DNA of 64,000 bases from Bryobacterales bacterium (GCA_003166865.1 PMUP01000068.1:1-64000); one strand, 5' to 3'. Numbered from the stretch's first letter, positions 1-64,000 are shown. Program-made: numbers and translations. The notes: generated by a model not told the origin, from the sequence alone.

Positions 1-504
1 CGCGCCGAAGTAGCCGCCGTAGAGCGCCACGAAGAGTTGAAAGAGCATCGCGCCGATCAGCCAGCGAGTGGATTTGTGAGATTCGGGATTTGAAATCTTC
101 AGCCGCCTCTGGATGGGCTCCTGGACCATGAAGAGCAGCGTCGCGAAGAGGATCAGGAATGGCACGAGCGCATCGAAGACCGCAGGCGGAGTGTGATTCA
201 GCAGCAGCGCACCGAGAATGCCTCCGACGACACTGGGCGCGGCCAGTGCCAGCATGCGCGGGCTGGACGTTCGCAGTTCTGTCCGATAGCCCCAGATGGT
301 CCCGACGGTTCCGGGCCAGATGGCGACCGTGCTGGTGGCGTTCGCATTGATCGACGGCAGCCCGAGCCAGATCAAAGTGGGAAATGTGAGCAGCGTGCCG
401 CCGCCGGCCACGGAGTTGATGGCCCCGGCCACGAAGGCGGCGCCGAATGCCACGACTGCTTGCCACGGAGCTATTGAGGTAGGAAGTGCTATAAGGAAGA
501 ACAT
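1..504 (-). CDS. TauE/SafE family membrane permease (3' end beyond window)
   Basis: This is the N-terminal 168 codons of a TauE/SafE permease, a family that moves sulfite, sulfonates or other small organic anions across the inner membrane. The family signature INSVAGGGTLLTFP lies near residues 27-40, followed by the usual ANATSTVA stretch, and several hydrophobic segments are visible. The frame is open to the first base of the window, so the C-terminal half is missing. The ATG at 504 overlaps the ATG of the divergent gene at 503 within one CATG, so the two share a very short control region or one start is wrong. The family call is firm; the substrate cannot be told. Confidence 0.85.
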   Translation of the reverse strand, partial: MFFLIALPTSIAPWQAVVAFGAAFVAGAINSVAGGGTLLTFPTLIWLGLPSINANATSTVAIWPGTVGTIWGYRTELRTSSPRMLALAAPSVVGGILGALLLNHTPPAVFDALVPFLILFATLLFMVQEPIQRRLKISNPESHKSTRWLIGAMLFQLFVALYGGYFGA

Positions 505-907
505 GCGTCAGAAATTCAGCCTAACATCCGCGGAAGCGCACGCCATCGTAACCGCCGCGAAATTGGAGGCGGTCAAGAACAATTGGAAGGTCTCGATCGC
601 GGTGGTGGATGAAGGCGGGTATCTACTGCACCTCGAGCGCATGGATGGAGCGACGTTACCGAGCCCTGAAATCGCGACGATGAAAGCGCGCACTGCAGCG
701 CTCTCGCGTGTTCCGACGAAGGTTCTTGAGGACATTACCAAAGAACGCGCGGCCACGTTAATGTTTCCGGGCAGGCTGCCGGTGCAAGGCGGGCTTCCAA
801 TTCTGTACGAAGGCGAATGCGTGGGCGGGATCGGCGTTTCGGGCGTCAAATCGGCGGAAGACGAGCAGATCACGAGCGCTGGTTTGGCCGTGCTGGCCGG
901 GAGATAG
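503..907 (+). CDS. GlcG/HbpS family protein (DUF336, haem-binding fold)
   Basis: The 134-residue protein matches the GlcG/HbpS family: an N-terminal LTSAEAHAIV segment, then VSIAVVDEGGYLLHLERMDGA, and a late GLPILYEGECVGGIGVSG stretch. Members bind haem or act as small accessory proteins of glycolate and other oxidation operons. The ATG at 503 was preferred to upstream starts because it places the family's N-terminus correctly and the upstream frame is antisense to the permease. It converges on the cytochrome c gene at 919. No signal peptide is seen, so it is probably cytoplasmic. A role in haem handling beside two cytochrome genes is inference from position. Confidence 0.85.
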   Translation: MRQKFSLTSAEAHAIVTAAKLEAVKNNWKVSIAVVDEGGYLLHLERMDGATLPSPEIATMKARTAALSRVPTKVLEDITKERAATLMFPGRLPVQGGLPILYEGECVGGIGVSGVKSAEDEQITSAGLAVLAGR

Positions 908-918
908 CGCGCGGCTGC

Positions 919-1266
919 TTACTTCTTATACAGGTCGTTCAGCAGTGGAATATCTTTCGCCGGCTTAGCCTTGGCCATGGTCTGCAAGTACGCGTGGATG
1001 TCCGTCAGCTCCTGATCGGTGATCACTTTGTCAGTGTAGGCGGGCATTGCGCCGGCGGGAGCCCGCACGTAGTGGATCAGCCCTTGCGCGTTCAGGCCGA
1101 TCACCGCGATTCGCGCACCGTCCCTGCCGCCTTGCCCCGCGTAGCCATGGCACTCATAGCAACCGTCACGGAGGAACAGCTTCTTACCGTTGGCCGCGTC
1201 TGGGGCCGCACCTTGCGCGAGCAGTGTGGCGGCTGAGAAGGCCGCAGCGAAAACAAGTGGCTTCAT
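919..1266 (-). CDS. Small mono-haem c-type cytochrome, secreted (cassette copy A)
   Basis: A 115-residue exported cytochrome c. A signal peptide (residues 1 to about 18) precedes one CYECH haem motif near residues 37-41, and a Met in GAMPAYTDK is a plausible sixth ligand. The C-terminus AKDIPLLNDLYKK is conserved with the second cytochrome at 3339. It starts 2 nt after the stop of the ThDP enzyme gene, so the two are surely co-transcribed and probably translationally coupled. The context suggests it takes electrons from that exported enzyme in the periplasm; this is inference. The start is the ATG at 1266; a longer frame upstream is antisense noise within the ThDP gene. Confidence 0.9.
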   Translation of the reverse strand: MKPLVFAAAFSAATLLAQGAAPDAANGKKLFLRDGCYECHGYAGQGGRDGARIAVIGLNAQGLIHYVRAPAGAMPAYTDKVITDQELTDIHAYLQTMAKAKPAKDIPLLNDLYKK

Positions 1267-1268
1267 GG

Positions 1269-3218
1269 TTACCTCGGTTGCGTGACCACGTCGATCATGG
1301 CCGGCTCGCCCTTCTTCACCACTTCGATAGCACGCTTGATGGCCGGGCCGAGATCGTTGGGATTCTCGATGGGACCTTCGCTGAACATGCCGTAGGCCTT
1401 GGCCATCATCGCGTAATCGATATTCGGATCTGTAATCGCGGTGCCGATCCCGGCCCGGTCCACGCCTCGGCGGGCGCGAGCGGCCATGTCTTCGACGTAC
1501 ATCAGTTCCTGATGATAGGCGCGATTGTTGTGCATGATGTTCAGCATCGGAATGCGATGATGCGCGGCTGTCCAGAGAACGCCGGGGGCGTAGTTCAAAT
1601 CGCCGTCGCACTGAATGTTGACGCTGATGCGCCCGTGCTTCTTGTTGGCTAGCGCCGCGCCAACGGCCGCTGGAGCGCCATAGCCGACGCCGTAAGCGCC
1701 GTGCCCGCCGATGAAGTGATAGGGCTTGTCGAAATCCCACAGACGCCTCGGCCACCACGAGACGAAAGTCACATCCGATACCAGCGACCAGTCTTCAGTC
1801 TTGATCTGATTCCACAGCTCAGCAGCCATGCGGGCGGTGGTCACTGGGCTCGCGTCCCAGCCCCAAGCGGCCTGCTCGATGTCGCGCTCTCGATTGCGTC
1901 TGCTCACCTCGGCGAGTTTCGCCGCCCGTGCTTGAATCACGGCCTTGCGATCGGCCGTGATCAGCTTGCGGCATTCGTCGATCAACATCGGTAAAGTCGC
2001 TTGGGCATCCGCCGCGATGGCCAGATCCACTTCGTCGTAGCGGCCGAAATCCTGATAGTTGCTCTTGCCGAAAAGGTCGCCGGCGAAGATCGTGATCACC
2101 TTCGCGCCCGGCTTGGTGACGCGTTTGGACTCCATGCCCATCTTGTTCACCGGCGTTTGGGTGTGCGTGACCTGCCACATGTCGGGCACTTCCAGACCGA
2201 GCACAACATCGGCGCCACCAACAGTGCCAGCGCCGTAGAGCGGATGGGCGGTGGGGAAATTCATGCGAAGGTTGCGATCGATGACCGGAGCTTGGAGCGT
2301 CTCGGCCAGTTGGACCAACAGATTGATACCTTCCGGAGTGCGCGCCACGCGGCCCGCCACGATGACCGGGTTCTCGGCGGCCACCAGCATTTTCGCGGCT
2401 TCCTTGATAGCGCCGTAATCGCCCGCGGGCGGTGAGGCCAAAGTCAGTTTGGGAATTTGCAGCCGTCCGCGATCGGCTTCGGGAATCGGTTCTTCCTGCA
2501 ACACGGCGTCTGCCACGATCACGATCGGCTCCATGGGCGGGGTCATCGCGATCTTGTATGCGCGCACGGCGGATTCGGCGAAACCTCCCAGCGACACCGG
2601 CGAATCGTCCCACTTGGTGTAGTCGCGAACCATCGAAGCGGCGTCTTGGACGCTGTGCGCCCATTCGACATCGCTGCGGCGCCACGCGCCATCCTGGATA
2701 TTGCCAAGCAAAAGATAGACCGGTACGCGATCGGCGTACGCATTGTAGATGGCCATCGATGCGTGCTGTAGGCCGACAGTGCCGTGCGCCATCACCATCA
2801 TCGGCTTGCCTTCGATCTTGTAATAGCCGTGCGCCATGGCGATCGACGATTCTTCGTGGCAGCAAGTGAGCAGCTCGGGCGCCTTGTTGCCGCCGTAGTT
2901 GATGAGCGATTCGTGGATGCCGCGGAAGGCGGAGCCGGGGTTGGCGGCGACGTATTCGAAGCCCAGCGTCTTGATGACGTCGACCATGAAGTCCGAACCT
3001 GGGCGGTCGGTTGTCCATACGTCCACGTGCGGTGGCGGCGTGGTTTCGGAAGCGGTCTGCTTGGCGCCCGGCAGGGGAGTCGGAGTCGCGGGGCGATGAA
3101 CTTCCGCCGCGTCTTGCGCTTTGGCGGCCTCGGGCCTAGCGACCAGCGCGGCAGCGCCGGCAGCGGCGCCCTTCAAGAAGCCGCGACGGTCAACTGAAAT
3201 CTTCTTGGATCTCGCCAT
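1269..3218 (-). CDS. Tat-exported thiamine-diphosphate-dependent enzyme (acetolactate synthase-like), copy A
   Basis: A 649-residue member of the acetolactate synthase/pyruvate oxidase/benzoylformate decarboxylase superfamily. A twin-arginine signal (DRRGFLKG, Arg11-Arg12, then an Ala-rich core) predicts folded export. The putative catalytic Glu is near residue 122 in CHEESSIAMAHGY. The ThDP/Mg motif appears as CDGD at about 537-540 with NN at about 564-565; the first Gly of the usual GDG is Cys here. The start at 3218 is set by GGGAGGA about 7 nt upstream. It is a paralogue of the gene at 3697 and is followed immediately by a cytochrome c gene. Substrate unknown; decarboxylating oxidation with the cytochrome as acceptor is only a hypothesis. 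A periplasmic ThDP enzyme is unusual. Confidence 0.85.
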   Translation of the reverse strand: MARSKKISVDRRGFLKGAAAGAAALVARPEAAKAQDAAEVHRPATPTPLPGAKQTASETTPPPHVDVWTTDRPGSDFMVDVIKTLGFEYVAANPGSAFRGIHESLINYGGNKAPELLTCCHEESSIAMAHGYYKIEGKPMMVMAHGTVGLQHASMAIYNAYADRVPVYLLLGNIQDGAWRRSDVEWAHSVQDAASMVRDYTKWDDSPVSLGGFAESAVRAYKIAMTPPMEPIVIVADAVLQEEPIPEADRGRLQIPKLTLASPPAGDYGAIKEAAKMLVAAENPVIVAGRVARTPEGINLLVQLAETLQAPVIDRNLRMNFPTAHPLYGAGTVGGADVVLGLEVPDMWQVTHTQTPVNKMGMESKRVTKPGAKVITIFAGDLFGKSNYQDFGRYDEVDLAIAADAQATLPMLIDECRKLITADRKAVIQARAAKLAEVSRRNRERDIEQAAWGWDASPVTTARMAAELWNQIKTEDWSLVSDVTFVSWWPRRLWDFDKPYHFIGGHGAYGVGYGAPAAVGAALANKKHGRISVNIQCDGDLNYAPGVLWTAAHHRIPMLNIMHNNRAYHQELMYVEDMAARARRGVDRAGIGTAITDPNIDYAMMAKAYGMFSEGPIENPNDLGPAIKRAIEVVKKGEPAMIDVVTQPR

Positions 3219-3245
3219 GGTGAATCCTCCCTGAGGTCGAAACAC

Positions 3246-3258
3246 TCATACTTTATCA
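3246..3258 (-). promoter_or_regulatory. 13-bp motif shared upstream of both ThDP-enzyme genes (copy A)
   Basis: TGATAAAGTATGA (minus strand) lies 28 bp upstream of the ThDP gene start at 3218. The identical 13-mer is at 5682-5694, 60 bp upstream of the paralogous gene. It has promoter-like AT content and may be a duplicated promoter or operator; function is inferred. Confidence 0.4.
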
Positions 3259-3282
3259 TGACGGCAGGCGGGGGGACACTTG

Positions 3283-3342
3283 GCCACAGATAAACGCAGA
3301 TTAACGCAGATCTGTGTTCATCTGTGTCAATCCGTGGCTCAG
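3283..3342. repeat. Dispersed inverted repeat, copy 1
   Basis: The arms GCCACAGATAAACGCAGAT and ATCTGTGTCAATCCGTGGC are near-inverted repeats, and the left arm itself has a 10-bp internal period (CAGATAAACG, CAGATTAACG, CAGAT). Related copies lie at 19391-19470 and 54326-54400. This copy abuts the stop codon of the cytochrome gene at 3339. It could fold as a hairpin and act as a terminator, but no T-run follows. It has no coding capacity. Confidence 0.75.
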
Positions 3343-3680
3343 TTTTCTTTTAGCAGTTCTTGAATTAGCGGGATGTTCTTGGCGTCCGGCGAAGTCGGGA
3401 GCGACTTGATATAGGCGTAAATATCCGCGAGTTTCTCATCCGGAAGAACCTTGGACGAATACGACGGCATGCGTCCGGCGTTGCGAACGAACGCCGTGAA
3501 ACCCGCCTGATTCAGCGGCATGGGAACCAGCCGAGCGCCCGCGCCGCCGTGCCCGTCGAAGCTATGGCAGGAGTAGCAGCCGAAGCTCAGGAACAGCTCC
3601 TTGCCGTGTTTTGCGTCGCCTGCCGGCGATTGTGCGCAGGCTAGGACCGCGATTAAGGCGAGTAAAAGTAGTCGCTGCAT
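3339..3680 (-). CDS. Small mono-haem c-type cytochrome, secreted (cassette copy B)
   Basis: A 113-residue exported cytochrome with a signal peptide (residues 1-17, ending near ACAQS), one CYSCH haem motif near residues 35-39, and GRMPSYSSK with a likely axial Met. The C-terminal AKNIPLIQELLKEN parallels that of the cytochrome at 919. GAGGA lies just upstream of the ATG at 3680. It begins 16 nt after the ThDP enzyme stop, so they form one transcript. It is probably the electron acceptor or relay for the exported ThDP enzyme; that pairing is seen twice here but the reaction is not known. Confidence 0.9.
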   Translation of the reverse strand: MQRLLLLALIAVLACAQSPAGDAKHGKELFLSFGCYSCHSFDGHGGAGARLVPMPLNQAGFTAFVRNAGRMPSYSSKVLPDEKLADIYAYIKSLPTSPDAKNIPLIQELLKEN

Positions 3681-3696
3681 TGATTCCTCGGCTGGG

Positions 3697-5622
3697 TTAC
3701 CTCGGCTGGGTGACCACGTCGATCATGACCGGCTCGCCCTTCTTCACGATTTCGATGCCGCGCTTGAGCGCCGGGACCAGATCGTTGGGATCGCTGATGG
3801 GGCCTTCACCATGCATGCCGTACGCCTGCGCCATCTTGGCGTAATCGATATTCGGATCCCACAGTTTTGTTCCGATGTGCGAACGGTCCGCGCCGCGATT
3901 GTGCAACGCGGCCTGCTGCTCGACGAACATCACTTCCTGATGATAGCCGCGGTTGTTGTGCATGATGGTCAGTAGCGGGATGCGATGATGCGCGGCGGTC
4001 CACAGCACGCCGGGCGCGTAGTTCATATCGCCATCGGTCTGGATGTTGACAGATAGGCGGCCATGCTTACGGTTTGCCAAAGCGGCGCCCACAGCAGCCG
4101 GTGCGCCGTAGCCCATGCCACCCGCACCCTGCCCACCGATGTACTGATAATGCTTGTCGAATTTCCACAACCGGTTCGGCCAATTACCGACGAAGCCTTG
4201 CGGGGAAACCAGCGACCAGTCTTCGGTCTTGATCAGCGGCCACAGCTCGGCGGTTAAGCGTGCCAGGCTGATGGGGCTGGAATCCCAACCGTATTGCGCG
4301 TCCTCAATCTGACGCTCCCAAGCTTTCTTATGCGCTTCCACCAGCTTCGCGCCACGATCCTGGAGCGCCCGTTTGCGATCGGCAGTGAGCTCTTTCTTGA
4401 TTTCTTCGATCAGCGCAGGCAGCGTCGCCTGAGCATCCGCGCCGATGTCGAGATCGATGTCGGCGTAGTGTCCGAAGTCCTGAAGGTTGCTCTTGTGGGA
4501 GACGGAGACCGAGGTGATTTGGATGGTTTTGGCGCCACGCGCGCGATCAATACGAGCTTGCGGAAGAATGTCACCTACCTCCAGGTTCAGCGTCACATCG
4601 GGCTGATAGCCCTGCCAGCCAGTGCCCGCCAGCGGATGCCGCGTTGGGAAATTCATGCGCTCCTGGCTGTTGACCGGCGCTTGCAGCAGTTCGGCCAATT
4701 CCACTAGCAGCGTCATGCCCTCGGGTGTGCGCGCCATGCGCTGCGCGATGATCTGCGGGCGCTCGGCATTGATCAGAAGTTTCGCGGCTTCCTGAATGGC
4801 GGCCATGTCGCCAGCGGGCGGTGTGGTCAGAGTGAGTTTCGGGATACGCGGGGTCGCGCCCTGAATCGGATCGCCCTGTATCTCGGCGTTGCAGACGATC
4901 AAGACTGGACCGCCGGGCGGCGTCATCGCAATGTTATAGGCACGCACCGCCGTTTCGGCGAAATGGCCGAGCGACAGAGGCTCGTCGTCCCACTTGGTGT
5001 AGTCGCGAACCAGCGCGCCCAAATCCTGAGCACTGTGCAGCGACTGTACACCCGGAGCGCGCCGCGCGCCATCGGAGTGATTGCCAACCACCATATAGAT
5101 GGGCACGCGATCGACGTAGGCGTTGTAGATCGCCATCGCCGCGTGCTGTAGCCCGATGTCGCCGTGAATTAGCGCCATCATCGGCTTGCCTTCGATCTTC
5201 GCGTAGCCGTGGGCCATGGCAACGGCCGACTCTTCGTGGCAGGCCGTCAGAAACTCGGGCATTTTGTTGTCGCCATAATTAATGAGCGACTCGTGCAGCG
5301 ATTCGTATGTCGAGCCCGGATTGGCGGCGAGATATTCGATGTTGAGCGACTTGATCACGTCCACCATGTAATCCGAGCCAGGATGCTCGATCACGCGAGA
5401 GGATTCCGCGGGACGGCCACCGGTTTCGCGCGCGAGTGCGACTTGCGTGGGCTCGGCCGCCGAGCCATTAATGCCCTGCTTTTGGGCCGTTGGCTGGCCG
5501 TTCGGCGCGGCTGTCTGCTGGGCATCGGCGAGCTGAGGTTTCGCAACGAGCGCCGCCGCGCCGGCGGCAGCGCCTTTCAAGAACCCACGACGATCCACCG
5601 AAGTCTTCTTGGATTTCGACAT
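3697..5622 (-). CDS. Tat-exported thiamine-diphosphate-dependent enzyme (acetolactate synthase-like), copy B
   Basis: The 641-residue paralogue of the gene at 1269. It keeps the twin-arginine signal (DRRGFLKG then an Ala-rich core), the CHEESAVAMAHGY catalytic-Glu region near residue 130, and the ThDP motif TDGD...HNN in the C-terminal third; here the first Gly of GDG is Thr. GGGAGGA upstream fixes the ATG at 5622. The two copies diverge mainly in the linker after the signal peptide and in central loops, suggesting different substrates rather than simple dosage. It is followed by its own cytochrome gene and preceded by an HxlR regulator gene on the same strand. The superfamily is confident, the reaction is not. 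Confidence 0.85.
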   Translation of the reverse strand: MSKSKKTSVDRRGFLKGAAAGAAALVAKPQLADAQQTAAPNGQPTAQKQGINGSAAEPTQVALARETGGRPAESSRVIEHPGSDYMVDVIKSLNIEYLAANPGSTYESLHESLINYGDNKMPEFLTACHEESAVAMAHGYAKIEGKPMMALIHGDIGLQHAAMAIYNAYVDRVPIYMVVGNHSDGARRAPGVQSLHSAQDLGALVRDYTKWDDEPLSLGHFAETAVRAYNIAMTPPGGPVLIVCNAEIQGDPIQGATPRIPKLTLTTPPAGDMAAIQEAAKLLINAERPQIIAQRMARTPEGMTLLVELAELLQAPVNSQERMNFPTRHPLAGTGWQGYQPDVTLNLEVGDILPQARIDRARGAKTIQITSVSVSHKSNLQDFGHYADIDLDIGADAQATLPALIEEIKKELTADRKRALQDRGAKLVEAHKKAWERQIEDAQYGWDSSPISLARLTAELWPLIKTEDWSLVSPQGFVGNWPNRLWKFDKHYQYIGGQGAGGMGYGAPAAVGAALANRKHGRLSVNIQTDGDMNYAPGVLWTAAHHRIPLLTIMHNNRGYHQEVMFVEQQAALHNRGADRSHIGTKLWDPNIDYAKMAQAYGMHGEGPISDPNDLVPALKRGIEIVKKGEPVMIDVVTQPR

Positions 5623-5681
5623 ACGCCAATCCTCCCGGATCGCTATCGCTCAGACCAGGCGCCCAAGCCTAGCCAAGCATT

Positions 5682-5694
5682 TCATACTTTATCA
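5682..5694 (-). promoter_or_regulatory. 13-bp motif shared upstream of both ThDP-enzyme genes (copy B)
   Basis: The 13-mer identical to that at 3246-3258. Here it also encodes the last codons and stop of the HxlR regulator gene. This implies that the copy at 3246 was carried along when the ThDP-cytochrome cassette duplicated, or that both keep a promoter. Function is inferred. Confidence 0.4.
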
Positions 5695-6056
5695 CTTCCG
5701 TTTCGAACTGATTGGGCCGGGGCGCCACGCCCGAGATGCAGCCTGCCCCACGCCCACAACGTTTCAAAGACAGGGCCGAGAGTCCGGCCGTGTTGGGTTA
5801 GCCGATATCTCACCCCCAGTGCCGGCTTATATAGCACGGACCGGGCCACCACGCCGTCAGCTTCGAGTTGCCGTAGGTGTTGCCGCAGCACCTTGATTGT
5901 CACCCCAGGCATCGTGCGCCGAAGTTCGCCAAATCCGAGGGCGCCATCGCCGAGCCGCCTAAAGATCATCGGCTTCCAGCGACCCTCAATCACCTGGATG
6001 GCCGCGTAAACGGGACACTGGTCTCGTTCGACATGGCTTGCGCCCTGTTTGCTCAT
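5682..6056 (-). CDS. HxlR-family winged-helix transcriptional regulator
   Basis: The 124-residue protein has the HxlR signature: CPVYAAIQVIEGRWKPMIFR with the conserved Cys near the N-terminus, then FGELRRTMPGVTIKVLRQHLRQLEADGVV (recognition helix and wing). HxlR proteins often sense electrophiles or quinones through that Cys and control neighbouring detoxification genes. The ATG at 6056 was chosen; a GTG at 6065 is possible. Downstream on the same strand lie the ThDP-enzyme/cytochrome cassettes, and a VOC gene diverges at 6138, so it may control either. Family is confident; targets are inferred. Confidence 0.85.
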   Translation of the reverse strand: MSKQGASHVERDQCPVYAAIQVIEGRWKPMIFRRLGDGALGFGELRRTMPGVTIKVLRQHLRQLEADGVVARSVLYKPALGVRYRLTQHGRTLGPVFETLWAWGRLHLGRGAPAQSVRNGSDKV

Positions 6057-6079
6057 GCTCAGCACCCCAAACGAACAGG

Positions 6080-6093
6080 GTACTTCAAAGTGC
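6080..6093. promoter_or_regulatory. Candidate HxlR operator
   Basis: GTACTTCAAAGTGC lies between the divergent HxlR and VOC genes. Its core ACTT-CA-AAGT is a perfect inverted repeat and the outer bases match with one exception. The position suits autorepression plus control of the VOC gene. It was found by eye only. Confidence 0.4.
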
Positions 6094-6137
6094 CTACTTG
6101 TGAAAGGGTTCTAACAAACATACACTGTTGTAGCCAT

Positions 6138-6527
6138 ATGGCATCCGCTCGCTTATTCCGCGTGATTGTTCCCGTATCAAGTATCGAGGACGCCACAGTC
6201 TTTTACTCCGCGGTCTTGGAGCAACCAGGAATTCGGGTCTCTCCAGGACGGCATTACTTCGGATGTGGCAGCGCCATCCTCGCTTGCTTCGATCCGCGGG
6301 CTGATGGCGACGGCTGGGACGCCAGGCCGAATCCGGAGTATTTGTACTTCGCTGTAGACGATCTGGATGAATACTACCGGCGCGTGAGCGGACAACCGAA
6401 CGGCTCCATCCTCCGGCCGATCGAGACACAACCCTGGGGCGAACGCAGTTTTTATTGCACGGATCTTTTTGGCAACAAACTTTGTTTCGTCGACGAGCGT
6501 ACGATATTCACGGGTGGCTTGATATGA
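6138..6527 (+). CDS. VOC-superfamily (glyoxalase/dioxygenase fold) protein
   Basis: A 129-residue two-motif VOC protein. It begins LFRVIVPVSSIEDATVFYSAVL, has YLYFAVDDLDEYYRRV in the middle, and ends with ERSFYCTDLFGNKLCFVDE, the classic closing strand with a metal-ligand Glu. Such proteins include glyoxalases, fosfomycin- or bleomycin-resistance proteins and dioxygenases; the sequence does not separate these. The ATG at 6138 is used because the frame upstream is antisense to the HxlR gene. Divergence from HxlR suggests it answers to the same signal. Confidence 0.8.
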   Translation: MASARLFRVIVPVSSIEDATVFYSAVLEQPGIRVSPGRHYFGCGSAILACFDPRADGDGWDARPNPEYLYFAVDDLDEYYRRVSGQPNGSILRPIETQPWGERSFYCTDLFGNKLCFVDERTIFTGGLI

Positions 6528-6561
6528 CTACCACTCCTGGACAGCGCTTTGAGCTGGTCCG

Positions 6562-8094
6562 TTACTGCGGTAATGCGCAAGAGAAATTCGCGGCGTCGTC
6601 CGTGCTGCCGGTTCCTTTATAGCGCGCGACCTGCGGATAGGGACAGAGCGGACGCGTGCGATCCACAGTTCCCTTGTCGGAGTGCGAGGCGATCATTTGC
6701 TCGGGCGCCTTACCTTGCTCCACCCACTGTTGGATCGCGCCGACCTGGTCAAAAGTATTTGGTCCTTCCCCGCCGCCGCAATGAGCCATGCCGGGAACCA
6801 TGAAGAGCCGGACGTCATCCGATGCCTTTTTCTCGCCGCCCAGATTCTTCACCACACTCGAGTAGTAATTCACGCTGTTGAGCGGCGCGATGAGCTGGTC
6901 GCTCCAGCCGTGATACATCAGGAGCTTGCCTTTGTGCGCGAAGAACGCCTTCATATTTGGATCCATGGCGTCGATCGAACCGTCCTCGGTCTTGTCGAGG
7001 AGCGCGACGTCGCTGTCCAGATTCATTGTCTTCCAGTCCCAAGCTGGGTTTTTGTAGACGACATAGCTGAAACTGTCGGAGGCTACCGAAGCTGCTTGTT
7101 TTCCAGCCAAAATACTCCAGCCGAGTTCGCTTCCGGGTTCGAAGGTTGGGAAAACTTCCTTCCCCGTACGAGGATTCTTGGGACCGGCGTAAATCGCTTG
7201 CACCGCCTCCACCTGCGCGGTCGTCAGGCAAGCAGCGGAGTCCGCACCCTTGCACTCGATCGACTTCGGATCGAAATGGCACTTGGTGGGATCGTCTAGC
7301 AGGCCGTCTTTCACGCCATCCGTCGCATCACACGCGGCCAGTACGGCTTGATGCAGGAGTGCCAGCTTGGCCGCAGGAAGGGAGCTGTCGGGCGACTTGT
7401 TCACTTGCTGCGCCACCCAGATGGACCAGACATGCAGATGGGTCTGGTAATTGGCTGGCGCGCCAGCGATGATTCCGTCGAAATCCGCCGGGAATTTCTG
7501 TGCTTCCTTCAGGCCCTGACGGCCGCCAGTGGAGCAGCCGTTCCAATAGGAATAGCGCGGTGCGCTGCCGTAGAAATTCTGGATGATGGCCTTGGATGTG
7601 ACCGTCATTTCATGCACGGCGCGGTAGGCGAAATCCGCCAGTTTTTCGGGATGCCCTATGGCGAAGCTCGCGCTCCCGCCGGCGTGGCCGGTGTCGGTGC
7701 CCGCGGTGGCAAATCCACGCTTCACGCCTTCCGCAAGCGGACCATAACCCATGATGCCGTTCCAACCGCCGTTGCCGATGGCCTGGAAATCGTTATTCCA
7801 GCCAGACGCGGGAAGCCAGACTTCGATCTTGATGTCGGAGTCGCTCGATGGCGCGAGGGTGGCCATGACGCGGCAGAACTCCGGCAGACCTTTGAACTGA
7901 GCCATATTCACCGGGAACCCACCCGGCGGCGCGGCCGGCGGCGTGAAGGCGCCCGCGGCAACACTCTGTGACGAGTTAATCGTAACGTTGGGCAGGTTCA
8001 GTTTGGAAAGACTGTCGCAAGTGTTGGCGCCCGTGGGCGCGGCAATCAGGGAAGCTGTGGGAAGGAGCAGCGCGGCAATAGAAAACTTCGTCAT
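6562..8094 (-). CDS. Secreted tannase/feruloyl esterase family hydrolase
   Basis: A 510-residue secreted alpha/beta hydrolase of the tannase/feruloyl esterase family, which cleaves aromatic ester bonds in plant polymers. A signal peptide (about 20 residues) is followed by the hallmark GCSTGGRQGLKEAQKFP with the nucleophile Ser, then DFDGIIAGAPA. Late motifs YHGWSDQLIAP and VPGMAHCGGGEGP carry the Asp and His of the triad. The ATG at 8094 sits 7 nt after AGGAG; a second ATG at 8100 is too close to it. It converges on the VOC gene with 34 nt between. Function at family level is confident; the exact ester is unknown. Confidence 0.9.
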   Translation of the reverse strand: MTKFSIAALLLPTASLIAAPTGANTCDSLSKLNLPNVTINSSQSVAAGAFTPPAAPPGGFPVNMAQFKGLPEFCRVMATLAPSSDSDIKIEVWLPASGWNNDFQAIGNGGWNGIMGYGPLAEGVKRGFATAGTDTGHAGGSASFAIGHPEKLADFAYRAVHEMTVTSKAIIQNFYGSAPRYSYWNGCSTGGRQGLKEAQKFPADFDGIIAGAPANYQTHLHVWSIWVAQQVNKSPDSSLPAAKLALLHQAVLAACDATDGVKDGLLDDPTKCHFDPKSIECKGADSAACLTTAQVEAVQAIYAGPKNPRTGKEVFPTFEPGSELGWSILAGKQAASVASDSFSYVVYKNPAWDWKTMNLDSDVALLDKTEDGSIDAMDPNMKAFFAHKGKLLMYHGWSDQLIAPLNSVNYYSSVVKNLGGEKKASDDVRLFMVPGMAHCGGGEGPNTFDQVGAIQQWVEQGKAPEQMIASHSDKGTVDRTRPLCPYPQVARYKGTGSTDDAANFSCALPQ

Positions 8095-8194
8095 GGACAT
8101 TCTCCTCGGCAATTATATACCCGACGCTCCCCGCTCCTTCCGGGCGGGCGTGCTATTCTGAGATCGCAGCTCTTCGATTACCCCAGTGCCGTTC

Positions 8195-9052
8195 ATGCGT
8201 TTTCGCGTCACATTCGCCTTTTGTTTTGTGGCGATCCTCTCCGCGTGGGGCGTTCTTCGAGCACAACGTCCCTTCAAAGAGTATCCAGCAATCGAATACA
8301 ACAACTTTCCGAAGCCGCCGGACTGGGAACAAAAGACGGAATGGGTGCGGGCGCGGTTGCGTTATCCCGATATCTATGGCTATCCCGACCATGTGCGCTT
8401 CGCCATGCGCGATGGCAGCGCTTTTCCCGGGTACTGGACGATGGACTACCCGCGCTCGGATCGCCATTTATTGGCCGGCATCCGGCGCCTGACCCGCATC
8501 GACACGCGCTCCATCGAACAAGTGGTGACGCTCGACGGTACCGACGATGTGTACAACTGGCCCGTGCTCTACGGAGTTGAAGTGGGGCACTGGTATTTGG
8601 GCGAGGCGGAAGCGAAACAGTTGCGCGAGTATCTGCTGCGCGGCGGATTCTTCATGTGCGATGACTTTCACGGCACCGAACCTTATCACGGCGTCCGGGA
8701 GTGGGACACTTTCATACGCAGCATGAGCATGGTCTTTCCGGATCGGCAGATTGAGGATATTCCGGATAACGATCCGATTTTTCACACGCTGTTCGACTTG
8801 CAGGATCGCTTCCAGGTGCCCGGGGCGCAATTTTTCGATAGCGGCATCACTTATGAGGCCGGTGAGACGGGCAAGGTGCCCCACTGGCGCTGCATTCGCG
8901 ACGACAAGGGCCGCATTATGGTCGCCATCTGCCACAATATGGATCTCGGCGATGCGTGGGAATGGGCCGACGATCCGAAGTATGCGGAAAAGTGGGCGTC
9001 GCTGGCGTATCGCATCGCGGCCAATTATTTCGTTTACGATTTGTCGCACTAG
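8195..9052 (+). CDS. Secreted DUF4159-domain protein
   Basis: A 285-residue protein with an N-terminal signal (residues 1 to about 24) followed by a DUF4159-type domain: PDIYGYPDHVRFAMRDG, LREYLLRGGFFMCDDFHG, and a final NMDLGDAWEW segment. The fold resembles glutamine amidotransferase-like domains in proteins of unknown role. It ends with its TAG overlapping the stop of the converging epimerase gene in CTAG (9049-9052). No operon partner is evident. Confidence 0.75.
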   Translation: MRFRVTFAFCFVAILSAWGVLRAQRPFKEYPAIEYNNFPKPPDWEQKTEWVRARLRYPDIYGYPDHVRFAMRDGSAFPGYWTMDYPRSDRHLLAGIRRLTRIDTRSIEQVVTLDGTDDVYNWPVLYGVEVGHWYLGEAEAKQLREYLLRGGFFMCDDFHGTEPYHGVREWDTFIRSMSMVFPDRQIEDIPDNDPIFHTLFDLQDRFQVPGAQFFDSGITYEAGETGKVPHWRCIRDDKGRIMVAICHNMDLGDAWEWADDPKYAEKWASLAYRIAANYFVYDLSH

Positions 9053-10038
9053 TTTGAAGCACTAAAACCTGTCGGACGAATCCAGAAACTCTCGGTCCAA
9101 TTTCCGCCCGCTGGGATGCTCTGCAAATCTTTGAAGAGCCCCTGGTGCGCCAGGTTGAAGCCGTTGGTGAGGCCGGTCATGGGCTCGAAACACACCACGC
9201 CGCGCGTCTCGGGCGCATAGACGACCGCGATCGGAAATTTCGGGCCGAACTGGACGGAAACTTTTCGGCCAGCCGCTTCGAGCGAGAACTCGCCGTTTGA
9301 ATCCACACCGCCAAACACGTCGTCCAACTCGCGTCCGGCCAGCGGAATCGGGTCCGGCAGATCCATGGGTTTGGTTTCGCCCGTCGGAATGAGCTTGGGC
9401 GAAAGCGCGTAGTGGTCGCGCACCGGCAGTCGCACCTTCCACTGATCGCGCGGTGTTTCAGGGATTTGATACCAAGGATGAAACCCGATGACCAACGGCA
9501 TGGAATCGGTGGAGTGATTTTGAATCGCCGTTCGCACCTCCAAAACCCCACCGGCCAGCCGGTGCGTGATCTCGATGGTGTGCGCAAAGGGAAACTGCGC
9601 CATCCATTCCGGGTGCTTCCAAAACTCGAGCCGGCTGGTGACCTCGGCGGCCTGTTGGTCCGCGTGCAGCCGCATCACTTGCCAAGCGGAAGCGAACAGC
9701 AACAGGCCGTGAATCGGCAGGCCATTGGGATCGCGACCAAGTGTGACTGCGTCCGGGTTCAGTAGGTAGCGCTTTCCGTTGGCCCAATAGGCATCGGCGT
9801 CCAGGCGATTCGCCCAAGGAGCCAGGAACGGAATGCCGGCCTGCGAGGGTTTCCGTTGCCAGTCTGGGAGAGATGCCTGAGGTGGCATGAGAATCGGCTG
9901 GCCATTCACTCGCAGGTCGTAAGCGATGTTGCCGATGGACGGGCAGATCGAAACTTCGGTGTGGTGCGCGCGATCGCCCAGGCGAACGATTTCGATCGAA
10001 TCGACGGTCAGCTTCCGCGCGGAGTAAGTTTCGGCCAC
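9049..10038 (-). CDS. Aldose 1-epimerase family protein
   Basis: A 329-residue protein of the aldose 1-epimerase (galactose mutarotase-like) family, which interconverts sugar anomers. Visible family features are PFLAPWANRLD, the LPIHGLLLFASAW segment with its His, LVIGFHPWYQIP with the second conserved His, and a late Glu in CFEPMTGLTNGF. The GTG at 10038 was chosen because a GATAAT box ends 9 nt before it, matching the leaderless pattern seen elsewhere; a TTG at 10059 is the alternative. There is no signal peptide. The substrate sugar is unknown. Confidence 0.8.
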   Translation of the reverse strand: MAETYSARKLTVDSIEIVRLGDRAHHTEVSICPSIGNIAYDLRVNGQPILMPPQASLPDWQRKPSQAGIPFLAPWANRLDADAYWANGKRYLLNPDAVTLGRDPNGLPIHGLLLFASAWQVMRLHADQQAAEVTSRLEFWKHPEWMAQFPFAHTIEITHRLAGGVLEVRTAIQNHSTDSMPLVIGFHPWYQIPETPRDQWKVRLPVRDHYALSPKLIPTGETKPMDLPDPIPLAGRELDDVFGGVDSNGEFSLEAAGRKVSVQFGPKFPIAVVYAPETRGVVCFEPMTGLTNGFNLAHQGLFKDLQSIPAGGNWTESFWIRPTGFSASN

Positions 10039-10139
10039 GATGTCAACATTATCTCTCAAGGACTTTTAATGTTTCGGCCAGGCACCCACTCGTAACTCGC
10101 CGTGACTCGCATCCGTCCCAGGCAGTGAGGAAGAACGAA

Positions 10140-11015
10140 ATGGGACTTCAAGCCAAGACATGCCAGCGACTCGCCGCCCTTCTGCTGACGGCCACTTTTG
10201 CAACCGTTGCGCACGCTCAGGCGCCGCCGGCACCGCCGCCTTCATATCCACCGCAGGAACTGGATCGCTTAGTACAACGAATCGCTCTGTATCCGGATCC
10301 GCTGTTGACCCAGGTCTTCGCCGCGGCAACATTTCCGGACCAGATCCCGGACGCTGCCCAGTGGGCCGATCAGCACCACTATTTAACAGGCGATGCGCTG
10401 GCCGCGGCTATTGCAGACGACCATCTGCCGTGGGATCCAAGCGTACAGGCGCTGCTTCCATGTCCATCGGTTTTGGACATGCTGGCGTCCGACATGGGAT
10501 GGACCCAGGAACTCGGCAACGCCTTTTTGGCGCAGCAGCCCGACGTGATGGACGCCGTGCAAAGGTTGCGCCACCAAGCCTGGGAGTATGGATATCTTCG
10601 GACCAATCCACAGATTATCGTCAACAACGGACCCTACATTGAGATTCTGCCCGCCAATCCGGCCTTCATCGTTCTTCCCTTCTACGACCCATTGATTGTA
10701 TTCGCTCCGCCGCGGCCAGGCTTCTTCATTGGCGGCGCCATCGGCTTCCGTTTTGGCGTGACCATCACGGCTGCATTCCGGCCGTGGGGATGGGGCGTGA
10801 ACCGTTTTGCCTGGAACACCCACGCCGTGTTTATCAACAACGCGCGCTGGGACCGGACCTGGGCGAATCGAAGGACCTACGTGCATCCTTACGCTGATGT
10901 GCGGCGTTACCCGGGTGCCACGCGGGCTCCCGAACACCACGAATTGCACGCACGCACTGAGCATGAGCGGCAAGCTGCGCGATCCGGCCATGAGCGCGTC
11001 GAAGAACACCGTTAG
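10140..11015 (+). CDS. Secreted DUF3300-domain protein
   Basis: A 291-residue protein with a signal peptide ending near AHA (residue about 26), a Pro-rich linker, then a DUF3300 core: LDRLVQRIALYPDPLLTQVFAAATFPDQI, and LPCPSVLDMLASDMGWTQELGNAF. The C-terminus is rich in Trp, Arg and His, as in other members. GAGGAA 8 nt upstream supports the ATG at 10140. Function of the family is not known; it is exported and probably envelope-associated. Confidence 0.8.
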   Translation: MGLQAKTCQRLAALLLTATFATVAHAQAPPAPPPSYPPQELDRLVQRIALYPDPLLTQVFAAATFPDQIPDAAQWADQHHYLTGDALAAAIADDHLPWDPSVQALLPCPSVLDMLASDMGWTQELGNAFLAQQPDVMDAVQRLRHQAWEYGYLRTNPQIIVNNGPYIEILPANPAFIVLPFYDPLIVFAPPRPGFFIGGAIGFRFGVTITAAFRPWGWGVNRFAWNTHAVFINNARWDRTWANRRTYVHPYADVRRYPGATRAPEHHELHARTEHERQAARSGHERVEEHR

Positions 11016-11047
11016 CTCGTCCGGGGTAGTGGGCCGGTGGTCGGTAT

Positions 11048-11569
11048 CTAGGGCGCGTAATGCGTGAAGACGAGGTCGCTAGCCGGGGCCTTACTGTGGC
11101 AGGGGAAGCAGCTTTTCATTGACGCCGCGTCGGCGGGTTTGCCGTCTTTGAAGGTAGCGAACCCCCAGCCGCCCGTCGCGGCATACTTCGTGGAGTCCTT
11201 GACCATAAACTGAATGCCCGTGGTCGGGCCAGGGACGAAAGATTGGGCTCGGCCAAAGACTTTGTTGTTTTCCGCCGACGGATCGTGACCGTAGTGCAGA
11301 GCGGCAATGATCGTGCCGTCCGGGTATGGAAGCTTCCCCTCGCGGTAGGCCTTGATCGCCACATCGTTGCCCAAAATGGCAGAAAGACTGTTCAGGGTGC
11401 CTGCTTCGTGGGAGACGGAGATCAACTTCCAGTCTCGGTATCCGGGGGGAAGTTTTGTTACGAAGGCCGGGGCGGTCGAGTCATCGGCGTGTAGAGACGC
11501 GGGCGCCGTAAACGCGATAATACCGGCCAGTATTACAACGGCGACCAGCAGCAAAGTGATCCCTTTCAT
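11048..11569 (-). CDS. Cytochrome P460-like secreted haem protein
   Basis: A 173-residue exported protein with a hydrophobic N-terminal segment, LPPGYRDWKLISVSHEAGTLN typical of cytochrome P460-type proteins, and a C-terminal CFPCH haem motif. Some P460 proteins bind an unusual cross-linked haem and oxidise hydroxylamine or reduce NO; here only a c-type haem site is seen. GGAGGAGGAT before the ATG at 11569 fixes the start. It lies 76 nt downstream of katG on the same strand and could be read from that operon, which would link it to oxidative or nitrosative stress. Confidence 0.8.
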   Translation of the reverse strand: MKGITLLLVAVVILAGIIAFTAPASLHADDSTAPAFVTKLPPGYRDWKLISVSHEAGTLNSLSAILGNDVAIKAYREGKLPYPDGTIIAALHYGHDPSAENNKVFGRAQSFVPGPTTGIQFMVKDSTKYAATGGWGFATFKDGKPADAASMKSCFPCHSKAPASDLVFTHYAP

Positions 11570-11645
11570 AGTGGATCCTCCTCCAGTGAGACTAGCATAA
11601 CCATCTTGCACTTCCTTGCACGTTGATTGTGCCGGGTGCATGAGC

Positions 11646-13934
<2,289 letters not shown>

Positions 13935-14369
13935 CTACGAACTCAGCTTGGCGTGCCGCGGAGCGCACTTGGCGCAGAGCCCCCGGAAAATGAGTTCGCA
14001 TTCGCGAAGAATCCGTTTACCGAGAGAGCGCGAGGCAGGCCTGCGCACGGCGTACCACTCAATATCCTCAACATTGCCGCAGCGGTCGCAGATGAAGTGG
14101 TGATGGCGCATGCCTTTCGCATCGAATCGCGCGGCGCGGCCCTCGACGGCCACTTCACGCACCAAACCCGCCTGCACCAAGTCCCGCAGATTGTTATAAG
14201 TCGTGGCCCTTGAAGAGCGCGGATCCACGCGATTCACGGCTTCGAAGATTTCCGCGGCCGTGGGATGCCTGTTGTGTTCCATCAAGAATGCCATCACGGC
14301 GTAGCGCTGCGGAGTGCACCGCAACCCGCTGCCTCCCAAGGCCAGTTTAATCGCCTCCGCGTCCGTCAA
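13935..14369 (-). CDS. Fur-family regulator, PerR-like
   Basis: A 144-residue Fur-superfamily repressor. The winged helix LRCTPQRYAVMAFLMEHNRHPTAAEIF is followed by RHHHFICDRCGNVEDIE with regulatory-metal ligands and the first CxxC; a second pair, CAKCAPRH, completes a structural zinc site. The start is a TTG at 14369: no ATG or GTG gives a full N-terminus, and the promoter lies directly before it, so the message is probably nearly leaderless. Position upstream of katG and the adjacent 7-1-7 box indicate a PerR-type peroxide sensor rather than an iron Fur; that assignment is inference. Confidence 0.88.
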   Translation of the reverse strand: MTDAEAIKLALGGSGLRCTPQRYAVMAFLMEHNRHPTAAEIFEAVNRVDPRSSRATTYNNLRDLVQAGLVREVAVEGRAARFDAKGMRHHHFICDRCGNVEDIEWYAVRRPASRSLGKRILRECELIFRGLCAKCAPRHAKLSS

Positions 14370-14373
14370 GAAC

Positions 14374-14388
14374 TTAGATTATATCTAA
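14374..14388. promoter_or_regulatory. PerR/Fur box (7-1-7 inverted repeat) over the -10 region
   Basis: TTAGATTATATCTAA is a 15-bp 7-1-7 inverted repeat with one inner mismatch, 4 nt upstream of the PerR-like TTG start. It contains the minus-strand -10 sequence TATAAT, so a bound repressor would block the polymerase. This implies autoregulation of the perR-katG transcript. Confidence 0.65.
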
Positions 14389-14404
14389 TGTGACACTTTG
14401 TCAA
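14376..14404 (-). promoter_or_regulatory. Promoter of the PerR-like/katG operon
   Basis: On the minus strand a perfect TTGACA (14399-14404) is followed after 15 bp by TATAAT, or after 17 bp by TAATCT. Either places transcription start within a few bases of the TTG codon at 14369. Confidence 0.6.
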
Positions 14405-14441
14405 GACTTATGCTTTTGGTTGCCCCACCACCCGGGCCAGC

Positions 14442-14447
14442 TATACT
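14442..14447 (+). promoter_or_regulatory. -10 box of the EpsI-like gene
   Basis: TATACT ends 9 nt before the ATG at 14457, with a TTGCCC -35-like hexamer 16 bp upstream (14420-14425). The predicted start of transcription falls at about 14454, so the mRNA would be leaderless. Confidence 0.5.
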
Positions 14448-14456
14448 GAGCTGACG

Positions 14457-15113
14457 ATGCTGCCACAGTGGGCCAAAGTTCTGGTTCCGGCTTTTCTTGT
14501 CAGCCAAGCAGTGCTGGTCCACATTTCCGCTGGAAGCGAGCATCCGCCAGCGCCGCCAGCCCTTTCCGATTTTCCGTCCCAATTCAATCAATGGACGGAA
14601 TTGCACGAGGACCCCATCGATCCGGATGTCGCCAACACGCTGAGAGCCGATCGATTGTTGAGCCGGACTTACCAGAGTGGCCCAGGAGCGTTGCCGGTCG
14701 GCCTGCTGGTGGCTTGGTTCCAATCGCAGCGCGCGGGCTCGAGCCAGCCGCATTCGCCCAAAGTGTGTTTGCCCGCGTCCGGTTGGGAGCCCGTAGCCAC
14801 CGGGGACATGAGCATCACTACGGCGGCTGGCCCAATTACAGTAAACCGCTATGTGGTCGCGAATCGTGGCCAGCGCGCGGTGGTCTTGTACTGGTATCAA
14901 ACCTCGCGGGGCGCGGTCGCGGGAGAGTGGGCGTCCAAGTTCTGGGTGGTCGCGGGCGCGCTGCGAGAGCGGAGAACGGATACGGCACTGGTACGTCTCG
15001 TGGTGGAAAGCAGCCTCGAGGATCGCGCGCGGAATGACCAGCTAGCCACCGTCACGGCGGCGGACTTTGCCCGCGGCGTCTATCCACTTCTACGCGCGCG
15101 TTTACCGCGCTAG
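14457..15113 (+). CDS. EpsI-like exosortase-associated protein (stand-alone)
   Basis: A 218-residue protein resembling EpsI, the partner or C-terminal domain of exosortases that sort PEP-CTERM proteins and couple to exopolysaccharide systems. A hydrophobic N-terminal segment is followed by the diagnostic SPKVCLPASGWEPV, then VNRYVVANRGQRAVVLYWYQTSRGAVAGEW. No exosortase membrane domain is attached or nearby, although a PEP-CTERM-like substrate lies at 37528. The last codons fall inside a 26-bp tandem repeat. The family call rests on these motifs. Confidence 0.75.
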   Translation: MLPQWAKVLVPAFLVSQAVLVHISAGSEHPPAPPALSDFPSQFNQWTELHEDPIDPDVANTLRADRLLSRTYQSGPGALPVGLLVAWFQSQRAGSSQPHSPKVCLPASGWEPVATGDMSITTAAGPITVNRYVVANRGQRAVVLYWYQTSRGAVAGEWASKFWVVAGALRERRTDTALVRLVVESSLEDRARNDQLATVTAADFARGVYPLLRARLPR

Positions 15114-15163
15114 TGCTTCGCGCGCGTTTACCGCGCTAGTGCTTCGCGCGCAGTTACCGCGCC
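15093..15163. repeat. 26-bp tandem repeat, about 2.7 copies
   Basis: A 26-bp unit spans 15093-15118 and 15119-15144, with a partial, diverged third copy to about 15163. The first copy contains the stop of the EpsI-like gene, the third reaches the stop of the converging cysC gene. Each unit can pair CGCG with CGCG around CTAGTGCTT. It is probably a local slippage product between convergent genes. Confidence 0.75.
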
Positions 15164-15693
15164 AGCCAGCGCTCGATGGCATCCAAAACTTTGGCGGCGC
15201 TCTCTTCCAGCGTTTCGCGATCGGTCCGGCACTCCAAGTCCGGCGCGAGCGGATGCTCGTAGGGATCATCCAATCCAGTGACGTTGTGAATCTCGCCCGC
15301 GCGCGCCCGCCGGTAGATGCCTTTGATGTCGCGCTGTTCGCAAACCGCGAGTGGAGCGTGAACCCACACTTCGAGAAAAGCTCCAATGTGCCGGCGCACT
15401 TCATCGCGCACCGCTCGGTAGGGAGAGATCGCTGAGACCAGCACGATCGCGCCGCTCTCGGTCAATTGCCCGGCGAGCGCTCCAATGCGGCGGATGTTTT
15501 CGTCGCGATCCTTTTTGCTGAAGCCGAGATCCTTGCTCAGGCGCTGCCGGACCACATCGCCGTCCAGCCACTCCACCTTGTAACCGCGTGCTTGTAGCGT
15601 GTCGTGCAGTGATTGGCTGATAGTCGTCTTCCCGGCGGAACTCAGGCCCGTAAACCACACCGTCAACCCGCGGTGCGTGACTTGGTCGCTCAT
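15154..15693 (-). CDS. cysC: Adenylyl-sulfate (APS) kinase CysC
   Basis: APS kinase phosphorylates adenylyl-sulfate to PAPS, the sulfate donor for assimilation or sulfation. The P-loop is GLSSAGKTT near residues 16-24, followed by WLDGDVVRQRLSKDLGFS and the family core DRDENIRRIG, then DIKGIYRRARAGEI. The protein is complete at 179 residues from the ATG at 15693; in-frame ATGs at 15699 and 15717 are possible, none with a clear ribosome site. No sulfurylase gene is adjacent. It ends in the 26-bp tandem repeat region, converging on the EpsI-like gene. Confidence 0.92.
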   Translation of the reverse strand: MSDQVTHRGLTVWFTGLSSAGKTTISQSLHDTLQARGYKVEWLDGDVVRQRLSKDLGFSKKDRDENIRRIGALAGQLTESGAIVLVSAISPYRAVRDEVRRHIGAFLEVWVHAPLAVCEQRDIKGIYRRARAGEIHNVTGLDDPYEHPLAPDLECRTDRETLEESAAKVLDAIERWLAR

Positions 15694-15835
15694 CGGCATG
15701 GCTACTATTGTCGCCATCTCGGCAAGCACTTTGCAGCCAATCAAGTAGCCGGGGGTTCTTGGCGAATTTCACCCTCTTTGGTAAAATCGATCTAGATTGG
15801 CAACATTGCCGAGGCGGGATTCGATAACAAACCCC

Positions 15836-15864
15836 TTGCTTCAATGCCCGGCCCTGTTTATACT
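15836..15864 (+). promoter_or_regulatory. Promoter of the gene at 15879
   Basis: TTGCTT (15836-15841) and TATACT (15859-15864) are separated by 17 bp, the best-formed promoter on the plus strand in this part. Transcription would start near 15871, leaving a leader of about 8 nt. Confidence 0.6.
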
Positions 15865-15878
15865 GGCTTTTTTCGCCG

Positions 15879-16163
15879 ATGATGAACCTAAGCATGACAC
15901 CGCGGGACGATCCAGATCCATTAGCTCCGCAACGCGAGGCGGCGATGTTCTACGGTCTTTTCCTGCGCGGCCACTCGGCCGAAACCCTGCGGCGTGACAT
16001 TGACGTTCCCAAGCCGGTGCTTGAAAAATGGCTCAATCGGCGGCGCTATGAATCCGGTTTTCGTGACGCCTTGAGACGCGTTTATCAGTACCGCAAGCAA
16101 GTGCTCGCCATCTTCGACGAGCTGGTCTTGAACGAGAAGAACCGGCCGCCCTACATTCAGTGA
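15879..16163 (+). CDS. Small conserved protein, possible helix-turn-helix
   Basis: A 94-residue soluble protein of unknown function. The segment GLFLRGHSAETLRRDIDVPKPVLEKWLNRRRYESGFRDALRRVYQYRKQVLAI reads as several helices, and the part around SAETLRRDIDVPKPVLEKWL looks like a Trp-repressor or transposase-type helix-turn-helix. An ATG at 15882 or 15894 could also be the start. It has its own good promoter and a terminator-like hairpin after it, so it is monocistronic. A DNA-binding role is inference. Confidence 0.7.
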   Translation: MMNLSMTPRDDPDPLAPQREAAMFYGLFLRGHSAETLRRDIDVPKPVLEKWLNRRRYESGFRDALRRVYQYRKQVLAIFDELVLNEKNRPPYIQ

Positions 16164-16171
16164 CAGGTCAG

Positions 16172-16194
16172 TAACCGGCCACGGTCACCGGTTA
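16172..16194 (+). terminator. Terminator-like hairpin after the gene at 15879
   Basis: TAACCGG and CCGGTTA form a perfect 7-bp stem around a 9-nt loop, 8 bases past the stop codon. The sequence after it is T-rich at first (TTCATTT) but not a clean T-run, so strength is uncertain. Confidence 0.5.
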
Positions 16195-16234
16195 TTCATT
16201 TCCCCCCGGCTGCTTCGCCTTACACTAGGAAAAG

Positions 16235-17326
16235 ATGAAACACACCCATACGCATTCCCTACCAGAAACGGACCAGCATGCAAACCAACCGGGAGACGCC
16301 AAGTCGCGCCTGCTGTCCACGCCCACGCGTCCGTTCGATCCAGTGGGCGCCAGCAGCGCCTCGGAAATTCTGACGCGCATGCAGGGCACCGCTTTCCAGG
16401 GCAAGCAGCTCGGACTGGCGTTTGAAGTATGGAAGCGCATGCTGGGCGACCGCTGCACCATCATGATGGGCATGTCGGGCGCAATGGTTCCCGCGGGCAT
16501 GCGGCGGCTGGTGGTGCGGATGATCGAATACCGGCTGATCGATTGTCTGGTTTCCACCGGCGCGAATTTCTTTCACGATTTCCACGAGACCATGGGGCAT
16601 TTTCACTATCAAGGATCGGCTGCGACCGACGACGTGCTGTTGGCCGAAAACCTGGTGGACCGCATGTACGACGTGCTCGCCGACGAAGAGAAGTTTCGCG
16701 AACACGATCAATGGATCGGGCGGTTCGCGGCGGGGCTCGATCAGTCGCGGCCCTATACCACGCGTGAGTTCCTGCACTTGCTGGGGCTGGAGCTCGGCAA
16801 GCATTGCAAGGAAGACGGGATCGTGTCGGCAGCGGCCAAGGCAGGCATCCCGCTGTATTGTCCGGCCATCGCCGATAGCTCCATCGGCATCGGCATCGCG
16901 GCCAATCGCTATGAGGGAGGCAACCGCTTCACCTTCGACGTGATTGGCGACGTTGTGGAGACCGCTCGCATCGTCGCGGAATCGGAAGCCACCGGAGTCA
17001 TCTATTTCGGCGGCGGCACGCCCAAGAATTTCGTGCAGCAGACCGAGGTGACGGCCATCATCATGAACGCCGGCGTTACCGGCCACAAGTACGCCGTTCA
17101 GTGCGTCACCGACTCGCCGCATTGGGGCGGACTCTCCGGCTGCACTTTTGAGGAGGCGCAGAGCTGGGGCAAGATCGCAAAAGACGCTTCGATGGTGACG
17201 TGCCATTCCGATTCCACCATCGCCATGCCGATTCTGGTTTCAGCATTGCTGGAGCAGCGCGAACTGGTTGCCAAACGCCATCGGCCGAGCTTTACACAAG
17301 GCCGGGAATTGGGAGTCACTTCCTGA
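16235..17326 (+). CDS. Deoxyhypusine synthase-like protein
   Basis: A 363-residue protein of the deoxyhypusine synthase fold, NAD-dependent enzymes that transfer the aminobutyl group of spermidine. Visible signatures are MMGMSGAMVPAGMRRLV, LVSTGANFFHD, YCPAIADSSIGIG, IYFGGGTPKNFVQQ, and the catalytic-Lys region QSWGKIAKDA near residue 313. Bacteria lack the eIF5A substrate, and several bacterial members make homospermidine or act on other polyamines; which applies here cannot be told. The N-terminus is His-rich. It is followed 17 nt later by the PhzF-family gene and may share its transcript. Confidence 0.85.
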   Translation: MKHTHTHSLPETDQHANQPGDAKSRLLSTPTRPFDPVGASSASEILTRMQGTAFQGKQLGLAFEVWKRMLGDRCTIMMGMSGAMVPAGMRRLVVRMIEYRLIDCLVSTGANFFHDFHETMGHFHYQGSAATDDVLLAENLVDRMYDVLADEEKFREHDQWIGRFAAGLDQSRPYTTREFLHLLGLELGKHCKEDGIVSAAAKAGIPLYCPAIADSSIGIGIAANRYEGGNRFTFDVIGDVVETARIVAESEATGVIYFGGGTPKNFVQQTEVTAIIMNAGVTGHKYAVQCVTDSPHWGGLSGCTFEEAQSWGKIAKDASMVTCHSDSTIAMPILVSALLEQRELVAKRHRPSFTQGRELGVTS

Positions 17327-17343
17327 GCGCGCGGCGCATCCCG

Positions 17344-18114
17344 ATGTACCAGGTGGACGCTTTCGCCGGGCATGTGTTCTCCGGCAATCCCGCCGCGATC
17401 TGCCTGATCGAAAACTGGCTCTCCGATGCCCAGATGCAGGCCATCGCCGCCGAGAACAACCTCGCCAACACCGCATTCTTGGTGCCTAACGGCGCAGGCT
17501 ACAAATTGCGCTGGTTCACGCCGCTGCTGGAGGTGGAAATTTGCGGCCACGCCACGCTCGCATCGGCATTCATCATTCTCAACGATTTCACCCCCGGTGA
17601 GCGATCCGTTTCTTTCGACACCAAGAGCGGCGTGCTGACGGTGACGCGCGAAGGCGATCTGTATTCGCTCGATTTCCCATCGCGTCCGCCCGAACCATGC
17701 GTCCACGCTTGTCCGGAGCTCATTCCCGCGCTGGGTGGCAAGCCGGAAGCGGTGCTGGCGGCACGCGATTACCTGGTGGTCTACGGTTCGGAGGACGAGC
17801 TTCGTTCACTGCGGCCGGACATGTCGGCCTTGATGAACATCGATCGCTTCGCCGTCATCGCCACCGCGCCAGGACGCGAAGCCGATTTCGTATCGCGATT
17901 TTTCGCGCCGGCCAAAGGCGTTCCCGAAGACCCGGTCACCGGCTCGGCCCACTGCACCCTGATCCCGTATTGGTCCAAGCGCCTCGGAAAAGAGAAACTG
18001 CACGCCTATCAGATTTCGCCTCGCGGCGGCGAACTATGGTGCGAGGATCGCGGGGCTCGGGTGACCATTAGCGGCAAGGCTGTGCGGTTCTTCGAAGGCG
18101 CCATCTTCCTGTAG
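17344..18114 (+). CDS. PhzF-family isomerase/epimerase-like protein
   Basis: A 256-residue protein of the PhzF fold (two diaminopimelate-epimerase-like halves). It begins YQVDAFAGHVFSGNPAAICLI and has EICGHATLASAF and VPEDPVTGSAHC, both typical. The catalytic Glu of characterised members lies in an SETAF-like motif; here the stretch is ENNLANTAF, with Asn42 in its place, so the usual acid-base isomerisation may be lost or altered. It follows the deoxyhypusine-synthase-like gene by 17 nt. Family is firm, activity uncertain. Confidence 0.85.
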   Translation: MYQVDAFAGHVFSGNPAAICLIENWLSDAQMQAIAAENNLANTAFLVPNGAGYKLRWFTPLLEVEICGHATLASAFIILNDFTPGERSVSFDTKSGVLTVTREGDLYSLDFPSRPPEPCVHACPELIPALGGKPEAVLAARDYLVVYGSEDELRSLRPDMSALMNIDRFAVIATAPGREADFVSRFFAPAKGVPEDPVTGSAHCTLIPYWSKRLGKEKLHAYQISPRGGELWCEDRGARVTISGKAVRFFEGAIFL

Positions 18115-18206
18115 GCTTGATCGCGGCCGCCTTTAATTGCATCGTGATATGCTCGTAGGGACTCGCCGTAGTCACCAAGCTTACATAAGGGAGAAAACAC
18201 ACACAG

Positions 18207-19370
18207 ATGAAGAGTAGCGACCGCATTCTTACCACCCATGTCGGTAGCCTGCCCAGGCCGCAGGAAGTGGTCGACCTCTTGTTCGCGCAAGATCGCGGTG
18301 AAGCTGTGGATGCCGCCAAATTTGATGCGACGATACGCGGCGCGGTCGTGGATGCGATCGACAAACAGTCCGCCGCGGGCGTGGATATCGTCAGCGACGG
18401 TGAAATGGGCAAGATCAGCTATGCGACGTACATCCGGCATCGGCTGACTGGCTTCGAGCCCGGCCAGGTCCCGCGCGCCACGCCGCAGGACTTGGACGAT
18501 TATCCAGCCTATCGCGACAGAATCGCGGCGTCGGGGGCGACGCCCAAGTACATCCGGCCGATCTGTAAAGGCCCGATCAAGGTGAAGAGCCTGGAGCCGC
18601 TGCATCAAGACATCGCGCGCTTCAAGGACGCGCTGTCGAAGACGAAAGTGACGGCCGGTTTCATGACGGCGGCGTCGCCGGGCACGATCGCGGTGTTTCA
18701 GCCGAACGAATATTATCCGTCGCACGAAGCGTATCTGGAAGCGCTGGCTGAGGCGATGCGTAGCGAATACGAGACCATCGTCAACGCGGGCCTGCTCCTT
18801 TCGGTGGATTGCCCGGATCTGGCGATGGGGCGGCACATCAAATTCCGGGGCGTGGACGACGACGAATTCGTGCGCAACGCGGAGCTGCAGGTGGCGGCGT
18901 TGAATCACGCGCTGGCGAATGTTCCGGCGGATCGGACGCGGCTGCATATATGTTGGGGGAACTACGAGGGTCCGCACACCCGCGACATTCCCGGCTTCAA
19001 GATTCTTCCGGTGGCTCTGAAGGCCAAGCCCGAGGCGCTGTTGATCGAGGGCGCGAACCCGCGTCACGAGCACGAGTGGGAGCTGTGGAAGACCATCAAG
19101 CTGCCGCAGGACAAGGTGCTGGTTCCGGGCGTGATCGGTTCCAACACCAACTATGTGGAGCATCCCGACCTGGTGGCGCAGCGGATTGTCCGTTACGCCG
19201 AGATCGTGGGCCGCGAGCATCTGATTGCGGGCACCGATTGCGGATTCGGCACGTTCGCCGGGTTCGGCGCGGTGTACCCGGACATCACGTGGTTGAAGCT
19301 GAAGTCGCTGGCCGACGGAGCGAAGATTGCGTCCCAGAAGTTGTGGGGCCGGGCTGGGTCGGCGAACTAG
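18207..19370 (+). CDS. MetE-like cobalamin-independent methyltransferase family protein
   Basis: A 387-residue stand-alone C-terminal-type MetE barrel. It starts ILTTHVGSLPRP, has AGVDIVSDGEMGK and ends with a DCGFGTFAG zinc-ligand segment; the HICWG, EGANPRHEHEW and DCGFG groups give the His/Cys, Glu and Cys expected to bind Zn. Without the N-terminal MetE half it is probably not a standard methionine synthase; relatives demethylate small sulfur or ether compounds or transfer alkyl groups to thiols. AAGGGAG lies upstream of the ATG. A second member is at 39321. Confidence 0.82.
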   Translation: MKSSDRILTTHVGSLPRPQEVVDLLFAQDRGEAVDAAKFDATIRGAVVDAIDKQSAAGVDIVSDGEMGKISYATYIRHRLTGFEPGQVPRATPQDLDDYPAYRDRIAASGATPKYIRPICKGPIKVKSLEPLHQDIARFKDALSKTKVTAGFMTAASPGTIAVFQPNEYYPSHEAYLEALAEAMRSEYETIVNAGLLLSVDCPDLAMGRHIKFRGVDDDEFVRNAELQVAALNHALANVPADRTRLHICWGNYEGPHTRDIPGFKILPVALKAKPEALLIEGANPRHEHEWELWKTIKLPQDKVLVPGVIGSNTNYVEHPDLVAQRIVRYAEIVGREHLIAGTDCGFGTFAGFGAVYPDITWLKLKSLADGAKIASQKLWGRAGSAN

Positions 19371-19375
19371 AGCCT

Positions 19376-19470
19376 GCTGAAAAAGGAAGTTCAGCCACAG
19401 ATAAACACGGATGGACACCGATAAAGCTTTCGCTCCGAATCTGCGTTGATCGGCGTTCATCTGCGGCCAT
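19376..19470. repeat. Dispersed inverted repeat, copy 2
   Basis: Left arm TCAGCCACAGATAAACACGG (from 19391) and right arm GATCGGCGTTCATCTGCGGC (to 19470) are inverted repeats around AAAGCTTTCGCTCC. It shares the leading CTGAAAAAGG...TTCAGCCAC flank with the copy at 54326, so the element may begin at about 19376. It ends 30 bp before the DUF433 antitoxin start and may have replaced that gene's native upstream sequence. Confidence 0.75.
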
Positions 19471-19500
19471 TTGGATCTCGTTTTGCGAGACAATCAGAGC

Positions 19501-19686
19501 ATGGCGCAAGCGATGCACGGCACACCGGTCTTTCGCGGAACCCGAGTGCCTGCGCAAACGCTATTTGACTACATCGAGGGTGGAGAGACGCTGGAGGACT
19601 TCCTCCAGGGATTCCCGACAGTTTCGCGCGATCTGGCCTTACAGGCACTAGAAGAAGCGAAGCATCTGTTGCTTGCGCGCGCCTAA
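19501..19686 (+). CDS. DUF433 antitoxin-like protein (orphaned)
   Basis: A 61-residue DUF433 protein, the antitoxin class paired with PIN-like DUF5615 toxins. The diagnostic MHGTPVFRGTRVPAQTLFDYIEGGETLEDFLQGFPTVS region is intact, but the N-terminal strand usually found before HGTPVFRGTR is short or missing. The start at 19501 is the first ATG after the dispersed repeat; a TTG at 19471 is possible. The TAA overlaps the ATG of the following toxin remnant (TAATG at 19684-19688), the classic coupling of such pairs. The toxin is broken, so this is a leftover. Confidence 0.75.
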   Translation: MAQAMHGTPVFRGTRVPAQTLFDYIEGGETLEDFLQGFPTVSRDLALQALEEAKHLLLARA

Positions 19687-19946
19687 TGAGGCTGCTCATA
19701 GACGAGTGCGTTGACGACATTTCCTGGTCACGATTGTCAAACAGCTCGCTAAGCCAAGCTTGCCGATCTCAAGAATGGAGAGCTGCTGTCGGCTGCCGAG
19801 GCAGCGTGTTTCGACGTGTTGGTGACGGTAGACGAAAGATTGCATTGCTGATTCTCAGCGCTCCAACAAATCGGCTTCGCGATTTGCGCCGATTGATTCC
19901 CGCAGCTCGGGCCGTTCGGAACCAAGGGAGACGGCTCGGCGTCTGA
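19686..19946 (+). pseudogene. Degraded DUF5615 PIN-like toxin
   Basis: Pieces of a DUF5615 toxin lie in different frames. MRLLIDECVD, the usual N-terminus, is in frame from 19686; LKNGELLSAAEAACFDVL followed by VTVDERL, the core, lies in another frame; and IALLILSAPTNRLRDLRRLI returns to the first. The region between the first two pieces and the segment after VDERL are shortened, so at least two deletions or frameshifts have occurred. The product would be inactive. It follows the DUF433 gene with overlapping stop and start. Confidence 0.75.
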
Positions 19947-20018
19947 AGTCGCTGGCCGATGGGAATGATTTAAACTGAATGGCGTGGCGGTCGGTGACTC
20001 GATTGCCGGAAAGCGAAG

Positions 20019-21608
20019 ATGAAGATGAGAACTCTCGGAGCTATCGCATTAGTCTGGGCAGCGCTGGCCGCCGTATCTAAATTGCCGGCGCAGACAACCA
20101 AGCCGATTAGCACGCAATCGGGCTTGGTCAAAGGCATGACGGAAGACGGTGTAACAGTGTACAAAGGCATTCCGTTCGCCGCGCCACCGCTGAGCGATTT
20201 GCGCTGGCGAGCGCCTCAGCCGCCTGTGGCATGGACCGGAGTCCGTAATGCGGACAAATTTGCGCCGGCGTGCATGCAGGTTCCAATCGTCTACCCGGCC
20301 CTCGGGATGGACACGGTCGCGACCAATGAGGACTGCCTCTACCTCAACGTCTGGACGCCCGCGAAATCGCCCAAGGACCGGCTGGCAGTGATGGTCTGGA
20401 TCTATGGTGGAGGTTTCACGGCAGGCGGCACTTCCATCGCCGGTTACGACGGAACCAATCTTGCGAAGAAGGGCGTGTTGCTGGTCAGCATCGCGTACCG
20501 GCTGGGCGCATTTGGCTTCATGGCGCATCCTGAGCTCACCGCCGAGCAAGGCGGCCACTCGGGCAACTACGGGCTGCTAGACCAGATCGCCGGATTGCAG
20601 TGGGTGAAGCGCAACATCGCCGCGTTCGGAGGCGATCCGCGCCGCGTCACCATTTTCGGCGAATCGGCGGGCGGAATCTCGGTCAGCATGCTTTCGGCGT
20701 CACCGCTGGCCAAGGGTTTGTTCCAAGGAGCTATTTCTGAGAGCGGCGGAAACTTCGGCCCGGAACGGCAATCCGGTAACGAAGGGGGAGAGAACATGGA
20801 TTCGCTCGCCGCGGCCGAGAAGAACGGCACGGCTTTCCTGGCAAAGCTTGGGACGGCTTCCATCGCAGACGCACGTAAGCGATCCGCGGAGGACCTCCTG
20901 AAGAATTCGCCGCCCGCCTTAGGCGGGTCTTGGCCCATTTTCGATGGTTACGTGCTTCTCGGCGATCAGTACAAGCTTTATGAAGGGAAACGCTACAATG
21001 ACACGCCCGTGTTGATAGGCACCAATTCGGACGAAGGCGCGCTTTTTGTCCCATTCGTTAAGGCCGACGCGTACCAAAAAACCATTCGTACCGGGTACGG
21101 CGAATATGCGGACAAGATTCTAGCGGCTTATCCCGGGGGCTCGGATGCGGAAGCTCTCCGTTCCGCCCGCGACATGTTCCGCGACGCGACTTTTGCCTGG
21201 CCAACCTGGACTTGGGCGCGCCTGCAGTCCAAAACCGGCAAGGGCAAAGTGTACGTTTACTATTTCAGCCATCGGCCGCCCTATCCAAATGCGCCGCAGT
21301 TCAAGGATTGGGGTGCGGCCCACGCCGGCGAAATCGCCTACGTCTTCGGCAATTTCCCAGCCGCAATGCCTGCGACGGCAGCCGATCGGACGGTATCGGA
21401 GGAAATCTCTTCCTACTGGGTCAACTTTGCCAAGAAGGGCGATCCCAATGGAAGCGGGTTGCCTCATTGGCCCCCCTTCACCAACACGAGTGCACAGGTG
21501 ATGAACCTGGACGATCCGTCCAAAGCCATTGATGTACCGAATCCACAGAAACTCGAAGTGCTGGACGGCTATTTCGCGTGGCGGCGCGCGTCGGAGAAGG
21601 GACAGTGA
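20019..21608 (+). CDS. Secreted type-B carboxylesterase (para-nitrobenzyl esterase family)
   Basis: A 529-residue alpha/beta hydrolase with a signal peptide ending near LPAQ (about residue 24). Family motifs in order: YKGIPFAAPPLSDLRWR, EDCLYLNVWTP, the oxyanion-hole IYGGGFTAGG, and the nucleophile elbow GESAGGISVSM; a late HAGEIAYVFGNF supplies the His region. Members hydrolyse carboxylic esters outside the cytoplasm. It lies alone between the decayed toxin-antitoxin pair and the sugar operon. The natural substrate is unknown. Confidence 0.92.
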   Translation: MKMRTLGAIALVWAALAAVSKLPAQTTKPISTQSGLVKGMTEDGVTVYKGIPFAAPPLSDLRWRAPQPPVAWTGVRNADKFAPACMQVPIVYPALGMDTVATNEDCLYLNVWTPAKSPKDRLAVMVWIYGGGFTAGGTSIAGYDGTNLAKKGVLLVSIAYRLGAFGFMAHPELTAEQGGHSGNYGLLDQIAGLQWVKRNIAAFGGDPRRVTIFGESAGGISVSMLSASPLAKGLFQGAISESGGNFGPERQSGNEGGENMDSLAAAEKNGTAFLAKLGTASIADARKRSAEDLLKNSPPALGGSWPIFDGYVLLGDQYKLYEGKRYNDTPVLIGTNSDEGALFVPFVKADAYQKTIRTGYGEYADKILAAYPGGSDAEALRSARDMFRDATFAWPTWTWARLQSKTGKGKVYVYYFSHRPPYPNAPQFKDWGAAHAGEIAYVFGNFPAAMPATAADRTVSEEISSYWVNFAKKGDPNGSGLPHWPPFTNTSAQVMNLDDPSKAIDVPNPQKLEVLDGYFAWRRASEKGQ

Positions 21609-21656
21609 CGTAACGTTAGGTCCCATGCGGAGCGGCGTATAAGGGGATGACTCGGC

Positions 21657-22667
21657 GTGTTTATCGTTCACGATCTTGGTGTGGCCGTTCTGTTTTGCAT
21701 CGTCACGATGCTGGGCTGGGGTTCGTGGGCGAATACGCAGAAACTGGCCGGCAAGGATCGCTGGCCGTTTGAGCTCTTCTACTGGGACTACGCGATCGGC
21801 GTGTTCGCATTCTCAGTGCTGTTCGCGTTCACGCTTGGCAACGCCGGCGCCTCCGGAATGCCGTTTCTCGAGAACCTCCGCAGCGCGCAAAACAGCGCGA
21901 TCTGGACTGCGATCTTCAGCGGCGTTCTGTTCAACATTTCGAATATTCTCCTGGTGGTCGCGATCGACTCGGCGGGTATGGCGGTCGCATTTCCGGTTGG
22001 CGTTGGTCTCGCGCTGGTGATCGGGACCGTGAAGAGCTACGTTCTTTCGCCCCAAGGCAACGCCACGCTTCTTTTTGCCGGCGTGGCATTGATCGTCTTT
22101 GCGATGATCATGTCCGCCGTCGCGCACCGTCACCAGGGAAAGGCCGGTCTCGGCGACGCCGCGAAGAGGAAACCATTCCGCGGCCTGGCGTTCTCCGCTG
22201 TGGCCGGTTGTTTGATGGGCTTCTTCTACCCACAACTGCTCGCCGCCGTATCGCCGGATTTCAGCACGCGCGCGATTCAGCCGGGACTACTCACGGCGTA
22301 CGCCGCTTTGGTGCTGTTTGCTGTAGGCCTGCTCGGGAGCAACATCGTGGTGAATACGATTTTCATGCGCGCGGGCAAGGTCACCTACGGCGATTACTTC
22401 CACGGACGCGCCCGGCTGCATTCGCTTGGATTCCTCGGCGGATGCATCTGGATGCTGGCGTTGAGCACGAACGTGATCGCCTCGGGAGTGGCCGGACCGG
22501 CGATCTCCTACGCTCTCGGCCAAGGTGCGACGCTGGTTGCCGCCATCTGGGGCGTCTTCATCTGGCGCGAATTCGTTCACGCACCGAAGGGCACGTGGAC
22601 GTTCGTCACATTGATGTTCGCCGGATACGTGATCGGCCTGGTTCTGATCGGGATGGCGAGCCTTTAG
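21657..22667 (+). CDS. GRP/DMT-type sugar transporter
   Basis: A 336-residue inner-membrane protein with about ten hydrophobic segments, resembling the glucose/ribose porter branch of the drug/metabolite transporter superfamily. GWGSWANTQKLAGKDRWPFELFYWDYA near the N-terminus and a SAGMAVAFPVGVGLALVIGT segment are typical. The start is a GTG at 21657 after AAGGGGATGA. The ribokinase gene begins 4 nt after its stop, so the operon imports and phosphorylates a pentose, probably ribose or a related sugar; the specific sugar is inferred from the kinase. Confidence 0.82.
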   Translation: MFIVHDLGVAVLFCIVTMLGWGSWANTQKLAGKDRWPFELFYWDYAIGVFAFSVLFAFTLGNAGASGMPFLENLRSAQNSAIWTAIFSGVLFNISNILLVVAIDSAGMAVAFPVGVGLALVIGTVKSYVLSPQGNATLLFAGVALIVFAMIMSAVAHRHQGKAGLGDAAKRKPFRGLAFSAVAGCLMGFFYPQLLAAVSPDFSTRAIQPGLLTAYAALVLFAVGLLGSNIVVNTIFMRAGKVTYGDYFHGRARLHSLGFLGGCIWMLALSTNVIASGVAGPAISYALGQGATLVAAIWGVFIWREFVHAPKGTWTFVTLMFAGYVIGLVLIGMASL

Positions 22668-22670
22668 ATC

Positions 22671-23624
22671 ATGGGCGGTTCGATCGTTGTTATCGGAAGC
22701 TTGAATATGGACTTCGTCCTCGCCGTCGACCGCCTGCCGCTGCCGGGAGAAACCATTCTTGGCCACGGTTTCCGCGTCATTCCAGGAGGAAAGGGCGCGA
22801 ACCAGGCGTATGCCGCGGCGAAACTCGCGGGCAGCGGCCCAGGCCACGGCACGGCAGTGCGGATGCTTGGACGCGTCGGAGCCGACTCATTCGGGGTTGC
22901 GCTCAAGGCCAATCTCGCGGGCGTGGGCGTCGACATCAGTGGGGTGCTGGAGACGGAATCTGAGGCGACCGGCGTGGCCTGTATCCACGTCGACGCTGCG
23001 GGACAGAACTCGATCACGGTGGCGCCCGGGGCTAACGGCGCTCTGTCCGCCGGCGACATCGATTCCGAGCGCTGGGCAATTGCGGGCGCGCGCTGTGTGC
23101 TGCTGCAACTTGAAGTCCCGATCGAGGCGGTCGCGGCAGGCTTGCGGGAAGCGCAGCGTGTGGGCGCCACGAGCATTCTGGACCCTGCGCCCGCGCGCGC
23201 TCTGCCGAAGGAGATCCTTCAACTGGTGGACATCGCGACGCCGAACGAGAATGAGGCATGCGTTCTTGTTGGTATGCCGCCGAGCCGGGTGAGTGCCGAC
23301 GACGCGACCGCGCTTGGAAATAAGATCCGGGAACTCGGCGTGCGCTCCGTGATCGTGAAACTCGGCGACCAGGGCTGCGTATACTGCGGACCGGATCGAA
23401 CGTTCGCCACGCCAGCCTTCGCGATGCGGGCCGTGGATTCGACCGCGGCGGGCGATACATTCAACGCCGCGCTGGCCGTGTCGCTGGCGGAAGGCGCGGA
23501 GATGGAAGAGGCGCTGCGATTCGCGAACGCGGCGGCAGCGATTTCGGTCACTCGAGCGGGTGCGCAGACGTCGGCGCCGGCCAGGGCAGAGGTCGATGCT
23601 CTGCTGGCACGGATACGCGCGTGA
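22671..23624 (+). CDS. rbsK: Ribokinase
   Basis: A 317-residue PfkB-family sugar kinase phosphorylating D-ribose to ribose-5-phosphate. The first signature is GSLNMDFVLAVDRLPLPGET with HGFRVIPGGKGANQAYAAAKL, the second is DSTAAGDTFNAALAVSLAEG with the catalytic Asp in AAGDTF. TPNENEACVLVG also fits ribokinases. It is translationally close to the upstream transporter gene (4 nt), forming a two-gene uptake operon. Another PfkB sugar kinase activity cannot be excluded. Confidence 0.9.
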   Translation: MGGSIVVIGSLNMDFVLAVDRLPLPGETILGHGFRVIPGGKGANQAYAAAKLAGSGPGHGTAVRMLGRVGADSFGVALKANLAGVGVDISGVLETESEATGVACIHVDAAGQNSITVAPGANGALSAGDIDSERWAIAGARCVLLQLEVPIEAVAAGLREAQRVGATSILDPAPARALPKEILQLVDIATPNENEACVLVGMPPSRVSADDATALGNKIRELGVRSVIVKLGDQGCVYCGPDRTFATPAFAMRAVDSTAAGDTFNAALAVSLAEGAEMEEALRFANAAAAISVTRAGAQTSAPARAEVDALLARIRA

Positions 23625-23631
23625 AAAAAGC

Positions 23632-24132
23632 TCACCTCGGTTTCCGGATGAGCCAGCGGTGAACCGCCGAGCAGTATCGCTGGTAGCTGACGCCAAATTT
23701 GCCAGTCAACGCCGGCTCTTCGTAGAGAACCACAAAGAGATGCATAGTGAGGAGGAACGCAAGAGCAAGCAAGACGATGGAAGGCGAGGAAACGGCTAGC
23801 CCGGCTCCCAGAATCACGGCAGCTCCACCGACGTACATTGGGTTGCGCACATAACGGTAGGGACCCGAGGCCACGAACTCGCGCGGCGGATCGAATGGAG
23901 CCGGGGTGCCACGGCCTTTGGTGACAAACGTCGCAATGCAAATGCCCGCGAGAAGCGCGCCCGCGGCAGCCAACTCGAAACCAAACGGGCGAAGCCAAAC
24001 CGGCAAAGATACTCGAAGCCGGGCGTCGAGTGAACGGAGCCGCATGGCGAGCCACGCCCAGAGCCACACGAAGCAGGCGGAGTAAACCAAGCCCCGCGAA
24101 ATGGTGAAGCTCTTGGATAGAAGCGATGCCAT
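23632..24132 (-). CDS. Isoprenylcysteine carboxyl methyltransferase-family membrane protein
   Basis: A 166-residue integral membrane protein with four to five hydrophobic segments and the family signature GPYRYVRNPMYVGG, followed by a C-terminal YEEPALTGKFGVSYQRYC that binds S-adenosylmethionine in relatives (ICMT and phospholipid N-methyltransferases). The ATG at 24132 gives the natural N-terminus; a longer frame to 24177 is less likely. Convergent with ribokinase, 7 nt apart. What it methylates is not known. Confidence 0.82.
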   Translation of the reverse strand: MASLLSKSFTISRGLVYSACFVWLWAWLAMRLRSLDARLRVSLPVWLRPFGFELAAAGALLAGICIATFVTKGRGTPAPFDPPREFVASGPYRYVRNPMYVGGAAVILGAGLAVSSPSIVLLALAFLLTMHLFVVLYEEPALTGKFGVSYQRYCSAVHRWLIRKPR

Positions 24133-24227
24133 CGCTGTTGGTCTGAGTGCGGGCGACTCCTGCAAGATACTACACATTCGCGTCCAGGTTCATAGGCTGG
24201 CTGGCCTTCGCCGGGCGTGCGGGACGA

Positions 24228-24707
24228 TCAGGCGTTCAGGTATTTGTGCAACGGGTCCCAATAACGCATCGGCCAGCCTTCGTTCAAGCCTTGCCATTTT
24301 TCTTCGGTGAACCCCGTGTGATCGAGGATGATTCGGGTGCCAGAATCGCGCGCGACCAATTCAAATTTCACGAGGGAGTAGACGCCGGCCGGCCAGTACA
24401 TGGGGCGCCACGCCTGAACGATCCTCTGATTCAACGCCAGTTCAATATGGCGGCCTTCAATGACGCCCCCGAATAGCTTGAATGCCCCACCTGGCTGCGG
24501 TTGAATTTCGGCAGTGTCCTTCGTAAAGGCGCTGAATTGTTTCGCGTCGAGCAGCACTTCATAGAGGCGCGCGGGCGTCGTCTTGAAGTCAACTTCCTGA
24601 TGAATGGCGGTGCCGGGTTTTTGGGTTTGGGCCTGAGCCGAGGCGGCACAGAGACCGCCGAGAATCAGAGTCACCTGGCGACGCGATATGTTTTCCATTG
24701 CTTGCAT
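24228..24707 (-). CDS. SRPBCC (AHSA1-like) domain protein, probably Tat-exported
   Basis: A 159-residue protein with NISRRQVTLILGGLCAASAQA, a twin-arginine-like signal, then an SRPBCC/Aha1-type helix-grip domain: HQEVDFKTTPARLYEVLLDAKQFSAFT, PGGAFKLFGG, and a C-terminal GWPMRYWDPLHKYL. Such folds bind hydrophobic ligands. The start could be the ATG at 24707 or 24698. It diverges from the TetR gene at 24760 across a 26-bp palindrome and is presumably its target; the ligand is unknown. Export of an SRPBCC domain is unusual. Confidence 0.75.
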   Translation of the reverse strand: MQAMENISRRQVTLILGGLCAASAQAQTQKPGTAIHQEVDFKTTPARLYEVLLDAKQFSAFTKDTAEIQPQPGGAFKLFGGVIEGRHIELALNQRIVQAWRPMYWPAGVYSLVKFELVARDSGTRIILDHTGFTEEKWQGLNEGWPMRYWDPLHKYLNA

Positions 24708-24720
24708 TGGAACATGCACT

Positions 24721-24746
24721 TAAAATATGATCAACATAATATTTTA
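24721..24746. promoter_or_regulatory. TetR operator: 26-bp palindrome
   Basis: The outer arms TAAAATAT (24721-24728) and ATATTTTA (24739-24746) are perfect inverted repeats and the centre continues the symmetry in part (GATCAACATA). It sits between the divergent SRPBCC and TetR genes and runs into the AGGAGG of the TetR gene, ideal for autoregulation. Confidence 0.65.
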
Positions 24747-24759
24747 GGAGGCGCCGAGC

Positions 24760-25449
24760 ATGCCCTATCCAGCCGGTCATCGCGAGCAAGTTCGCAAGAA
24801 GATCGTGGAGAGCGCCCGCCGGTTGTTCAATCGAAGCGGCTTTGAGAACGTATCGGTGGATTCCATCATGGCCCATGCGGGGCTGACGCGCGGTGGATTC
24901 TACAGTTACTTCGAGAGCAAGAGCGATCTCTATGCCGAGGTGTTGGGATGTTTCTTCACCGATCCGAATTGGAAGAACCGCTGGGAAGGAGTCCACGTTG
25001 ATCTCGCTTCGCCCGAGGCCGGCCCGCAAATCGTTCGGGCCTATCTATCGCGCCAGCACTTCGACGACGTGGAGAATTCATGTCCCATGGTTGCTCTGCC
25101 GAGCGATGTTGCGCGCGGCGATGCGAGGGTCAAGACGGCGTTCGAGACGGTGTTCAAGGCGATGGTGACGCTGCTGGGCCGCGAGGTGAGGAATAGCAGC
25201 CAGGCGCGCGAGAACACCGCCATGGCGATCGCGGCGCTTTGTATCGGCGGCATGGTGGTCGCGAGGTCGATGAACGACCGTGGCCTCGGTGACCGGCTAC
25301 GCGAAGCTGCGACCAGGGTCGCTCTCGATCTGGGCGGTTGGGCGCGAACCAAGAAGTCACTCCGCTCGGAGCGTGTCCGCGGGTTGAATGCGGCTGATCC
25401 GCAACGCCGGAAGAAAACTCGCCGCGCCGGCCGTAAGCGCCAGGATTAG
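24760..25449 (+). CDS. TetR/AcrR-family transcriptional regulator
   Basis: A 229-residue TetR repressor. The helix-turn-helix IVESARRLFNRSGFENVSVDSIMAHAGLTRGGFYSYFESKSDLY occupies about residues 15-57; the C-terminal ligand domain includes SCPMVALPSDVARGD, seen in the TetR_C_16-like group. The ATG at 24760 has AGGAGG 8 nt upstream. The last 30 or so residues are Arg/Lys-rich and overlap the 3' end of the convergent permease by 93 nt; the fold is complete before that tail. It probably represses itself and the SRPBCC gene through the palindrome at 24721. Confidence 0.88.
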   Translation: MPYPAGHREQVRKKIVESARRLFNRSGFENVSVDSIMAHAGLTRGGFYSYFESKSDLYAEVLGCFFTDPNWKNRWEGVHVDLASPEAGPQIVRAYLSRQHFDDVENSCPMVALPSDVARGDARVKTAFETVFKAMVTLLGREVRNSSQARENTAMAIAALCIGGMVVARSMNDRGLGDRLREAATRVALDLGGWARTKKSLRSERVRGLNAADPQRRKKTRRAGRKRQD

Positions 25450-27789
25450 CGGGACTGTTATGAAGGTCAGCGGATCATGAGTGCCGACGCCATAAATCTG
25501 GCTCGAAAGGATGCGCATCGCCAAGAATGCCAGAACAATGCCGGAGACCAGCCCACCCGCCGCGGCAACGACACCTGAAGAGCCGACATGCAGTATCGCC
25601 TGCGTGGTAGTGGAACCCAGCGCGATGCGAATCCCGATCTCGCGCGTGCGCTGTACTACAAGATTTGACACCAGGGCGTAAATCCCGATCGTGGAGAGCA
25701 GAAGCGCGAGGCCGGCAAGCGTAGCTAATAGCAGCACTTCGATTCGTTGCTCCTGCAGTTGCTCCGCGAGGATCTGTTGCATGGAGTGGAAGCCGGAAAA
25801 AGGCAGGCTGGGGTCGGCGTCCGCGAGTGCCCGCTGCATGGATGCCGCAAGGCCCTTGAGAGGACCATTGGTTCGAACGATCCAACTCGGCTGAAACCAG
25901 ATGTGCGCGATATTCACGAGGCCCTGCGGAGTTTGGGACGCGGACAGATACGCGACCGGTTCGGTTCCAATTGGCGCAGTGCGCTCGATGCCTTGCTTCT
26001 TGGCGACATCGCCCACAACACCGACGATTGCGTATACGGTGTCGGCGGTCTTAAAGTGATAGCCGATGGGTGACTGATTGTCGAAGAAGCGCCGGCTGAA
26101 GGCCAAGTTCACAATGGCAACTCGCTCGGAAACAGAGCTGTCCGCCTCAGTAATGGGCCGTCCGGCCAGAAGCGGAATGCGGAGCGTGGAGAAGTAGCCG
26201 GGAGTAATATAGGCAAGGCTGGATGCGGTGCGTGTGCCAGCCCTTTTCCCGTCCATGATCGTCATTCCGTCATTGAGCCCGCGTTCGTAAGGCAGGCTGA
26301 GGCCGACCGCCGCGTCACGGACGCCGGGAATCTGGCGCATGCCAGAGATACTTTTTTCAAGCAGCTTTTGGAACGCTGCGGCATCGTGGTAGCGCGCATC
26401 ATCGAGCGAAGCCGTGGCTGTCATGACATCATGCGCATCGAAGCCAGGCGGCAGACTCTCGAGGTAGATGAGCGTGCGAACCAGCAGACCGGCTGAGGCC
26501 AGCAGCACCACGGTGAGTGCAACCTCCGCGCCAATCAGCAGCTGACGGAGACGGCTTGATCCGCTGGTGACAGCGCGGCTCCCGGTCGAGCGCAAGTCAA
26601 AACGGCGTGTTTGTAGAGCCGGTAACGCCCCGCAGAGAAGGCTGGCCAGGAGTGACGCGCCGAGAGTAAAGGCGAGCACTCGTGCGTCGATGGAGAAATT
26701 GCCGAGCGGAATCATGGATTCGGGAAGAAGTGTCCGGAGCGTGTTCAGGATGAGCAGCGCGAGACCAACTCCGCCGGCCCCGCCGAGGAGGGCCACTACC
26801 AGATCCTCCATCCACAATTCACGGAGCACATCCAACCGCGAAGCGCCGAGTGCGAATCGGGTAGCGATTTCGTGGCCGCGGCGCAATATGCGGACCAGCG
26901 CCAAGCCAGCGAGATTCGCGCACGCGATCAGCAAAATGAAGCTGACCGCCAGCATCAGCACAATCACTTTGCCGCGCATGTCGCCGGCCAGTTCCAGCTG
27001 CAGAGGGCGTGCGTAAATGCGCGCGCGGCCGTGATATTTGGTTTCGAGCTCGGTGAAGTACGGCAGGCGGAGCCGGCTGAGCTGCGCGTTCACTTGCGCC
27101 CAGGTTGCGTGCGGTTTAAGACGGACCAGGATGCCGCAATTCGTGCCGGCACACTCGCCGGTTTGAGCGGGCTGGAGTGGCGTGAAGAGGGCGGCCTTGC
27201 TGGGCGTCAGGGCGCCCCGCTGCAGGACACCAACCACGGTATGGGGCTCGCCTTTTAATTGAATCGATTTGCCGATGATGCGCGGATCGGAGTGAAAGGT
27301 CGATTGCCAGAGCGCGTAACTGAGCACCACTACAGGAGGTCCGTGCGGCCGGTCTTCTTCGTCGCTAAAGCTGCGGCCGAAATAGAGGGGGATGCCGAGC
27401 ACATCGAAATAGCGCGCTGAGACGCGGCTGCCGGCCACGTAGCGGACGGCGTCGCCGGCTCTGAGATTCACGCCGTCGGTGCCTCCCCAAGAAGCGAGGG
27501 TCACGCCTTCGAGGCTGGTTTTGAGTAGTTCCCAGGAAGAGCCCTCAAAGCTGTCGTCTTCCTCGGAAACGGCCTTGCCTCCTCCGGTAGGGTCGCCGCC
27601 TTCTCTATGGACAACGAGAGCGGCGATGCGTTCCGGCTGGGGATACGGCAGGGTGCGCAGCAGAAAGGCATCCATTATGCTGAAAACGGCAGTGTTGACA
27701 CCGATGCCGAGCGCCAGCGTCACCAGCGCAATCGCGGTAAACAGCGGAGCCTTCGCCAATCGCCGGAACGCGTATTTCAACGCCCTCAT
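25357..27789 (-). CDS. ADOP-type ABC permease (MacB/FtsX-like, duplicated)
   Basis: An 810-residue permease of the acidobacterial duplicated orphan permease class: an N-terminal membrane segment, a MacB-type periplasmic domain, an FtsX block of three segments (about 270-400), then a second periplasmic domain and a C-terminal FtsX block. It starts MRALKYAFRRLAKAPLFTAIALVTLALGIGVNTAVFS. No ATPase is encoded nearby, hence 'orphan'. It is the last gene of a PadR-HAAS-permease operon. Transport of a lipid or peptide, or mechanotransmission, is possible but undetermined. Confidence 0.9.
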   Translation of the reverse strand: MRALKYAFRRLAKAPLFTAIALVTLALGIGVNTAVFSIMDAFLLRTLPYPQPERIAALVVHREGGDPTGGGKAVSEEDDSFEGSSWELLKTSLEGVTLASWGGTDGVNLRAGDAVRYVAGSRVSARYFDVLGIPLYFGRSFSDEEDRPHGPPVVVLSYALWQSTFHSDPRIIGKSIQLKGEPHTVVGVLQRGALTPSKAALFTPLQPAQTGECAGTNCGILVRLKPHATWAQVNAQLSRLRLPYFTELETKYHGRARIYARPLQLELAGDMRGKVIVLMLAVSFILLIACANLAGLALVRILRRGHEIATRFALGASRLDVLRELWMEDLVVALLGGAGGVGLALLILNTLRTLLPESMIPLGNFSIDARVLAFTLGASLLASLLCGALPALQTRRFDLRSTGSRAVTSGSSRLRQLLIGAEVALTVVLLASAGLLVRTLIYLESLPPGFDAHDVMTATASLDDARYHDAAAFQKLLEKSISGMRQIPGVRDAAVGLSLPYERGLNDGMTIMDGKRAGTRTASSLAYITPGYFSTLRIPLLAGRPITEADSSVSERVAIVNLAFSRRFFDNQSPIGYHFKTADTVYAIVGVVGDVAKKQGIERTAPIGTEPVAYLSASQTPQGLVNIAHIWFQPSWIVRTNGPLKGLAASMQRALADADPSLPFSGFHSMQQILAEQLQEQRIEVLLLATLAGLALLLSTIGIYALVSNLVVQRTREIGIRIALGSTTTQAILHVGSSGVVAAAGGLVSGIVLAFLAMRILSSQIYGVGTHDPLTFITVPLILALTAGAASFLPALRISRIQPADTLRAE

Positions 27790-27807
27790 AGTGAAATACT
27801 ACGATAC

Positions 27808-28581
27808 TCAGGTTCCCTGGGTTCGTACAATTCTTGGTGTCGCCGGAAGCCCTTCACCCTTGTCCCGGCGCATCTTGCGGCGAACGGTTTGCGCGAATCG
27901 CCGCGCCCAGTCGAAGATCAGACTCATGAGGAAGCGTAATCCGCGCAGCAGGTATTTTCCCAGCCGCAGCAAGCCCACTCCGCTCGCAACGAAGACGCTG
28001 GCAACCACGATCATAAGAAAGGCCTGACCGGTAGGAGATAAGTGATTGACTATTTCAACAGGCCCGTTGAATTGGATAAAGCCGAGCATCACCAGCTTGT
28101 CCCACAACTCTGGAAGGACGACGCGGATCAGGCCTAACGCCATAAACGATGCGCCCACCAGCAGGAAGCTCCCCGCGACCGCATAATAAGCGACCAGAAG
28201 GCCTGCCAAGGCGGCCAATAGGCCCACCAGCACGCCGACGCCGCCAAAGCCCAGGGGAATCCCAAACAGCGCGATGGTTATTCCGGCCAGAATATAAAGC
28301 GGCAGACTCCGCTTTGTGCCGGAACGCACCATCGCTCTAGGCAACCGGTCGGACACGACTTCAGCAGGTTCGCCGAGGTTTCGCAGCACGGCAAGCATTC
28401 TCGCCACGTCGTCGTCGCCCGTCGTTTGAAGGCATGCCTGATGGTACGCCTCATGAATGTGCGACTGGATCTCACGTAGGAACTCGTCCTGTTCACGCGC
28501 TGGAACCAGGCGGAGCTGCAACTTGACGCGCTCCAAATAGTCATTCGAAATCTTCGCCACCGCTTCTGGATAGCCGTTCAT
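27808..28581 (-). CDS. HAAS-domain membrane protein
   Basis: A 257-residue protein with an N-terminal HAAS/DUF1700-like helical domain (YLERVKLQLRLVPAREQDEFLREIQSHI and LRNLGEPAEVVSDRL) followed by about four transmembrane helices and a basic C-terminal tail. Such proteins are the standard partners of PadR regulators and are thought to relay an envelope signal. It starts 7 nt after the PadR stop and ends 18 nt before the permease start, so all three are one operon. Confidence 0.82.
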   Translation of the reverse strand: MNGYPEAVAKISNDYLERVKLQLRLVPAREQDEFLREIQSHIHEAYHQACLQTTGDDDVARMLAVLRNLGEPAEVVSDRLPRAMVRSGTKRSLPLYILAGITIALFGIPLGFGGVGVLVGLLAALAGLLVAYYAVAGSFLLVGASFMALGLIRVVLPELWDKLVMLGFIQFNGPVEIVNHLSPTGQAFLMIVVASVFVASGVGLLRLGKYLLRGLRFLMSLIFDWARRFAQTVRRKMRRDKGEGLPATPRIVRTQGT

Positions 28582-28588
28582 TGTCGTG

Positions 28589-28981
28589 TTACCCCTTCCG
28601 GACCGCTAGCTTCTTGCCGGCATATGCATTTTGCTCCCGGCCCTTCCACTTCCGCTGGACCAGGGAAATCAGCAGGTCAAGCTCTTTGCTCAGCTCATCG
28701 AAGAGCTGCCGGCCTGACGACGTGAGCGCGTAATACTTGCGCGGAGGTCCTTGATCGGATTCCACCCATTCGGAACGAACCAAGCCGTCCCGATCCAACC
28801 GCGCGAGAATCGGATAAATGGTCCCTTCCTTCAGCGAGATCGATCCAGTTTCGGTGAGAGCCCGCACCAGCGAATAGCCGTAGTGCTTCTCACGGTAGAG
28901 CACTCCCATGACAGCCAATTCCAGGATGCCCTTCCGCAATTGGGTAACCCGCCGGTCCCGATCCTCGTCCGAGTACTCCAC
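28589..28981 (-). CDS. PadR-family transcriptional regulator (acidobacterial type)
   Basis: A 130-residue winged-helix regulator. RKGILELAVMGVLYREKHYGYSLVRAL leads into LKEGTIYPILARLDRDGLVRSEW, the PadR DNA-binding core, then GPPRKYYALTSSGRQLF and a C-terminal helix for dimerisation. The start is a GTG at 28981, 7 nt after a TATACT box, so translation is probably leaderless. It heads the HAAS/ADOP operon and overlaps no gene. It likely autoregulates through the inverted repeat at 28986. Confidence 0.9.
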   Translation of the reverse strand: MEYSDEDRDRRVTQLRKGILELAVMGVLYREKHYGYSLVRALTETGSISLKEGTIYPILARLDRDGLVRSEWVESDQGPPRKYYALTSSGRQLFDELSKELDLLISLVQRKWKGREQNAYAGKKLAVRKG

Positions 28982-28985
28982 GATG

Positions 28986-29007
28986 CCTAGTATACGATAA
29001 TGCTAGG
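28986..29007. promoter_or_regulatory. Candidate PadR operator overlapping the -10 box
   Basis: CCTAGTAT and ATGCTAGG form an 8-bp inverted repeat with one mismatch around ACGATA. It covers the minus-strand TATACT (28989-28994), whose end is 7 nt from the GTG at 28981, and reaches the stop of the upstream RidA gene. This suits autorepression. Confidence 0.5.
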
Positions 29008-29404
29008 TACCAGGTTCCATCGAACCACTACCCCTGCGCGCCGTTACTTCGATTTCGATCTTCATGCGGGGGTCCGAAAGGCCGGCCGCGATCATCGTGG
29101 CTGCGGGCCTGATCTCGCCGAAGTACCTGCGCAGCACCGGCCAGCAAGGCTCAAAATCTTCGACGTTGGGCAGGATGTAGCGAACCCGGACTACGTCGGC
29201 CATCCGGCTGCCGGCATCCGACAAGGCCTTTTCAATATTGATGAAACAGCGCGCGGCCTGCTCGACAACGTTATCGGAGATGGTCATGGTTTCGTAGTCG
29301 AACCCGGTGGTGCCCGAAACGAACACCCACTCGCCATCCACAACTGCGCGCGAATAGCCGATTTGCCGTTCAAAAGATGAACCGGATGATATTAAGCGGC
29401 GCAT
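29003..29404 (-). CDS. RidA/YjgF-family protein
   Basis: A 133-residue RidA-type protein; family members hydrolyse reactive enamines/imines or act in catabolic pathways. It has ISSGSSFERQIGYSRAV, VFVSGTTGFDYETM, a central CFINIEKALSDAGSRMADVVRVRYIL, and KIEIEVTARRG near the C-terminus with the Glu of the active-site rim. The Arg in VRVRYI that binds carboxylates is present. An ATG at 29434 would add ten residues without family support. It lies upstream of PadR on the same strand, its stop inside the PadR operator. Confidence 0.85.
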   Translation of the reverse strand: MRRLISSGSSFERQIGYSRAVVDGEWVFVSGTTGFDYETMTISDNVVEQAARCFINIEKALSDAGSRMADVVRVRYILPNVEDFEPCWPVLRRYFGEIRPAATMIAAGLSDPRMKIEIEVTARRGSGSMEPGT

Positions 29405-29474
29405 GGCGTGGCGGGCCAGCTTCCTATTATGCATTGGGGTAAGATCTGTGACAAAATCTACCCAGGAGGCTGGG

Positions 29475-29876
29475 ATGAAAGCTGCGTTCGCTTTTTTGGT
29501 TGCGGGGCTGGGTTTGCTGGCGCCGGCGGCGGCTCTGGCGCATCACTCATTCGCCGCTGAGTATGACGCAAAGAAACCCGTCACGCTGAAGGGCACGGTC
29601 AGCAAGGTGGAATGGACCAATCCGCATGCTCGCTTTTATGTGGATGTGAAGGACGAGAGCGGCAACGTCACAACTTGGAACTTGGAACTTGCGAGTCCAA
29701 ACGTGCTGACTCGAAATGGATGGACCAGACACTCTCTGAACGTGGGCGATGTGGTGACGGTGGAGGGCGCCCAAGCCAAGGACGGATCGCAGATGGCCAA
29801 TGCCAGAAGCGTCGTGTTGGCGGATGGCAAGAAGGTCTTCTCCGGCGCCGCGGGCGACGCGATTCCGAACCAGTAG
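29475..29876 (+). CDS. Secreted DUF6152 protein
   Basis: A 133-residue exported protein with a signal peptide (residues 1-22, ending ALA) and the motif HHSFAAEYDAKKPVTLKGTVSKVEWTNPHARFYVDV at the mature N-terminus, characteristic of DUF6152. It is probably an OB-like beta-barrel. AGGAGG precedes the ATG by about 7 nt. It is 17 nt upstream of a PDLSGVW-type secreted protein gene, an association that suggests they act together; function is unknown. Confidence 0.82.
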   Translation: MKAAFAFLVAGLGLLAPAAALAHHSFAAEYDAKKPVTLKGTVSKVEWTNPHARFYVDVKDESGNVTTWNLELASPNVLTRNGWTRHSLNVGDVVTVEGAQAKDGSQMANARSVVLADGKKVFSGAAGDAIPNQ

Positions 29877-29893
29877 GACCAAGGAGAAGCACC

Positions 29894-30730
29894 ATGAAAC
29901 CCAGTCTGAGAGCCTCGGCGTTGCTTGCGATCGCGTCCCTCGCGACCATGACGGCTTTTGCGCAAACACCGGCGCCCCCGCCGGCGAAATCCCTCACCCC
30001 CACCGAGGCAACCGCTCCAGCCGGAGGCAGCGCGAATCCTGAAACACCCAGGCCACGCCCGCGCGATGTCACGCCGCATGGTCCAACGCCTCGCCTCCCC
30101 GATGGACATCCGGATCTATCCGGAGTGTGGAACGGCGGCGGCCCGGTCGGCGATCTTGCGCAGGGCTTGGCTCCAGGCGAAACCATTCCACTGCTGCCCG
30201 CGGCGAAGGTCATCATGGAGCAAAGGCAATCCAAGGACGATCCGGAGGCGAATTGCCTGCCGACGGGGATTCCGCGCATCGCGCCGTATCCGTGGAGAAT
30301 CGTGCAGGATCCCACGCATATCTACTTTCTCTTTGAGGGCAACATTCACAGCTACCGGCAGATCTTCATGGATGGCCGCCAGCATCCCGCCGATCCGGAC
30401 CCCACTTGGTACGGGCATTCCATCGGGAGCTGGGACGGAGACACGCTGGTGGTGGACACGGTGGGATTCAATGACAAGTTCTGGTTCGATTTTCGCGGCC
30501 ATCCGCATACCGAGCAATTGCATACCATCGAGCACTACACGCGCAAGGATTTAGGGACGCTCGAGAACAAGGTCACCATCATCGATCCGGGTGATTACTC
30601 CAAGCCTTTTACGCTGACGTTCACGGCTCGCCTCCGGCCGAAAGAAGAATTGATGGAATACATCTGTCAGGAGAACCAGCAGGACTCGCAACACATGAAA
30701 GGCGCCGCGGGCCCGCCCGTGAATCCGTAG
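29894..30730 (+). CDS. Secreted protein of unknown function, 'PDLSGVW' family (copy 1)
   Basis: A 278-residue exported protein: a signal peptide to about residue 23, a Pro-rich linker, then the domain opening GHPDLSGVWN, a central cluster IFMDGRQHPADPDPTWYGHS and IGSWDGDTLVVDTVGFNDK, and HTEQLHTIEHYTRKDLG towards the end. The same ordered motifs occur in the C-terminal part of the protein at 56492. Conserved Asp, His and Trp residues suggest a sugar- or metal-binding beta-rich fold, but no activity is known to me. AAGGAGAAG upstream supports the ATG; it follows the DUF6152 gene. Confidence 0.75.
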   Translation: MKPSLRASALLAIASLATMTAFAQTPAPPPAKSLTPTEATAPAGGSANPETPRPRPRDVTPHGPTPRLPDGHPDLSGVWNGGGPVGDLAQGLAPGETIPLLPAAKVIMEQRQSKDDPEANCLPTGIPRIAPYPWRIVQDPTHIYFLFEGNIHSYRQIFMDGRQHPADPDPTWYGHSIGSWDGDTLVVDTVGFNDKFWFDFRGHPHTEQLHTIEHYTRKDLGTLENKVTIIDPGDYSKPFTLTFTARLRPKEELMEYICQENQQDSQHMKGAAGPPVNP

Positions 30731-30760
30731 TCTGGCTGCCCGGCCTGCCTGGGCACCGAG

Positions 30761-30766
30761 TATACT
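30761..30766 (+). promoter_or_regulatory. -10 box of the gene at 30774
   Basis: TATACT ends 7 nt before the ATG at 30774, predicting a leaderless message. The -35 region is weak. Confidence 0.45.
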
Positions 30767-30773
30767 TTCGCTC

Positions 30774-31412
30774 ATGGCCCGGCAAGCCCTCGTCATCTTG
30801 ATCGTGGTGGCTGCGTTCGGGGTCCTGGTTCCTCTGTACAAGGGCTTCGGGTTCCTGGATTCGCGCATCATCGCCGCCTATGCGTGTCTGGCGCTCTTGT
30901 TTGTGGCGCCGGCGAGCGCGGAACTAGCGGCCGCGCACGGAACCAGCGGATCATCTGAGACCGCCATCCTTGGAAGGATCGCAGTGATCGTCGCTTGGGG
31001 TTGGGGCGTCACGGTGCTGATTCTGGCCACTGCCATCGTGACGCTCAACCTGGTCGCCCGGGGCGGAGGCTGGCTTGCGCCGCCCTGGGGATTCTTGACC
31101 TCGGTTCTAACTTTCAGCCTGAGCGCATCCATCGCGATTGCGATTTTGGGCGCGGTTCTCGCGCGCCGCTTTTCGGCCGCCGGCGTGAAGAGCATCCTGC
31201 GAATCGGCTTTCTGGTGATTCTGCTCGCAATGATCTTCGGCTCGCGTGCGTTTCCGGAACGCGTGCAGCTCGAAATCGCCGATCAGTTCAACACCCGCCG
31301 CGCGCTGACTCACCTGGCGTGGGAATCGTCGATTGTGTCCGCGGTGGTGGCGGCGCTGCTGCTGATTCCGCTCCTTCGGAACGCGCGCAAAACGGAGCCC
31401 CAAGCTTCTTGA
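30774..31412 (+). CDS. Integral membrane protein of unknown function
   Basis: A 212-residue protein with about six hydrophobic segments and no recognised motif. A cytoplasmic or periplasmic stretch FPERVQLEIADQFNTRRAL precedes the last helix, and the C-terminus is basic. A TATACT box 7 nt before the ATG predicts a leaderless transcript. The glnD-like gene begins 1 nt after its stop, so the two are co-transcribed; a link to nitrogen signalling would be inference only. Confidence 0.7.
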   Translation: MARQALVILIVVAAFGVLVPLYKGFGFLDSRIIAAYACLALLFVAPASAELAAAHGTSGSSETAILGRIAVIVAWGWGVTVLILATAIVTLNLVARGGGWLAPPWGFLTSVLTFSLSASIAIAILGAVLARRFSAAGVKSILRIGFLVILLAMIFGSRAFPERVQLEIADQFNTRRALTHLAWESSIVSAVVAALLLIPLLRNARKTEPQAS

Positions 31413-31413
31413 T

Positions 31414-33963
31414 ATGGAGAAGCTGCACTCACACCCGCGCTGGCAACAAATTCAACAGCAATTCTTCGCCACCGGCGCCGCGGCTCCCGTGCTGGCCGGA
31501 CTTTCCGCGCTGATCGAACAAATGACGATCGAGGCTTTCGACGCGTCGCTTGCAACTCTTCCCGATCCCAGCGTCGCTATGCTTGCGGTGGGCGGCTTCG
31601 GACGCCGCGAGCTGTTTCCGTTCTCCGACGTGGACGTGCTGATCCTGATCGAGCGCGAGTCCCAAGCCGCCGCCATCAAGAACGCGCTGGCCGAGTTTGT
31701 GCGTCTGCTCTGGGATGCCGGGCTGCGCTTGAGCCACTCGGTGCGCACCGTCGCCGAATGCGCCGAGATACACGAGGGCAACATCGAGTTGAGCATCAGC
31801 TTGCTGGATCGGCGACTGCTCCAGAGTGATCGGCGTATGCTAGCCGGTTCGCCCGATCTCAACGCCAAGCTCGAACACAAGTTGCCCGTTTTTTTCAACC
31901 GGCAGAGCCGCGCTTTGACCCGCCATCTATGCCAGCTTGCGCGCGAGCGGCACCAGAAGTTTCAGAACACGTTGTATCATCTCGAGCCCAACGTGAAAGA
32001 GACGCCCGGAAGCCTGCGCGACCTGCACTTGATCGATTGGCTGGGCAAACTGCGCAAGCCGGATGAGGAAGTGGCCGCCCGCCTGCGCGCGCCCGCCGCG
32101 TTCATGCATTCCTTGCGGTGCTTCCTGCACTATCAGGCCCGCCGCGATCAAAATCTGCTGACCTTCGATGCGCAGGAAGCACTCGCTGCTCAACCGTATC
32201 TCGAATTTCGTGAACCTGCCGCGCTGATGCGCGAATATTTCCGGAACGCACGTGTCATCTTCAGCGAAGCGCGCCGGGCCTTGGACTGGAACGAAAAGAG
32301 CGCAAGCTCGCTGGCCTCGCAGTTCCGCGATCGGCGCGCGCGGCTCTCCAACACCGAATTCACCGTTTCGAACGACCGCGTCTATCTGCGATCACCCGCG
32401 CAGTTGACCAACGATCCGGCCATCATCCTGCGCCTGCTCGAATTCGTCGCGCGTCACGCCGTGCTTTTGGCGGCGGAAACAGAACGCCGTCTGGAACACG
32501 CAGCGCCTGCTTTCGCCGCATACTGCGCCTCACCGCCGCAACCTCTATGGCCGCCGTTCGGAAACATCCTGTCGCTCCCTCGTTCCGCCACCGCGCTCCG
32601 CGCCATGCACGACACGGACCTCCTGCAAGCCATGTTCCCGGAGTGGAAAACCATTTCCTGCCTGGTGGTTCCGGACTTCTACCATCGCTACACCGTCGAC
32701 GAACACACCCTCGTCGCCATCGAAAAACTTGCCGAGCTCGCCGCCAACCAGCTCGCCACCAACCAGCTCGCCACCAACATAGACACGGCGCGGCGCCGCT
32801 TCGCCGACATCTACTCGGAGATCGAAGACCTCGCCTTGCTGCGCTTCGCCTTGCTCTTTCACGACTCCGGCAAAGGCGTCCAGAGCGGCGACCACGCGCG
32901 TCTCTCCGTCCAGCTCGCGCATGCGGCCAGCGAGCGCATTCAAATGCCGCCGCGGGAACAGAACGCGGTCGAGTTTCTGATCGAACATCATCTCGCTCTG
33001 TCGACCGTCATGAATTCTCGCGATCTGTACGATCCCGCCACCGCTGCCCTGCTCGCCCATCGCATCGGCACACTGGAGCGCTTGAAGCTGCTCACGCTGC
33101 TGACCTATGCCGACATCTCCGCCGTAAATCCCGCCGCCATGACTCCCTGGCGTCTGGAACAGCTCTGGCAAACCTATCGCGTCGCGCACCAGCAGTTGCT
33201 GCACAATCTCGAAACCGAACGCATCACGGATCTCCCGAAGGATCTCCCGGCAGGCTTGGCGGATCCCGAAGGCTTCCTCACCGGCTTCCCCTCGCGCTAT
33301 CTTCGCACCCATACCCCCGCCGACATTCGCACGCACCTCCAGCTCTACGAATTCAGCCGCAACACTGGCGTCGCCGTGCAGCTCGATGCAGCGGGCGGCG
33401 TCCATCGCGCCACCATCGTTGCTCGCGACCGCCCAGCGCTCTTCGCATCCCTCGCCGGCGGGCTTTCCAGCTTTGGAATGGACATCCTCAAGGCCGAGGC
33501 GTTCTCTAATGCGCAAGGCCTGATCCTCGATACGTTCGTGTTCGACGATCCGAAGCGAACTCTTGAGCTCAATCCAACCGAGAACCATCGTTTGCGTCAA
33601 ACTCTCGAGGATATTGCTCTGGGCCAATTCGACGCCCAGCGGCTTCTCGCCGCGCCGCCTCTTAATGAACGCGCTGCCCCTCCCCACCACAAAAAACGCA
33701 CCGTCGAGCCTCGAGTGCATTTTGATCCCGACGCTTGCGACACCGCTACCTTGGTCGAAATCATCACCGAAGACCGCCCCGGTCTGCTGTACGACTTATC
33801 CGCCGCTTTCTCCGCCGCGGGTTGTAATATCGATGTAGTTTTGATCGACACCGAGGGCCGTAAGGCAATTGATGTATTTTATGTTGCGACCAACGGAAGC
33901 AAGCTTGCATCCAATATAGTGAACGAACTAAGTCGTACATTGCTAACGGTTTGCCAAGTTTAA
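31414..33963 (+). CDS. glnD: GlnD-like [protein-PII] uridylyltransferase/uridylyl-removing enzyme
   Basis: An 849-residue bifunctional nitrogen sensor modifying PII proteins. The nucleotidyltransferase motif GGFGRRELFPFSDVDV is at about residues 60-75, EPNVKETPGSLRDLH is the GlnD core, the HD hydrolase centre shows LLFHDSGKG, and two C-terminal ACT domains (about 655-720 and 770-845) sense glutamine, seen in IVARDRPALFASLAG and IITEDRPGLLYDLSA. NQLATNQLATN is a short internal duplication. It follows the membrane protein gene by 1 nt. No glnB or glnA lies in the window. Confidence 0.9.
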   Translation: MEKLHSHPRWQQIQQQFFATGAAAPVLAGLSALIEQMTIEAFDASLATLPDPSVAMLAVGGFGRRELFPFSDVDVLILIERESQAAAIKNALAEFVRLLWDAGLRLSHSVRTVAECAEIHEGNIELSISLLDRRLLQSDRRMLAGSPDLNAKLEHKLPVFFNRQSRALTRHLCQLARERHQKFQNTLYHLEPNVKETPGSLRDLHLIDWLGKLRKPDEEVAARLRAPAAFMHSLRCFLHYQARRDQNLLTFDAQEALAAQPYLEFREPAALMREYFRNARVIFSEARRALDWNEKSASSLASQFRDRRARLSNTEFTVSNDRVYLRSPAQLTNDPAIILRLLEFVARHAVLLAAETERRLEHAAPAFAAYCASPPQPLWPPFGNILSLPRSATALRAMHDTDLLQAMFPEWKTISCLVVPDFYHRYTVDEHTLVAIEKLAELAANQLATNQLATNIDTARRRFADIYSEIEDLALLRFALLFHDSGKGVQSGDHARLSVQLAHAASERIQMPPREQNAVEFLIEHHLALSTVMNSRDLYDPATAALLAHRIGTLERLKLLTLLTYADISAVNPAAMTPWRLEQLWQTYRVAHQQLLHNLETERITDLPKDLPAGLADPEGFLTGFPSRYLRTHTPADIRTHLQLYEFSRNTGVAVQLDAAGGVHRATIVARDRPALFASLAGGLSSFGMDILKAEAFSNAQGLILDTFVFDDPKRTLELNPTENHRLRQTLEDIALGQFDAQRLLAAPPLNERAAPPHHKKRTVEPRVHFDPDACDTATLVEIITEDRPGLLYDLSAAFSAAGCNIDVVLIDTEGRKAIDVFYVATNGSKLASNIVNELSRTLLTVCQV

Positions 33964-33969
33964 ATGCCA

Positions 33970-34045
33970 GGGGAGTAACCTTTGGCCCCGAGAGTACGTA
34001 GTTAGTAGTGTGTGGCCTGTATGCAAGAGGCAAACCACACTCCCC
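33970..34045 (+). other. Structured intergenic RNA candidate
   Basis: GGGGAGT (33970-33976) can pair with ACTCCCC (34039-34045), enclosing a second stem GTGTGG (34010-34015) with CCACAC (34035-34040) plus GCCT with AGGC; some bases are shared, so the pairings compete. No T-run follows. It lies between glnD and the secreted protein at 34090 and could be a leader element or a terminator. Confidence 0.35.
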
Positions 34046-34089
34046 GTAGAGCTGACCCACACGCATTAAAATTCTAAGGAGTAAATTAC

Positions 34090-34443
34090 ATGAAGATGAA
34101 CAAACTCATGCTCGGTGCTTGTGTCTTTACACTCGGCATCGCCACCGCTGCTTCCACCTACCACATCAAGATCTCTGATCCTACGTGGGTTGGTCAAAAT
34201 GAACTGAAGCCTGGAGAGTACGACGTCAAAGTGGATGAGGCCGGCAAAGTCACTTTCAAGATGGGCAAGACCGTGATCGAGGCGCCCGCCAAAATCGAAA
34301 CCAACGCGTCCAAATTTGGTACCACACTATTGAACACCAAGAGTGTCAACGGTCAGCCGCAGATCAAGGAGATTGACCTGGGCGGCACGAAGTCGAAGAT
34401 CTTGTTCGGCGATGCTTCCGTTGCCGAAGCAGGCACCCGCTAA
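34090..34443 (+). CDS. Small secreted protein of unknown function
   Basis: A 117-residue exported protein: signal peptide (residues 1-21), then YHIKISDPTWVGQNELKPGEYDVKVDEAGKVTFKMGKTVIEAPAKI, a beta-rich pattern. AAGGAG lies about 9 nt before the ATG. It is followed by a strong hairpin terminator, so it is monocistronic and, with its good ribosome site, may be well expressed. No enzyme motif is visible. Confidence 0.72.
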   Translation: MKMNKLMLGACVFTLGIATAASTYHIKISDPTWVGQNELKPGEYDVKVDEAGKVTFKMGKTVIEAPAKIETNASKFGTTLLNTKSVNGQPQIKEIDLGGTKSKILFGDASVAEAGTR

Positions 34444-34464
34444 CTAGTCCGCAACTCTTACGCG

Positions 34465-34497
34465 CCGGAGCGGAGGCAACCAAGGCTTCTGCTCCGG
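34465..34497 (+). terminator. 13-bp hairpin terminator
   Basis: CCGGAGCGGAGGC (34465-34477) pairs along all 13 positions, with two G-T pairs, with GCTTCTGCTCCGG (34485-34497) around a 7-nt loop. It lies 22 nt after the stop of the gene at 34090. The trailing sequence TGTTGCTTCATT is only moderately T-rich. Confidence 0.7.
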
Positions 34498-34639
34498 TGT
34501 TGCTTCATTCAGCTCTTCCCTGCCTGTAACCTACAGTATTGCCAGCCGCGTCGTTCCATTGACTTGTCCTGACGGCGCTTATATCATGAGAATCTCTTCA
34601 TCGTGCGTTCTGCGCTCCCCCGGAGGCTTCAAACATTAG

Positions 34640-35131
34640 ATGTCCATCTTGAGTATTTGCCAGTGGATTCAGGACACCAGCATCGGCACATCCATCCGCG
34701 AGTCAATCTGGGTATTCCCCATCATTGAGACCATCCACGTACTCGGTCTCTCCATCTCCGTCGGCTTGTTGCTGGTCTCCGATCTACGGCTCATGGGCGT
34801 CATCATGAAGCGGCGTCCGGTCTCGGAAGTCTACGAACAAATCAAACCCTGGATGTTCATTGGCTTCACCATCATGGTCATCACCGGAATCTTCCTGTTT
34901 TGGTGCCAGGCCGTCAAAGCCTACAACAGCATCTTCTTCAAAACCAAGCTGATCCTCCTGGTGGTCGCCGCCATCAACGCGATCGCGTTTGAGCGCGGCA
35001 TTTACCGCAACGTAGCTAAATGGGACAACGCGCTGGTTCCGCCCATGGAAGCTCGCGTGGCCGGTTGGGCTTCTCTGATCTTGTGGGCCGCCATCATCAC
35101 CTGTGGCCGAACCATGGCGTACACTTTCTAG
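34640..35131 (+). CDS. DUF6644-like membrane protein (copy 1)
   Basis: A 163-residue membrane protein with about four helices, starting LSICQWIQDTSIGTSIRESIWVFPIIETIHVLGLSISVG; the conserved His after IIET could ligate a cofactor. It pairs with a paralogue 1 nt downstream and then a PQQ dehydrogenase gene 7 nt after that. The tight spacing suggests the pair forms a heterodimer serving the dehydrogenase, perhaps in electron transfer or assembly; that is inference. GGAGG lies 15 nt upstream of the ATG. Confidence 0.72.
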   Translation: MSILSICQWIQDTSIGTSIRESIWVFPIIETIHVLGLSISVGLLLVSDLRLMGVIMKRRPVSEVYEQIKPWMFIGFTIMVITGIFLFWCQAVKAYNSIFFKTKLILLVVAAINAIAFERGIYRNVAKWDNALVPPMEARVAGWASLILWAAIITCGRTMAYTF

Positions 35132-35132
35132 C

Positions 35133-35612
35133 ATGCAAGCGATCATCCCCTTCTTTCAATGGTGCGACGACACTGCCGTCGCCCAGGCCATTCGCAACTC
35201 TCGTATTGCGTTTCCCGTCATTGAAAATTTTCATCTCTTCGCGCTCACCGTCTTGCTTGGTTCCATCGTCGTTCTGTGCCTGCGCCAATTCGGACTGATC
35301 CTGAAGACGCAGTCCATTTCCGAAGTCGCCGCCGCCCTCCGTCCCTGGAACCGGTGGGGTCTCGCGGTGATGCTCACCTCCGGCATTCTGCTCTTCTTGT
35401 CGGAAGCGATGAAATGCTACGGAAATACTTCGTTCCGCGTCAAAATGCTGTTCCTCTTCACCGCGCTGCTGTTCCAGTTCACCATCTACAATCGCATCGT
35501 CAGGAACGAAGGCGCTACCGCTCCCGTGGGTGGCAAAATCGCCGCTGGCGTCGCGCTGTGCCTGTGGTTCGGCGTCGGCCTGGCTGGCCGTGCCATCGGT
35601 TTTCTCGGCTAG
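35133..35612 (+). CDS. DUF6644-like membrane protein (copy 2)
   Basis: A 159-residue paralogue of the preceding gene with four hydrophobic segments. FQWCDDTAVAQAIRNSRIAFPVIENFHLFALTVLLGSIVVLCLRQFG repeats the architecture including the His (ENFHLF versus ETIHVL). The C-terminal GLAGRAIGF parallels CGRTMAYTF. The ATG overlaps nothing but is 1 nt after the previous stop. Likely partner of the first copy and of the PQQ dehydrogenase; function unknown. Confidence 0.72.
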   Translation: MQAIIPFFQWCDDTAVAQAIRNSRIAFPVIENFHLFALTVLLGSIVVLCLRQFGLILKTQSISEVAAALRPWNRWGLAVMLTSGILLFLSEAMKCYGNTSFRVKMLFLFTALLFQFTIYNRIVRNEGATAPVGGKIAAGVALCLWFGVGLAGRAIGFLG

Positions 35613-35619
35613 GCAAAAC

Positions 35620-37446
35620 ATGGTCATCAGAATCACCGCAATCGCGGTCGCGATAACGATCGGCGTCAGCACAGCAGGCGCGCAGCAGAACGTGGACGCG
35701 AATGTCCTAAAGAACGCCGGTACGCCTCAGGACGCGCTCCAGGGCGACTGGCTTAGCTACGGACGCTCCCTCGGCGAAACGCGCTACAGTCCCCTGAACC
35801 AGATCAACACTTCCAACGTCAGCCGGCTCGGCCTCGCTTGGACCTATGCGGTCGGCGCGGGCGGCGGCAATCAGGAAGCCACGCCACTGGTCTGGAACAA
35901 CACAATTTACGGCATCACGAATTGGAGCGTTGTTTTCGCTGTCGATGCCCGCACTGGAAAGGAACTTTGGCGCTGGGACCCCGAGGTGAATCAGTCAGCG
36001 GTCCGGCCCAAGGTCTGCTGCGGCATCGTCAACCGCGGCCTGGCGATCTACAACGGCATGATCTTCGCTCCCATCATCGACGGCCGGCTGGAAGCTTTGG
36101 ACGCCGCCACCGGCAAAGTGATCTGGGAATCGCGCGTGGCCTATCCGCAGGAGTGGTTCTCCATAACGATGGCGCCGCGCGTCGCTAATGGGAAGGTGCT
36201 GATCGGCGTCTCCGGCGGCGACCATCCGATTCGCGGCTTCTTCGATGCGTATGACGCGGCGACTGGACGGCGGGCGTGGCGTTTCTACACCGTCCCCGGT
36301 AATCCAGCCAACCCCTACGAAAACGAGGCCATGCGCAAAGCGGGAAAAACGTGGGGCGGCGATTTCTACAAAATGGGTGGCGGTGGATCGGTCTGGGACG
36401 GCATGGCGTATGACCCCGAGACCGACCTGATCTTCGTGGGCACCGGCAATGCCGAACCCTGGGTACAGAAGTTTCGCGGCGCGAAGGACATGGACAATCT
36501 CTATACCTGTTCCATTCTTGCCGTTAAAGTATCCACGGGAGAACTCAAGTGGCACTATCAGGCGGTGCCGAATGACAACTGGGATTACGACACCGTGCAG
36601 CAGATGATACTCGCCGACCTCACGATCGACGGCCGCCCTCGCAAGGTCCTGATGCAGGCCTCCAAGAACGGCATCTTCTATGTGCTCGATCGCGTCACAG
36701 GGCAATTCATCTCCGGGCAAGCCTACACGCAGGTCAACTGGACTCACGGCTTCGACGAATCCGGCCGCCCCATGATCAACAAGGAAGCTTTCTACGACAA
36801 GGAGCCGGTCACCATCTTTCCCACTGCGGGCGGAGGGCACAACTGGTCGCCCATGTCCTTCAATCCGTCCACCGGCCTGGTCTACGTTCCCACCAGCTAC
36901 GCAAGCTTTACCTACGCCGCGGGAGACACAGTGATTCCCGCGCCGTATGGCCACACAGGACTGGCGCCGAGTTTTCTCACTGAACGCCCGAACTCAATGC
37001 CATTCATGGGGCCTGAGCCTCTAGGCAAGGAGCGAGGAGTGCTGGAAGCCTGGGATCCGGTGAACCAGAAACTGGTTTGGCGCACGCCAGGTGGAGGCGG
37101 CATCGGCGGCGGCACGGTCACGACGGCCGGCAACCTGGTCTTCCAGGTGATTAATGATGGCCGGCTGCTCGCCTACAGCGCTGATAAGGGCGAGAAGCTG
37201 TTCGAAATTCAGACCGGTCGCACGGGCATGGGTCCGCCCATCACGTACCAGGTCGATGGCAAACAGTATGTCGCGCTGATGGGCGGTATTGGCCGTTCTG
37301 TAATGGTCGCCGAGCCGAACGATGCCAAGGTCGATCATCCTCCGCTACTGTTCGTCTTCGAGTTGGATGGAAAGACTCCGATGCCCTCGCCGGCAGCCCC
37401 GCCCCCTCCATTTGGAGTGCCGCCACCGGCAGAGCTTCACAAATGA
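35620..37446 (+). CDS. PQQ-dependent alcohol dehydrogenase (methanol/ethanol type), possibly lanthanide-dependent
   Basis: A 608-residue periplasmic eight-bladed propeller with signal peptide (1-21). GDWLSYGRSLGETRYSPLNQIN opens the domain; the vicinal disulfide is Cys133-Cys134; the catalytic Asp is Asp322 in NDNWDYD. Asp324, two residues on, is the extra carboxylate that marks lanthanide-type enzymes. The usual metal-ligand Glu appears replaced by Asp201 (VSGGDHPIRG), while Asn277 (GTGN) is kept. There is no C-terminal cytochrome domain. It follows two DUF6644 genes, a probable operon. Oxidises alcohols; substrate and metal are inferred. Confidence 0.9.
   Translation: MVIRITAIAVAITIGVSTAGAQQNVDANVLKNAGTPQDALQGDWLSYGRSLGETRYSPLNQINTSNVSRLGLAWTYAVGAGGGNQEATPLVWNNTIYGITNWSVVFAVDARTGKELWRWDPEVNQSAVRPKVCCGIVNRGLAIYNGMIFAPIIDGRLEALDAATGKVIWESRVAYPQEWFSITMAPRVANGKVLIGVSGGDHPIRGFFDAYDAATGRRAWRFYTVPGNPANPYENEAMRKAGKTWGGDFYKMGGGGSVWDGMAYDPETDLIFVGTGNAEPWVQKFRGAKDMDNLYTCSILAVKVSTGELKWHYQAVPNDNWDYDTVQQMILADLTIDGRPRKVLMQASKNGIFYVLDRVTGQFISGQAYTQVNWTHGFDESGRPMINKEAFYDKEPVTIFPTAGGGHNWSPMSFNPSTGLVYVPTSYASFTYAAGDTVIPAPYGHTGLAPSFLTERPNSMPFMGPEPLGKERGVLEAWDPVNQKLVWRTPGGGGIGGGTVTTAGNLVFQVINDGRLLAYSADKGEKLFEIQTGRTGMGPPITYQVDGKQYVALMGGIGRSVMVAEPNDAKVDHPPLLFVFELDGKTPMPSPAAPPPPFGVPPPAELHK
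37426..37444. repeat. 19-bp direct repeat at gene 3' end (unit 1)
   Basis: CCGGCAGAGCTTCACAAAT at the 3' end of the PQQ dehydrogenase gene matches 38221-38239 at 17 of 19 positions. Both encode the same last residues (LHK) before different stop codons, suggesting duplication or conversion of a 3' end. Confidence 0.6.
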
Positions 37447-37527
37447 TGAAACATTTCGTCTTGTTTTACGTCCCATGTTCGCACGCGGGTATTGGCTGAA
37501 ACCCTCCCACATCATGAGGAGAAACAA

Positions 37528-38241
37528 GTGAAAAGACTTGCAGTTTTCTGCTTTTCTGTTGTCGCGATGTTCTCAGCGGTGAGCGCGCCGGCCGATATTC
37601 TAAGCACGTATGGGGACGTAACCGTAGTTCCCGGCCCGAATACCGATCCGGCTTGGCTCATCACCTCTAGCCCGGCCAGCAGCCCCGGATATGGCGGCCT
37701 GCAACTGCAAATTACGGATACACTAACGCCCGACGGCCTCACCAATCTGCTGGCCGACTACCTCATGACGGCAGGCACCTTCAACAACGGGGCGCCCAGG
37801 TTCACGCTTTTCGACGACGGTGGTAACTCCGCGTTCATCTATTGGGGCGATCCTCAATCCGGCGGATCGTTTACCGATCCGAACACCGGCGCAACTGACT
37901 TTAACAGTACCGGAAATCTGGCCGACGCCAGTTCGTCGGACCTGCGAGTGGAAAGCAATGGATTCGGCGGTCTGCAGACCGGACCGCTTCCGTACATTAC
38001 CTACCAGACTTTCCTAAATGATGTGGGAACAACCGACCTATCGTACATCACACTGGATTTGGACGGCGGCTACAGCCTTCCCGGACAACAAATGGAAGTT
38101 CAGAACTTCACTGTCAATGACACGGTATATAACCCTTCGCCAATTCCCGAACCGCGGTACCAAGCAGCGCTTGGTCTGTTGATACTCGGCTGTGTATTCA
38201 TCTCACGCTGGGTATGGCCCCCGGCCAAGCTTCACAAATAG
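37528..38241 (+). CDS. Secreted PEP-CTERM-like protein
   Basis: A 237-residue exported protein with signal peptide (residues 1-23), a long Ser/Thr/Gly/Asp-rich region, and a C-terminal PIPEPRYQAALGLLILGC hydrophobic helix followed by basic residues: the sorting signal cut by exosortases, which also needs EpsI-type proteins such as that at 14457. The start is a GTG at 37528 with AGGAG 7 nt upstream. The final residues AKLHK echo those of the preceding gene. Probably an extracellular-matrix protein; function unknown. Confidence 0.72.
   Translation: MKRLAVFCFSVVAMFSAVSAPADILSTYGDVTVVPGPNTDPAWLITSSPASSPGYGGLQLQITDTLTPDGLTNLLADYLMTAGTFNNGAPRFTLFDDGGNSAFIYWGDPQSGGSFTDPNTGATDFNSTGNLADASSSDLRVESNGFGGLQTGPLPYITYQTFLNDVGTTDLSYITLDLDGGYSLPGQQMEVQNFTVNDTVYNPSPIPEPRYQAALGLLILGCVFISRWVWPPAKLHK
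38221..38239. repeat. 19-bp direct repeat at gene 3' end (unit 2)
   Basis: CCGGCCAAGCTTCACAAAT, matching unit 1 at 37426 with two mismatches, ends the PEP-CTERM-like gene. Confidence 0.6.
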
Positions 38242-38268
38242 ATCCTGAACCGCGACCGTGAGGAAGCC

Positions 38269-39261
38269 TTAAGCCATCCCGAAGGCCCGAGCAATCAGCT
38301 CATACGACCGCTTCCGTGCCGCGTGCTCGTGCATGATGTTAACCACGAAAACCTCCTCGGCCCCGTAGTCCTGGGCGACTTCTTCGATCGTCGCCCGAAC
38401 CTTCTCCGGCGTTCCCACGGTGATCCTGCGCCCCACTGGTAGCGTCTCCGCAGCTACGCCTTCATGCGCCAGAAACTCGAGCGCGTGCTCCACTGATGGC
38501 ACCGGAATCAACCCCCCGCGATACAACATCAACATCAGCATTCGCATGCTCGACGCCAACCGCTGCGCTTCTTCGTCCGTTTCCGCGCAAATCGCCCACG
38601 TAGCGACGCCCACGCGCGGCTCCCGCAGTCGCGCCGACGGCTGGAAGTGCTCGCGATAATACGCCGCGATCGCCTCGCCATTCGGATTGATGAAATCCGC
38701 GAATACATACGGCAACCCCAGCTCCGCGGCCCAAATTCCGCTTTGCGCCGACGATCCCAGCAGCCACGGCTCCGGGCTTTCAAAGTGCATCGCCGCCGTC
38801 TGGCGGAACGGCCCGGTGGCCGGCCCGCGATTCTCCAAATATCCCAGCAGCTCTTCCAATTGGTCGCGAAAATCGTCCGGCGCAGGCTGCCTTCGGTCGC
38901 GTTGCAGCGCATAGGCGATCCCGGCACTGGTCCCCGCTGCGCGCCCCAGCCCCAAGTCGATCCTTCCGGGATATAAAGCACTCAGCATGCTGAATGTTTC
39001 GGCCACTTTCAGCGGGCTGTAGTGCGGCAGCATTACGCCGCCCGTGCCGACATGCAATCGCGAAGTGGCCGCCGCCACCGGTCCCACCATTACTTCGGGA
39101 CTGGCATCCGCGAGTCCGGGCGTCCCGTGATGTTCGGCCAGCCAGTAGCGGTAATATCCGAGCTGCTCGGCCCAGCGCGCCAGGTCGATCGTGTTACGCA
39201 ACGCGTCGCCGGCGGTGGAGCCTTCCGGAATCGGCGATTGATCCAATACGCTGAGCTGCAC
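38269..39261 (-). CDS. LLM-class flavin-dependent oxidoreductase
   Basis: A 330-residue luciferase-like monooxygenase family protein binding reduced FMN or F420. LSVLDQSPIPEGSTAGDALRNTIDLARWAEQLGYYRYWLAEHHG is the standard N-terminus of the MsnO8-type branch, and LYPGRIDLGLGRAAGT is characteristic. The start is GTG at 39261, 9 nt after a CATAAT box, so probably leaderless. It diverges from the MetE-like gene with 59 bp between them. A role in dealkylating or oxidising a sulfur compound alongside MetE is possible but not shown. Confidence 0.87.
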   Translation of the reverse strand: MQLSVLDQSPIPEGSTAGDALRNTIDLARWAEQLGYYRYWLAEHHGTPGLADASPEVMVGPVAAATSRLHVGTGGVMLPHYSPLKVAETFSMLSALYPGRIDLGLGRAAGTSAGIAYALQRDRRQPAPDDFRDQLEELLGYLENRGPATGPFRQTAAMHFESPEPWLLGSSAQSGIWAAELGLPYVFADFINPNGEAIAAYYREHFQPSARLREPRVGVATWAICAETDEEAQRLASSMRMLMLMLYRGGLIPVPSVEHALEFLAHEGVAAETLPVGRRITVGTPEKVRATIEEVAQDYGAEEVFVVNIMHEHAARKRSYELIARAFGMA

Positions 39262-39304
39262 TTGACTATCATTATGCTTGAGACTGGAATCACGACTCGC
39301 ATGC

Positions 39305-39310
39305 TACAAT
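39305..39310 (+). promoter_or_regulatory. -10 box of the MetE-like gene at 39321
   Basis: TACAAT ends 10 nt before the ATG, predicting a leader of 0-4 nt. The divergent CATAAT box for the LLM gene (39271-39276, minus strand) lies only 30 bp away, so the promoters are back to back. Confidence 0.45.
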
Positions 39311-39320
39311 TCAGGCGTTC

Positions 39321-40379
39321 ATGAATCCGACTCTGCTCCCGACATCGCTGGTAGGCTCTTATCCGCAACCCGATTGGCTGATCGATCGCGCCCAACTTTC
39401 GCACCGTTTGCCCCCGCGTGTGCGCGCCACCGACCTTTGGCGCGTCGCGCCGGAATTTCTGGAGCAAGCCCAGGACGACGCCACCATCCTCGCCATTCGC
39501 GCCCAGGAGCGCGCCGGCCTCGACATCATCACTGACGGCGAGATTCGCCGCGAAAGCTACTCCAATCGCTTCGCTACCGCGCTCGAAGGCATCGATCTGG
39601 ATAATCCCGCGCAAGTGGTCGCGCGGTCCGGCAAGCTCAACTTCGTGCCGCGCGTGGTCTCGAAAATCCGGCGCAAACACGCCGTCGAGGTTCGCGATAT
39701 CCAATTTCTGCGCGCCAATACGGACCGCCGTGTGAAAGTCACCGTGCCCGGCCCTTACACCATGTCGCAGCAGGCGCACAACGATTTCTACAAGAGCGAG
39801 GAAGAGATGGCGCTGGACTACGCGGCCGCCGTCAACGAAGAAATCAAGGATTTGTTCGCGGCTGGAGCCGACGTGGTGCAAATCGATGAGCCTTACATGC
39901 AAGCCGTCCCGGACAAGGCGCGCCAGTTCGGATTGACCGCGCTGAACCGCGCACTCGACGGCGTAAAGGGTGAAACCGCCGTTCACCTTTGCTTCGGCTA
40001 TGCCGCCATGGTCGCGAATCGCCCGGCGGAATACCAGTTCCTCACCGAGCTCGCCGATGGGCGTATGAACGCGATCTCCATCGAAACGGCGCAGTCGTCG
40101 CTCGATTGTTCTGTGCTCGCTAAACTCCCCGGCAAGAAAATCATTCTCGGCGTACTGAATCTGGGGACCAACGACGTGGAAACTCCCGAGATCGTCGCCG
40201 CCCGCATCCGACGCGCGCTTCCTTACATCAGCGCTGAGCGCCTTGTGATTGCTCCGGATTGTGGAATGAAATATCTTCCGAGCGACGTCGCTTTCGGCAA
40301 ATTGCAGGCCATGGCCGCCGGCGCCGGCATTGTCCGGAACGAATTGGGCGATCGCCATCTAGCTTCTCAAACCACCTGA
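39321..40379 (+). CDS. MetE-like cobalamin-independent methyltransferase family protein
   Basis: A 352-residue MetE C-terminal-type barrel. TSLVGSYPQPDWLIDR is the family start, then AGLDIITDGEIRRESY, VQIDEPYMQAVPD, VHLCFGYA with a His/Cys pair, and APDCGMKYL with the last zinc Cys. It is about half the length of MetE and lacks its N-terminal domain, so the donor is probably not the standard folate. It converges on truA with a 13-nt overlap. Paralogue of the gene at 18207. Confidence 0.85.
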   Translation: MNPTLLPTSLVGSYPQPDWLIDRAQLSHRLPPRVRATDLWRVAPEFLEQAQDDATILAIRAQERAGLDIITDGEIRRESYSNRFATALEGIDLDNPAQVVARSGKLNFVPRVVSKIRRKHAVEVRDIQFLRANTDRRVKVTVPGPYTMSQQAHNDFYKSEEEMALDYAAAVNEEIKDLFAAGADVVQIDEPYMQAVPDKARQFGLTALNRALDGVKGETAVHLCFGYAAMVANRPAEYQFLTELADGRMNAISIETAQSSLDCSVLAKLPGKKIILGVLNLGTNDVETPEIVAARIRRALPYISAERLVIAPDCGMKYLPSDVAFGKLQAMAAGAGIVRNELGDRHLASQTT

Positions 40380-41188
40380 CCGGGCCTGTCCGTATAGATC
40401 ACACGCTCAAGGAAAAGTCCCGACGCGGGTGCGGTCCAGGCCGCGACATCGAGCGCCGGGTTTGTTTGACCTTCCAGGAGGCCGGCAAAATCGCCCTCCG
40501 TGATTTCGCCCCGGCCGAGCCTGACCAGCACTCCCACGATTCTCCGCACCATGCGCCAAACGAAGTGCGAAGCGGTGATGCGGAACACGATGAGATCGCC
40601 TTCCATCTCGATCAGGGCATCCTCCACCACGACGATGGGCGATTCATCCGGGCGCGAAGGATCTTCGGCGCGGAACGCACGAAAGTTGTGGCGGCCAATC
40701 AGTAAACGCGCCGCCCGCGCCATCGCGGCTGAGTCCAGCGGCTCCTTCACCCACCAAACGTATTTCTTGAAAAACGCCGTGCGCCGCGTCGAGATTTGGT
40801 ACATGTACGACCGCGCTACAGCATCGTGCCGCGCGTGAAAGTTGCCCGCCGCCTCGGTCAGATCCAGCACACACACATCGGAAGGTAGCCGGCTGTTGAT
40901 GGCGCGCAGGATCTCATCCGCTCTTGGCCAGTTTCTCCTCTGGCTTTCTTTGGGCGGACGAATCCGAAGATGGGCTACTTGAGCCCGGGCATGCACGCCG
41001 GCATCCGTGCGGCCGGCGCCCTGAATATCCACTTCGCCTCCGAAGAAATCCTCCGCGGCCTTGCGGATCTGGCCTTGCACGGTGCGCGCGTTGCGCTGCT
41101 CCTGCCAACCGCTGTACTTGGTTCCATCGTATTCAATGATCAGCTTCCAGCTTTTCGGTTCCGATGTTTTCAGCCCGGGAGTTTTCAA
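40367..41188 (-). CDS. truA: tRNA pseudouridine(38-40) synthase TruA
   Basis: A 273-residue enzyme isomerising uridines 38-40 in the tRNA anticodon arm. KLIIEYDGTKYSGWQEQ, the catalytic-Asp motif GAGRTDAGVHARAQVAHLR, YMYQISTRRTAFF and HFVWRMVRRIVGVLVRLGRGEI are all present. The start is probably the TTG at 41188, 6 nt after a TACACT box (leaderless); a TTG at 41209 would add seven residues. The complete catalytic core leaves little doubt. Confidence 0.95.
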   Translation of the reverse strand: MKTPGLKTSEPKSWKLIIEYDGTKYSGWQEQRNARTVQGQIRKAAEDFFGGEVDIQGAGRTDAGVHARAQVAHLRIRPPKESQRRNWPRADEILRAINSRLPSDVCVLDLTEAAGNFHARHDAVARSYMYQISTRRTAFFKKYVWWVKEPLDSAAMARAARLLIGRHNFRAFRAEDPSRPDESPIVVVEDALIEMEGDLIVFRITASHFVWRMVRRIVGVLVRLGRGEITEGDFAGLLEGQTNPALDVAAWTAPASGLFLERVIYTDRPGQVV

Positions 41189-41250
41189 TTCCCCAGTGTA
41201 GCCCCGCAAACTGGCCGCAATGCTATGATGAAGCGCTTTAAGGAGACCTC

Positions 41251-41688
41251 ATGTTCAAACAGTTCCGGGATTTCATCATGCGCGGCAACGTGTTGGACTT
41301 GGCTGTTGCCGTGATCATCGGCGCGGCGTTTGGAAAAATCGTGACGTCACTCGTCAGCGACATTCTGATGCCGCCCCTCGGACTCGCGCTCAAACATGTC
41401 GATTTCACTAACTTATTCGTCGATCTTTCCGGTGGCAACCACGCGACGCTGGCCGAAGCCAAGGCGGCGGGCGACGTCACCCTCAACTACGGACTCTTTC
41501 TGAACGCCACCATTGATTTTGTGATCGTCGCGTTCGTGATCTTCCTGATCATCCAGCAAGCCAACAGGCTGAAGAAGGCTCCCGCCGCGCCCAACACCAA
41601 GGAATGCGCGTACTGCCACACCACCATTCCGCTGGCGGCGACGCGCTGCCCAAATTGCACGTCGAATTTATCGGCGGCCACTCCCTGA
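41251..41688 (+). CDS. mscL: Large-conductance mechanosensitive channel MscL with C-terminal zinc ribbon
   Basis: A 145-residue MscL: pressure-relief channel of the inner membrane. [41 protein letters not shown] is the first helix region and [23 protein letters not shown] the second. Instead of the usual C-terminal helical bundle it ends with a zinc-ribbon-like pair CAYC (Cys119, Cys122) and CPNC (Cys133, Cys136). AAGGAG lies 8 nt before the ATG. Function as MscL is firm; the ribbon's role is unknown. Confidence 0.95.
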
Positions 41689-41712
41689 CGGTCGTGGTTC
41701 GGTAGCGTCGGC

Positions 41713-42597
41713 TCAGACTGTGATCTGGCAGCCCTCGTAAGCACAACAGACTTCGAGCGGCGAACCGAGACGGCTGGCCAGTTCCCGAGCCTTTCTTTCG
41801 ATGCCGGCGACGCATTCGTCGTCATGCGATGGATCGTGATGCGTCAGGAATAGGCGGCGTACGCCCACCGCGGCGGCCAGCTCCACCACATACGGATAGG
41901 CGCTGTGACCCCAATGCCGTTTGGAAGGATATTCGTCCGGCGTGTATTGCGCCTCGTGAATGACGACGTCTGCGCCTTGCATGTACTCGGCGTGCCGCCG
42001 GTCGCCTGCTTCGAGAATCGATTCCAGCCGCCCCGCCGGCGCGCCCTCACGCCAAACATCCTCGAAGTATGGTTCGTGATCGCACAAGTAGCAGATCGAC
42101 CGCCCGGCGGCTTCGATGCGATAGCCGAGCGTCGGCGATGGATGATTCATCCGCTGCGCCCGCACCGTGACCCCATCGATTTGATAAACGCCCTCGCGCA
42201 GATCTTGATAAACGATGCGCGCAGCCAATTGATCGAGCTCCACCGGAAAATAGTGATGCTCCATCTGGCCCGCCAGGACGTCGCGCAACGAGAGATGCGC
42301 GCCTTCGGGTCCGTAAACTTTGAAGTGATTGCCCGGTTGAAACAGCGGGGCGAAAAAGGGAAAGCCCTGAATATGATCCCAATGCGTGTGGGTGAGCAGG
42401 ATGGTGGCCGAGACCGGCCCCGCGGCGTGGGCCAAGAACTGGTTACCCAAAGAGCGTGCGCCCGTGCCGCAGTCCAGCACCAAGATCCCGCCCGATGGAG
42501 TGGTCAGCTCGACGCACGATGTGTTCCCGCCGAAGTGAGTGGTGCCTGGTCCAGGCGCGGCGATGGAGCCGCGAGTACCCCAGAAGCGAGCCGACAT
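41713..42597 (-). CDS. Metallo-beta-lactamase-fold hydrolase (RNase Z/cyclic-phosphodiesterase-like)
   Basis: A 294-residue MBL protein. It begins RFWGTRGSIAAPGPGTTHFGGNTSC, has the metal motif LLTHTHWDHIQGFPFF, further ligands in YLCDHEPYF and GHSAYPYVVELAA, and FLTHHDPSHDDE near the end. This subgroup includes phosphodiesterase-like proteins. ATG at 42597 gives the typical N-terminus; an ATG at 42609 would overlap the preceding stop. It follows the DUF72 gene by 4 nt, so the two are coupled. Substrate unknown. Confidence 0.87.
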   Translation of the reverse strand: MSARFWGTRGSIAAPGPGTTHFGGNTSCVELTTPSGGILVLDCGTGARSLGNQFLAHAAGPVSATILLTHTHWDHIQGFPFFAPLFQPGNHFKVYGPEGAHLSLRDVLAGQMEHHYFPVELDQLAARIVYQDLREGVYQIDGVTVRAQRMNHPSPTLGYRIEAAGRSICYLCDHEPYFEDVWREGAPAGRLESILEAGDRRHAEYMQGADVVIHEAQYTPDEYPSKRHWGHSAYPYVVELAAAVGVRRLFLTHHDPSHDDECVAGIERKARELASRLGSPLEVCCAYEGCQITV

Positions 42598-42601
42598 CCC
42601 G

Positions 42602-43558
42602 TCAGGCATCCGTGATGGCCTCGATGGTTTCGGGCGCGTTGCCTTCCAGGCGGTTGTTGACGAAGATATAGGACGGCTGGTGACGCTCGCGGGCATGGGC
42701 GATCAGGAGCCGCAGCGCGTCGCGAGTTTCCGGATTGGGGTCCTGCACGTGAGAATACGGCGTGAACTTCGCAACCGCGTCTTCGTATGCCCGGCCGCGC
42801 CGGAGAAGCGCGCGCGCCAGCGTGAAATCGGCCGTCCGAGCAGGAGGCAAATGCATCTGCACGCCGATTTCGGGCATTCGGGTCCAGGAGCTGAACACAT
42901 GCGCGACGCCGTGGCTGCGCAGGCAGGCGAAATACTCGGGAGAAAGAAACTCGGGATTGCGGATCTCGACGGCATAGCGGAAATCGCGCGGCAACGCGGC
43001 CAGGAACGGATCGAGCTGCTCGAGAAACGCGCCGGTGTCCGCGAAGCACTGCCTGGGGAAACTGCCGAATTCGAGAATAAGCGCGGCGACACGCGGCTGG
43101 TACGGGGCGAGAAGATCCAGAAACGCGCTCTGAAACAGCGCAGCGTTCAAGAATGAAGAATTGTCATCGCCCGCGCGCGCGCCATACCTGGGATGCCTGG
43201 GGAACTGCTTCACGGTGACGTCTTCAGGAACTTTGAAGGCGAACTGCAAATCCGGCGGCGCCGAACCGAACAGCCTGCGCCAATATTCTTGCGAGGGGAA
43301 TTGATAGAAGGAGAAATCGCCACAAACGATGCGAAATGTTTCGGCGTATTCGCTCAAGCATTCGTCTTGAAAGCGCTTTTGCGAAAACCGGCCGCGCGTC
43401 AGATAACGATCGCGCGTATAGATTTGGCCGAGCCAGCCCTCATATTTCCAGGAACTGGTTCCGATGAAAATGTTTTGAGACGCGAGCGCGGCGAGGCGAT
43501 TTCGCAACCGCTCCCGGTCGAAGTGGGACGGTTCGTCGAAAAGTGAAGCTGTTTGCAA
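42602..43558 (-). CDS. DUF72 family protein
   Basis: A 318-residue TIM-barrel-like DUF72 protein. IFIGTSSWKYEGWLGQIY is the diagnostic start of the domain, with FRIVCGDFSFYQFPSQEYWRRL, FKVPEDVTVKQFP, and a late PSYIFVNNRLEGNAPETI. The start is a TTG at 43558 because no ATG or GTG gives the full N-terminus. It is coupled to the MBL gene downstream (4 nt). DUF72 function is undefined; the fold resembles xylose-isomerase-like barrels. Confidence 0.85.
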   Translation of the reverse strand: MQTASLFDEPSHFDRERLRNRLAALASQNIFIGTSSWKYEGWLGQIYTRDRYLTRGRFSQKRFQDECLSEYAETFRIVCGDFSFYQFPSQEYWRRLFGSAPPDLQFAFKVPEDVTVKQFPRHPRYGARAGDDNSSFLNAALFQSAFLDLLAPYQPRVAALILEFGSFPRQCFADTGAFLEQLDPFLAALPRDFRYAVEIRNPEFLSPEYFACLRSHGVAHVFSSWTRMPEIGVQMHLPPARTADFTLARALLRRGRAYEDAVAKFTPYSHVQDPNPETRDALRLLIAHARERHQPSYIFVNNRLEGNAPETIEAITDA

Positions 43559-43570
43559 GGGCTCTGGGCG

Positions 43571-45403
43571 TTAGTACGCGTGCGCGACGCGATATCCGTA
43601 CGGATCGGCGCCCGCTTCAATCACGCCGTCGGGTGTAATGCGGATCATGACAGGCGCCGCGCCGCTGGCCCATCGTGAGCGCGTGCCTACCTTGTGGCCG
43701 CGAGCAGCCAATTCAGCGCCGACGCTGGGGGGGATGCGTTCGTCGAGCAGCAAATCGCCACGATTCCAGGCATGATTGTCGAAGCTCGAAACCAGATGGC
43801 GCGTTTGAAAGCGCGGCGCTTCCACGGCGGACTGGGCGTTCTCACCGAACTCGATCACATTGAAGAACAATTGGATGAGGCTCTGTTCCTGGTTGTCGCC
43901 ACCGGGAGTGGACAGCGCTAGGAACGGCTTGCCTTGCTCGGTAATTATAGTGGGGCTCAGCGTGACACGCGGGCGTTTGCCGCCGGCCAATTCGTTCGGC
44001 GACCCGGGCACCAAAATGAACTGCTGGGCGCGCTCGGTCAAGGGAATACCGGTGTCGCCCGCGATCACCGAAGGCAGCCAGGCGCCGGAGGGCGTGGCGG
44101 AGAACATGATGCCGTCTTTATCCACCGCGTCGATGCAGGTTGTGTCGCTGGCCATCAGCTCATCGTCGATTTTCGTTCGGGCGATGTCCATTTCGGTGGG
44201 ATGCTTGCCGCGCTTGCCGTTGATCAAGCCAGGCAAAAAGTCCATGGAGGCCGTGTGTCCGATCTCCTTGCGGCGCTCGGCGGCATAGGCCTTGGACAGC
44301 AACGTGTCGGCCGGAATGTTATTGAACTTCGGATCGCCGTAGTAGGTGTCGCGATCGGCATACGCCAGCTTTAAGGCTTCGGTGATGGTGTGAATGTAGT
44401 CGACAGAGTTGAATCCCATGGAGCGCAGATCGTAGCCTTCCAAAATGTTCAGCGCTTGGATCATGGCCGGGCCTTGGCTCCAGAATCCAGGCTTATAGAT
44501 TTTGTAGTTGTGATAATCGGCGGCGATCGGCTCTTCGGGCTGGAGCTTGAACGCGGCCATGTCTTCGTAGCGGAGCAGTCCGCCGTTGGCTTGCATGAAG
44601 GCGTCGATGCGGTGGGCGACATCTCCACGGTAGAAATAGTCGGCGACGGCGTCAATGGCGGCGGTGCGGGAAGCTCCAGCGGCCAGCGCTTTCTTCTCGG
44701 CGGCGGCCATGGATCGCAAGGTGCGCGCGAGGTTGGGCTGGTGGAAGATCTCGCCGGGCATGGGAACGCGGCCATCGGGGAGGAAAGTCTTCTTGGAATC
44801 CGGCCACAAATCGAAGAAGCGGCGCGAGCGAGCGATGGAGCCGGAACGCATCTCGTCGATAGCCATACCGTCAGCCAGGTCGATGGCGGGCCCGATGGCC
44901 TCCGAGAACGATTTGGTTCCGAAATCGCGGAGTGCAACTAATCCGGCCTCCACCATGCTCGGGACCAGCGCCGGCAATATTCCGGCCACCGGAATGATGC
45001 CTTTCAATCCGCCCGGATCGAGCGTGAGGATTTCACCCGGCTTGGGTCTGTGCTCCATGAAGAATTTGGCGGTAGCGAGTTTGGGCATGGGGCCGACGCC
45101 CGCGATGGCATAGACCTTGCCGGCCTTGGTGCGAATCAGGATGGGCGCCTCGCCGCCCATGCCGAAGTGCGAGAACTCGGCGACCGAGGCGGCGAACATC
45201 GAAGCCACGCCCGCGTCCACGGCGTTTCCGCCATCGTAGAACATCCGCATGCCGGCCTGTTCGGCGTATTCACTACCCGAGGCGAGAGCGCCTCGAGTGC
45301 CGCGAGCGGCGTGCATGGCGGGGAGTTCAAAATCCTTGTGCTGCGCGGGAGCCGAGAAGGCGCCAATGAGAAGAAAAAGTGGGAGGGCCAGCTTGTGTCT
45401 CAT
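43571..45403 (-). CDS. ggt: Secreted gamma-glutamyltransferase-family protein
   Basis: A 610-residue Ntn hydrolase precursor with signal peptide (residues 1-20). It carries FYDGGNAVDAGVASMFAASVAEFSHFGMGG, GFWSQGPAMIQALNILEGYD, and the autoprocessing site SDTTCIDAVDKDG, where Thr would become the N-terminal nucleophile; the usual TTH is TTC. LSTPGGDNQEQSL lies in the small subunit. It hydrolyses or transfers gamma-glutamyl groups in the periplasm, or acts as an acylase; the altered TTC adds doubt on substrate. A TATAAT box lies 13 nt before the ATG. Confidence 0.87.
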   Translation of the reverse strand: MRHKLALPLFLLIGAFSAPAQHKDFELPAMHAARGTRGALASGSEYAEQAGMRMFYDGGNAVDAGVASMFAASVAEFSHFGMGGEAPILIRTKAGKVYAIAGVGPMPKLATAKFFMEHRPKPGEILTLDPGGLKGIIPVAGILPALVPSMVEAGLVALRDFGTKSFSEAIGPAIDLADGMAIDEMRSGSIARSRRFFDLWPDSKKTFLPDGRVPMPGEIFHQPNLARTLRSMAAAEKKALAAGASRTAAIDAVADYFYRGDVAHRIDAFMQANGGLLRYEDMAAFKLQPEEPIAADYHNYKIYKPGFWSQGPAMIQALNILEGYDLRSMGFNSVDYIHTITEALKLAYADRDTYYGDPKFNNIPADTLLSKAYAAERRKEIGHTASMDFLPGLINGKRGKHPTEMDIARTKIDDELMASDTTCIDAVDKDGIMFSATPSGAWLPSVIAGDTGIPLTERAQQFILVPGSPNELAGGKRPRVTLSPTIITEQGKPFLALSTPGGDNQEQSLIQLFFNVIEFGENAQSAVEAPRFQTRHLVSSFDNHAWNRGDLLLDERIPPSVGAELAARGHKVGTRSRWASGAAPVMIRITPDGVIEAGADPYGYRVAHAY

Positions 45404-45413
45404 AATTCTTAGA

Positions 45414-46265
45414 TTAATTATAGCCCTGAGGTTTGCCGGGGCGCTGCGCCCGCACGTCCGAAAGGCGGCGGTAGTGGCGGTCTTCCGAGAAGAGATTGCT
45501 GGTTCCGCAGCTTGGGCAGCGATACACCTGGAGGAAGAATCGCCGGCGCACAGCGTTCACGTGGCGTAGCCATTCCGATTGGGCGCCAGAGCCGCAGCGG
45601 ATACAAACGTTGCTCCAAATATCGTTGTCGACCGCAACTGGGAAGTTGCCGAAATAGAGCGCCCAGCCGTAAACGCCGAGGCGCGTGCCGAACAGGCGGT
45701 CCGACAGACGCGCGAAATAGGTGAACAGATGCAGCGAAAACTCGGTGCCGCCGCCAACCAGCAGAAAACGCCTGGGACCACATATGCGGGGATTTCTGCG
45801 ATTGAGATATGAAAGCGCAGCGCAGAGCGTTCGGGTCTGGACGTGACGGAGGTGGGTGGCGCGTTCGATGGTAGCGGCGAGTCCCTGGGCAGAAGTGAAC
45901 GGGTTGACGTGGCCGCCGCCGCGGGCCAGCCAGCGATACAGGCGATCGGCGAAGGTGGAGGCGTCGGGGACGGAGATGTAGAGTGCGCCGGTGGGTTTCA
46001 AGACGCGGCCGATTTCGGAGAGCGAGCCGGCGAGATCGTGGAAGTGTTCCAAGCTGTGGTTGGAGATGACGGCGTCGAATGCGCGATCGGCGAAGGGGAG
46101 GCGCGCGGCGTCGGCTTGCGCAAAATTTTGGGCGGGGGTGGAGGGGTGGTCGAGATCAGCGCGGATGGCGATGAATGGGCCGAAGCTGGAGGGAAAGCTG
46201 CCGGCGCCCGATCCGAGGTCGAGGATGCGCTGGCCGGGCCCGAAGTTCTCCAAAATTTCGTGCAC
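45414..46265 (-). CDS. Class I SAM-dependent methyltransferase with C-terminal zinc ribbon
   Basis: A 283-residue protein. The SAM-binding motif RILDLGSGAGSFPSSFGP is at residues 13-30, with DLDHP and LPFADRAFDAVISNHSLEHF following, as in Methyltransf_11 proteins. The C-terminus has a ribbon CIRCGSG...CPSCGTSN. GTG at 46265 is the start; the frame is closed just upstream. Its stop is 10 nt from the gamma-glutamyltransferase start, but that gene has its own TATAAT. Acceptor unknown; similar proteins modify lipids or sugars. Confidence 0.82.
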   Translation of the reverse strand: MHEILENFGPGQRILDLGSGAGSFPSSFGPFIAIRADLDHPSTPAQNFAQADAARLPFADRAFDAVISNHSLEHFHDLAGSLSEIGRVLKPTGALYISVPDASTFADRLYRWLARGGGHVNPFTSAQGLAATIERATHLRHVQTRTLCAALSYLNRRNPRICGPRRFLLVGGGTEFSLHLFTYFARLSDRLFGTRLGVYGWALYFGNFPVAVDNDIWSNVCIRCGSGAQSEWLRHVNAVRRRFFLQVYRCPSCGTSNLFSEDRHYRRLSDVRAQRPGKPQGYN

Positions 46266-46546
46266 GGTACCGTTTTAACAGTTGTTGGTTGTTGGTGGCT
46301 GGTTGTTGGTGGCTGGCAGGTGGCGCAAGTGGCCTAGTTTTGTGTTTACTCGTGATATTTTTCGATGCAATTTTTACCGGCTCTTGGGGCTGAGCGGGCG
46401 CTCTGTTCAAGTCAGAAATAGCATTGGGGTTTTGGCGCGGGAACGGCGTGAGGCTGTAATCGGCAGAGGCGGAGGAGGAAAGAAATCGGGGAAGACGTGA
46501 ACACACACGCGCTGGAGATTCCGTTCGGTTCGCGCGGCTACTGGCG
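46266..46546. other. Non-coding stretch with a 14-bp tandem duplication
   Basis: Between the methyltransferase and the YwgA-like gene, 281 bases hold no supportable gene. GGTTGTTGGTGGCT is duplicated in tandem at 46287-46300 and 46301-46314, within a longer TTG/TGG-rich run. The rest shows no hairpin or motif I can defend. It marks the boundary where base composition drops. Confidence 0.6.
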
Positions 46547-47110
46547 CTAAGCGTGTTTGATTAGACCCGTCTTCTCTAGGAACAGCGCGGCCTTTTGCAA
46601 TTCCTCGGTGCTCACAGACCAACCAAACCGAGGAAGCATCTTAGAGATGTCGTCAAGAGTGGCAGTGCGTTTGAGGTGCATCAGTACGTAATACATTTTG
46701 GCAGCGATCGAAAGCTCCATGTAGTTGAGATTACCGGCGTCGTTTATGACCCTCGCTGCATCCTTGATTCTCTCCCACAACTGCGGTGCTGCCGCGGCTT
46801 TCTTTTCGGCGAGCCTTGATCCGGCCTCCGTTAGTTTGCAATCATAACGGGCCATCTCAAAGCCCCTTCGATCCACGCCATAGCCCAGAGGCAACTCCAA
46901 GAGGAATCCCAGCGACTTCATTTCGGCATTGGCAGATCCAACTTCATTAGAGTACGGGCCGTAATAATGAGCCTCGTAGCCAAGGTCTTCTCGAAGACAC
47001 ACCGACAGGAAGTACACTCTCTTCTGGAGTATCGTTCTACCGTGCATCGTACCGCCAAACGCCTTATATGAAAGCAATACTACATCGCGGACTAAGGTTT
47101 CATTCGCCAT
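46547..47110 (-). CDS. YwgA-like protein, partner of the HD dNTPase
   Basis: A 187-residue soluble protein. Its N-terminal part (LQKRVYFL at about 29-36 and YYGPYS at about 49-54) follows the pattern of Bacillus YwgA, a helix-turn-helix-like fold that also resembles the Panacea/SocA antitoxin domain. The C-terminus looks like a second winged helix. The ATG at 47110 overlaps the HD gene by 11 nt, so translation is coupled. Codon use is less GC-rich than in neighbours. A regulatory, antitoxin-like or defence role is inferred from the pairing; no activity is known. Confidence 0.7.
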   Translation of the reverse strand: MANETLVRDVVLLSYKAFGGTMHGRTILQKRVYFLSVCLREDLGYEAHYYGPYSNEVGSANAEMKSLGFLLELPLGYGVDRRGFEMARYDCKLTEAGSRLAEKKAAAAPQLWERIKDAARVINDAGNLNYMELSIAAKMYYVLMHLKRTATLDDISKMLPRFGWSVSTEELQKAALFLEKTGLIKHA

Positions 47111-48503
47111 TTCCGAATCCTTCCAGGCAGCGCACGATTGGCGCCTTGATTTTGTTGTGAAGATCGCGCCGTTCGCCCGGACTGTGGTAAACCACAGGAG
47201 CGTACACGGCAAAGTGTGGATCGTTCATCTTCTCGTTGATCGACCTGAATAGGTCTGATTCCTCTTCGAACGGGGTTGGGTCTGGAACAGTATGGATCAT
47301 GATTGACCCTTCATCGTTCCGGGACTGCGCTCGGGCCGACTTCAGGCTGAATGAGTGTGCAACGACAAGATTCGATGGATCCTTCAGCCTGCAATCCAAA
47401 GACACGCCGGCCTGCTGAATCACATCCTTAAGGCGACGCTCGAGCTCCCTGCGAGCGGCTCTGTTGTTCGTTTGCGAAATCTTGACGATCCCTTCCCTGC
47501 AAGATTCCGGCAAGTGGCTAACCCGGTCTTCGAAGATTTCCTTTAGCAACCGTCGCTCAGAAAGACGTCGTACAAGGTCTTGGCAGTAAGAGCCGCTCAA
47601 AGCGCTGTCTCCAAACGCCAAGAGAAACCGAGCATCGTCCCAACCAATGTAGTTTGCGACGAAGCTATCCTCTCCATCGTAGCTGTACAGCGACCTTAGC
47701 GGGCCGATGTGGTCCTCTTCAATGCCAAGCGTGATGGCTCTCACGACCATTTGGTCCGTGATGAGGCGCACTCGATGACTGTACACCTGCGCCGTCAAGT
47801 AGTACTTGGCCAGCACGAACTGTTCCAACGCATGAACCCCGTCCGACGAGACCATCAGTACTTTTCGACGGTCCACGGGATCTTCGACGACCTCAAGTTC
47901 CCGATGAAGTTGTTGAAGATCGAACACCCCATACTTGACGCCACAGAAATACGTATCCCTCTGCAGGTAGTCTTGCTTGTCCGCATCGAGTGGCCCCGAG
48001 ATGATCGACCGGAGAACGGGCTCATCGTAGCCTTGGGCAAGCAGCGACTCGACCTGAGAGAGAGTGCGCTTACCAAGCACTTGGATGAGATCCGGATTCG
48101 TTCGCAGCAAATCTTGTGTCACAAGCTCGTGTATCTTTTCGGGTTTCGCTCGATTCAGCCTCCCGGCGAGCTTCGCACCGCCTGCAAAGATTTCCAGCGC
48201 ACCTTCAGAGACGTGCGAAAAGGGCCCATGCCCGAGATCGTGAAGTAAAGCCGCGAGTCGAACAAGCCTGGAGTGCTCATCGTCCAGCTTGCAGACCCTC
48301 GCCATCAGGCTCGTGACGTGGAACACGCCTAGTGTGTGTTCAAAACGGGTATGAAGCGCGCCTGGGTAAACCAGATTCGCAAACGCGAGTTGCCGGATGC
48401 CCCTCAATCGTTGGAAGACAGGGGTTGCGACGATATCGGCTTCCTCCCCGGTTAGCCGAATGAAGCCGTGAATTGGGTCTCTGACGCTCCGGGATTCGCT
48501 CAT
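47100..48503 (-). CDS. HD-domain dNTP triphosphohydrolase-like protein (YwfO type)
   Basis: A 467-residue HD-superfamily protein similar to Bacillus YwfO and the enterococcal dNTPases that split dNTPs to nucleoside and triphosphate. RDPIHGFIRLTGEEADI begins the domain; metal ligands are in TRFEHTLGV (His56), LLHDLGHGPFSH (His88-Asp89) and SGPLDADKQDYLQRD (Asp173). The C-terminal 150 residues are family-specific. The YwgA-like gene overlaps its 3' end. Composition is AT-richer than the flanks (two inspected 60-base lines of the island are 45-47% GC), suggesting acquisition. dNTP depletion as a defence or stress mechanism is a hypothesis. Confidence 0.85.
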   Translation of the reverse strand: MSESRSVRDPIHGFIRLTGEEADIVATPVFQRLRGIRQLAFANLVYPGALHTRFEHTLGVFHVTSLMARVCKLDDEHSRLVRLAALLHDLGHGPFSHVSEGALEIFAGGAKLAGRLNRAKPEKIHELVTQDLLRTNPDLIQVLGKRTLSQVESLLAQGYDEPVLRSIISGPLDADKQDYLQRDTYFCGVKYGVFDLQQLHRELEVVEDPVDRRKVLMVSSDGVHALEQFVLAKYYLTAQVYSHRVRLITDQMVVRAITLGIEEDHIGPLRSLYSYDGEDSFVANYIGWDDARFLLAFGDSALSGSYCQDLVRRLSERRLLKEIFEDRVSHLPESCREGIVKISQTNNRAARRELERRLKDVIQQAGVSLDCRLKDPSNLVVAHSFSLKSARAQSRNDEGSIMIHTVPDPTPFEEESDLFRSINEKMNDPHFAVYAPVVYHSPGERRDLHNKIKAPIVRCLEGFGNGE

Positions 48504-48643
48504 TGCTTCAAAACATTTCGCCGGATCTTCGTTCTGAAGTATAACGGTTTTGGCAGGTTGGGGTTGGGGCTATCTTGGGGGGTACGCTTCAGTGCCGTTG
48601 CGTCACCTGCCTAGCGAGCGCCGCGCGACCACCAGGATCGAAC

Positions 48644-50020
48644 CTACACATGAGCGAGCTGCTCTTCGGTTGGCTCGGCGCAACAGAACCACGGCTCGTC
48701 CAGGTAGGGGATCGGGGCATGGGGCGGGAGATCGAAATTTTCTGACAGCGGCCGATCGCTCACCAGGTTCCAAAGGCAGCCGAAGACTTCGCGGCGGGAT
48801 CCGTGCGAGGCCGCGATGCGCAGCGCCTGTTCGGCCAGGGCGTCCATGGCAGGATCGGGATGCCGCCAGCGATACAGCAGTGCGGGCTCGTCAAATTCGC
48901 GAATCACGGCCTGGATGTCGGCCAGTTCGAGCAGCCGCGACCCGCGCGTGATCAACAGCCGTAGCGCCAATTGCACGGGCGCGACGTGTTCCACCAAGTC
49001 CAGGTCCACCAGCGACGCGAGCAACTCGCGATACGATTCGCGCGTGGTCCACGGCGTGAACGGAATAAAGGTCGGCGCGAGCGTGAGACCCAGCGACCGA
49101 AACTCGCGCGCGATCTCGATGAAGTCGGCGCGGGTGTGGCCTTTGTCGAGTTTCGCGAGTACCGCGTCGTCCATCGACTCCACCGCGCTGGTCACGAACA
49201 AGCAGCCAGTCTCGCCGAGGCGCGGGAGCAACTCGCGATGCTTCAGCAGATGCTCGATCTTGATGGTCGCGTCGTAGGTCAGGCGTGGAAACTCCTGGTG
49301 CAGCGCGTCCACGATGCGCATGGCATGCGTGGGACCGTTAAAGAAATCCGGGTCGCCGAAGGTGATGTGCTCGGCGCCGGCGGCGACTTGTTGGCGAATG
49401 TCCGCGAGCACCACCTCCGGCTGGACAACCCGAAAGCTCCCTTGATACACCGGCACCACCGGGCAATGGCGGCACAGATGCTTGCAGCCTCGGCTGGCTT
49501 CGGTGTAGCCGACCCGCTTGGACACGGCGCCTGGGATCTGCAGCCGCGCGTAATTTTCAATCGGCGGCAGCCCGGAACGCAGCGGGACTTGGAAACGCAG
49601 GCGATCGAGCGAGATCAGCGGCTCGGATTGGACGGATTGAACACTGACGTGTCCAGCCCCCAAACGCGCGGCGAGCGACACCAAACCGGGCTCGAATTCG
49701 CCGCCCAGGATGGTCCCGGCGCCGATGCCCCGCAGATACGATTCGTTCAGGGGAGCGTACAGTCCGTAACAACAGAGATGCGCGGCCGGATTCAGCCTCC
49801 GCACCTTGTCGATGGCCTTGGCCGCAAGACGCGTTGCGGTGTGCATGGGCAGATAGAAAGCGACCAGGCCGGCTTCACGAACGGTGTCCGCTTCGAGCGA
49901 TTCCACGCAGAGGTCCACGCACGCGACTTCGTGACCGCGCTCGGCCAGCCACGCCGCGGGTGAGGCCAAGCCGAAGGGCTGGTGGCCAAGTTCGTAAGTG
50001 GATATGAGGAGAACCTTCAT
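48644..50020 (-). CDS. B12-binding-type radical SAM protein with CCAEP tail
   Basis: A 458-residue radical SAM protein. An N-terminal cobalamin-type Rossmann region (KVLLISTYELGHQPFGLASPAAWL) precedes the 4Fe-4S motif CKHLCRHC (Cys179, Cys183, Cys186). The protein stops soon after PWFCCAEP (Cys446-Cys447), the tail of the CUAEP/CCAEP radical SAM family; other members use selenocysteine at the second position. The start ATG at 50020 has AAAGG upstream. It probably performs a methyl- or thiol-related radical reaction; substrate unknown. No selenocysteine machinery is needed for this Cys form. Confidence 0.85.
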   Translation of the reverse strand: MKVLLISTYELGHQPFGLASPAAWLAERGHEVACVDLCVESLEADTVREAGLVAFYLPMHTATRLAAKAIDKVRRLNPAAHLCCYGLYAPLNESYLRGIGAGTILGGEFEPGLVSLAARLGAGHVSVQSVQSEPLISLDRLRFQVPLRSGLPPIENYARLQIPGAVSKRVGYTEASRGCKHLCRHCPVVPVYQGSFRVVQPEVVLADIRQQVAAGAEHITFGDPDFFNGPTHAMRIVDALHQEFPRLTYDATIKIEHLLKHRELLPRLGETGCLFVTSAVESMDDAVLAKLDKGHTRADFIEIAREFRSLGLTLAPTFIPFTPWTTRESYRELLASLVDLDLVEHVAPVQLALRLLITRGSRLLELADIQAVIREFDEPALLYRWRHPDPAMDALAEQALRIAASHGSRREVFGCLWNLVSDRPLSENFDLPPHAPIPYLDEPWFCCAEPTEEQLAHV

Positions 50021-50072
50021 GACCGCACACCTTTAGTATGGGGGCGCGGCGGTAGGCTGTGGGAGTGGGTGG

Positions 50073-51332
50073 CTACCCTTTAGCGAAATACAACGCGGTG
50101 GCGCGTTCCAGCTCCGACTTGCTCATGAACGGCGGACGGCCTTCGTATTTGCCGATGGAGGTCAGAATGTTGCAGATATCTCCCGGATAACAGGCGCGCA
50201 GCTCGGTGCGGCCTTCGCGCAAGCACAACTTGCGGAGGTACTCGGCGCTGTCGGGCTCACAGGGAATGCTGTAGCCGGTGACCACGCGATGAAAGATCTG
50301 ATCGAAGGCCTTGTCATCCACGGCGTCCACGAAGATCTTGTTGTGGATGCGGCGCAGGAAGGCTTCGTCGGCCAGATCGCTGGGCTCCAGATTGGTGGAG
50401 AACACCACCATCAGCTCGAAGGGGATTTGGAACTTCACGCCATAGCGCAGCATCAGGTAATCCACGCGGCGATCCAATGGCACGATCCAGCGGTTCAACA
50501 GGTCGCGGGGCGACATGAGCTGGCGGCCGAAGTCGTCAATAATGAAGATGCCATTGTTGGCCTTCATCTGCAGGGGAGCGGCGTAGATACCCGAGGATTC
50601 GTCCAAGCGCAATTCCAGCATGCTGGGAATCAGCTCGCCACCCACCACGATGCAGGGCCGGCGGCACAGCACCCAGCGCGGATCCACATCCGGATCGTCG
50701 ATCTCCAGCTTTTGATGCACAACCGGGTCGTACAAGCTGATCACCTGGTTGTCCACTTCCACTGCGTACGGCATGAGCACGGCGTCTTGATAGACGCGCA
50801 GCATTCGTTCCGCCAGGCTGGTCTTACCGTTTCCCGTGGGCCCATACACGAAGATGGAATTTTGCGAAATCAGCGCGGGCCCGAGCTGATCGAGAAGAGA
50901 ATCGCTGACCACCAGATCCGAAAACGCCGACCGCAGGATCTTGCGGTCAATACGGACCTGCGCGGCCTGCGCCTTGGTCGCGCTATGGTAGTCCTTGAGG
51001 GACACCGGAGCGGCGCCCGCATACTGGGAAATTTGGAACCGCTCGCCCGCCAGCATTTTCCCGGCCTGCGATAACGTAAAGTTATAGTCGTTGCCGAGCA
51101 TGCCCTTCACTTCCACCAGTTGCAGTTGCCGCATGTGAGTGAAGACAATGTTTAAGATTGGGACCGACAGCTTCAGCGTGTTGCTGAGGCTCTGGAGGTT
51201 GCTGAACCCTTCAAGCAAGAGCCGGCGGACCACCAGGTCCAGCACAAGCGACTGGGAAATGCCTAATTCTTCAAATGTTTGCGGAACCGTTGGGCTGAAC
51301 GCAGTGCGTGCCGGTGCGAGTGTCGCTGCCAT
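50073..51332 (-). CDS. AAA ATPase with N-terminal winged helix
   Basis: A 419-residue cytoplasmic protein. Residues about 20-130 form a winged-helix-like region (LVLDLVVRRLLLEGFSNLQSLSN), then an AAA core with Walker A YGPTGNGKTSL and Walker B FIIDDFGRQL, and a sensor-like VVFSTNLEPSD. No bacterial family name is recognised with confidence, though it resembles stand-alone AAA proteins of acidobacteria. Divergent from the secretin-like gene at 51418, with which it may act in envelope assembly or surface motility; this link is inferred. Confidence 0.82.
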   Translation of the reverse strand: MAATLAPARTAFSPTVPQTFEELGISQSLVLDLVVRRLLLEGFSNLQSLSNTLKLSVPILNIVFTHMRQLQLVEVKGMLGNDYNFTLSQAGKMLAGERFQISQYAGAAPVSLKDYHSATKAQAAQVRIDRKILRSAFSDLVVSDSLLDQLGPALISQNSIFVYGPTGNGKTSLAERMLRVYQDAVLMPYAVEVDNQVISLYDPVVHQKLEIDDPDVDPRWVLCRRPCIVVGGELIPSMLELRLDESSGIYAAPLQMKANNGIFIIDDFGRQLMSPRDLLNRWIVPLDRRVDYLMLRYGVKFQIPFELMVVFSTNLEPSDLADEAFLRRIHNKIFVDAVDDKAFDQIFHRVVTGYSIPCEPDSAEYLRKLCLREGRTELRACYPGDICNILTSIGKYEGRPPFMSKSELERATALYFAKG

Positions 51333-51417
51333 GAAAGATACCGAGCCTCACTCCCCTCATCGGCTAAATCCGCTGAATTGTTTACACGCTGCTGGCGCCG
51401 ATCGCGTCAACCCTCTC

Positions 51418-53007
51418 GTGAAGCTTTGCCGGGAGGGCGTTTGGCGGGCGTTCGCCTGCTCGGTCTTTGTCTGCTTGCAATTGGCGGCAGCCACTCCGGC
51501 CGAGCAGTTGTTCCACCAGGCGCAGAAGGCGGAGCACGACGGCGAGATCGTCAAAGCCTATCTTCTTTATGCGGAGGCCGCGGCAGCCGACCCAACCAAT
51601 ATCGATTATTGGTCGCGAGCCCAGGCCTTGCGTCCCGCCGCCAGTCTGGTGGATGCTTCCCCGCCCAAGGTCGAATTTCCCAGTGACAAGATCGATCGAA
51701 CGCTGTTTGGACATATCGGCGCGGCGGATCTGGAAGCAGCCCGCAAACCGCTGCCGCCCCCCCAACTCGCGGCCGAACCGGGCCGCCGCGACTACGACCT
51801 TCAGGGCGACTCCAAGGCGCTTTGGGAACAGGTGGCCGCGGCGCTACATCTGAAAGTAGTGTTCGACTCTGACTACAAACCCACGCATGTATTCCGTTTT
51901 GAACTGACTGGCGCCGACTATCGTGACGCGCTGCGCGCGCTCGAGGCCGCCACCGACTCCTTCCTGGTTCCCATCAGCCAGCGCCTGATCTTCATCGCCA
52001 ACGACAGCACGCAGAAGCGCACGCAGTTCGAGCAAACGGCGGCCATAGCGGTGCCGTTCCCGGAAGCCACCAGCGTGCAAGAGCTCCAGGAGATCGCCAC
52101 CGGCATCCGCGGCGCGCTGGATTCGCAGAAGCTGACGGTGGACACCACGCAGCATTTGATTTTGATTCGCGACAGGGTCAGCAAGGTGCGGCTGGCCGAG
52201 AAGCTATTACAAGACTTGCTGCGTCCGCGGGCGGAAGTGTCCATCGAGGTTGAAATTCTGACCACGGATGTTTCGTCGTCGCTGAACTACGGGCTATCGC
52301 TGCCGACCTCGTATGCCATTACGACCTTCCTTACGCCTGCAAATCTGCTCAGCTACGTTCCGTCGGGCTTTACGAACTTCATGACGTTCGGAGGCGGCGC
52401 CAGCCTGATAGGCATTGGCATTACCAGCGCGTCGCTTTTCGCGACCGTAACCAATTCGCACAGCGAGAGCATTTTCAAAGCGCAGGTTGTCGCCGTGGAT
52501 GGCCAGCCCGCGAGTTTGCACGTCGGCGAGAAGTACCCGATCATGACCAGCGGTTATTTCGGAAATACGTCGAGTGGCGGTGGTACGGTGTACACGCCGC
52601 CGCCGACCATCAGTTTCGAGGACCTGGGGCTGCTGATCAAAGTGACGCCGCACGTGACCGGGGCCGGCGCAGTGTCTCTCGATCTGGACGCCGAGTTCAA
52701 GCAACTGGGCTCGACCAGTGCCAACGGCATTCCAGTGGTTGAGAACACCCAATATCAATCGAAGGTAGACATCGCGGGCGGCGAATGGGCCGTGCTGGCG
52801 GGCCTGATGACGAGACAGGAAGCCAGGAGCATCACTGGGATTCCGATTATCAGCCGCATTCCGCTGCTGCGGAACAACACCATCACCAAGGATGAGGGTG
52901 CGACGCTGATCGTGCTGAGGCCGCACGTGACTATCGCGCCACCATCGGAAACTCCGCCGTTGAAGGCGTGGGTGGGGAGCGAGACGCGCATGCCTCCCGA
53001 GTTGTAG
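51418..53007 (+). CDS. Secretin-family outer-membrane protein
   Basis: A 529-residue protein with a signal peptide and, in its C-terminal 250 residues, a secretin core: KVRLAEKLLQDLLRPRAEVSIEVEILTTDV, then VTNSHSESIFKAQVVAVDGQPASLHVGEKYPI, FEDLGLLIKVTPHV and GTPIISRIPLL-type GIPIISRIPLLRN. The middle carries an STN/N0-like domain. Such pores serve type II secretion or pili, usually with many partners that are absent here. GTG at 51418 fits the signal peptide; an ATG at 51331 would add a non-signal leader. Divergent from the AAA gene. Confidence 0.82.
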   Translation: MKLCREGVWRAFACSVFVCLQLAAATPAEQLFHQAQKAEHDGEIVKAYLLYAEAAAADPTNIDYWSRAQALRPAASLVDASPPKVEFPSDKIDRTLFGHIGAADLEAARKPLPPPQLAAEPGRRDYDLQGDSKALWEQVAAALHLKVVFDSDYKPTHVFRFELTGADYRDALRALEAATDSFLVPISQRLIFIANDSTQKRTQFEQTAAIAVPFPEATSVQELQEIATGIRGALDSQKLTVDTTQHLILIRDRVSKVRLAEKLLQDLLRPRAEVSIEVEILTTDVSSSLNYGLSLPTSYAITTFLTPANLLSYVPSGFTNFMTFGGGASLIGIGITSASLFATVTNSHSESIFKAQVVAVDGQPASLHVGEKYPIMTSGYFGNTSSGGGTVYTPPPTISFEDLGLLIKVTPHVTGAGAVSLDLDAEFKQLGSTSANGIPVVENTQYQSKVDIAGGEWAVLAGLMTRQEARSITGIPIISRIPLLRNNTITKDEGATLIVLRPHVTIAPPSETPPLKAWVGSETRMPPEL

Positions 53008-53029
53008 CCGAGTCCAGCGGCGCTTCCTT

Positions 53030-54068
53030 ATGTCGAAAATGCGAGACGATATCCACGAGCAGCCGGCCGTGCTCGAACGGACACTCCAGGCCAATCGCGG
53101 ACCGATCGAGGAATTGCGCGCCATCTTGCGGCGCGATCCTCCGCGCTTCATCATGTTGACCGCGCGCGGCACCTCCGACAACGCGGCGCAATTCGGGCGC
53201 TATTTGCTCGAAATCACCACCGGCATCCCGGTGACTCTCGCGGCTCCATCCATCTTCACGCTCTATCGGGCGCGGTTTCACTTCGAGGGCGTGTTGGTGA
53301 TCTCGATCTCGCAATCCGGCGAATCCACCGACACGAATCTGGTGCTGGAACGCGCCCACGACCAAGGCGCCCGCACGATCGGGATCACCAATGACGCCTC
53401 CAGCACGCTGACGCGCATTGCCGGACATGTGTTTCTGGTGCATGCCGGACGCGAGCAGGCGGTCGCGGCCACCAAGACATACACCGGTCAGTTGCTGCTG
53501 CTCTATCTGGTCGCTTATGCGCTGGGAGCGAGCATCGAGCTGGACGACCTGGCGCGCTTGCCTGAGTGGACTAGTAGAGCGCTCACGCTCGAACTCGACA
53601 TCGCACGCCGCGCCGAGCGCTATCGTTTCATGGACCATGCGGTCGTGCTGGGCCGCGGCTTGAACTACGCCACCGCGTTCGAATTCGCGCTGAAATTGAT
53701 GGAGACGTGCTACGTTGTGGCTGAGCGATTCTCGAGCGCCGACCTGCTGCACGGCCCCATCGCGATGCTCGAGGCATCGTTCCCGGCGTTCCTGTTCGCG
53801 CCTGCGGGCGTCACCTGGCCGGGCACGCGCGAAATGATAGCCAAGCTCACCGAGCTGCAAGCCGAATCCCTGATCGTAACCGACACGAACAACGTGGAAG
53901 CGGCACGCGACCGCCGAGCAATCGTGCTGCCGGTGGCGCTGGACGAGCTCTTCACGCCCATCCCCTACAATCGTTCCCGCGCAATTGTTCGCAGCGTCGC
54001 TGGCCGAGGAGAAGGGACTGAATCCGGATCAGCCGCGCGCGCTGAGCAAAGTCACGCGGACGATGTGA
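53030..54068 (+). CDS. SIS-domain sugar isomerase/deaminase (GlmS/AgaS-like), frameshifted near its 3' end
   Basis: A double-SIS protein. MLTARGTSDNAAQFGRYLLE, VISISQSGESTDTN, KTYTGQLLLLYLVAYALG and GRGLNYATAFEFALKLMETC match GlmS-type isomerases without the glutaminase domain. The frame runs normally to PIPY at 53968, then one extra A at about 53969 shifts it; in the +1 frame the family's usual end continues (IVPAQLFAASLAEEKG) and stops at 54068. Read unshifted, the product would run to 54157 with an unrelated tail. It may be a real mutation or an assembly error; the sugar is unknown. Confidence 0.82.
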
Positions 54069-54104
54069 GCTTGCGTTGCGACCTTCGCCGGGCTACGGTG
54101 TGGT

Positions 54105-54325
54105 ATGGGCGAGCTGAAGAAAGACGACACCAATCACTCGGCTCCGATCCTCGATGAGGAAGACGAAGCAACCCTGGCGGCCATCGACCGGGGCATCCAA
54201 TCCGCGGACGAGGGCCGCGTTCCCCCTGGAAGAAGTCCGCCAGCGAATGCACCGGTGGCTTACAAAATCCTCTTTACCGAAGACGCGCTGAGTGATCTAG
54301 AAGGTGGTCTGAAAAGGCATATTCA
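54105..54325 (+). pseudogene. Fused remnant of a ParD-like antitoxin and ParE/RelE-like toxin
   Basis: From the ATG at 54105 the antitoxin reads to AIDRGIQSADEGRVP, then an extra C in the CCCCC run near 54226 shifts into the toxin frame VAYKILFTEDALSDLEG. In the other frame the antitoxin would continue LEEVRQRMHRWLTKSS. The toxin is cut after about 18 residues by a copy of the dispersed repeat that starts at about 54308. Neither partner is intact. A broken toxin-antitoxin module is the best reading. Confidence 0.65.
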
Positions 54326-54400
54326 GCCACCGATTAACGCAGATACACAAAGATAGGAATTTCGTTTCTAATCCGTGTTGATCGGCGTTTATCTGTGGCT
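54308..54400. repeat. Dispersed inverted repeat, copy 3
   Basis: Left arm GCCACCGATTAACGCAGAT (from 54326) and right arm ATCGGCGTTTATCTGTGGC (to 54400) are inverted repeats. The CTGAAAAGG...TTCAGCCAC flank shared with copy 2 begins at 54308. It truncates the ParE-like remnant on its left and ends 2 nt before the ThiG stop codon on its right. Confidence 0.75.
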
Positions 54401-54402
54401 AA

Positions 54403-55179
54403 CTACCGCACGACGCCGGCCAGCGGACTGCTTGCGCTGGCGTACAGCTTCTTCGGCATGCGTCCCGCCAGATACGCCAAGCGACCGGCCTGGACACCCA
54501 GCTGCATGGCTTCCGCCATCTTCTCGGAATCTTCCGCCTCGGCGATAGCGGTGTTCATCAACACGCCTTCGAACCCGAGTTCCATTGCGATGGCCGCGTC
54601 CGACGCCGTTCCGACGCCCGCATCGACGATCAGCGGCACCTCGGTAATGGTCTCGCGCAGAATCCGCAGATTGGTGGTGTTCTGAATGCCGAGGCCGGAT
54701 CCGATGGGCGCACCCAACGGCATCACCGCCGCGGCGCCCGCGTCGATCAGCTTGCGCGCGTTCACCAGATCGTCGTTGGTGTAGGGCAGGACGACGAAAC
54801 CCTCGCGAGCCAGCACGCGCGTGGCTTCGATCAAGCCTTGATTGTCGGGGAACAGCGTTTTCTGATCGCCGATCACTTCCAGCTTCACCCAATTCGAAAG
54901 ACCGACTTCGCGTCCCAGCCGCGCCGTGCGAATGGCTTCCTCGGCGTTGTAGCAGCCGGCCGTGTTCGGAAGGATGAAAATTTTGGAGCGGTCGATGTAG
55001 TCGATCAGCGACTCCTTGGACCGATCCGTGAGATTCACACGCCGCACCGCCACCGTCACCACCTCGGCGCCGGATGCCTGATGGCAGCGCGCCATTTCCT
55101 GGAAGCTGCGGTATTTGCCAGTGCCGACGAACAGCCGCGAATGAAAGTCGCGATCCGCGATGCGAAGTACGTCCGGCAT
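54403..55179 (-). CDS. thiG: Thiazole synthase ThiG
   Basis: A 258-residue barrel enzyme forming the thiazole of thiamine from deoxyxylulose phosphate, thiocarboxylated ThiS and an iminoacetate. [51 protein letters not shown] (catalytic Lys) and [15 protein letters not shown] are all canonical. ThiS and other thiamine genes are not in the window, and no TPP riboswitch precedes it. AGGG lies upstream of the ATG. Linked only loosely to the exported ThDP enzymes. Confidence 0.97.
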
Positions 55180-55223
55180 ACTGCCCTCATTCTATCGCAA
55201 GGGTCGCCGACGACACCGCGAGC

Positions 55224-55853
55224 TCACGCACGCGGCTCGGGATGAAGCAGGCGCCGCAGACGATCCCGCCAGGAATACCGCAGAATACCGCGCCGATTCA
55301 TAGCCTGGTGTTGCCAGCCATCCGGTCCGAGGTCGCATTCCCGAATCTTCCGGAAGAAGGCTGTTCGAACGGCCACTTCTTCCAGGACCATGGATGATTC
55401 CATGCGCATGAACCGAACCAGTTCGTAGACCGAGGGGATCTGGATGTCGTCCAGAACCACCCAGCCTCCCACTCTGACCTGCGGAAACAGATATGCAAAC
55501 TCCAGTTGCGGAAGAGGATACGCATGCGGCCCATCCAGCAGCGCCACATCCAAGCGACCCGCAAAGGGATGCAGGGGAAGGGTGCGCCTGGTTTCGCCTT
55601 CGACGAAAACCACGCTGTCCGGCCGGAAGTCAGCATACTGACGAAGCCCGGTAATGGTCCGCTCCTTGCCCTCAATCGCGAAAGCGGTGTGATGTTTACT
55701 AATGTGAGATAAAACAATGGTGCTACCGCCGCAGCCAGTCTCGGCAGAAAACTGAAAGGGTCCGCGTTTCGCTAGAGCCTCGAGAGCCGGCGGAGCCATG
55801 GCATCCCAAGGATGAAATTGAAGCGCACGGGCAATGAGTCCGTGGTCGGACAT
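55224..55853 (-). CDS. SAM-dependent methyltransferase-like protein (Methyltransf_24 type)
   Basis: A 209-residue protein. FQFSAETGCGGSTIVLSHISK resembles the SAM-binding first strand, FAIEGKER the second, and DVALLDGPHAYPLPQLEF with GGWVVLDDIQIP match the Methyltransf_24 pattern in which an Asp-rich loop binds metal. The ATG at 55853 lacks a clear ribosome site. It stands 44 nt upstream of thiG on the same strand. The acceptor is not known. Confidence 0.75.
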   Translation of the reverse strand: MSDHGLIARALQFHPWDAMAPPALEALAKRGPFQFSAETGCGGSTIVLSHISKHHTAFAIEGKERTITGLRQYADFRPDSVVFVEGETRRTLPLHPFAGRLDVALLDGPHAYPLPQLEFAYLFPQVRVGGWVVLDDIQIPSVYELVRFMRMESSMVLEEVAVRTAFFRKIRECDLGPDGWQHQAMNRRGILRYSWRDRLRRLLHPEPRA

Positions 55854-55872
55854 GGGTCTGGTTGCGGCGGAT

Positions 55873-56445
55873 CTAACGACTCGACGGGGTTGACGCTGCT
55901 GACGCCGGCGTGTTCCGGGGCGGAATGTCGTCGACGATCTCGCGCTTCGAAAACTTCCAATGTCCGTCCTCGCGCTTCAAGATGTCCTCGTAGTGCCCGG
56001 CACCCGCCACCACGGACTTGCAATCCCTGGTAACGATGGTCTGCCAATAGGCCTGGTCGGTAGCCATGTCTCCATTGATCTGGAGGGTCAGGTTGTTCAC
56101 CACGTGCTCGGTTCTGTGCCCGCCGGGCGGAACAGGGCACGGCGACGGAGTGGCCGAGGCAGCCGGCGCGGGAGTTGGCCGCGCGCTGAAGTATTCCTGG
56201 ATCGCGGCGGGACCGGTACGCTTGGTGCTCCCGCCACCCATGATGAGCGTGCCATCCTTTGCGAAGAGCGCCGCGTAAGCGACCCAATCGCCCGAGTCCA
56301 GCGCTCTCGGGTAGTCGCCCATCAATAGCTGCTCGATCGCCTGGCGATCCTCAATCTTTTGCAGGCGAGCGGTCGCAGAGTCCGCGCCGAATGCGCTGCC
56401 GAACGTAACTAGACTAAGAACCGCCAGTGCGGTAAGGCCATTCAT
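55873..56445 (-). CDS. Secreted SnoaL/NTF2-like protein
   Basis: A 190-residue protein with a signal peptide (1-21) and an NTF2-like cone fold: RLQKIEDRQAIEQLLMGDYPRALDSGDWVAYAALFAKDGTLIMGG, then a Pro/Ala-rich insert near residues 90-115, and GHYEDILKREDGHWKFSKREI at the end. A strong AGGAGGT precedes the ATG at 56445. Such proteins bind small molecules or catalyse isomerisations or hydrolyses; this one is unassigned. It is in the same orientation as the PDLSGVW protein upstream. Confidence 0.82.
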   Translation of the reverse strand: MNGLTALAVLSLVTFGSAFGADSATARLQKIEDRQAIEQLLMGDYPRALDSGDWVAYAALFAKDGTLIMGGGSTKRTGPAAIQEYFSARPTPAPAASATPSPCPVPPGGHRTEHVVNNLTLQINGDMATDQAYWQTIVTRDCKSVVAGAGHYEDILKREDGHWKFSKREIVDDIPPRNTPASAASTPSSR

Positions 56446-56491
56446 GACGTACCTCCTATGTTGTGTTTCCCGACCGCTCGTCATCATACAA

Positions 56492-57517
56492 CTACTTGCC
56501 TACCAGGTGCTCTGGCCGGTTGTTCTCGCAGACGTACTCGAGCAACTCCTCCTGTGGAGCCAGGTCAAGTTTCACGTTCATACGGAACGGCTTCACAAAC
56601 GCCCCAGGATCCTCGAAGGTTACCACCGCTTCCATGTGGCCAAAATTCACGCGCCGGTAGCGCTCAGTCATGTGCAGCATCTCGGTGTGCGGCAACGGGC
56701 CTCCGCCGAGGCCGCCTAACCAGCTCCGGTCGTTGAAGCCGACCGTGTCCACAACCAGCACGTCGCCCTGCCACTTGGCGATCGAGTGTCCCATCCATGT
56801 TGGATCCCAATTTGACGGGTGGCCCCGTCCGTCGAGAAAAACCTGACGAAAGCCCGGGGCGTCCTCAAAAAGGATCACCAGGAGCGAAGGAGTTTGGACG
56901 AACTTGGCCATAAACGGCGCCGTACTTCCGGGCGCGGGCGGTGGACCCGGAAGACAGTGGTTATGAGGAGCGTCCTTTCCGTTGTTCTGTTGCCGTTCCT
57001 CGATCAGCGCGGCGGCCCAAGGCAATGCCTCGGGCGTTTCCGGATACGGGTCGTCGGTGGCGACCCAGACGCCCGATAAATCCGGCTTTCCGCCAGCCAG
57101 GCGAGGCACGGGGCGGGACTGAACTTTCGCTCGCTTCCGCATGGCCTGCGCCAGCCTGCCTGGATCGTCTCCCAAGGTGGTCCCGTTGACTGTTTCTACG
57201 AGCCTGATGTCGAGTTGTGCGGCTTTGCCCGCCTCGAGCGAGACGTCTCGTGCGATCCGTTTGTACGCGCAGCACGGCATCACGATCGAGAATTCGTAGT
57301 TTCCGGCAGCCAGACCGGTGAGCGTATAGCTGCCATCCGACTTACTGCTGGTGCGCGCCAGGGCGCCGGTCGCCTGGTTTTTTAGCTGGATGGGCGCCTC
57401 GGCTTTAGTCGCGCCGTTCGGATCTGATATCGTGCCGCTAAGCGAGGCTTGGTTGTTCTGCGCGGCCGAAGGTCCGAGGAATGCCAGTGAGCAGACCACC
57501 AACATGAGCCGGGACAT
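56492..57517 (-). CDS. Secreted CarboxypepD_reg-like/'PDLSGVW' protein (copy 2)
   Basis: A 341-residue exported protein. After a signal peptide (1-20) comes an Ig-like carboxypeptidase-regulatory domain (ASLSGTISDPNGATKAEAPI to about residue 105), then the domain shared with the gene at 29894: GKPDLSGVWVATDDP, VFLDGRGHPSNWDPTWMGHS, IAKWQGDVLVVDTVGFNDR and HTEMLHMTERYRRVNFG. Thus one paralogue has gained a binding module the other lacks. Start ATG at 57517; ATG 57505 is also possible. Function unknown. Confidence 0.75.
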   Translation of the reverse strand: MSRLMLVVCSLAFLGPSAAQNNQASLSGTISDPNGATKAEAPIQLKNQATGALARTSSKSDGSYTLTGLAAGNYEFSIVMPCCAYKRIARDVSLEAGKAAQLDIRLVETVNGTTLGDDPGRLAQAMRKRAKVQSRPVPRLAGGKPDLSGVWVATDDPYPETPEALPWAAALIEERQQNNGKDAPHNHCLPGPPPAPGSTAPFMAKFVQTPSLLVILFEDAPGFRQVFLDGRGHPSNWDPTWMGHSIAKWQGDVLVVDTVGFNDRSWLGGLGGGPLPHTEMLHMTERYRRVNFGHMEAVVTFEDPGAFVKPFRMNVKLDLAPQEELLEYVCENNRPEHLVGK

Positions 57518-57719
57518 CACCCGAGCGTATCACGCCGTGGTCATCGGGCCCGGTGCTTCCACCTACTCTGGCCTGTCGAAATCCCTTATCCCCTAGGGCG
57601 CTTCGGCCGAGCTTCCTAAGCGAAACCGCTCCTCTTAAGTAAGCGCATGCGGCCTAGTTGCCACGCCGCCGCCGGTCGATACAATCGCTTGCGGCAGTGA
57701 CCGCCCGGGAGCAATTGTT

Positions 57720-58433
57720 TTGTACCTGGCCCAACTCTTTCGCGCCAATCCGCTGATGGCGCTCGCCTTATTGATTTGCCTCGCCACCATACTGTGGTGC
57801 ATCCTGCTGATCCGGCGACAGCGCGGCAGCGTCGACAAGGTCCTTACGGGCCTGCTCGGCCTCATCGCGATTTACGAATCGCTGCGGATATTGAAGGACT
57901 CCGGCTTCGCCATGTTCGCACACTTCCACATGCTGGAAGGCTGGGTGGATTTCATCAGCGCCTGTCTCTACATGGTGGCCGCTTTGATTCTGAAAACGTC
58001 CAGCTTGGATCGCGCGGCCACCAAGGTTCATCTGCGGCTGATGGAAGCCGGCGAAAAGCCGAGAGATCCGGCCAACGCCGCAATCGCTTCGGTGGCGGAG
58101 CTGCGCCATCCTCTGGTGGAGGCTTCGCCGCTCGCAATGTTCGCGATCGACCAACGGGGCGCCGTCACCTATTGCAACCCGGCCGCGGAAATGCTGACCG
58201 GCTGGACTCGCGGCGAACTGGTGGGCCATCAACTTCCGTTCGATCCCCAGGGGCCCATCCAAGGCAAGAACGGACATACCATCGAATGCGCCGTTTGGAC
58301 CGCTCCCATTAGCACACTCCACGGACCACCACGCGGCAAGGTAATCGTCGCCGCCGGAAGCAGCGCGTTGCGCGACGCCGGTCTGAAGTGGTCCGCATCT
58401 TCCGCAACCGCCGCGATTGCCCTGCGGCGCTAG
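57720..58433 (+). CDS. Membrane PAS-domain protein without output domain
   Basis: A 237-residue protein with two to three N-terminal membrane helices and a C-terminal PAS domain: VEASPLAMFAIDQRGAVTYCNPAAEMLTGWTRGELVGHQLPF. No kinase, GGDEF or other output domain follows; it stops shortly after the PAS fold. TTG at 57720 is 8 nt after GGGAGC; a later ATG is possible. It may pass its signal through a partner not seen here or may be a truncated kinase. Confidence 0.72.
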   Translation: MYLAQLFRANPLMALALLICLATILWCILLIRRQRGSVDKVLTGLLGLIAIYESLRILKDSGFAMFAHFHMLEGWVDFISACLYMVAALILKTSSLDRAATKVHLRLMEAGEKPRDPANAAIASVAELRHPLVEASPLAMFAIDQRGAVTYCNPAAEMLTGWTRGELVGHQLPFDPQGPIQGKNGHTIECAVWTAPISTLHGPPRGKVIVAAGSSALRDAGLKWSASSATAAIALRR

Positions 58434-58517
58434 TGTTCTGAATCAGAAAATTCGCCATACAAAGCGACCAGCGGTCGCCCGCGGACCAGGGGTCTACCCC
58501 ACTATAAAGAACCCGTT

Positions 58518-58526
58518 TGCTAAGAT
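58518..58526 (+). promoter_or_regulatory. Extended -10 promoter of infA
   Basis: TGC followed by TAAGAT forms an extended -10 about 33 nt upstream of the infA ATG, leaving room for a strong ribosome site. The -35 is not obvious. Confidence 0.4.
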
Positions 58527-58559
58527 ACCTATGGCAGAAAATCTTGATGAAGGAGGAGG

Positions 58560-58778
58560 ATGAGTAAGGAAGACAGCATTGAAGTTACTGGAACCGTAGT
58601 CGAAAAATTTCCGAGCGGCCTGTTCAGCGTGGAGTTGGATCAGGATCGCAAGGTGTTGGCGCATCTGGCCGGCAAGCTGCGCCGCAATCGTATTCGTGTG
58701 TTGGCCGGCGATCGAGTCACCCTCGAGCTTTCGCCCTACGATTTAACGAAGGGGCGAATCACCTACCGGCACAAGTAG
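58560..58778 (+). CDS. infA: Translation initiation factor IF-1
   Basis: A 72-residue OB-fold protein. [66 protein letters not shown] is standard IF-1, binding the 30S A site during initiation. GGAGGAGG lies directly before the ATG, one of the strongest ribosome sites here. It is not beside the ribosomal-protein genes where it often lies. Confidence 0.97.
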
Positions 58779-58804
58779 ACGACTTCCACTCAGCGCCCCT
58801 GCTG

Positions 58805-59929
58805 ATGCACAAGATCCTGTTGATCTTCGGTACCCGGCCGGAGGCGATCAAGCTCTGCCCGGTGATTCGCGGTCTGCGCGAACATCCCAGCAAATTCGAT
58901 GTCAGAGTGTGCGTCACCGCGCAGCATCGCGAGATGCTCGACCAGGTGCTGGAGGCTTTCCAAGTACAGCCGGATCACGACTTGGACCTGATGCTGCCCG
59001 GCCAAACGCTGTTTCAATCCACCTCGCGGATTCTGGCCGGACTCGAGCCGGTTCTGCGCGCGGAAAAGCCGGCGATGGTGATGGTGCAAGGCGACACTAC
59101 AACTACGTTGTGCGGCGCGCTGGCGGCGTTCTATTCAGGCATTCCCGTGGCTCACGTGGAAGCGGGCCTCCGCACGCATGACATGCGGCAGCCGTTTCCC
59201 GAAGAGATGAACCGGGTGCTGGCGTCGCATCTCACTGCTTTGCATTTCGCGGCCACGGAAATGGCCGCCCAGAACCTGCGCGATGAGGGCGTCGCGGCCG
59301 ATTCGATTCACGTCACGGGGAACACTGGAATCGACGCCGTGCTGTTCGTGCGCGAGGCTTTGGAACAAAGCACGCTGCGCGGGCGCGAGTGGCCCGAGTT
59401 GGACGTTTCAAAGAAGCTCATCGTAGTCACCGCGCATCGCCGGGAAAGTTTTGGCGACGGATTTGGCCGCATCTGCCGCGCGCTGGCTAAGATCGCCGAT
59501 CGCGGCGACGTGCAATTGGTGTATCCGGTACATCCGAATCCCAATGTGCAGGATCCGGTGCAGCGCTATTTGGCCACCCATCCGAACGTGATTCTAATTG
59601 CCCCGCTGAGCTACGTGCCGTTCGTCGATTTGATGCGGCGCGCGTACCTGCTGATCACCGATTCGGGCGGGATTCAGGAAGAAGGGCCGTCGCTTGGAAA
59701 ACCGATTCTGGTGCTTCGCGAGAAGACTGAGCGGCCCGAAGCCGTGACGGCGGGCACCGTGAAGCTGGTTGGAACCGATGAAGGCCGCATTGTCCGCGAG
59801 GCTACGACTCTGCTGGACAACCGTGAGGCATATAACCAGATGTCTCGCGTTCACAACCCTTACGGGGATGGCCGGGCCAGCGCACGCATTGCCGGTCTAA
59901 TTCATTCATTCCTCACCGCAAACTCTTGA
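58805..59929 (+). CDS. wecB: UDP-N-acetylglucosamine 2-epimerase (non-hydrolysing)
   Basis: A 374-residue enzyme interconverting UDP-GlcNAc and UDP-ManNAc for surface polysaccharide synthesis. LLIFGTRPEAIKLCPVIRGL, VMVQGDTTTTLCGALAAFY, HVEAGLRTHDMRQPFPEEMNR and ITDSGGIQEEGPSLGKP are canonical. It starts 26 nt after infA and could be co-transcribed. No other polysaccharide genes are adjacent. Confidence 0.95.
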   Translation: MHKILLIFGTRPEAIKLCPVIRGLREHPSKFDVRVCVTAQHREMLDQVLEAFQVQPDHDLDLMLPGQTLFQSTSRILAGLEPVLRAEKPAMVMVQGDTTTTLCGALAAFYSGIPVAHVEAGLRTHDMRQPFPEEMNRVLASHLTALHFAATEMAAQNLRDEGVAADSIHVTGNTGIDAVLFVREALEQSTLRGREWPELDVSKKLIVVTAHRRESFGDGFGRICRALAKIADRGDVQLVYPVHPNPNVQDPVQRYLATHPNVILIAPLSYVPFVDLMRRAYLLITDSGGIQEEGPSLGKPILVLREKTERPEAVTAGTVKLVGTDEGRIVREATTLLDNREAYNQMSRVHNPYGDGRASARIAGLIHSFLTANS

Positions 59930-60025
59930 GCGAAAAGCTCTCTAAATAGCCGATTTGCGGGCGGCAAAAGCGGCTCGTTAAGCAATTTTAGTTCCATAAT
60001 TGTGCGAGGGGTCGATTTTATTCAT

Positions 60026-61156
60026 ATGCGTTACACTTCAAACCGATCGCGGAGGCAGTCTGAAAGCAATTCTACAAGCGACCCGAGTTGTAAAAGCGAT
60101 ATGGCCGTGGCACTGTCGCGAAGACTGGTAGGGCAGCCGGCGGCGATCGCGGCCGTTGTCCCGTACGTGGAGATGTACCGGGCCCGGCTGACACCGGAGG
60201 GGCAGCCAGCGGGAGTCTTTCTGCTGCTCGGTCCTACCGGGACGGGGAAAACGAAGACCGTAGAAGCGCTGGCCGATGTGCTGCACGGCAGTCCCAAGAA
60301 GCTGCTCAAGGTGGACTGCGGCGAGTACCAGATGGAGCACGAAGTGGCGAAGCTGTTGGGCGCGCCTCCGGGATACTTGGGGCATCGGGAGACGCAGCCT
60401 TTATTGACTCAGCAAAAACTGAGCGCCGCGTCTAGTGAATCGTGCGACCTTTCGATTGTGCTGTTCGATGAAATCGAGAAAGCCGCTCCGACCCTGGTGC
60501 GGCTGCTGCTGGGGGTCTTGGATAAAGGCACTCTGCGGCTGGGCGACAGCACGCTGGTGAATTTCGAAAAGGCCATGATCTTCCTGACGAGCAATCTGGG
60601 GGCGCGCGACATGAGCCACGAGCTGCGGCCGGAGTTTGGCTTTGAGTCCCTCACTCCAAAACTGGCCCCTCGATCAGACCCGCGATCGGGCGCGAATCGG
60701 GACCGCAAACTGGATCGCATTGGCAGGACGGCGGTGCGCAAGAATTTCTCGCCGGAGTTTATCAATCGGATCGACGCGGTGGTCACCTATCAGCCGCTCG
60801 ATTCCGAGGCGCTGGCGGCGATCCTCAACCAGCAAATCGAGGACTTGCAGGCGCACATCGACCGGCGGCTGGGAGAGCAGGCGTTTCGAATCGAAGTGCC
60901 CCCGCGATCGCGCAAGTTCCTGCTGGAGCGAGGAGCAAGTGCCGAATATGGCGCGCGTGAGTTGAAGCGCACGGTGCAACGCTATCTCATCCAGCCGCTC
61001 GCCGTATTGGTGGCTGGCGGCGAGATTCATGTTGGAGCGCAGGTGCGCGCGGAACTGGGGCCGTGCAAAGGGAAACTGGTCCTGCGCAATTTGGTGCAGC
61101 ACGCGCTGGCCTCCGCTGGTGAAGAATGGCCTCCTGAACAGAGCTTGATAAACTGA
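60026..61156 (+). CDS. Stand-alone Clp/HSP100-type AAA+ ATPase (single ring)
   Basis: A 376-residue protein matching only the second AAA+ half of ClpB/ClpC: GQPAAIAAVVPYVEM, Walker A LGPTGTGKTKT (about 68-78), pore loop GYLGH (about 116-120), Walker B IVLFDEIEKA (about 144-153), sensor TSNLGARDM, NFSPEFINRIDAVVTY, and a C-terminal small domain EYGARELKRTVQ. No N-domain, M-domain or zinc ribbon is present. It may be an unfoldase with an unknown partner. The ATG at 60026 is likely; GTG 60002 possible. Confidence 0.82.
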   Translation: MRYTSNRSRRQSESNSTSDPSCKSDMAVALSRRLVGQPAAIAAVVPYVEMYRARLTPEGQPAGVFLLLGPTGTGKTKTVEALADVLHGSPKKLLKVDCGEYQMEHEVAKLLGAPPGYLGHRETQPLLTQQKLSAASSESCDLSIVLFDEIEKAAPTLVRLLLGVLDKGTLRLGDSTLVNFEKAMIFLTSNLGARDMSHELRPEFGFESLTPKLAPRSDPRSGANRDRKLDRIGRTAVRKNFSPEFINRIDAVVTYQPLDSEALAAILNQQIEDLQAHIDRRLGEQAFRIEVPPRSRKFLLERGASAEYGARELKRTVQRYLIQPLAVLVAGGEIHVGAQVRAELGPCKGKLVLRNLVQHALASAGEEWPPEQSLIN

Positions 61157-61168
61157 GGGAAGAAGGCG

Positions 61169-61747
61169 ATGCATCGTCACCGAATCGCGGCGTTTCTCAG
61201 CGGTTGCCTGATTCTCGGCAGCCTGTTCATGATTTTCGTGGCGACCGAGAATTTCCAGACCGTGGATCGCGTGCTGGCAAGGCCCGCACCGGAAGCCGCG
61301 CAAATGTTTCAGACGCTTGGTCCAGACAACTCGCGGCTCTTGCTCCGTTACCTGGCCGGCGAGGAGAACCGGCTCTTCTTCGTCGCCTGGGAGCTGGCCG
61401 AGATCGCCTTGGGCATCGCGCTGACGGCGATTTTACTGTTCGCCATGCGCAGCGGGCTGCTGGCGGGCATGGCCGGAGGGATGGTGATCATCGCGCTATT
61501 CCAGCACTTCCGCGTGACACCGGAAATGATTTCGCTGGGCCGCTTGATCGACTTCGGCGCGGGCGCCGGATCGGTGGCGTACAGCCAGTTCTGGCGGCTG
61601 CACGGGCTCTATGGAGTGCTCGAAGTTTTGAAACTGGTTCTGCTGGTCGTGGTGGCGGGCTTTTTGCTGCTGGGTAAACGCAAGGGCGCGGTAGCGGATC
61701 AGGACACTACGTCAGAACACCGCGTGAGCGCAGCGCTTCATCGATGA
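61169..61747 (+). CDS. Integral membrane protein of unknown function
   Basis: A 192-residue protein with four hydrophobic segments and a conserved-looking RLIDFGAGAG...FWRLHGLYGVLEVLKL region. It follows the AAA+ gene by 12 nt, so they are probably co-transcribed. GAGGGAAGAAGG supports the ATG. The last 41 nt overlap the convergent aldolase gene. No family is recognised with confidence. Confidence 0.65.
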   Translation: MHRHRIAAFLSGCLILGSLFMIFVATENFQTVDRVLARPAPEAAQMFQTLGPDNSRLLLRYLAGEENRLFFVAWELAEIALGIALTAILLFAMRSGLLAGMAGGMVIIALFQHFRVTPEMISLGRLIDFGAGAGSVAYSQFWRLHGLYGVLEVLKLVLLVVVAGFLLLGKRKGAVADQDTTSEHRVSAALHR

Positions 61748-62489
61748 TCGCGATCAGATCCTCTCGCGTGATCTGTGGCTTCTCCCGTACCCCTTCCACA
61801 TCTTCGGCGACCACCGGCCGGCCGGGTTCCATGCGGGCGTTCGACTTCACGCCATAACGCTCGCGCGCATCGAACAATTTCGCCACTTCGTGACGGGGCA
61901 GAACCTGGGGACCGCCCAGCAGCTCGGCGACTAAAGTGACTCGCGCGAAGTGCTCCACGGTTTCCATCTTGAAGAACGCCTTGTACAGGTCCTCGCCGTA
62001 GCACACTGAGCCGTGATTCGCCAGCAGGATGGCGTCGTATTTCGGGATGTACGGCAGCATGCCCGCGGTGAGAGCGGGAGTCCCCGGCAATCCGTATTCG
62101 GCCAGCGGCACGCATCCCAGGCTGACGATCACTTCGGGCAGCAGCGCCAGGGTGAGCGGCCTTCCGGCGACCGCGAATCCGGTTGCCACCGGCGGATGCG
62201 CATGCACCACGGCCGACACGTCCGGCCGCATTTCGTAAATGGTGAGATGCATCGCGATCTCGGTGGTCCGCTCGCGCGCGCCGTCGATCTTGTTGCCTTT
62301 GAGATCGCAGACGATGATGTCGGCCGGAGTCATCATGCCCTTGCTGACGCCGGTGCAGGTGCACAAAATGCGGCTGTCGTCCAAGCGCACACTGATGTTG
62401 CCGTCGTTGGCCGCGACCCATCCTTTTTGATAAATCAGCTTGCCTACGTCGAGGATGTCTTGGCGATGCTGCTGCTCGGTCTTGGCCAT
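61707..62489 (-). CDS. Class II aldolase/adducin-family protein (fuculose/ribulose-phosphate aldolase-like)
   Basis: A 260-residue metal-dependent aldolase. GWVAANDGNISVRLDDSRILCTCTG is the phosphate-binding start, AVVHAHPPVATGFA provides His metal ligands, LANHGSVCYGEDLYKAFFKMETVEHFAR is the class II end. The ATG at 62489 follows a TACAAT box by 10 nt (minus strand, 62500-62505), again leaderless. The catalysed cleavage of a sugar phosphate is family knowledge; the sugar is unknown. Confidence 0.87.
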   Translation of the reverse strand: MAKTEQQHRQDILDVGKLIYQKGWVAANDGNISVRLDDSRILCTCTGVSKGMMTPADIIVCDLKGNKIDGARERTTEIAMHLTIYEMRPDVSAVVHAHPPVATGFAVAGRPLTLALLPEVIVSLGCVPLAEYGLPGTPALTAGMLPYIPKYDAILLANHGSVCYGEDLYKAFFKMETVEHFARVTLVAELLGGPQVLPRHEVAKLFDARERYGVKSNARMEPGRPVVAEDVEGVREKPQITREDLIAIIDEALRSRGVLT

Positions 62490-62582
62490 CCAAAATTCAA
62501 TTGTAGCAATCGAGTGGAGCGCGCACCGCGCGCGACTGGTGGCGCGATGCCGCGCGCGAAACGGCGGCGAAAGACCGCGCTG

Positions 62583-62588
62583 TACAAT
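62583..62588 (+). promoter_or_regulatory. -10 box of the rhomboid gene
   Basis: TACAAT ends 6 nt before the GTG at 62595, predicting a leaderless message; the divergent aldolase box lies about 80 bp away. Confidence 0.45.
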
Positions 62589-62594
62589 GGGTGC

Positions 62595-63380
62595 GTGGAC
62601 AACAGGCGGATGTGCCCGAATTGCCGGGCGTTTGTGACTACCAGCGACAAGGTTTGCCCGTATTGCCAGGCTCCCATGGGCCCTCGCGCGGTGGAGCGGC
62701 GCAATCCGGGCGACATTCTGGGCGGCCTGATCCCGCACGCGCGTTTCACGACGATCATGATTTTGTTGATCAACACGGGTTTGTACATCGCACAGTCTAT
62801 GAGCCCGCAGGCGGGACTCACCGAGGCCGGACAGAGTGTTCCGGCCGTGCTGATGCAAGGACAATGGTGGCGCCTGATCACCGCTGGGTTTCTGCACAGC
62901 GGCATTTTGCACATTCTGATGAACTCCTGGGTGCTGTTCGATCTCGGCGCGGAAGTGGAAACGTTGTACGGCACCAGCCGCCTGATCGTCTTCTATTTCG
63001 TCTCCACTGTGACAGGTTTTTCGGCCAGCTCGCACCTCGGCGGCCATTTCTCCGTGGGGTCGTCGGCCGGCATCTTCGGATTGATCGGCGCGATGCTGGC
63101 GTTCGGTTTCACCGATCGCTCTTCGCTCGGGATGCAGGTGAAATCGCTGTATATGCGGTGGGTGATTTACGGATTGGTTTTGAGCTTCATACCAGGCGTG
63201 GATTTTTGGGCCCACGTGGGCGGATTTTCGGGTGGGTTCATCGCTGGATGGCTGGCCAGCACGCCGCGCGCGCGGTTGATGTGGAAAGAGCCGCTGCTCA
63301 GAGCCTTGGCAGGCGTCTCCATCGCCGTGACGACGGTGGCGTTTGGGATGATGTACGTGTACATGATGCGGACGACGTAG
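62595..63380 (+). CDS. Rhomboid-family intramembrane serine protease with N-terminal zinc ribbon
   Basis: A 261-residue rhomboid. A zinc-ribbon-like start (CPNC at Cys7/10, CPYC at Cys21/24) precedes about six transmembrane helices. The catalytic Ser is in HFSVGSSAGIFGLIGA and the His in FWAHVGGFSGGF; RLITAGFLHSGILHILMN is also typical. The start is GTG at 62595. It cleaves other membrane proteins within the bilayer; substrate unknown. A palindrome at 63380 could help end transcription. Confidence 0.92.
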   Translation: MDNRRMCPNCRAFVTTSDKVCPYCQAPMGPRAVERRNPGDILGGLIPHARFTTIMILLINTGLYIAQSMSPQAGLTEAGQSVPAVLMQGQWWRLITAGFLHSGILHILMNSWVLFDLGAEVETLYGTSRLIVFYFVSTVTGFSASSHLGGHFSVGSSAGIFGLIGAMLAFGFTDRSSLGMQVKSLYMRWVIYGLVLSFIPGVDFWAHVGGFSGGFIAGWLASTPRARLMWKEPLLRALAGVSIAVTTVAFGMMYVYMMRTT

Positions 63381-63393
63381 CAAGCCCGCTTGC
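63380..63393. repeat. Palindrome over the rhomboid stop codon
   Basis: GCAAGC-CC-GCTTGC is a perfect 6-bp inverted repeat starting at the last base of the rhomboid stop codon. No T-run follows. Confidence 0.4.
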
Positions 63394-63547
63394 TGACTCG
63401 CGCGGCTCGGAATCGTTCCCGCACACTTCGTCCCACAAGCGGACACACCTGTACCGCCGGGCCACGCCGAATCCGCCAGTAAACCTTCGTTTTCAGTAAG
63501 ATCGACTTTGGTGGGCAATTTGCCCATTGCCATAAGGAGAAATCACC

Positions 63548-64000
63548 ATGGATGTACCACGCGGTAAGGAAGTCGCTCGCCGGAAATTGATTCGCAGGGT
63601 CGTCATTATTGCACTCATCATCGCGGCGGTCCCGCTGATCACTTGGGGGCTTTCCCGGCTGAAACCCGCGGCCCCGTCGGTGGATCGCGCCACGGTGTGG
63701 ATCGACTCGGTGAAGCGGGGCCCCATGGTCCGCGACGTCCGCGGCCTGGGCACGCTGGTGGTGGAGCAATACATGTGGATTCCGGCGGCGTTCGATAGCC
63801 GCGTGGAAAAGATCAATTTCCTGCCGGGCGCCAAGGTGAATCCGAACGACGTCGTCATGGTGTTGAGCAATCCGGACATGGAACTGGCGGCGGCGGATCT
63901 GGAATGGCAGATCAAGGCGGCGCAGGCCAATGAAGAAAACACGCGAGTGACGCTGGAGACGCAGCAACTGGCCCAGAAAGCTCTCACCGAGCAGGTGAAG
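63548..64000 (+). CDS. HlyD/RND periplasmic adaptor (3' end beyond window)
   Basis: The first 151 residues of a membrane-fusion protein. A single membrane helix (residues 16-38) is followed by VKRGPMVRDVRGLGTLVVEQYMWIPAA, SRVEKINFLPGAKVNPNDVVMVL, the lipoyl half-motif, and the start of a coiled coil (ELAAADLEWQIKAAQANEEN). AAGGAG lies about 8 nt before the ATG at 63548. It would bridge an inner-membrane exporter to the outer membrane. Truncated by the window end. Confidence 0.88.
   Translation, partial: MDVPRGKEVARRKLIRRVVIIALIIAAVPLITWGLSRLKPAAPSVDRATVWIDSVKRGPMVRDVRGLGTLVVEQYMWIPAAFDSRVEKINFLPGAKVNPNDVVMVLSNPDMELAAADLEWQIKAAQANEENTRVTLETQQLAQKALTEQVK

Follow-up and report, generated by a model that had tools for sequence, protein, structure and literature searches.

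Tandem genes for putatively Tat-exported ThDP-dependent enzymes and partner c-type cytochromes in a Bryobacterales genome: a possible periplasmic oxidoreductase

Within its first 6.1 kb, a 64,000-nucleotide stretch of DNA from a Bryobacterales bacterium (GCA_003166865.1, PMUP01000068.1:1-64000; "the window" hereafter means this whole stretch) carries two tandem pairs of genes, both on the minus strand, each coding for a ThDP-dependent enzyme and a c-type cytochrome. The best explanation, to which we assign a probability of about one half, is a two-protein periplasmic oxidoreductase in which the ThDP enzyme would act on a 2-oxo acid or aldehyde and pass electrons to its own cytochrome. The enzymes belong to the ThDP decarboxylase superfamily; what is new is their location and their redox partner, both of which are predicted.

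In the direction of transcription, the genes run from an HxlR-type regulator through ThDP-2, cyt-2 and ThDP-1 to cyt-1 (Table 1). Gene calls confirmed the coordinates of both cassettes, as well as the intergenic gaps of 2 and 16 nt between enzyme and cytochrome. The original prediction, that the tandem enzymes are paralogues, that each has a cytochrome gene behind it, and that the cytochromes share a tail (AKDIPLLNDLYKK and AKNIPLIQELLKEN), was confirmed from the sequence. The region then outlined ended at position 6056 and includes the regulator. The two enzymes share 64% identity and sit in different clades of the family tree, each with nearer relatives from other genomes, so their duplication is old. 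A third ThDP/cytochrome pair lies on contig C63 of the source genome, and the presence of several paralogous pairs per genome suggests relevance to uncultured soil Acidobacteria.

Table 1. Positions of the ThDP-enzyme/cytochrome genes and their motifs in the window.
Feature	Coordinates	Strand	Basis
ThDP-1, putatively exported ThDP-dependent enzyme, 649 aa, benzoylformate-decarboxylase fold	1269..3218	-	Pfam, predicted fold, family alignment
Twin-arginine signal of ThDP-1, MARSKKISVDRRGFLKGAAAGAAALV...	3114..3218	-	RR and F invariant in 53 homologues; RR in 105/109 members
cyt-1, 115 aa, putatively secreted class I cytochrome c with one haem, paired with ThDP-1	919..1266	-	Pfam; 2 nt past the ThDP-1 stop
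Haem-binding CYECH of cyt-1	1147..1161	-	C17, C20 and H21 invariant in cytochrome-family alignment A3
Conserved C-terminal tail of cyt-1, AKDIPLLNDLYKK, candidate docking element	922..960	-	Family conservation; model confidence
ThDP-2, putatively exported ThDP-dependent enzyme, 641 aa, paralogue of ThDP-1	3697..5622	-	Pfam
Twin-arginine signal of ThDP-2, MSKSKKTSVDRRGFLKGAAAGAAALV...	5518..5622	-	As for the ThDP-1 signal
cyt-2, 113 aa, putatively secreted class I cytochrome c with one haem, paired with ThDP-2	3339..3680	-	Pfam; 16 nt past the ThDP-2 stop
Haem-binding CYSCH of cyt-2	3564..3578	-	Sequence; cytochrome-family alignment A3
Conserved C-terminal tail of cyt-2, AKNIPLIQELLKEN	3342..3383	-	Family conservation
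C537-D538-G539 of ThDP-1, GDG motif with first Gly replaced by Cys	1602..1610	-	D and G in 109/109, first position variable
T529-D530-G531 of ThDP-2, GDG motif with first Gly replaced by Thr	4030..4038	-	Sequence and site table
Glu571 codon of ThDP-1, position of pyruvate decarboxylase Glu473 / benzoylformate decarboxylase Leu461 / pyruvate oxidase Ile480	1506..1508	-	Homologous positions from PMC13327070
HxlR-family regulator upstream of ThDP-2, same strand, candidate regulator	5682..6056	-	PF01638, 82.9 bits

Pfam models TPP_enzyme_N, M and C all scored over cut-off in ThDP-1; in ThDP-2 the N and C models did so, with TPP_enzyme_M just under (26.3 vs 30.4 bits). Benzoylformate decarboxylase is the closest match to the enzyme's predicted fold (VIA-align Z 38.7; 506 residues at 3.1 angstroms; 25% identity), and this fold is common to the entire ThDP superfamily. 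No curated family claims ThDP-1 or ThDP-2. The two enzymes scored 141 and 163 bits against the benzoylformate decarboxylase equivalog NF005485 (cut-off 493), 108 and 127 bits against the acetolactate synthase equivalog TIGR00118 (cut-off 538), and 76 and 102 bits against the pyruvate oxidase model NF006377 (cut-off 742). Their top NCBIfam match, NF006203 (PRK08327 thiamine pyrophosphate-requiring protein), reached 235 and 246 bits, about half of its cut-off of 456, which the plasmid members of the exported clade and the cytosolic relatives also miss. The label "acetolactate-synthase-like" that the enzymes had been given is therefore too narrow, since the nearest solved fold is benzoylformate decarboxylase and the acetolactate synthase model scores far under its cut-off.

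ThDP enzymes of the carboligase/decarboxylase type are regarded as cytoplasmic. In this family, an RRxF[LIVM] motif followed by a hydrophobic stretch is near-invariant, and the leader SVDRRGFLKGAAAGAAALV is common to ThDP-1 and ThDP-2. R11, R12 and F14 are invariant across 53 aligned homologues, and the RR motif is present in 105 of the 109 non-redundant family members, the remaining four being contig-end cuts or having uncertain starts. Because the Pfam TAT_signal model by itself matches below its curated cut-off (18.9 vs 22.7 bits), the assignment of the signal rests on family conservation, which strongly supports the original reading of a putative twin-arginine signal on both enzymes. The source genome contains tatC, and we infer from the conserved leaders that the enzymes are probably exported by Tat.

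The arrangement of enzyme and cytochrome genes recurs beyond chance. Scanning of genome contigs gave 279 relatives, of which the best 80 were retained; among 200 genomes from the same family, 24 had close matches, and in a phylum-wide sample further acidobacterial families carried relatives. A same-strand CxxCH protein is encoded downstream in 73 of the 98 evaluable members, that is, those among the 109 with at least 900 nt of known downstream sequence. Control ORFs from the same contigs had a downstream CxxCH ORF in 15 of 574 cases (2.6%; Fisher p ~2e-60, a value overstated by the non-independence of related sequences), and this difference strongly supports the dedicated cytochrome of the original prediction. 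The search across acidobacterial genomes that had been proposed thus recovered the pair repeatedly, in homologues that for the most part keep both the signal and the cytochrome neighbour. In five members a CxxCH protein is nearby but not directly downstream (on the opposite strand in three), and 20 have no nearby cytochrome of this kind. These 20 favour the main rival explanation, which we consider unlikely: a non-oxidative periplasmic 2-oxo-acid decarboxylase or C-C lyase, whose carbanion would be protonated and whose aldehyde would be released, with a cytochrome that is merely co-regulated and serves a separate periplasmic dehydrogenase or redox switch. No third redox enzyme recurs next to the pair, which speaks against it.

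The pair spans several acidobacterial families and at least two Proteobacteria. On the Caballeronia zhejiangensis plasmid p3, an enzyme 50% identical and with a Tat signal is followed 8 nt downstream by a di-haem cytochrome, close to a ring-hydroxylating dioxygenase cluster; on a plasmid of Novosphingobium sp. KACC 22771, the enzyme (44% identical, Tat signal) has a cytochrome as its next gene. A sample of 369 genomes from the class of the single proteobacterial MAG match yielded no genome beyond that MAG, and where matches bore the MAG labels Bordetella, Acidimicrobiia or Gammaproteobacteria, these were not used as evidence of host. A phage search returned weak partial matches only. Among family members we saw no natural ThDP-cytochrome fusion gene. 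In the open-access papers searched we found no description of a Tat-exported or periplasmic ThDP enzyme paired with a cytochrome; one Candidatus Nitrotoga paper that matched all search concepts is unrelated to the pair.

Both cytochromes of the window score over cut-off with Cytochrome_CBB3 (PF13442) and Cytochrom_C (PF00034), and both are of class I, with a single CxxCH, a Sec-type leader and the common tail. The two Cys and the His of CxxCH, together with the downstream ligand Met55, are invariant in the cytochrome-family alignment A3. The KDIPLL-type C-terminal tail (K-D/S/N-I-P-L-L) recurs family-wide and also ends the first domain of the Caballeronia di-haem cytochrome. When eight genomes were searched with profile A3, 29 strong members stood out at 58-147 bits, the next cytochromes scoring at most 41 bits. 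Twenty-four of the 29 adjoin a ThDP-enzyme gene, two of them recognised from fetched flanks. The five that lie elsewhere, one of them behind a PQQ dehydrogenase, occur in genomes that also hold ThDP genes with no adjacent cytochrome; given these, the carrier may be less exclusive to the ThDP enzyme, and the PQQ neighbour is a further point for a cytochrome that serves another dehydrogenase. The tight two-gene packing, the conservation of the tail and the correlated divergence of the two proteins favour a direct partner over a merely co-regulated cytochrome. Between enzyme and cytochrome distances the Mantel r is 0.68 (permuted maximum 0.33), to which common ancestry contributes. That the partner cytochromes form a family of their own, dedicated to the ThDP enzyme, is strongly supported.

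As an indirect docking test, the natural in-frame neighbour pair L039 was modelled as an artificial fusion, its stop codon being read as Ser. In this model the conserved tail had a pLDDT of 94-97, against 72-91 for the cytochrome core; when the window cytochrome was modelled alone, the values were 86-87 for the tail and 81-96 for the core, a comparison of confidence values between different target sequences in which contacts are not visible. The pattern fits docking of the cytochrome tail on the enzyme, and falls short of proof.

The nearest relatives of the exported enzymes are plasmid-borne, about 31-39% identical, and have neither signal nor cytochrome. The tree groups the exported enzymes in a single clade (support 94/95) and these cytosolic relatives in a second (91/85), with a root that is tentative given long outgroup branches. 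An aldehyde dehydrogenase is encoded close to 8 of the 11 cytosolic loci vs 2 of the 107 exported ones (Fisher p ~1e-8), a contrast confounded by phylum, as every cytosolic example comes from a proteobacterial plasmid, and by length, several exported loci being shorter than the cytosolic ones. The cytochrome takes the slot that an aldehyde dehydrogenase holds in the cytosolic clade, and this replacement is our main reason for proposing that the carbonyl chemistry of the exported enzyme is coupled to oxidation. Loss of the aldehyde dehydrogenase neighbour where the cytochrome was gained also speaks against non-oxidative decarboxylation. The two sister clades, exported and aldehyde dehydrogenase-linked, offer a clean matched comparison.

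E122, H145, D538 and N564 are invariant in all 109 exported members, N565 is kept in 108 and Ser96 in 103. The cofactor Glu (E122) and the Asp...Asn-Asn magnesium site (D538, N564, N565) are thus present, and E122, H145 and S96 of ThDP-1 align with Glu47, His70 and Ser26 of benzoylformate decarboxylase. The role of His281 in the latter is disputed (PMC6028569), and our middle-domain alignment is heavily gapped around its equivalent. Glu571, at +6 from the magnesium-binding Asn565, occupies the carbanion position, which is Leu461 in benzoylformate decarboxylase, Glu473 in pyruvate decarboxylase, Ile480 in pyruvate oxidase, V483 in AHAS and Glu493 in actinobacterial 2-hydroxyacyl-CoA lyase (Table 1 of PMC13327070). 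His188 aligns with Leu110 of benzoylformate decarboxylase, which itself corresponds to His114 in pyruvate decarboxylase and Gln122 in pyruvate oxidase; the corresponding residue of AHAS is Q123 (Table 1 of PMC13327070). The cytosolic enzymes (Salipiger, Acidovorax, Sinorhizobium, Agrobacterium and other plasmid genes) share the catalytic core and differ in having Asp for Glu571 (11/11, against Glu in 109/109 exported members), Tyr or Phe (once Gly) for His569, which is invariant in the exported clade, and Trp for Asn387.

The combination of Glu and His is recorded for the pyruvate and indolepyruvate decarboxylases, which protonate the carbanion and release an aldehyde, and also for the yeast 2-oxo-acid decarboxylases; pyruvate oxidase and AHAS pass the carbanion on unprotonated (PMC13327070). 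This favours a non-oxidative enzyme, as does the closest fold, benzoylformate decarboxylase being itself a non-oxidative decarboxylase (PMC6028569). Glu571 and His188 argue for 2-oxo acids (or aldehydes) as the probable substrates. The pyruvate oxidase signature (Ile/Val plus Gln) is absent, Glu571 and His188 being invariant instead, and a simple pyruvate-oxidase-like mechanism is therefore not favoured. The original proposal of oxidative chemistry wired to respiration stands as the best explanation, given the replacement of the aldehyde dehydrogenase.

A second alternative, which we hold to be improbable, is ThDP-dependent oxidation of an aldehyde or acyloin, in which Glu571, acting as a base, would deprotonate the aldehyde-ThDP adduct at C2-alpha and leave an enamine for the cytochrome to oxidise. 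It reconciles a carbanion-(de)protonating Glu with both the cytochrome and the replacement of the aldehyde dehydrogenase, and an HxlR-type regulator lies upstream of ThDP-2; some regulators of this type answer to aldehydes or electrophiles. His188, typical of 2-oxo-acid decarboxylases, counts against it.

The replaced first Gly of the GDG motif was correctly noted in both enzymes, but the position is variable across the clade (N, T, C, G, D, S and others) and carries no special significance: it is replaced in most exported members and in 2 of 11 cytosolic relatives, which have G or T, and the Asp and last Gly never are. An exported protein that is no longer a ThDP catalyst (a sensor or scaffold), which this replacement might suggest, is very improbable, and we rejected the change as a sign of lost function, as Gly539 is invariant along with the catalytic residues given above, and cytosolic relatives with either Thr or Gly at the first position keep the same catalytic set.

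Under the preferred reading, a two-protein periplasmic oxidoreductase, the ThDP enzyme would fold and load ThDP and magnesium in the cytoplasm before export by Tat; its active site, as homology and the predicted fold show, is like that of benzoylformate decarboxylase. Addition of a 2-oxo acid or aldehyde to ThDP would give a carbanion/enamine intermediate; electrons from this intermediate, or from an aldehyde yielded by the enzyme, would reach the class I cytochrome c encoded alongside, docked on the enzyme by its conserved tail, and from there the respiratory chain. The net product would be a carboxylic acid, formed with no NAD-dependent aldehyde dehydrogenase. As a guess from gene neighbourhoods, the substrate might be a small 2-oxo acid or aldehyde, aromatic or otherwise, derived from plant matter; the 106 operon neighbours, which matched 112 Pfam families, the commonest of which (alpha/beta hydrolases) occurred in five, indicated no substrate. 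More tentatively, the ThDP carbanion could be oxidised directly by c-type haem in the periplasm, with no FAD or iron-sulphur relay; such enzymes would make up a new class, the ThDP:cytochrome c oxidoreductases, with a single origin among cytosolic 2-oxo-acid decarboxylases. The concrete question raised is whether a ThDP carbanion can reduce haem c; if the proposal is true, bacteria have an added route for carbonyl oxidation outside the cytoplasm.

Among known systems, benzoylformate decarboxylase (Pseudomonas putida MdlC, 1BFD) and the 4-hydroxybenzoylformate decarboxylases have the same three-domain fold, with the equivalents of Glu47, His70 and Ser26 kept here. Benzoylformate decarboxylase is cytoplasmic and differs in having Leu110 and Leu461 in place of His188 and Glu571, and neither a Tat signal nor a cytochrome. 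Pyruvate oxidase and E. coli PoxB (pyruvate:quinone oxidoreductase) belong to the same ThDP superfamily and deliver electrons into respiration; they are FAD-dependent and cytoplasmic or membrane-peripheral, and pyruvate oxidase has Ile480 and Gln122 where the exported enzymes have Glu571 and His188. Pairs of a periplasmic dehydrogenase and a cytochrome c, among them p-cresol methylhydroxylase and D-malate:cytochrome c oxidoreductase (PMC12294151), offer a comparison in how the system might work, with an exported enzyme that passes electrons to a cytochrome c, an arrangement that in the present pairs is predicted from the genes. p-Cresol methylhydroxylase is a flavoprotein, and neither of these two enzymes is known to us to use ThDP.

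A deeper-branching type of exported ThDP paralogue, 48% identical (L141, contig C8 of genome G024), was found in several genomes of the window genome's family, and there too a downstream cytochrome is present.

At locus L083 the partner cytochrome (7920-8777, +) is longer at its C terminus by ~190 residues, which on visual inspection resemble a cupin; a Pfam search of this protein returned the cytochrome domain only, with no match for the extension. At L167 (2279-5033, -), a cytochrome of the ThDP-partner family, with the KDIP tail, follows a PQQ dehydrogenase gene, not a ThDP gene, after 94 nt. Three further loci (L020, L023 and L065) encode ThDP enzymes with an export signal and no cytochrome next door. 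Here the ThDP gene is followed directly by a gene for a ~486 aa protein, homologous among the three loci, whose L023 copy matches Abhydrolase_10 in Pfam and which is a possible clue to the substrate.

In the window, cyt-1, the cytochrome paired with ThDP-1, is convergent with an HbpS/GlcG-like gene, and a tannase/feruloyl esterase gene lies upstream of the cassette. Farther away, an ORF whose sequence looks like that of a KatG catalase-peroxidase immediately adjoins a cytochrome P460 gene.

Window genes near the ThDP/cytochrome cassette
Feature	Position	Strand	Basis or remark
HbpS/GlcG-like haem-degrading-type protein	473-904	+	PF03928, 116.6 bits
Glyoxalase-like protein	6138-6524	+	between tannase/feruloyl esterase gene and cassette
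Tannase/feruloyl esterase, secreted	6562-8112	-	PF07519
Cytochrome P460	11048-11668	-	PF16694
KatG-like ORF (catalase-peroxidase)	11646-13925	-	how its sequence reads

At two loci elsewhere, L039 (4033-8298) and L010, ThDP-2-like and ThDP-1-like genes stand in tandem with one cytochrome only, after the second ThDP gene, and thus the window's gene order is partly kept there.
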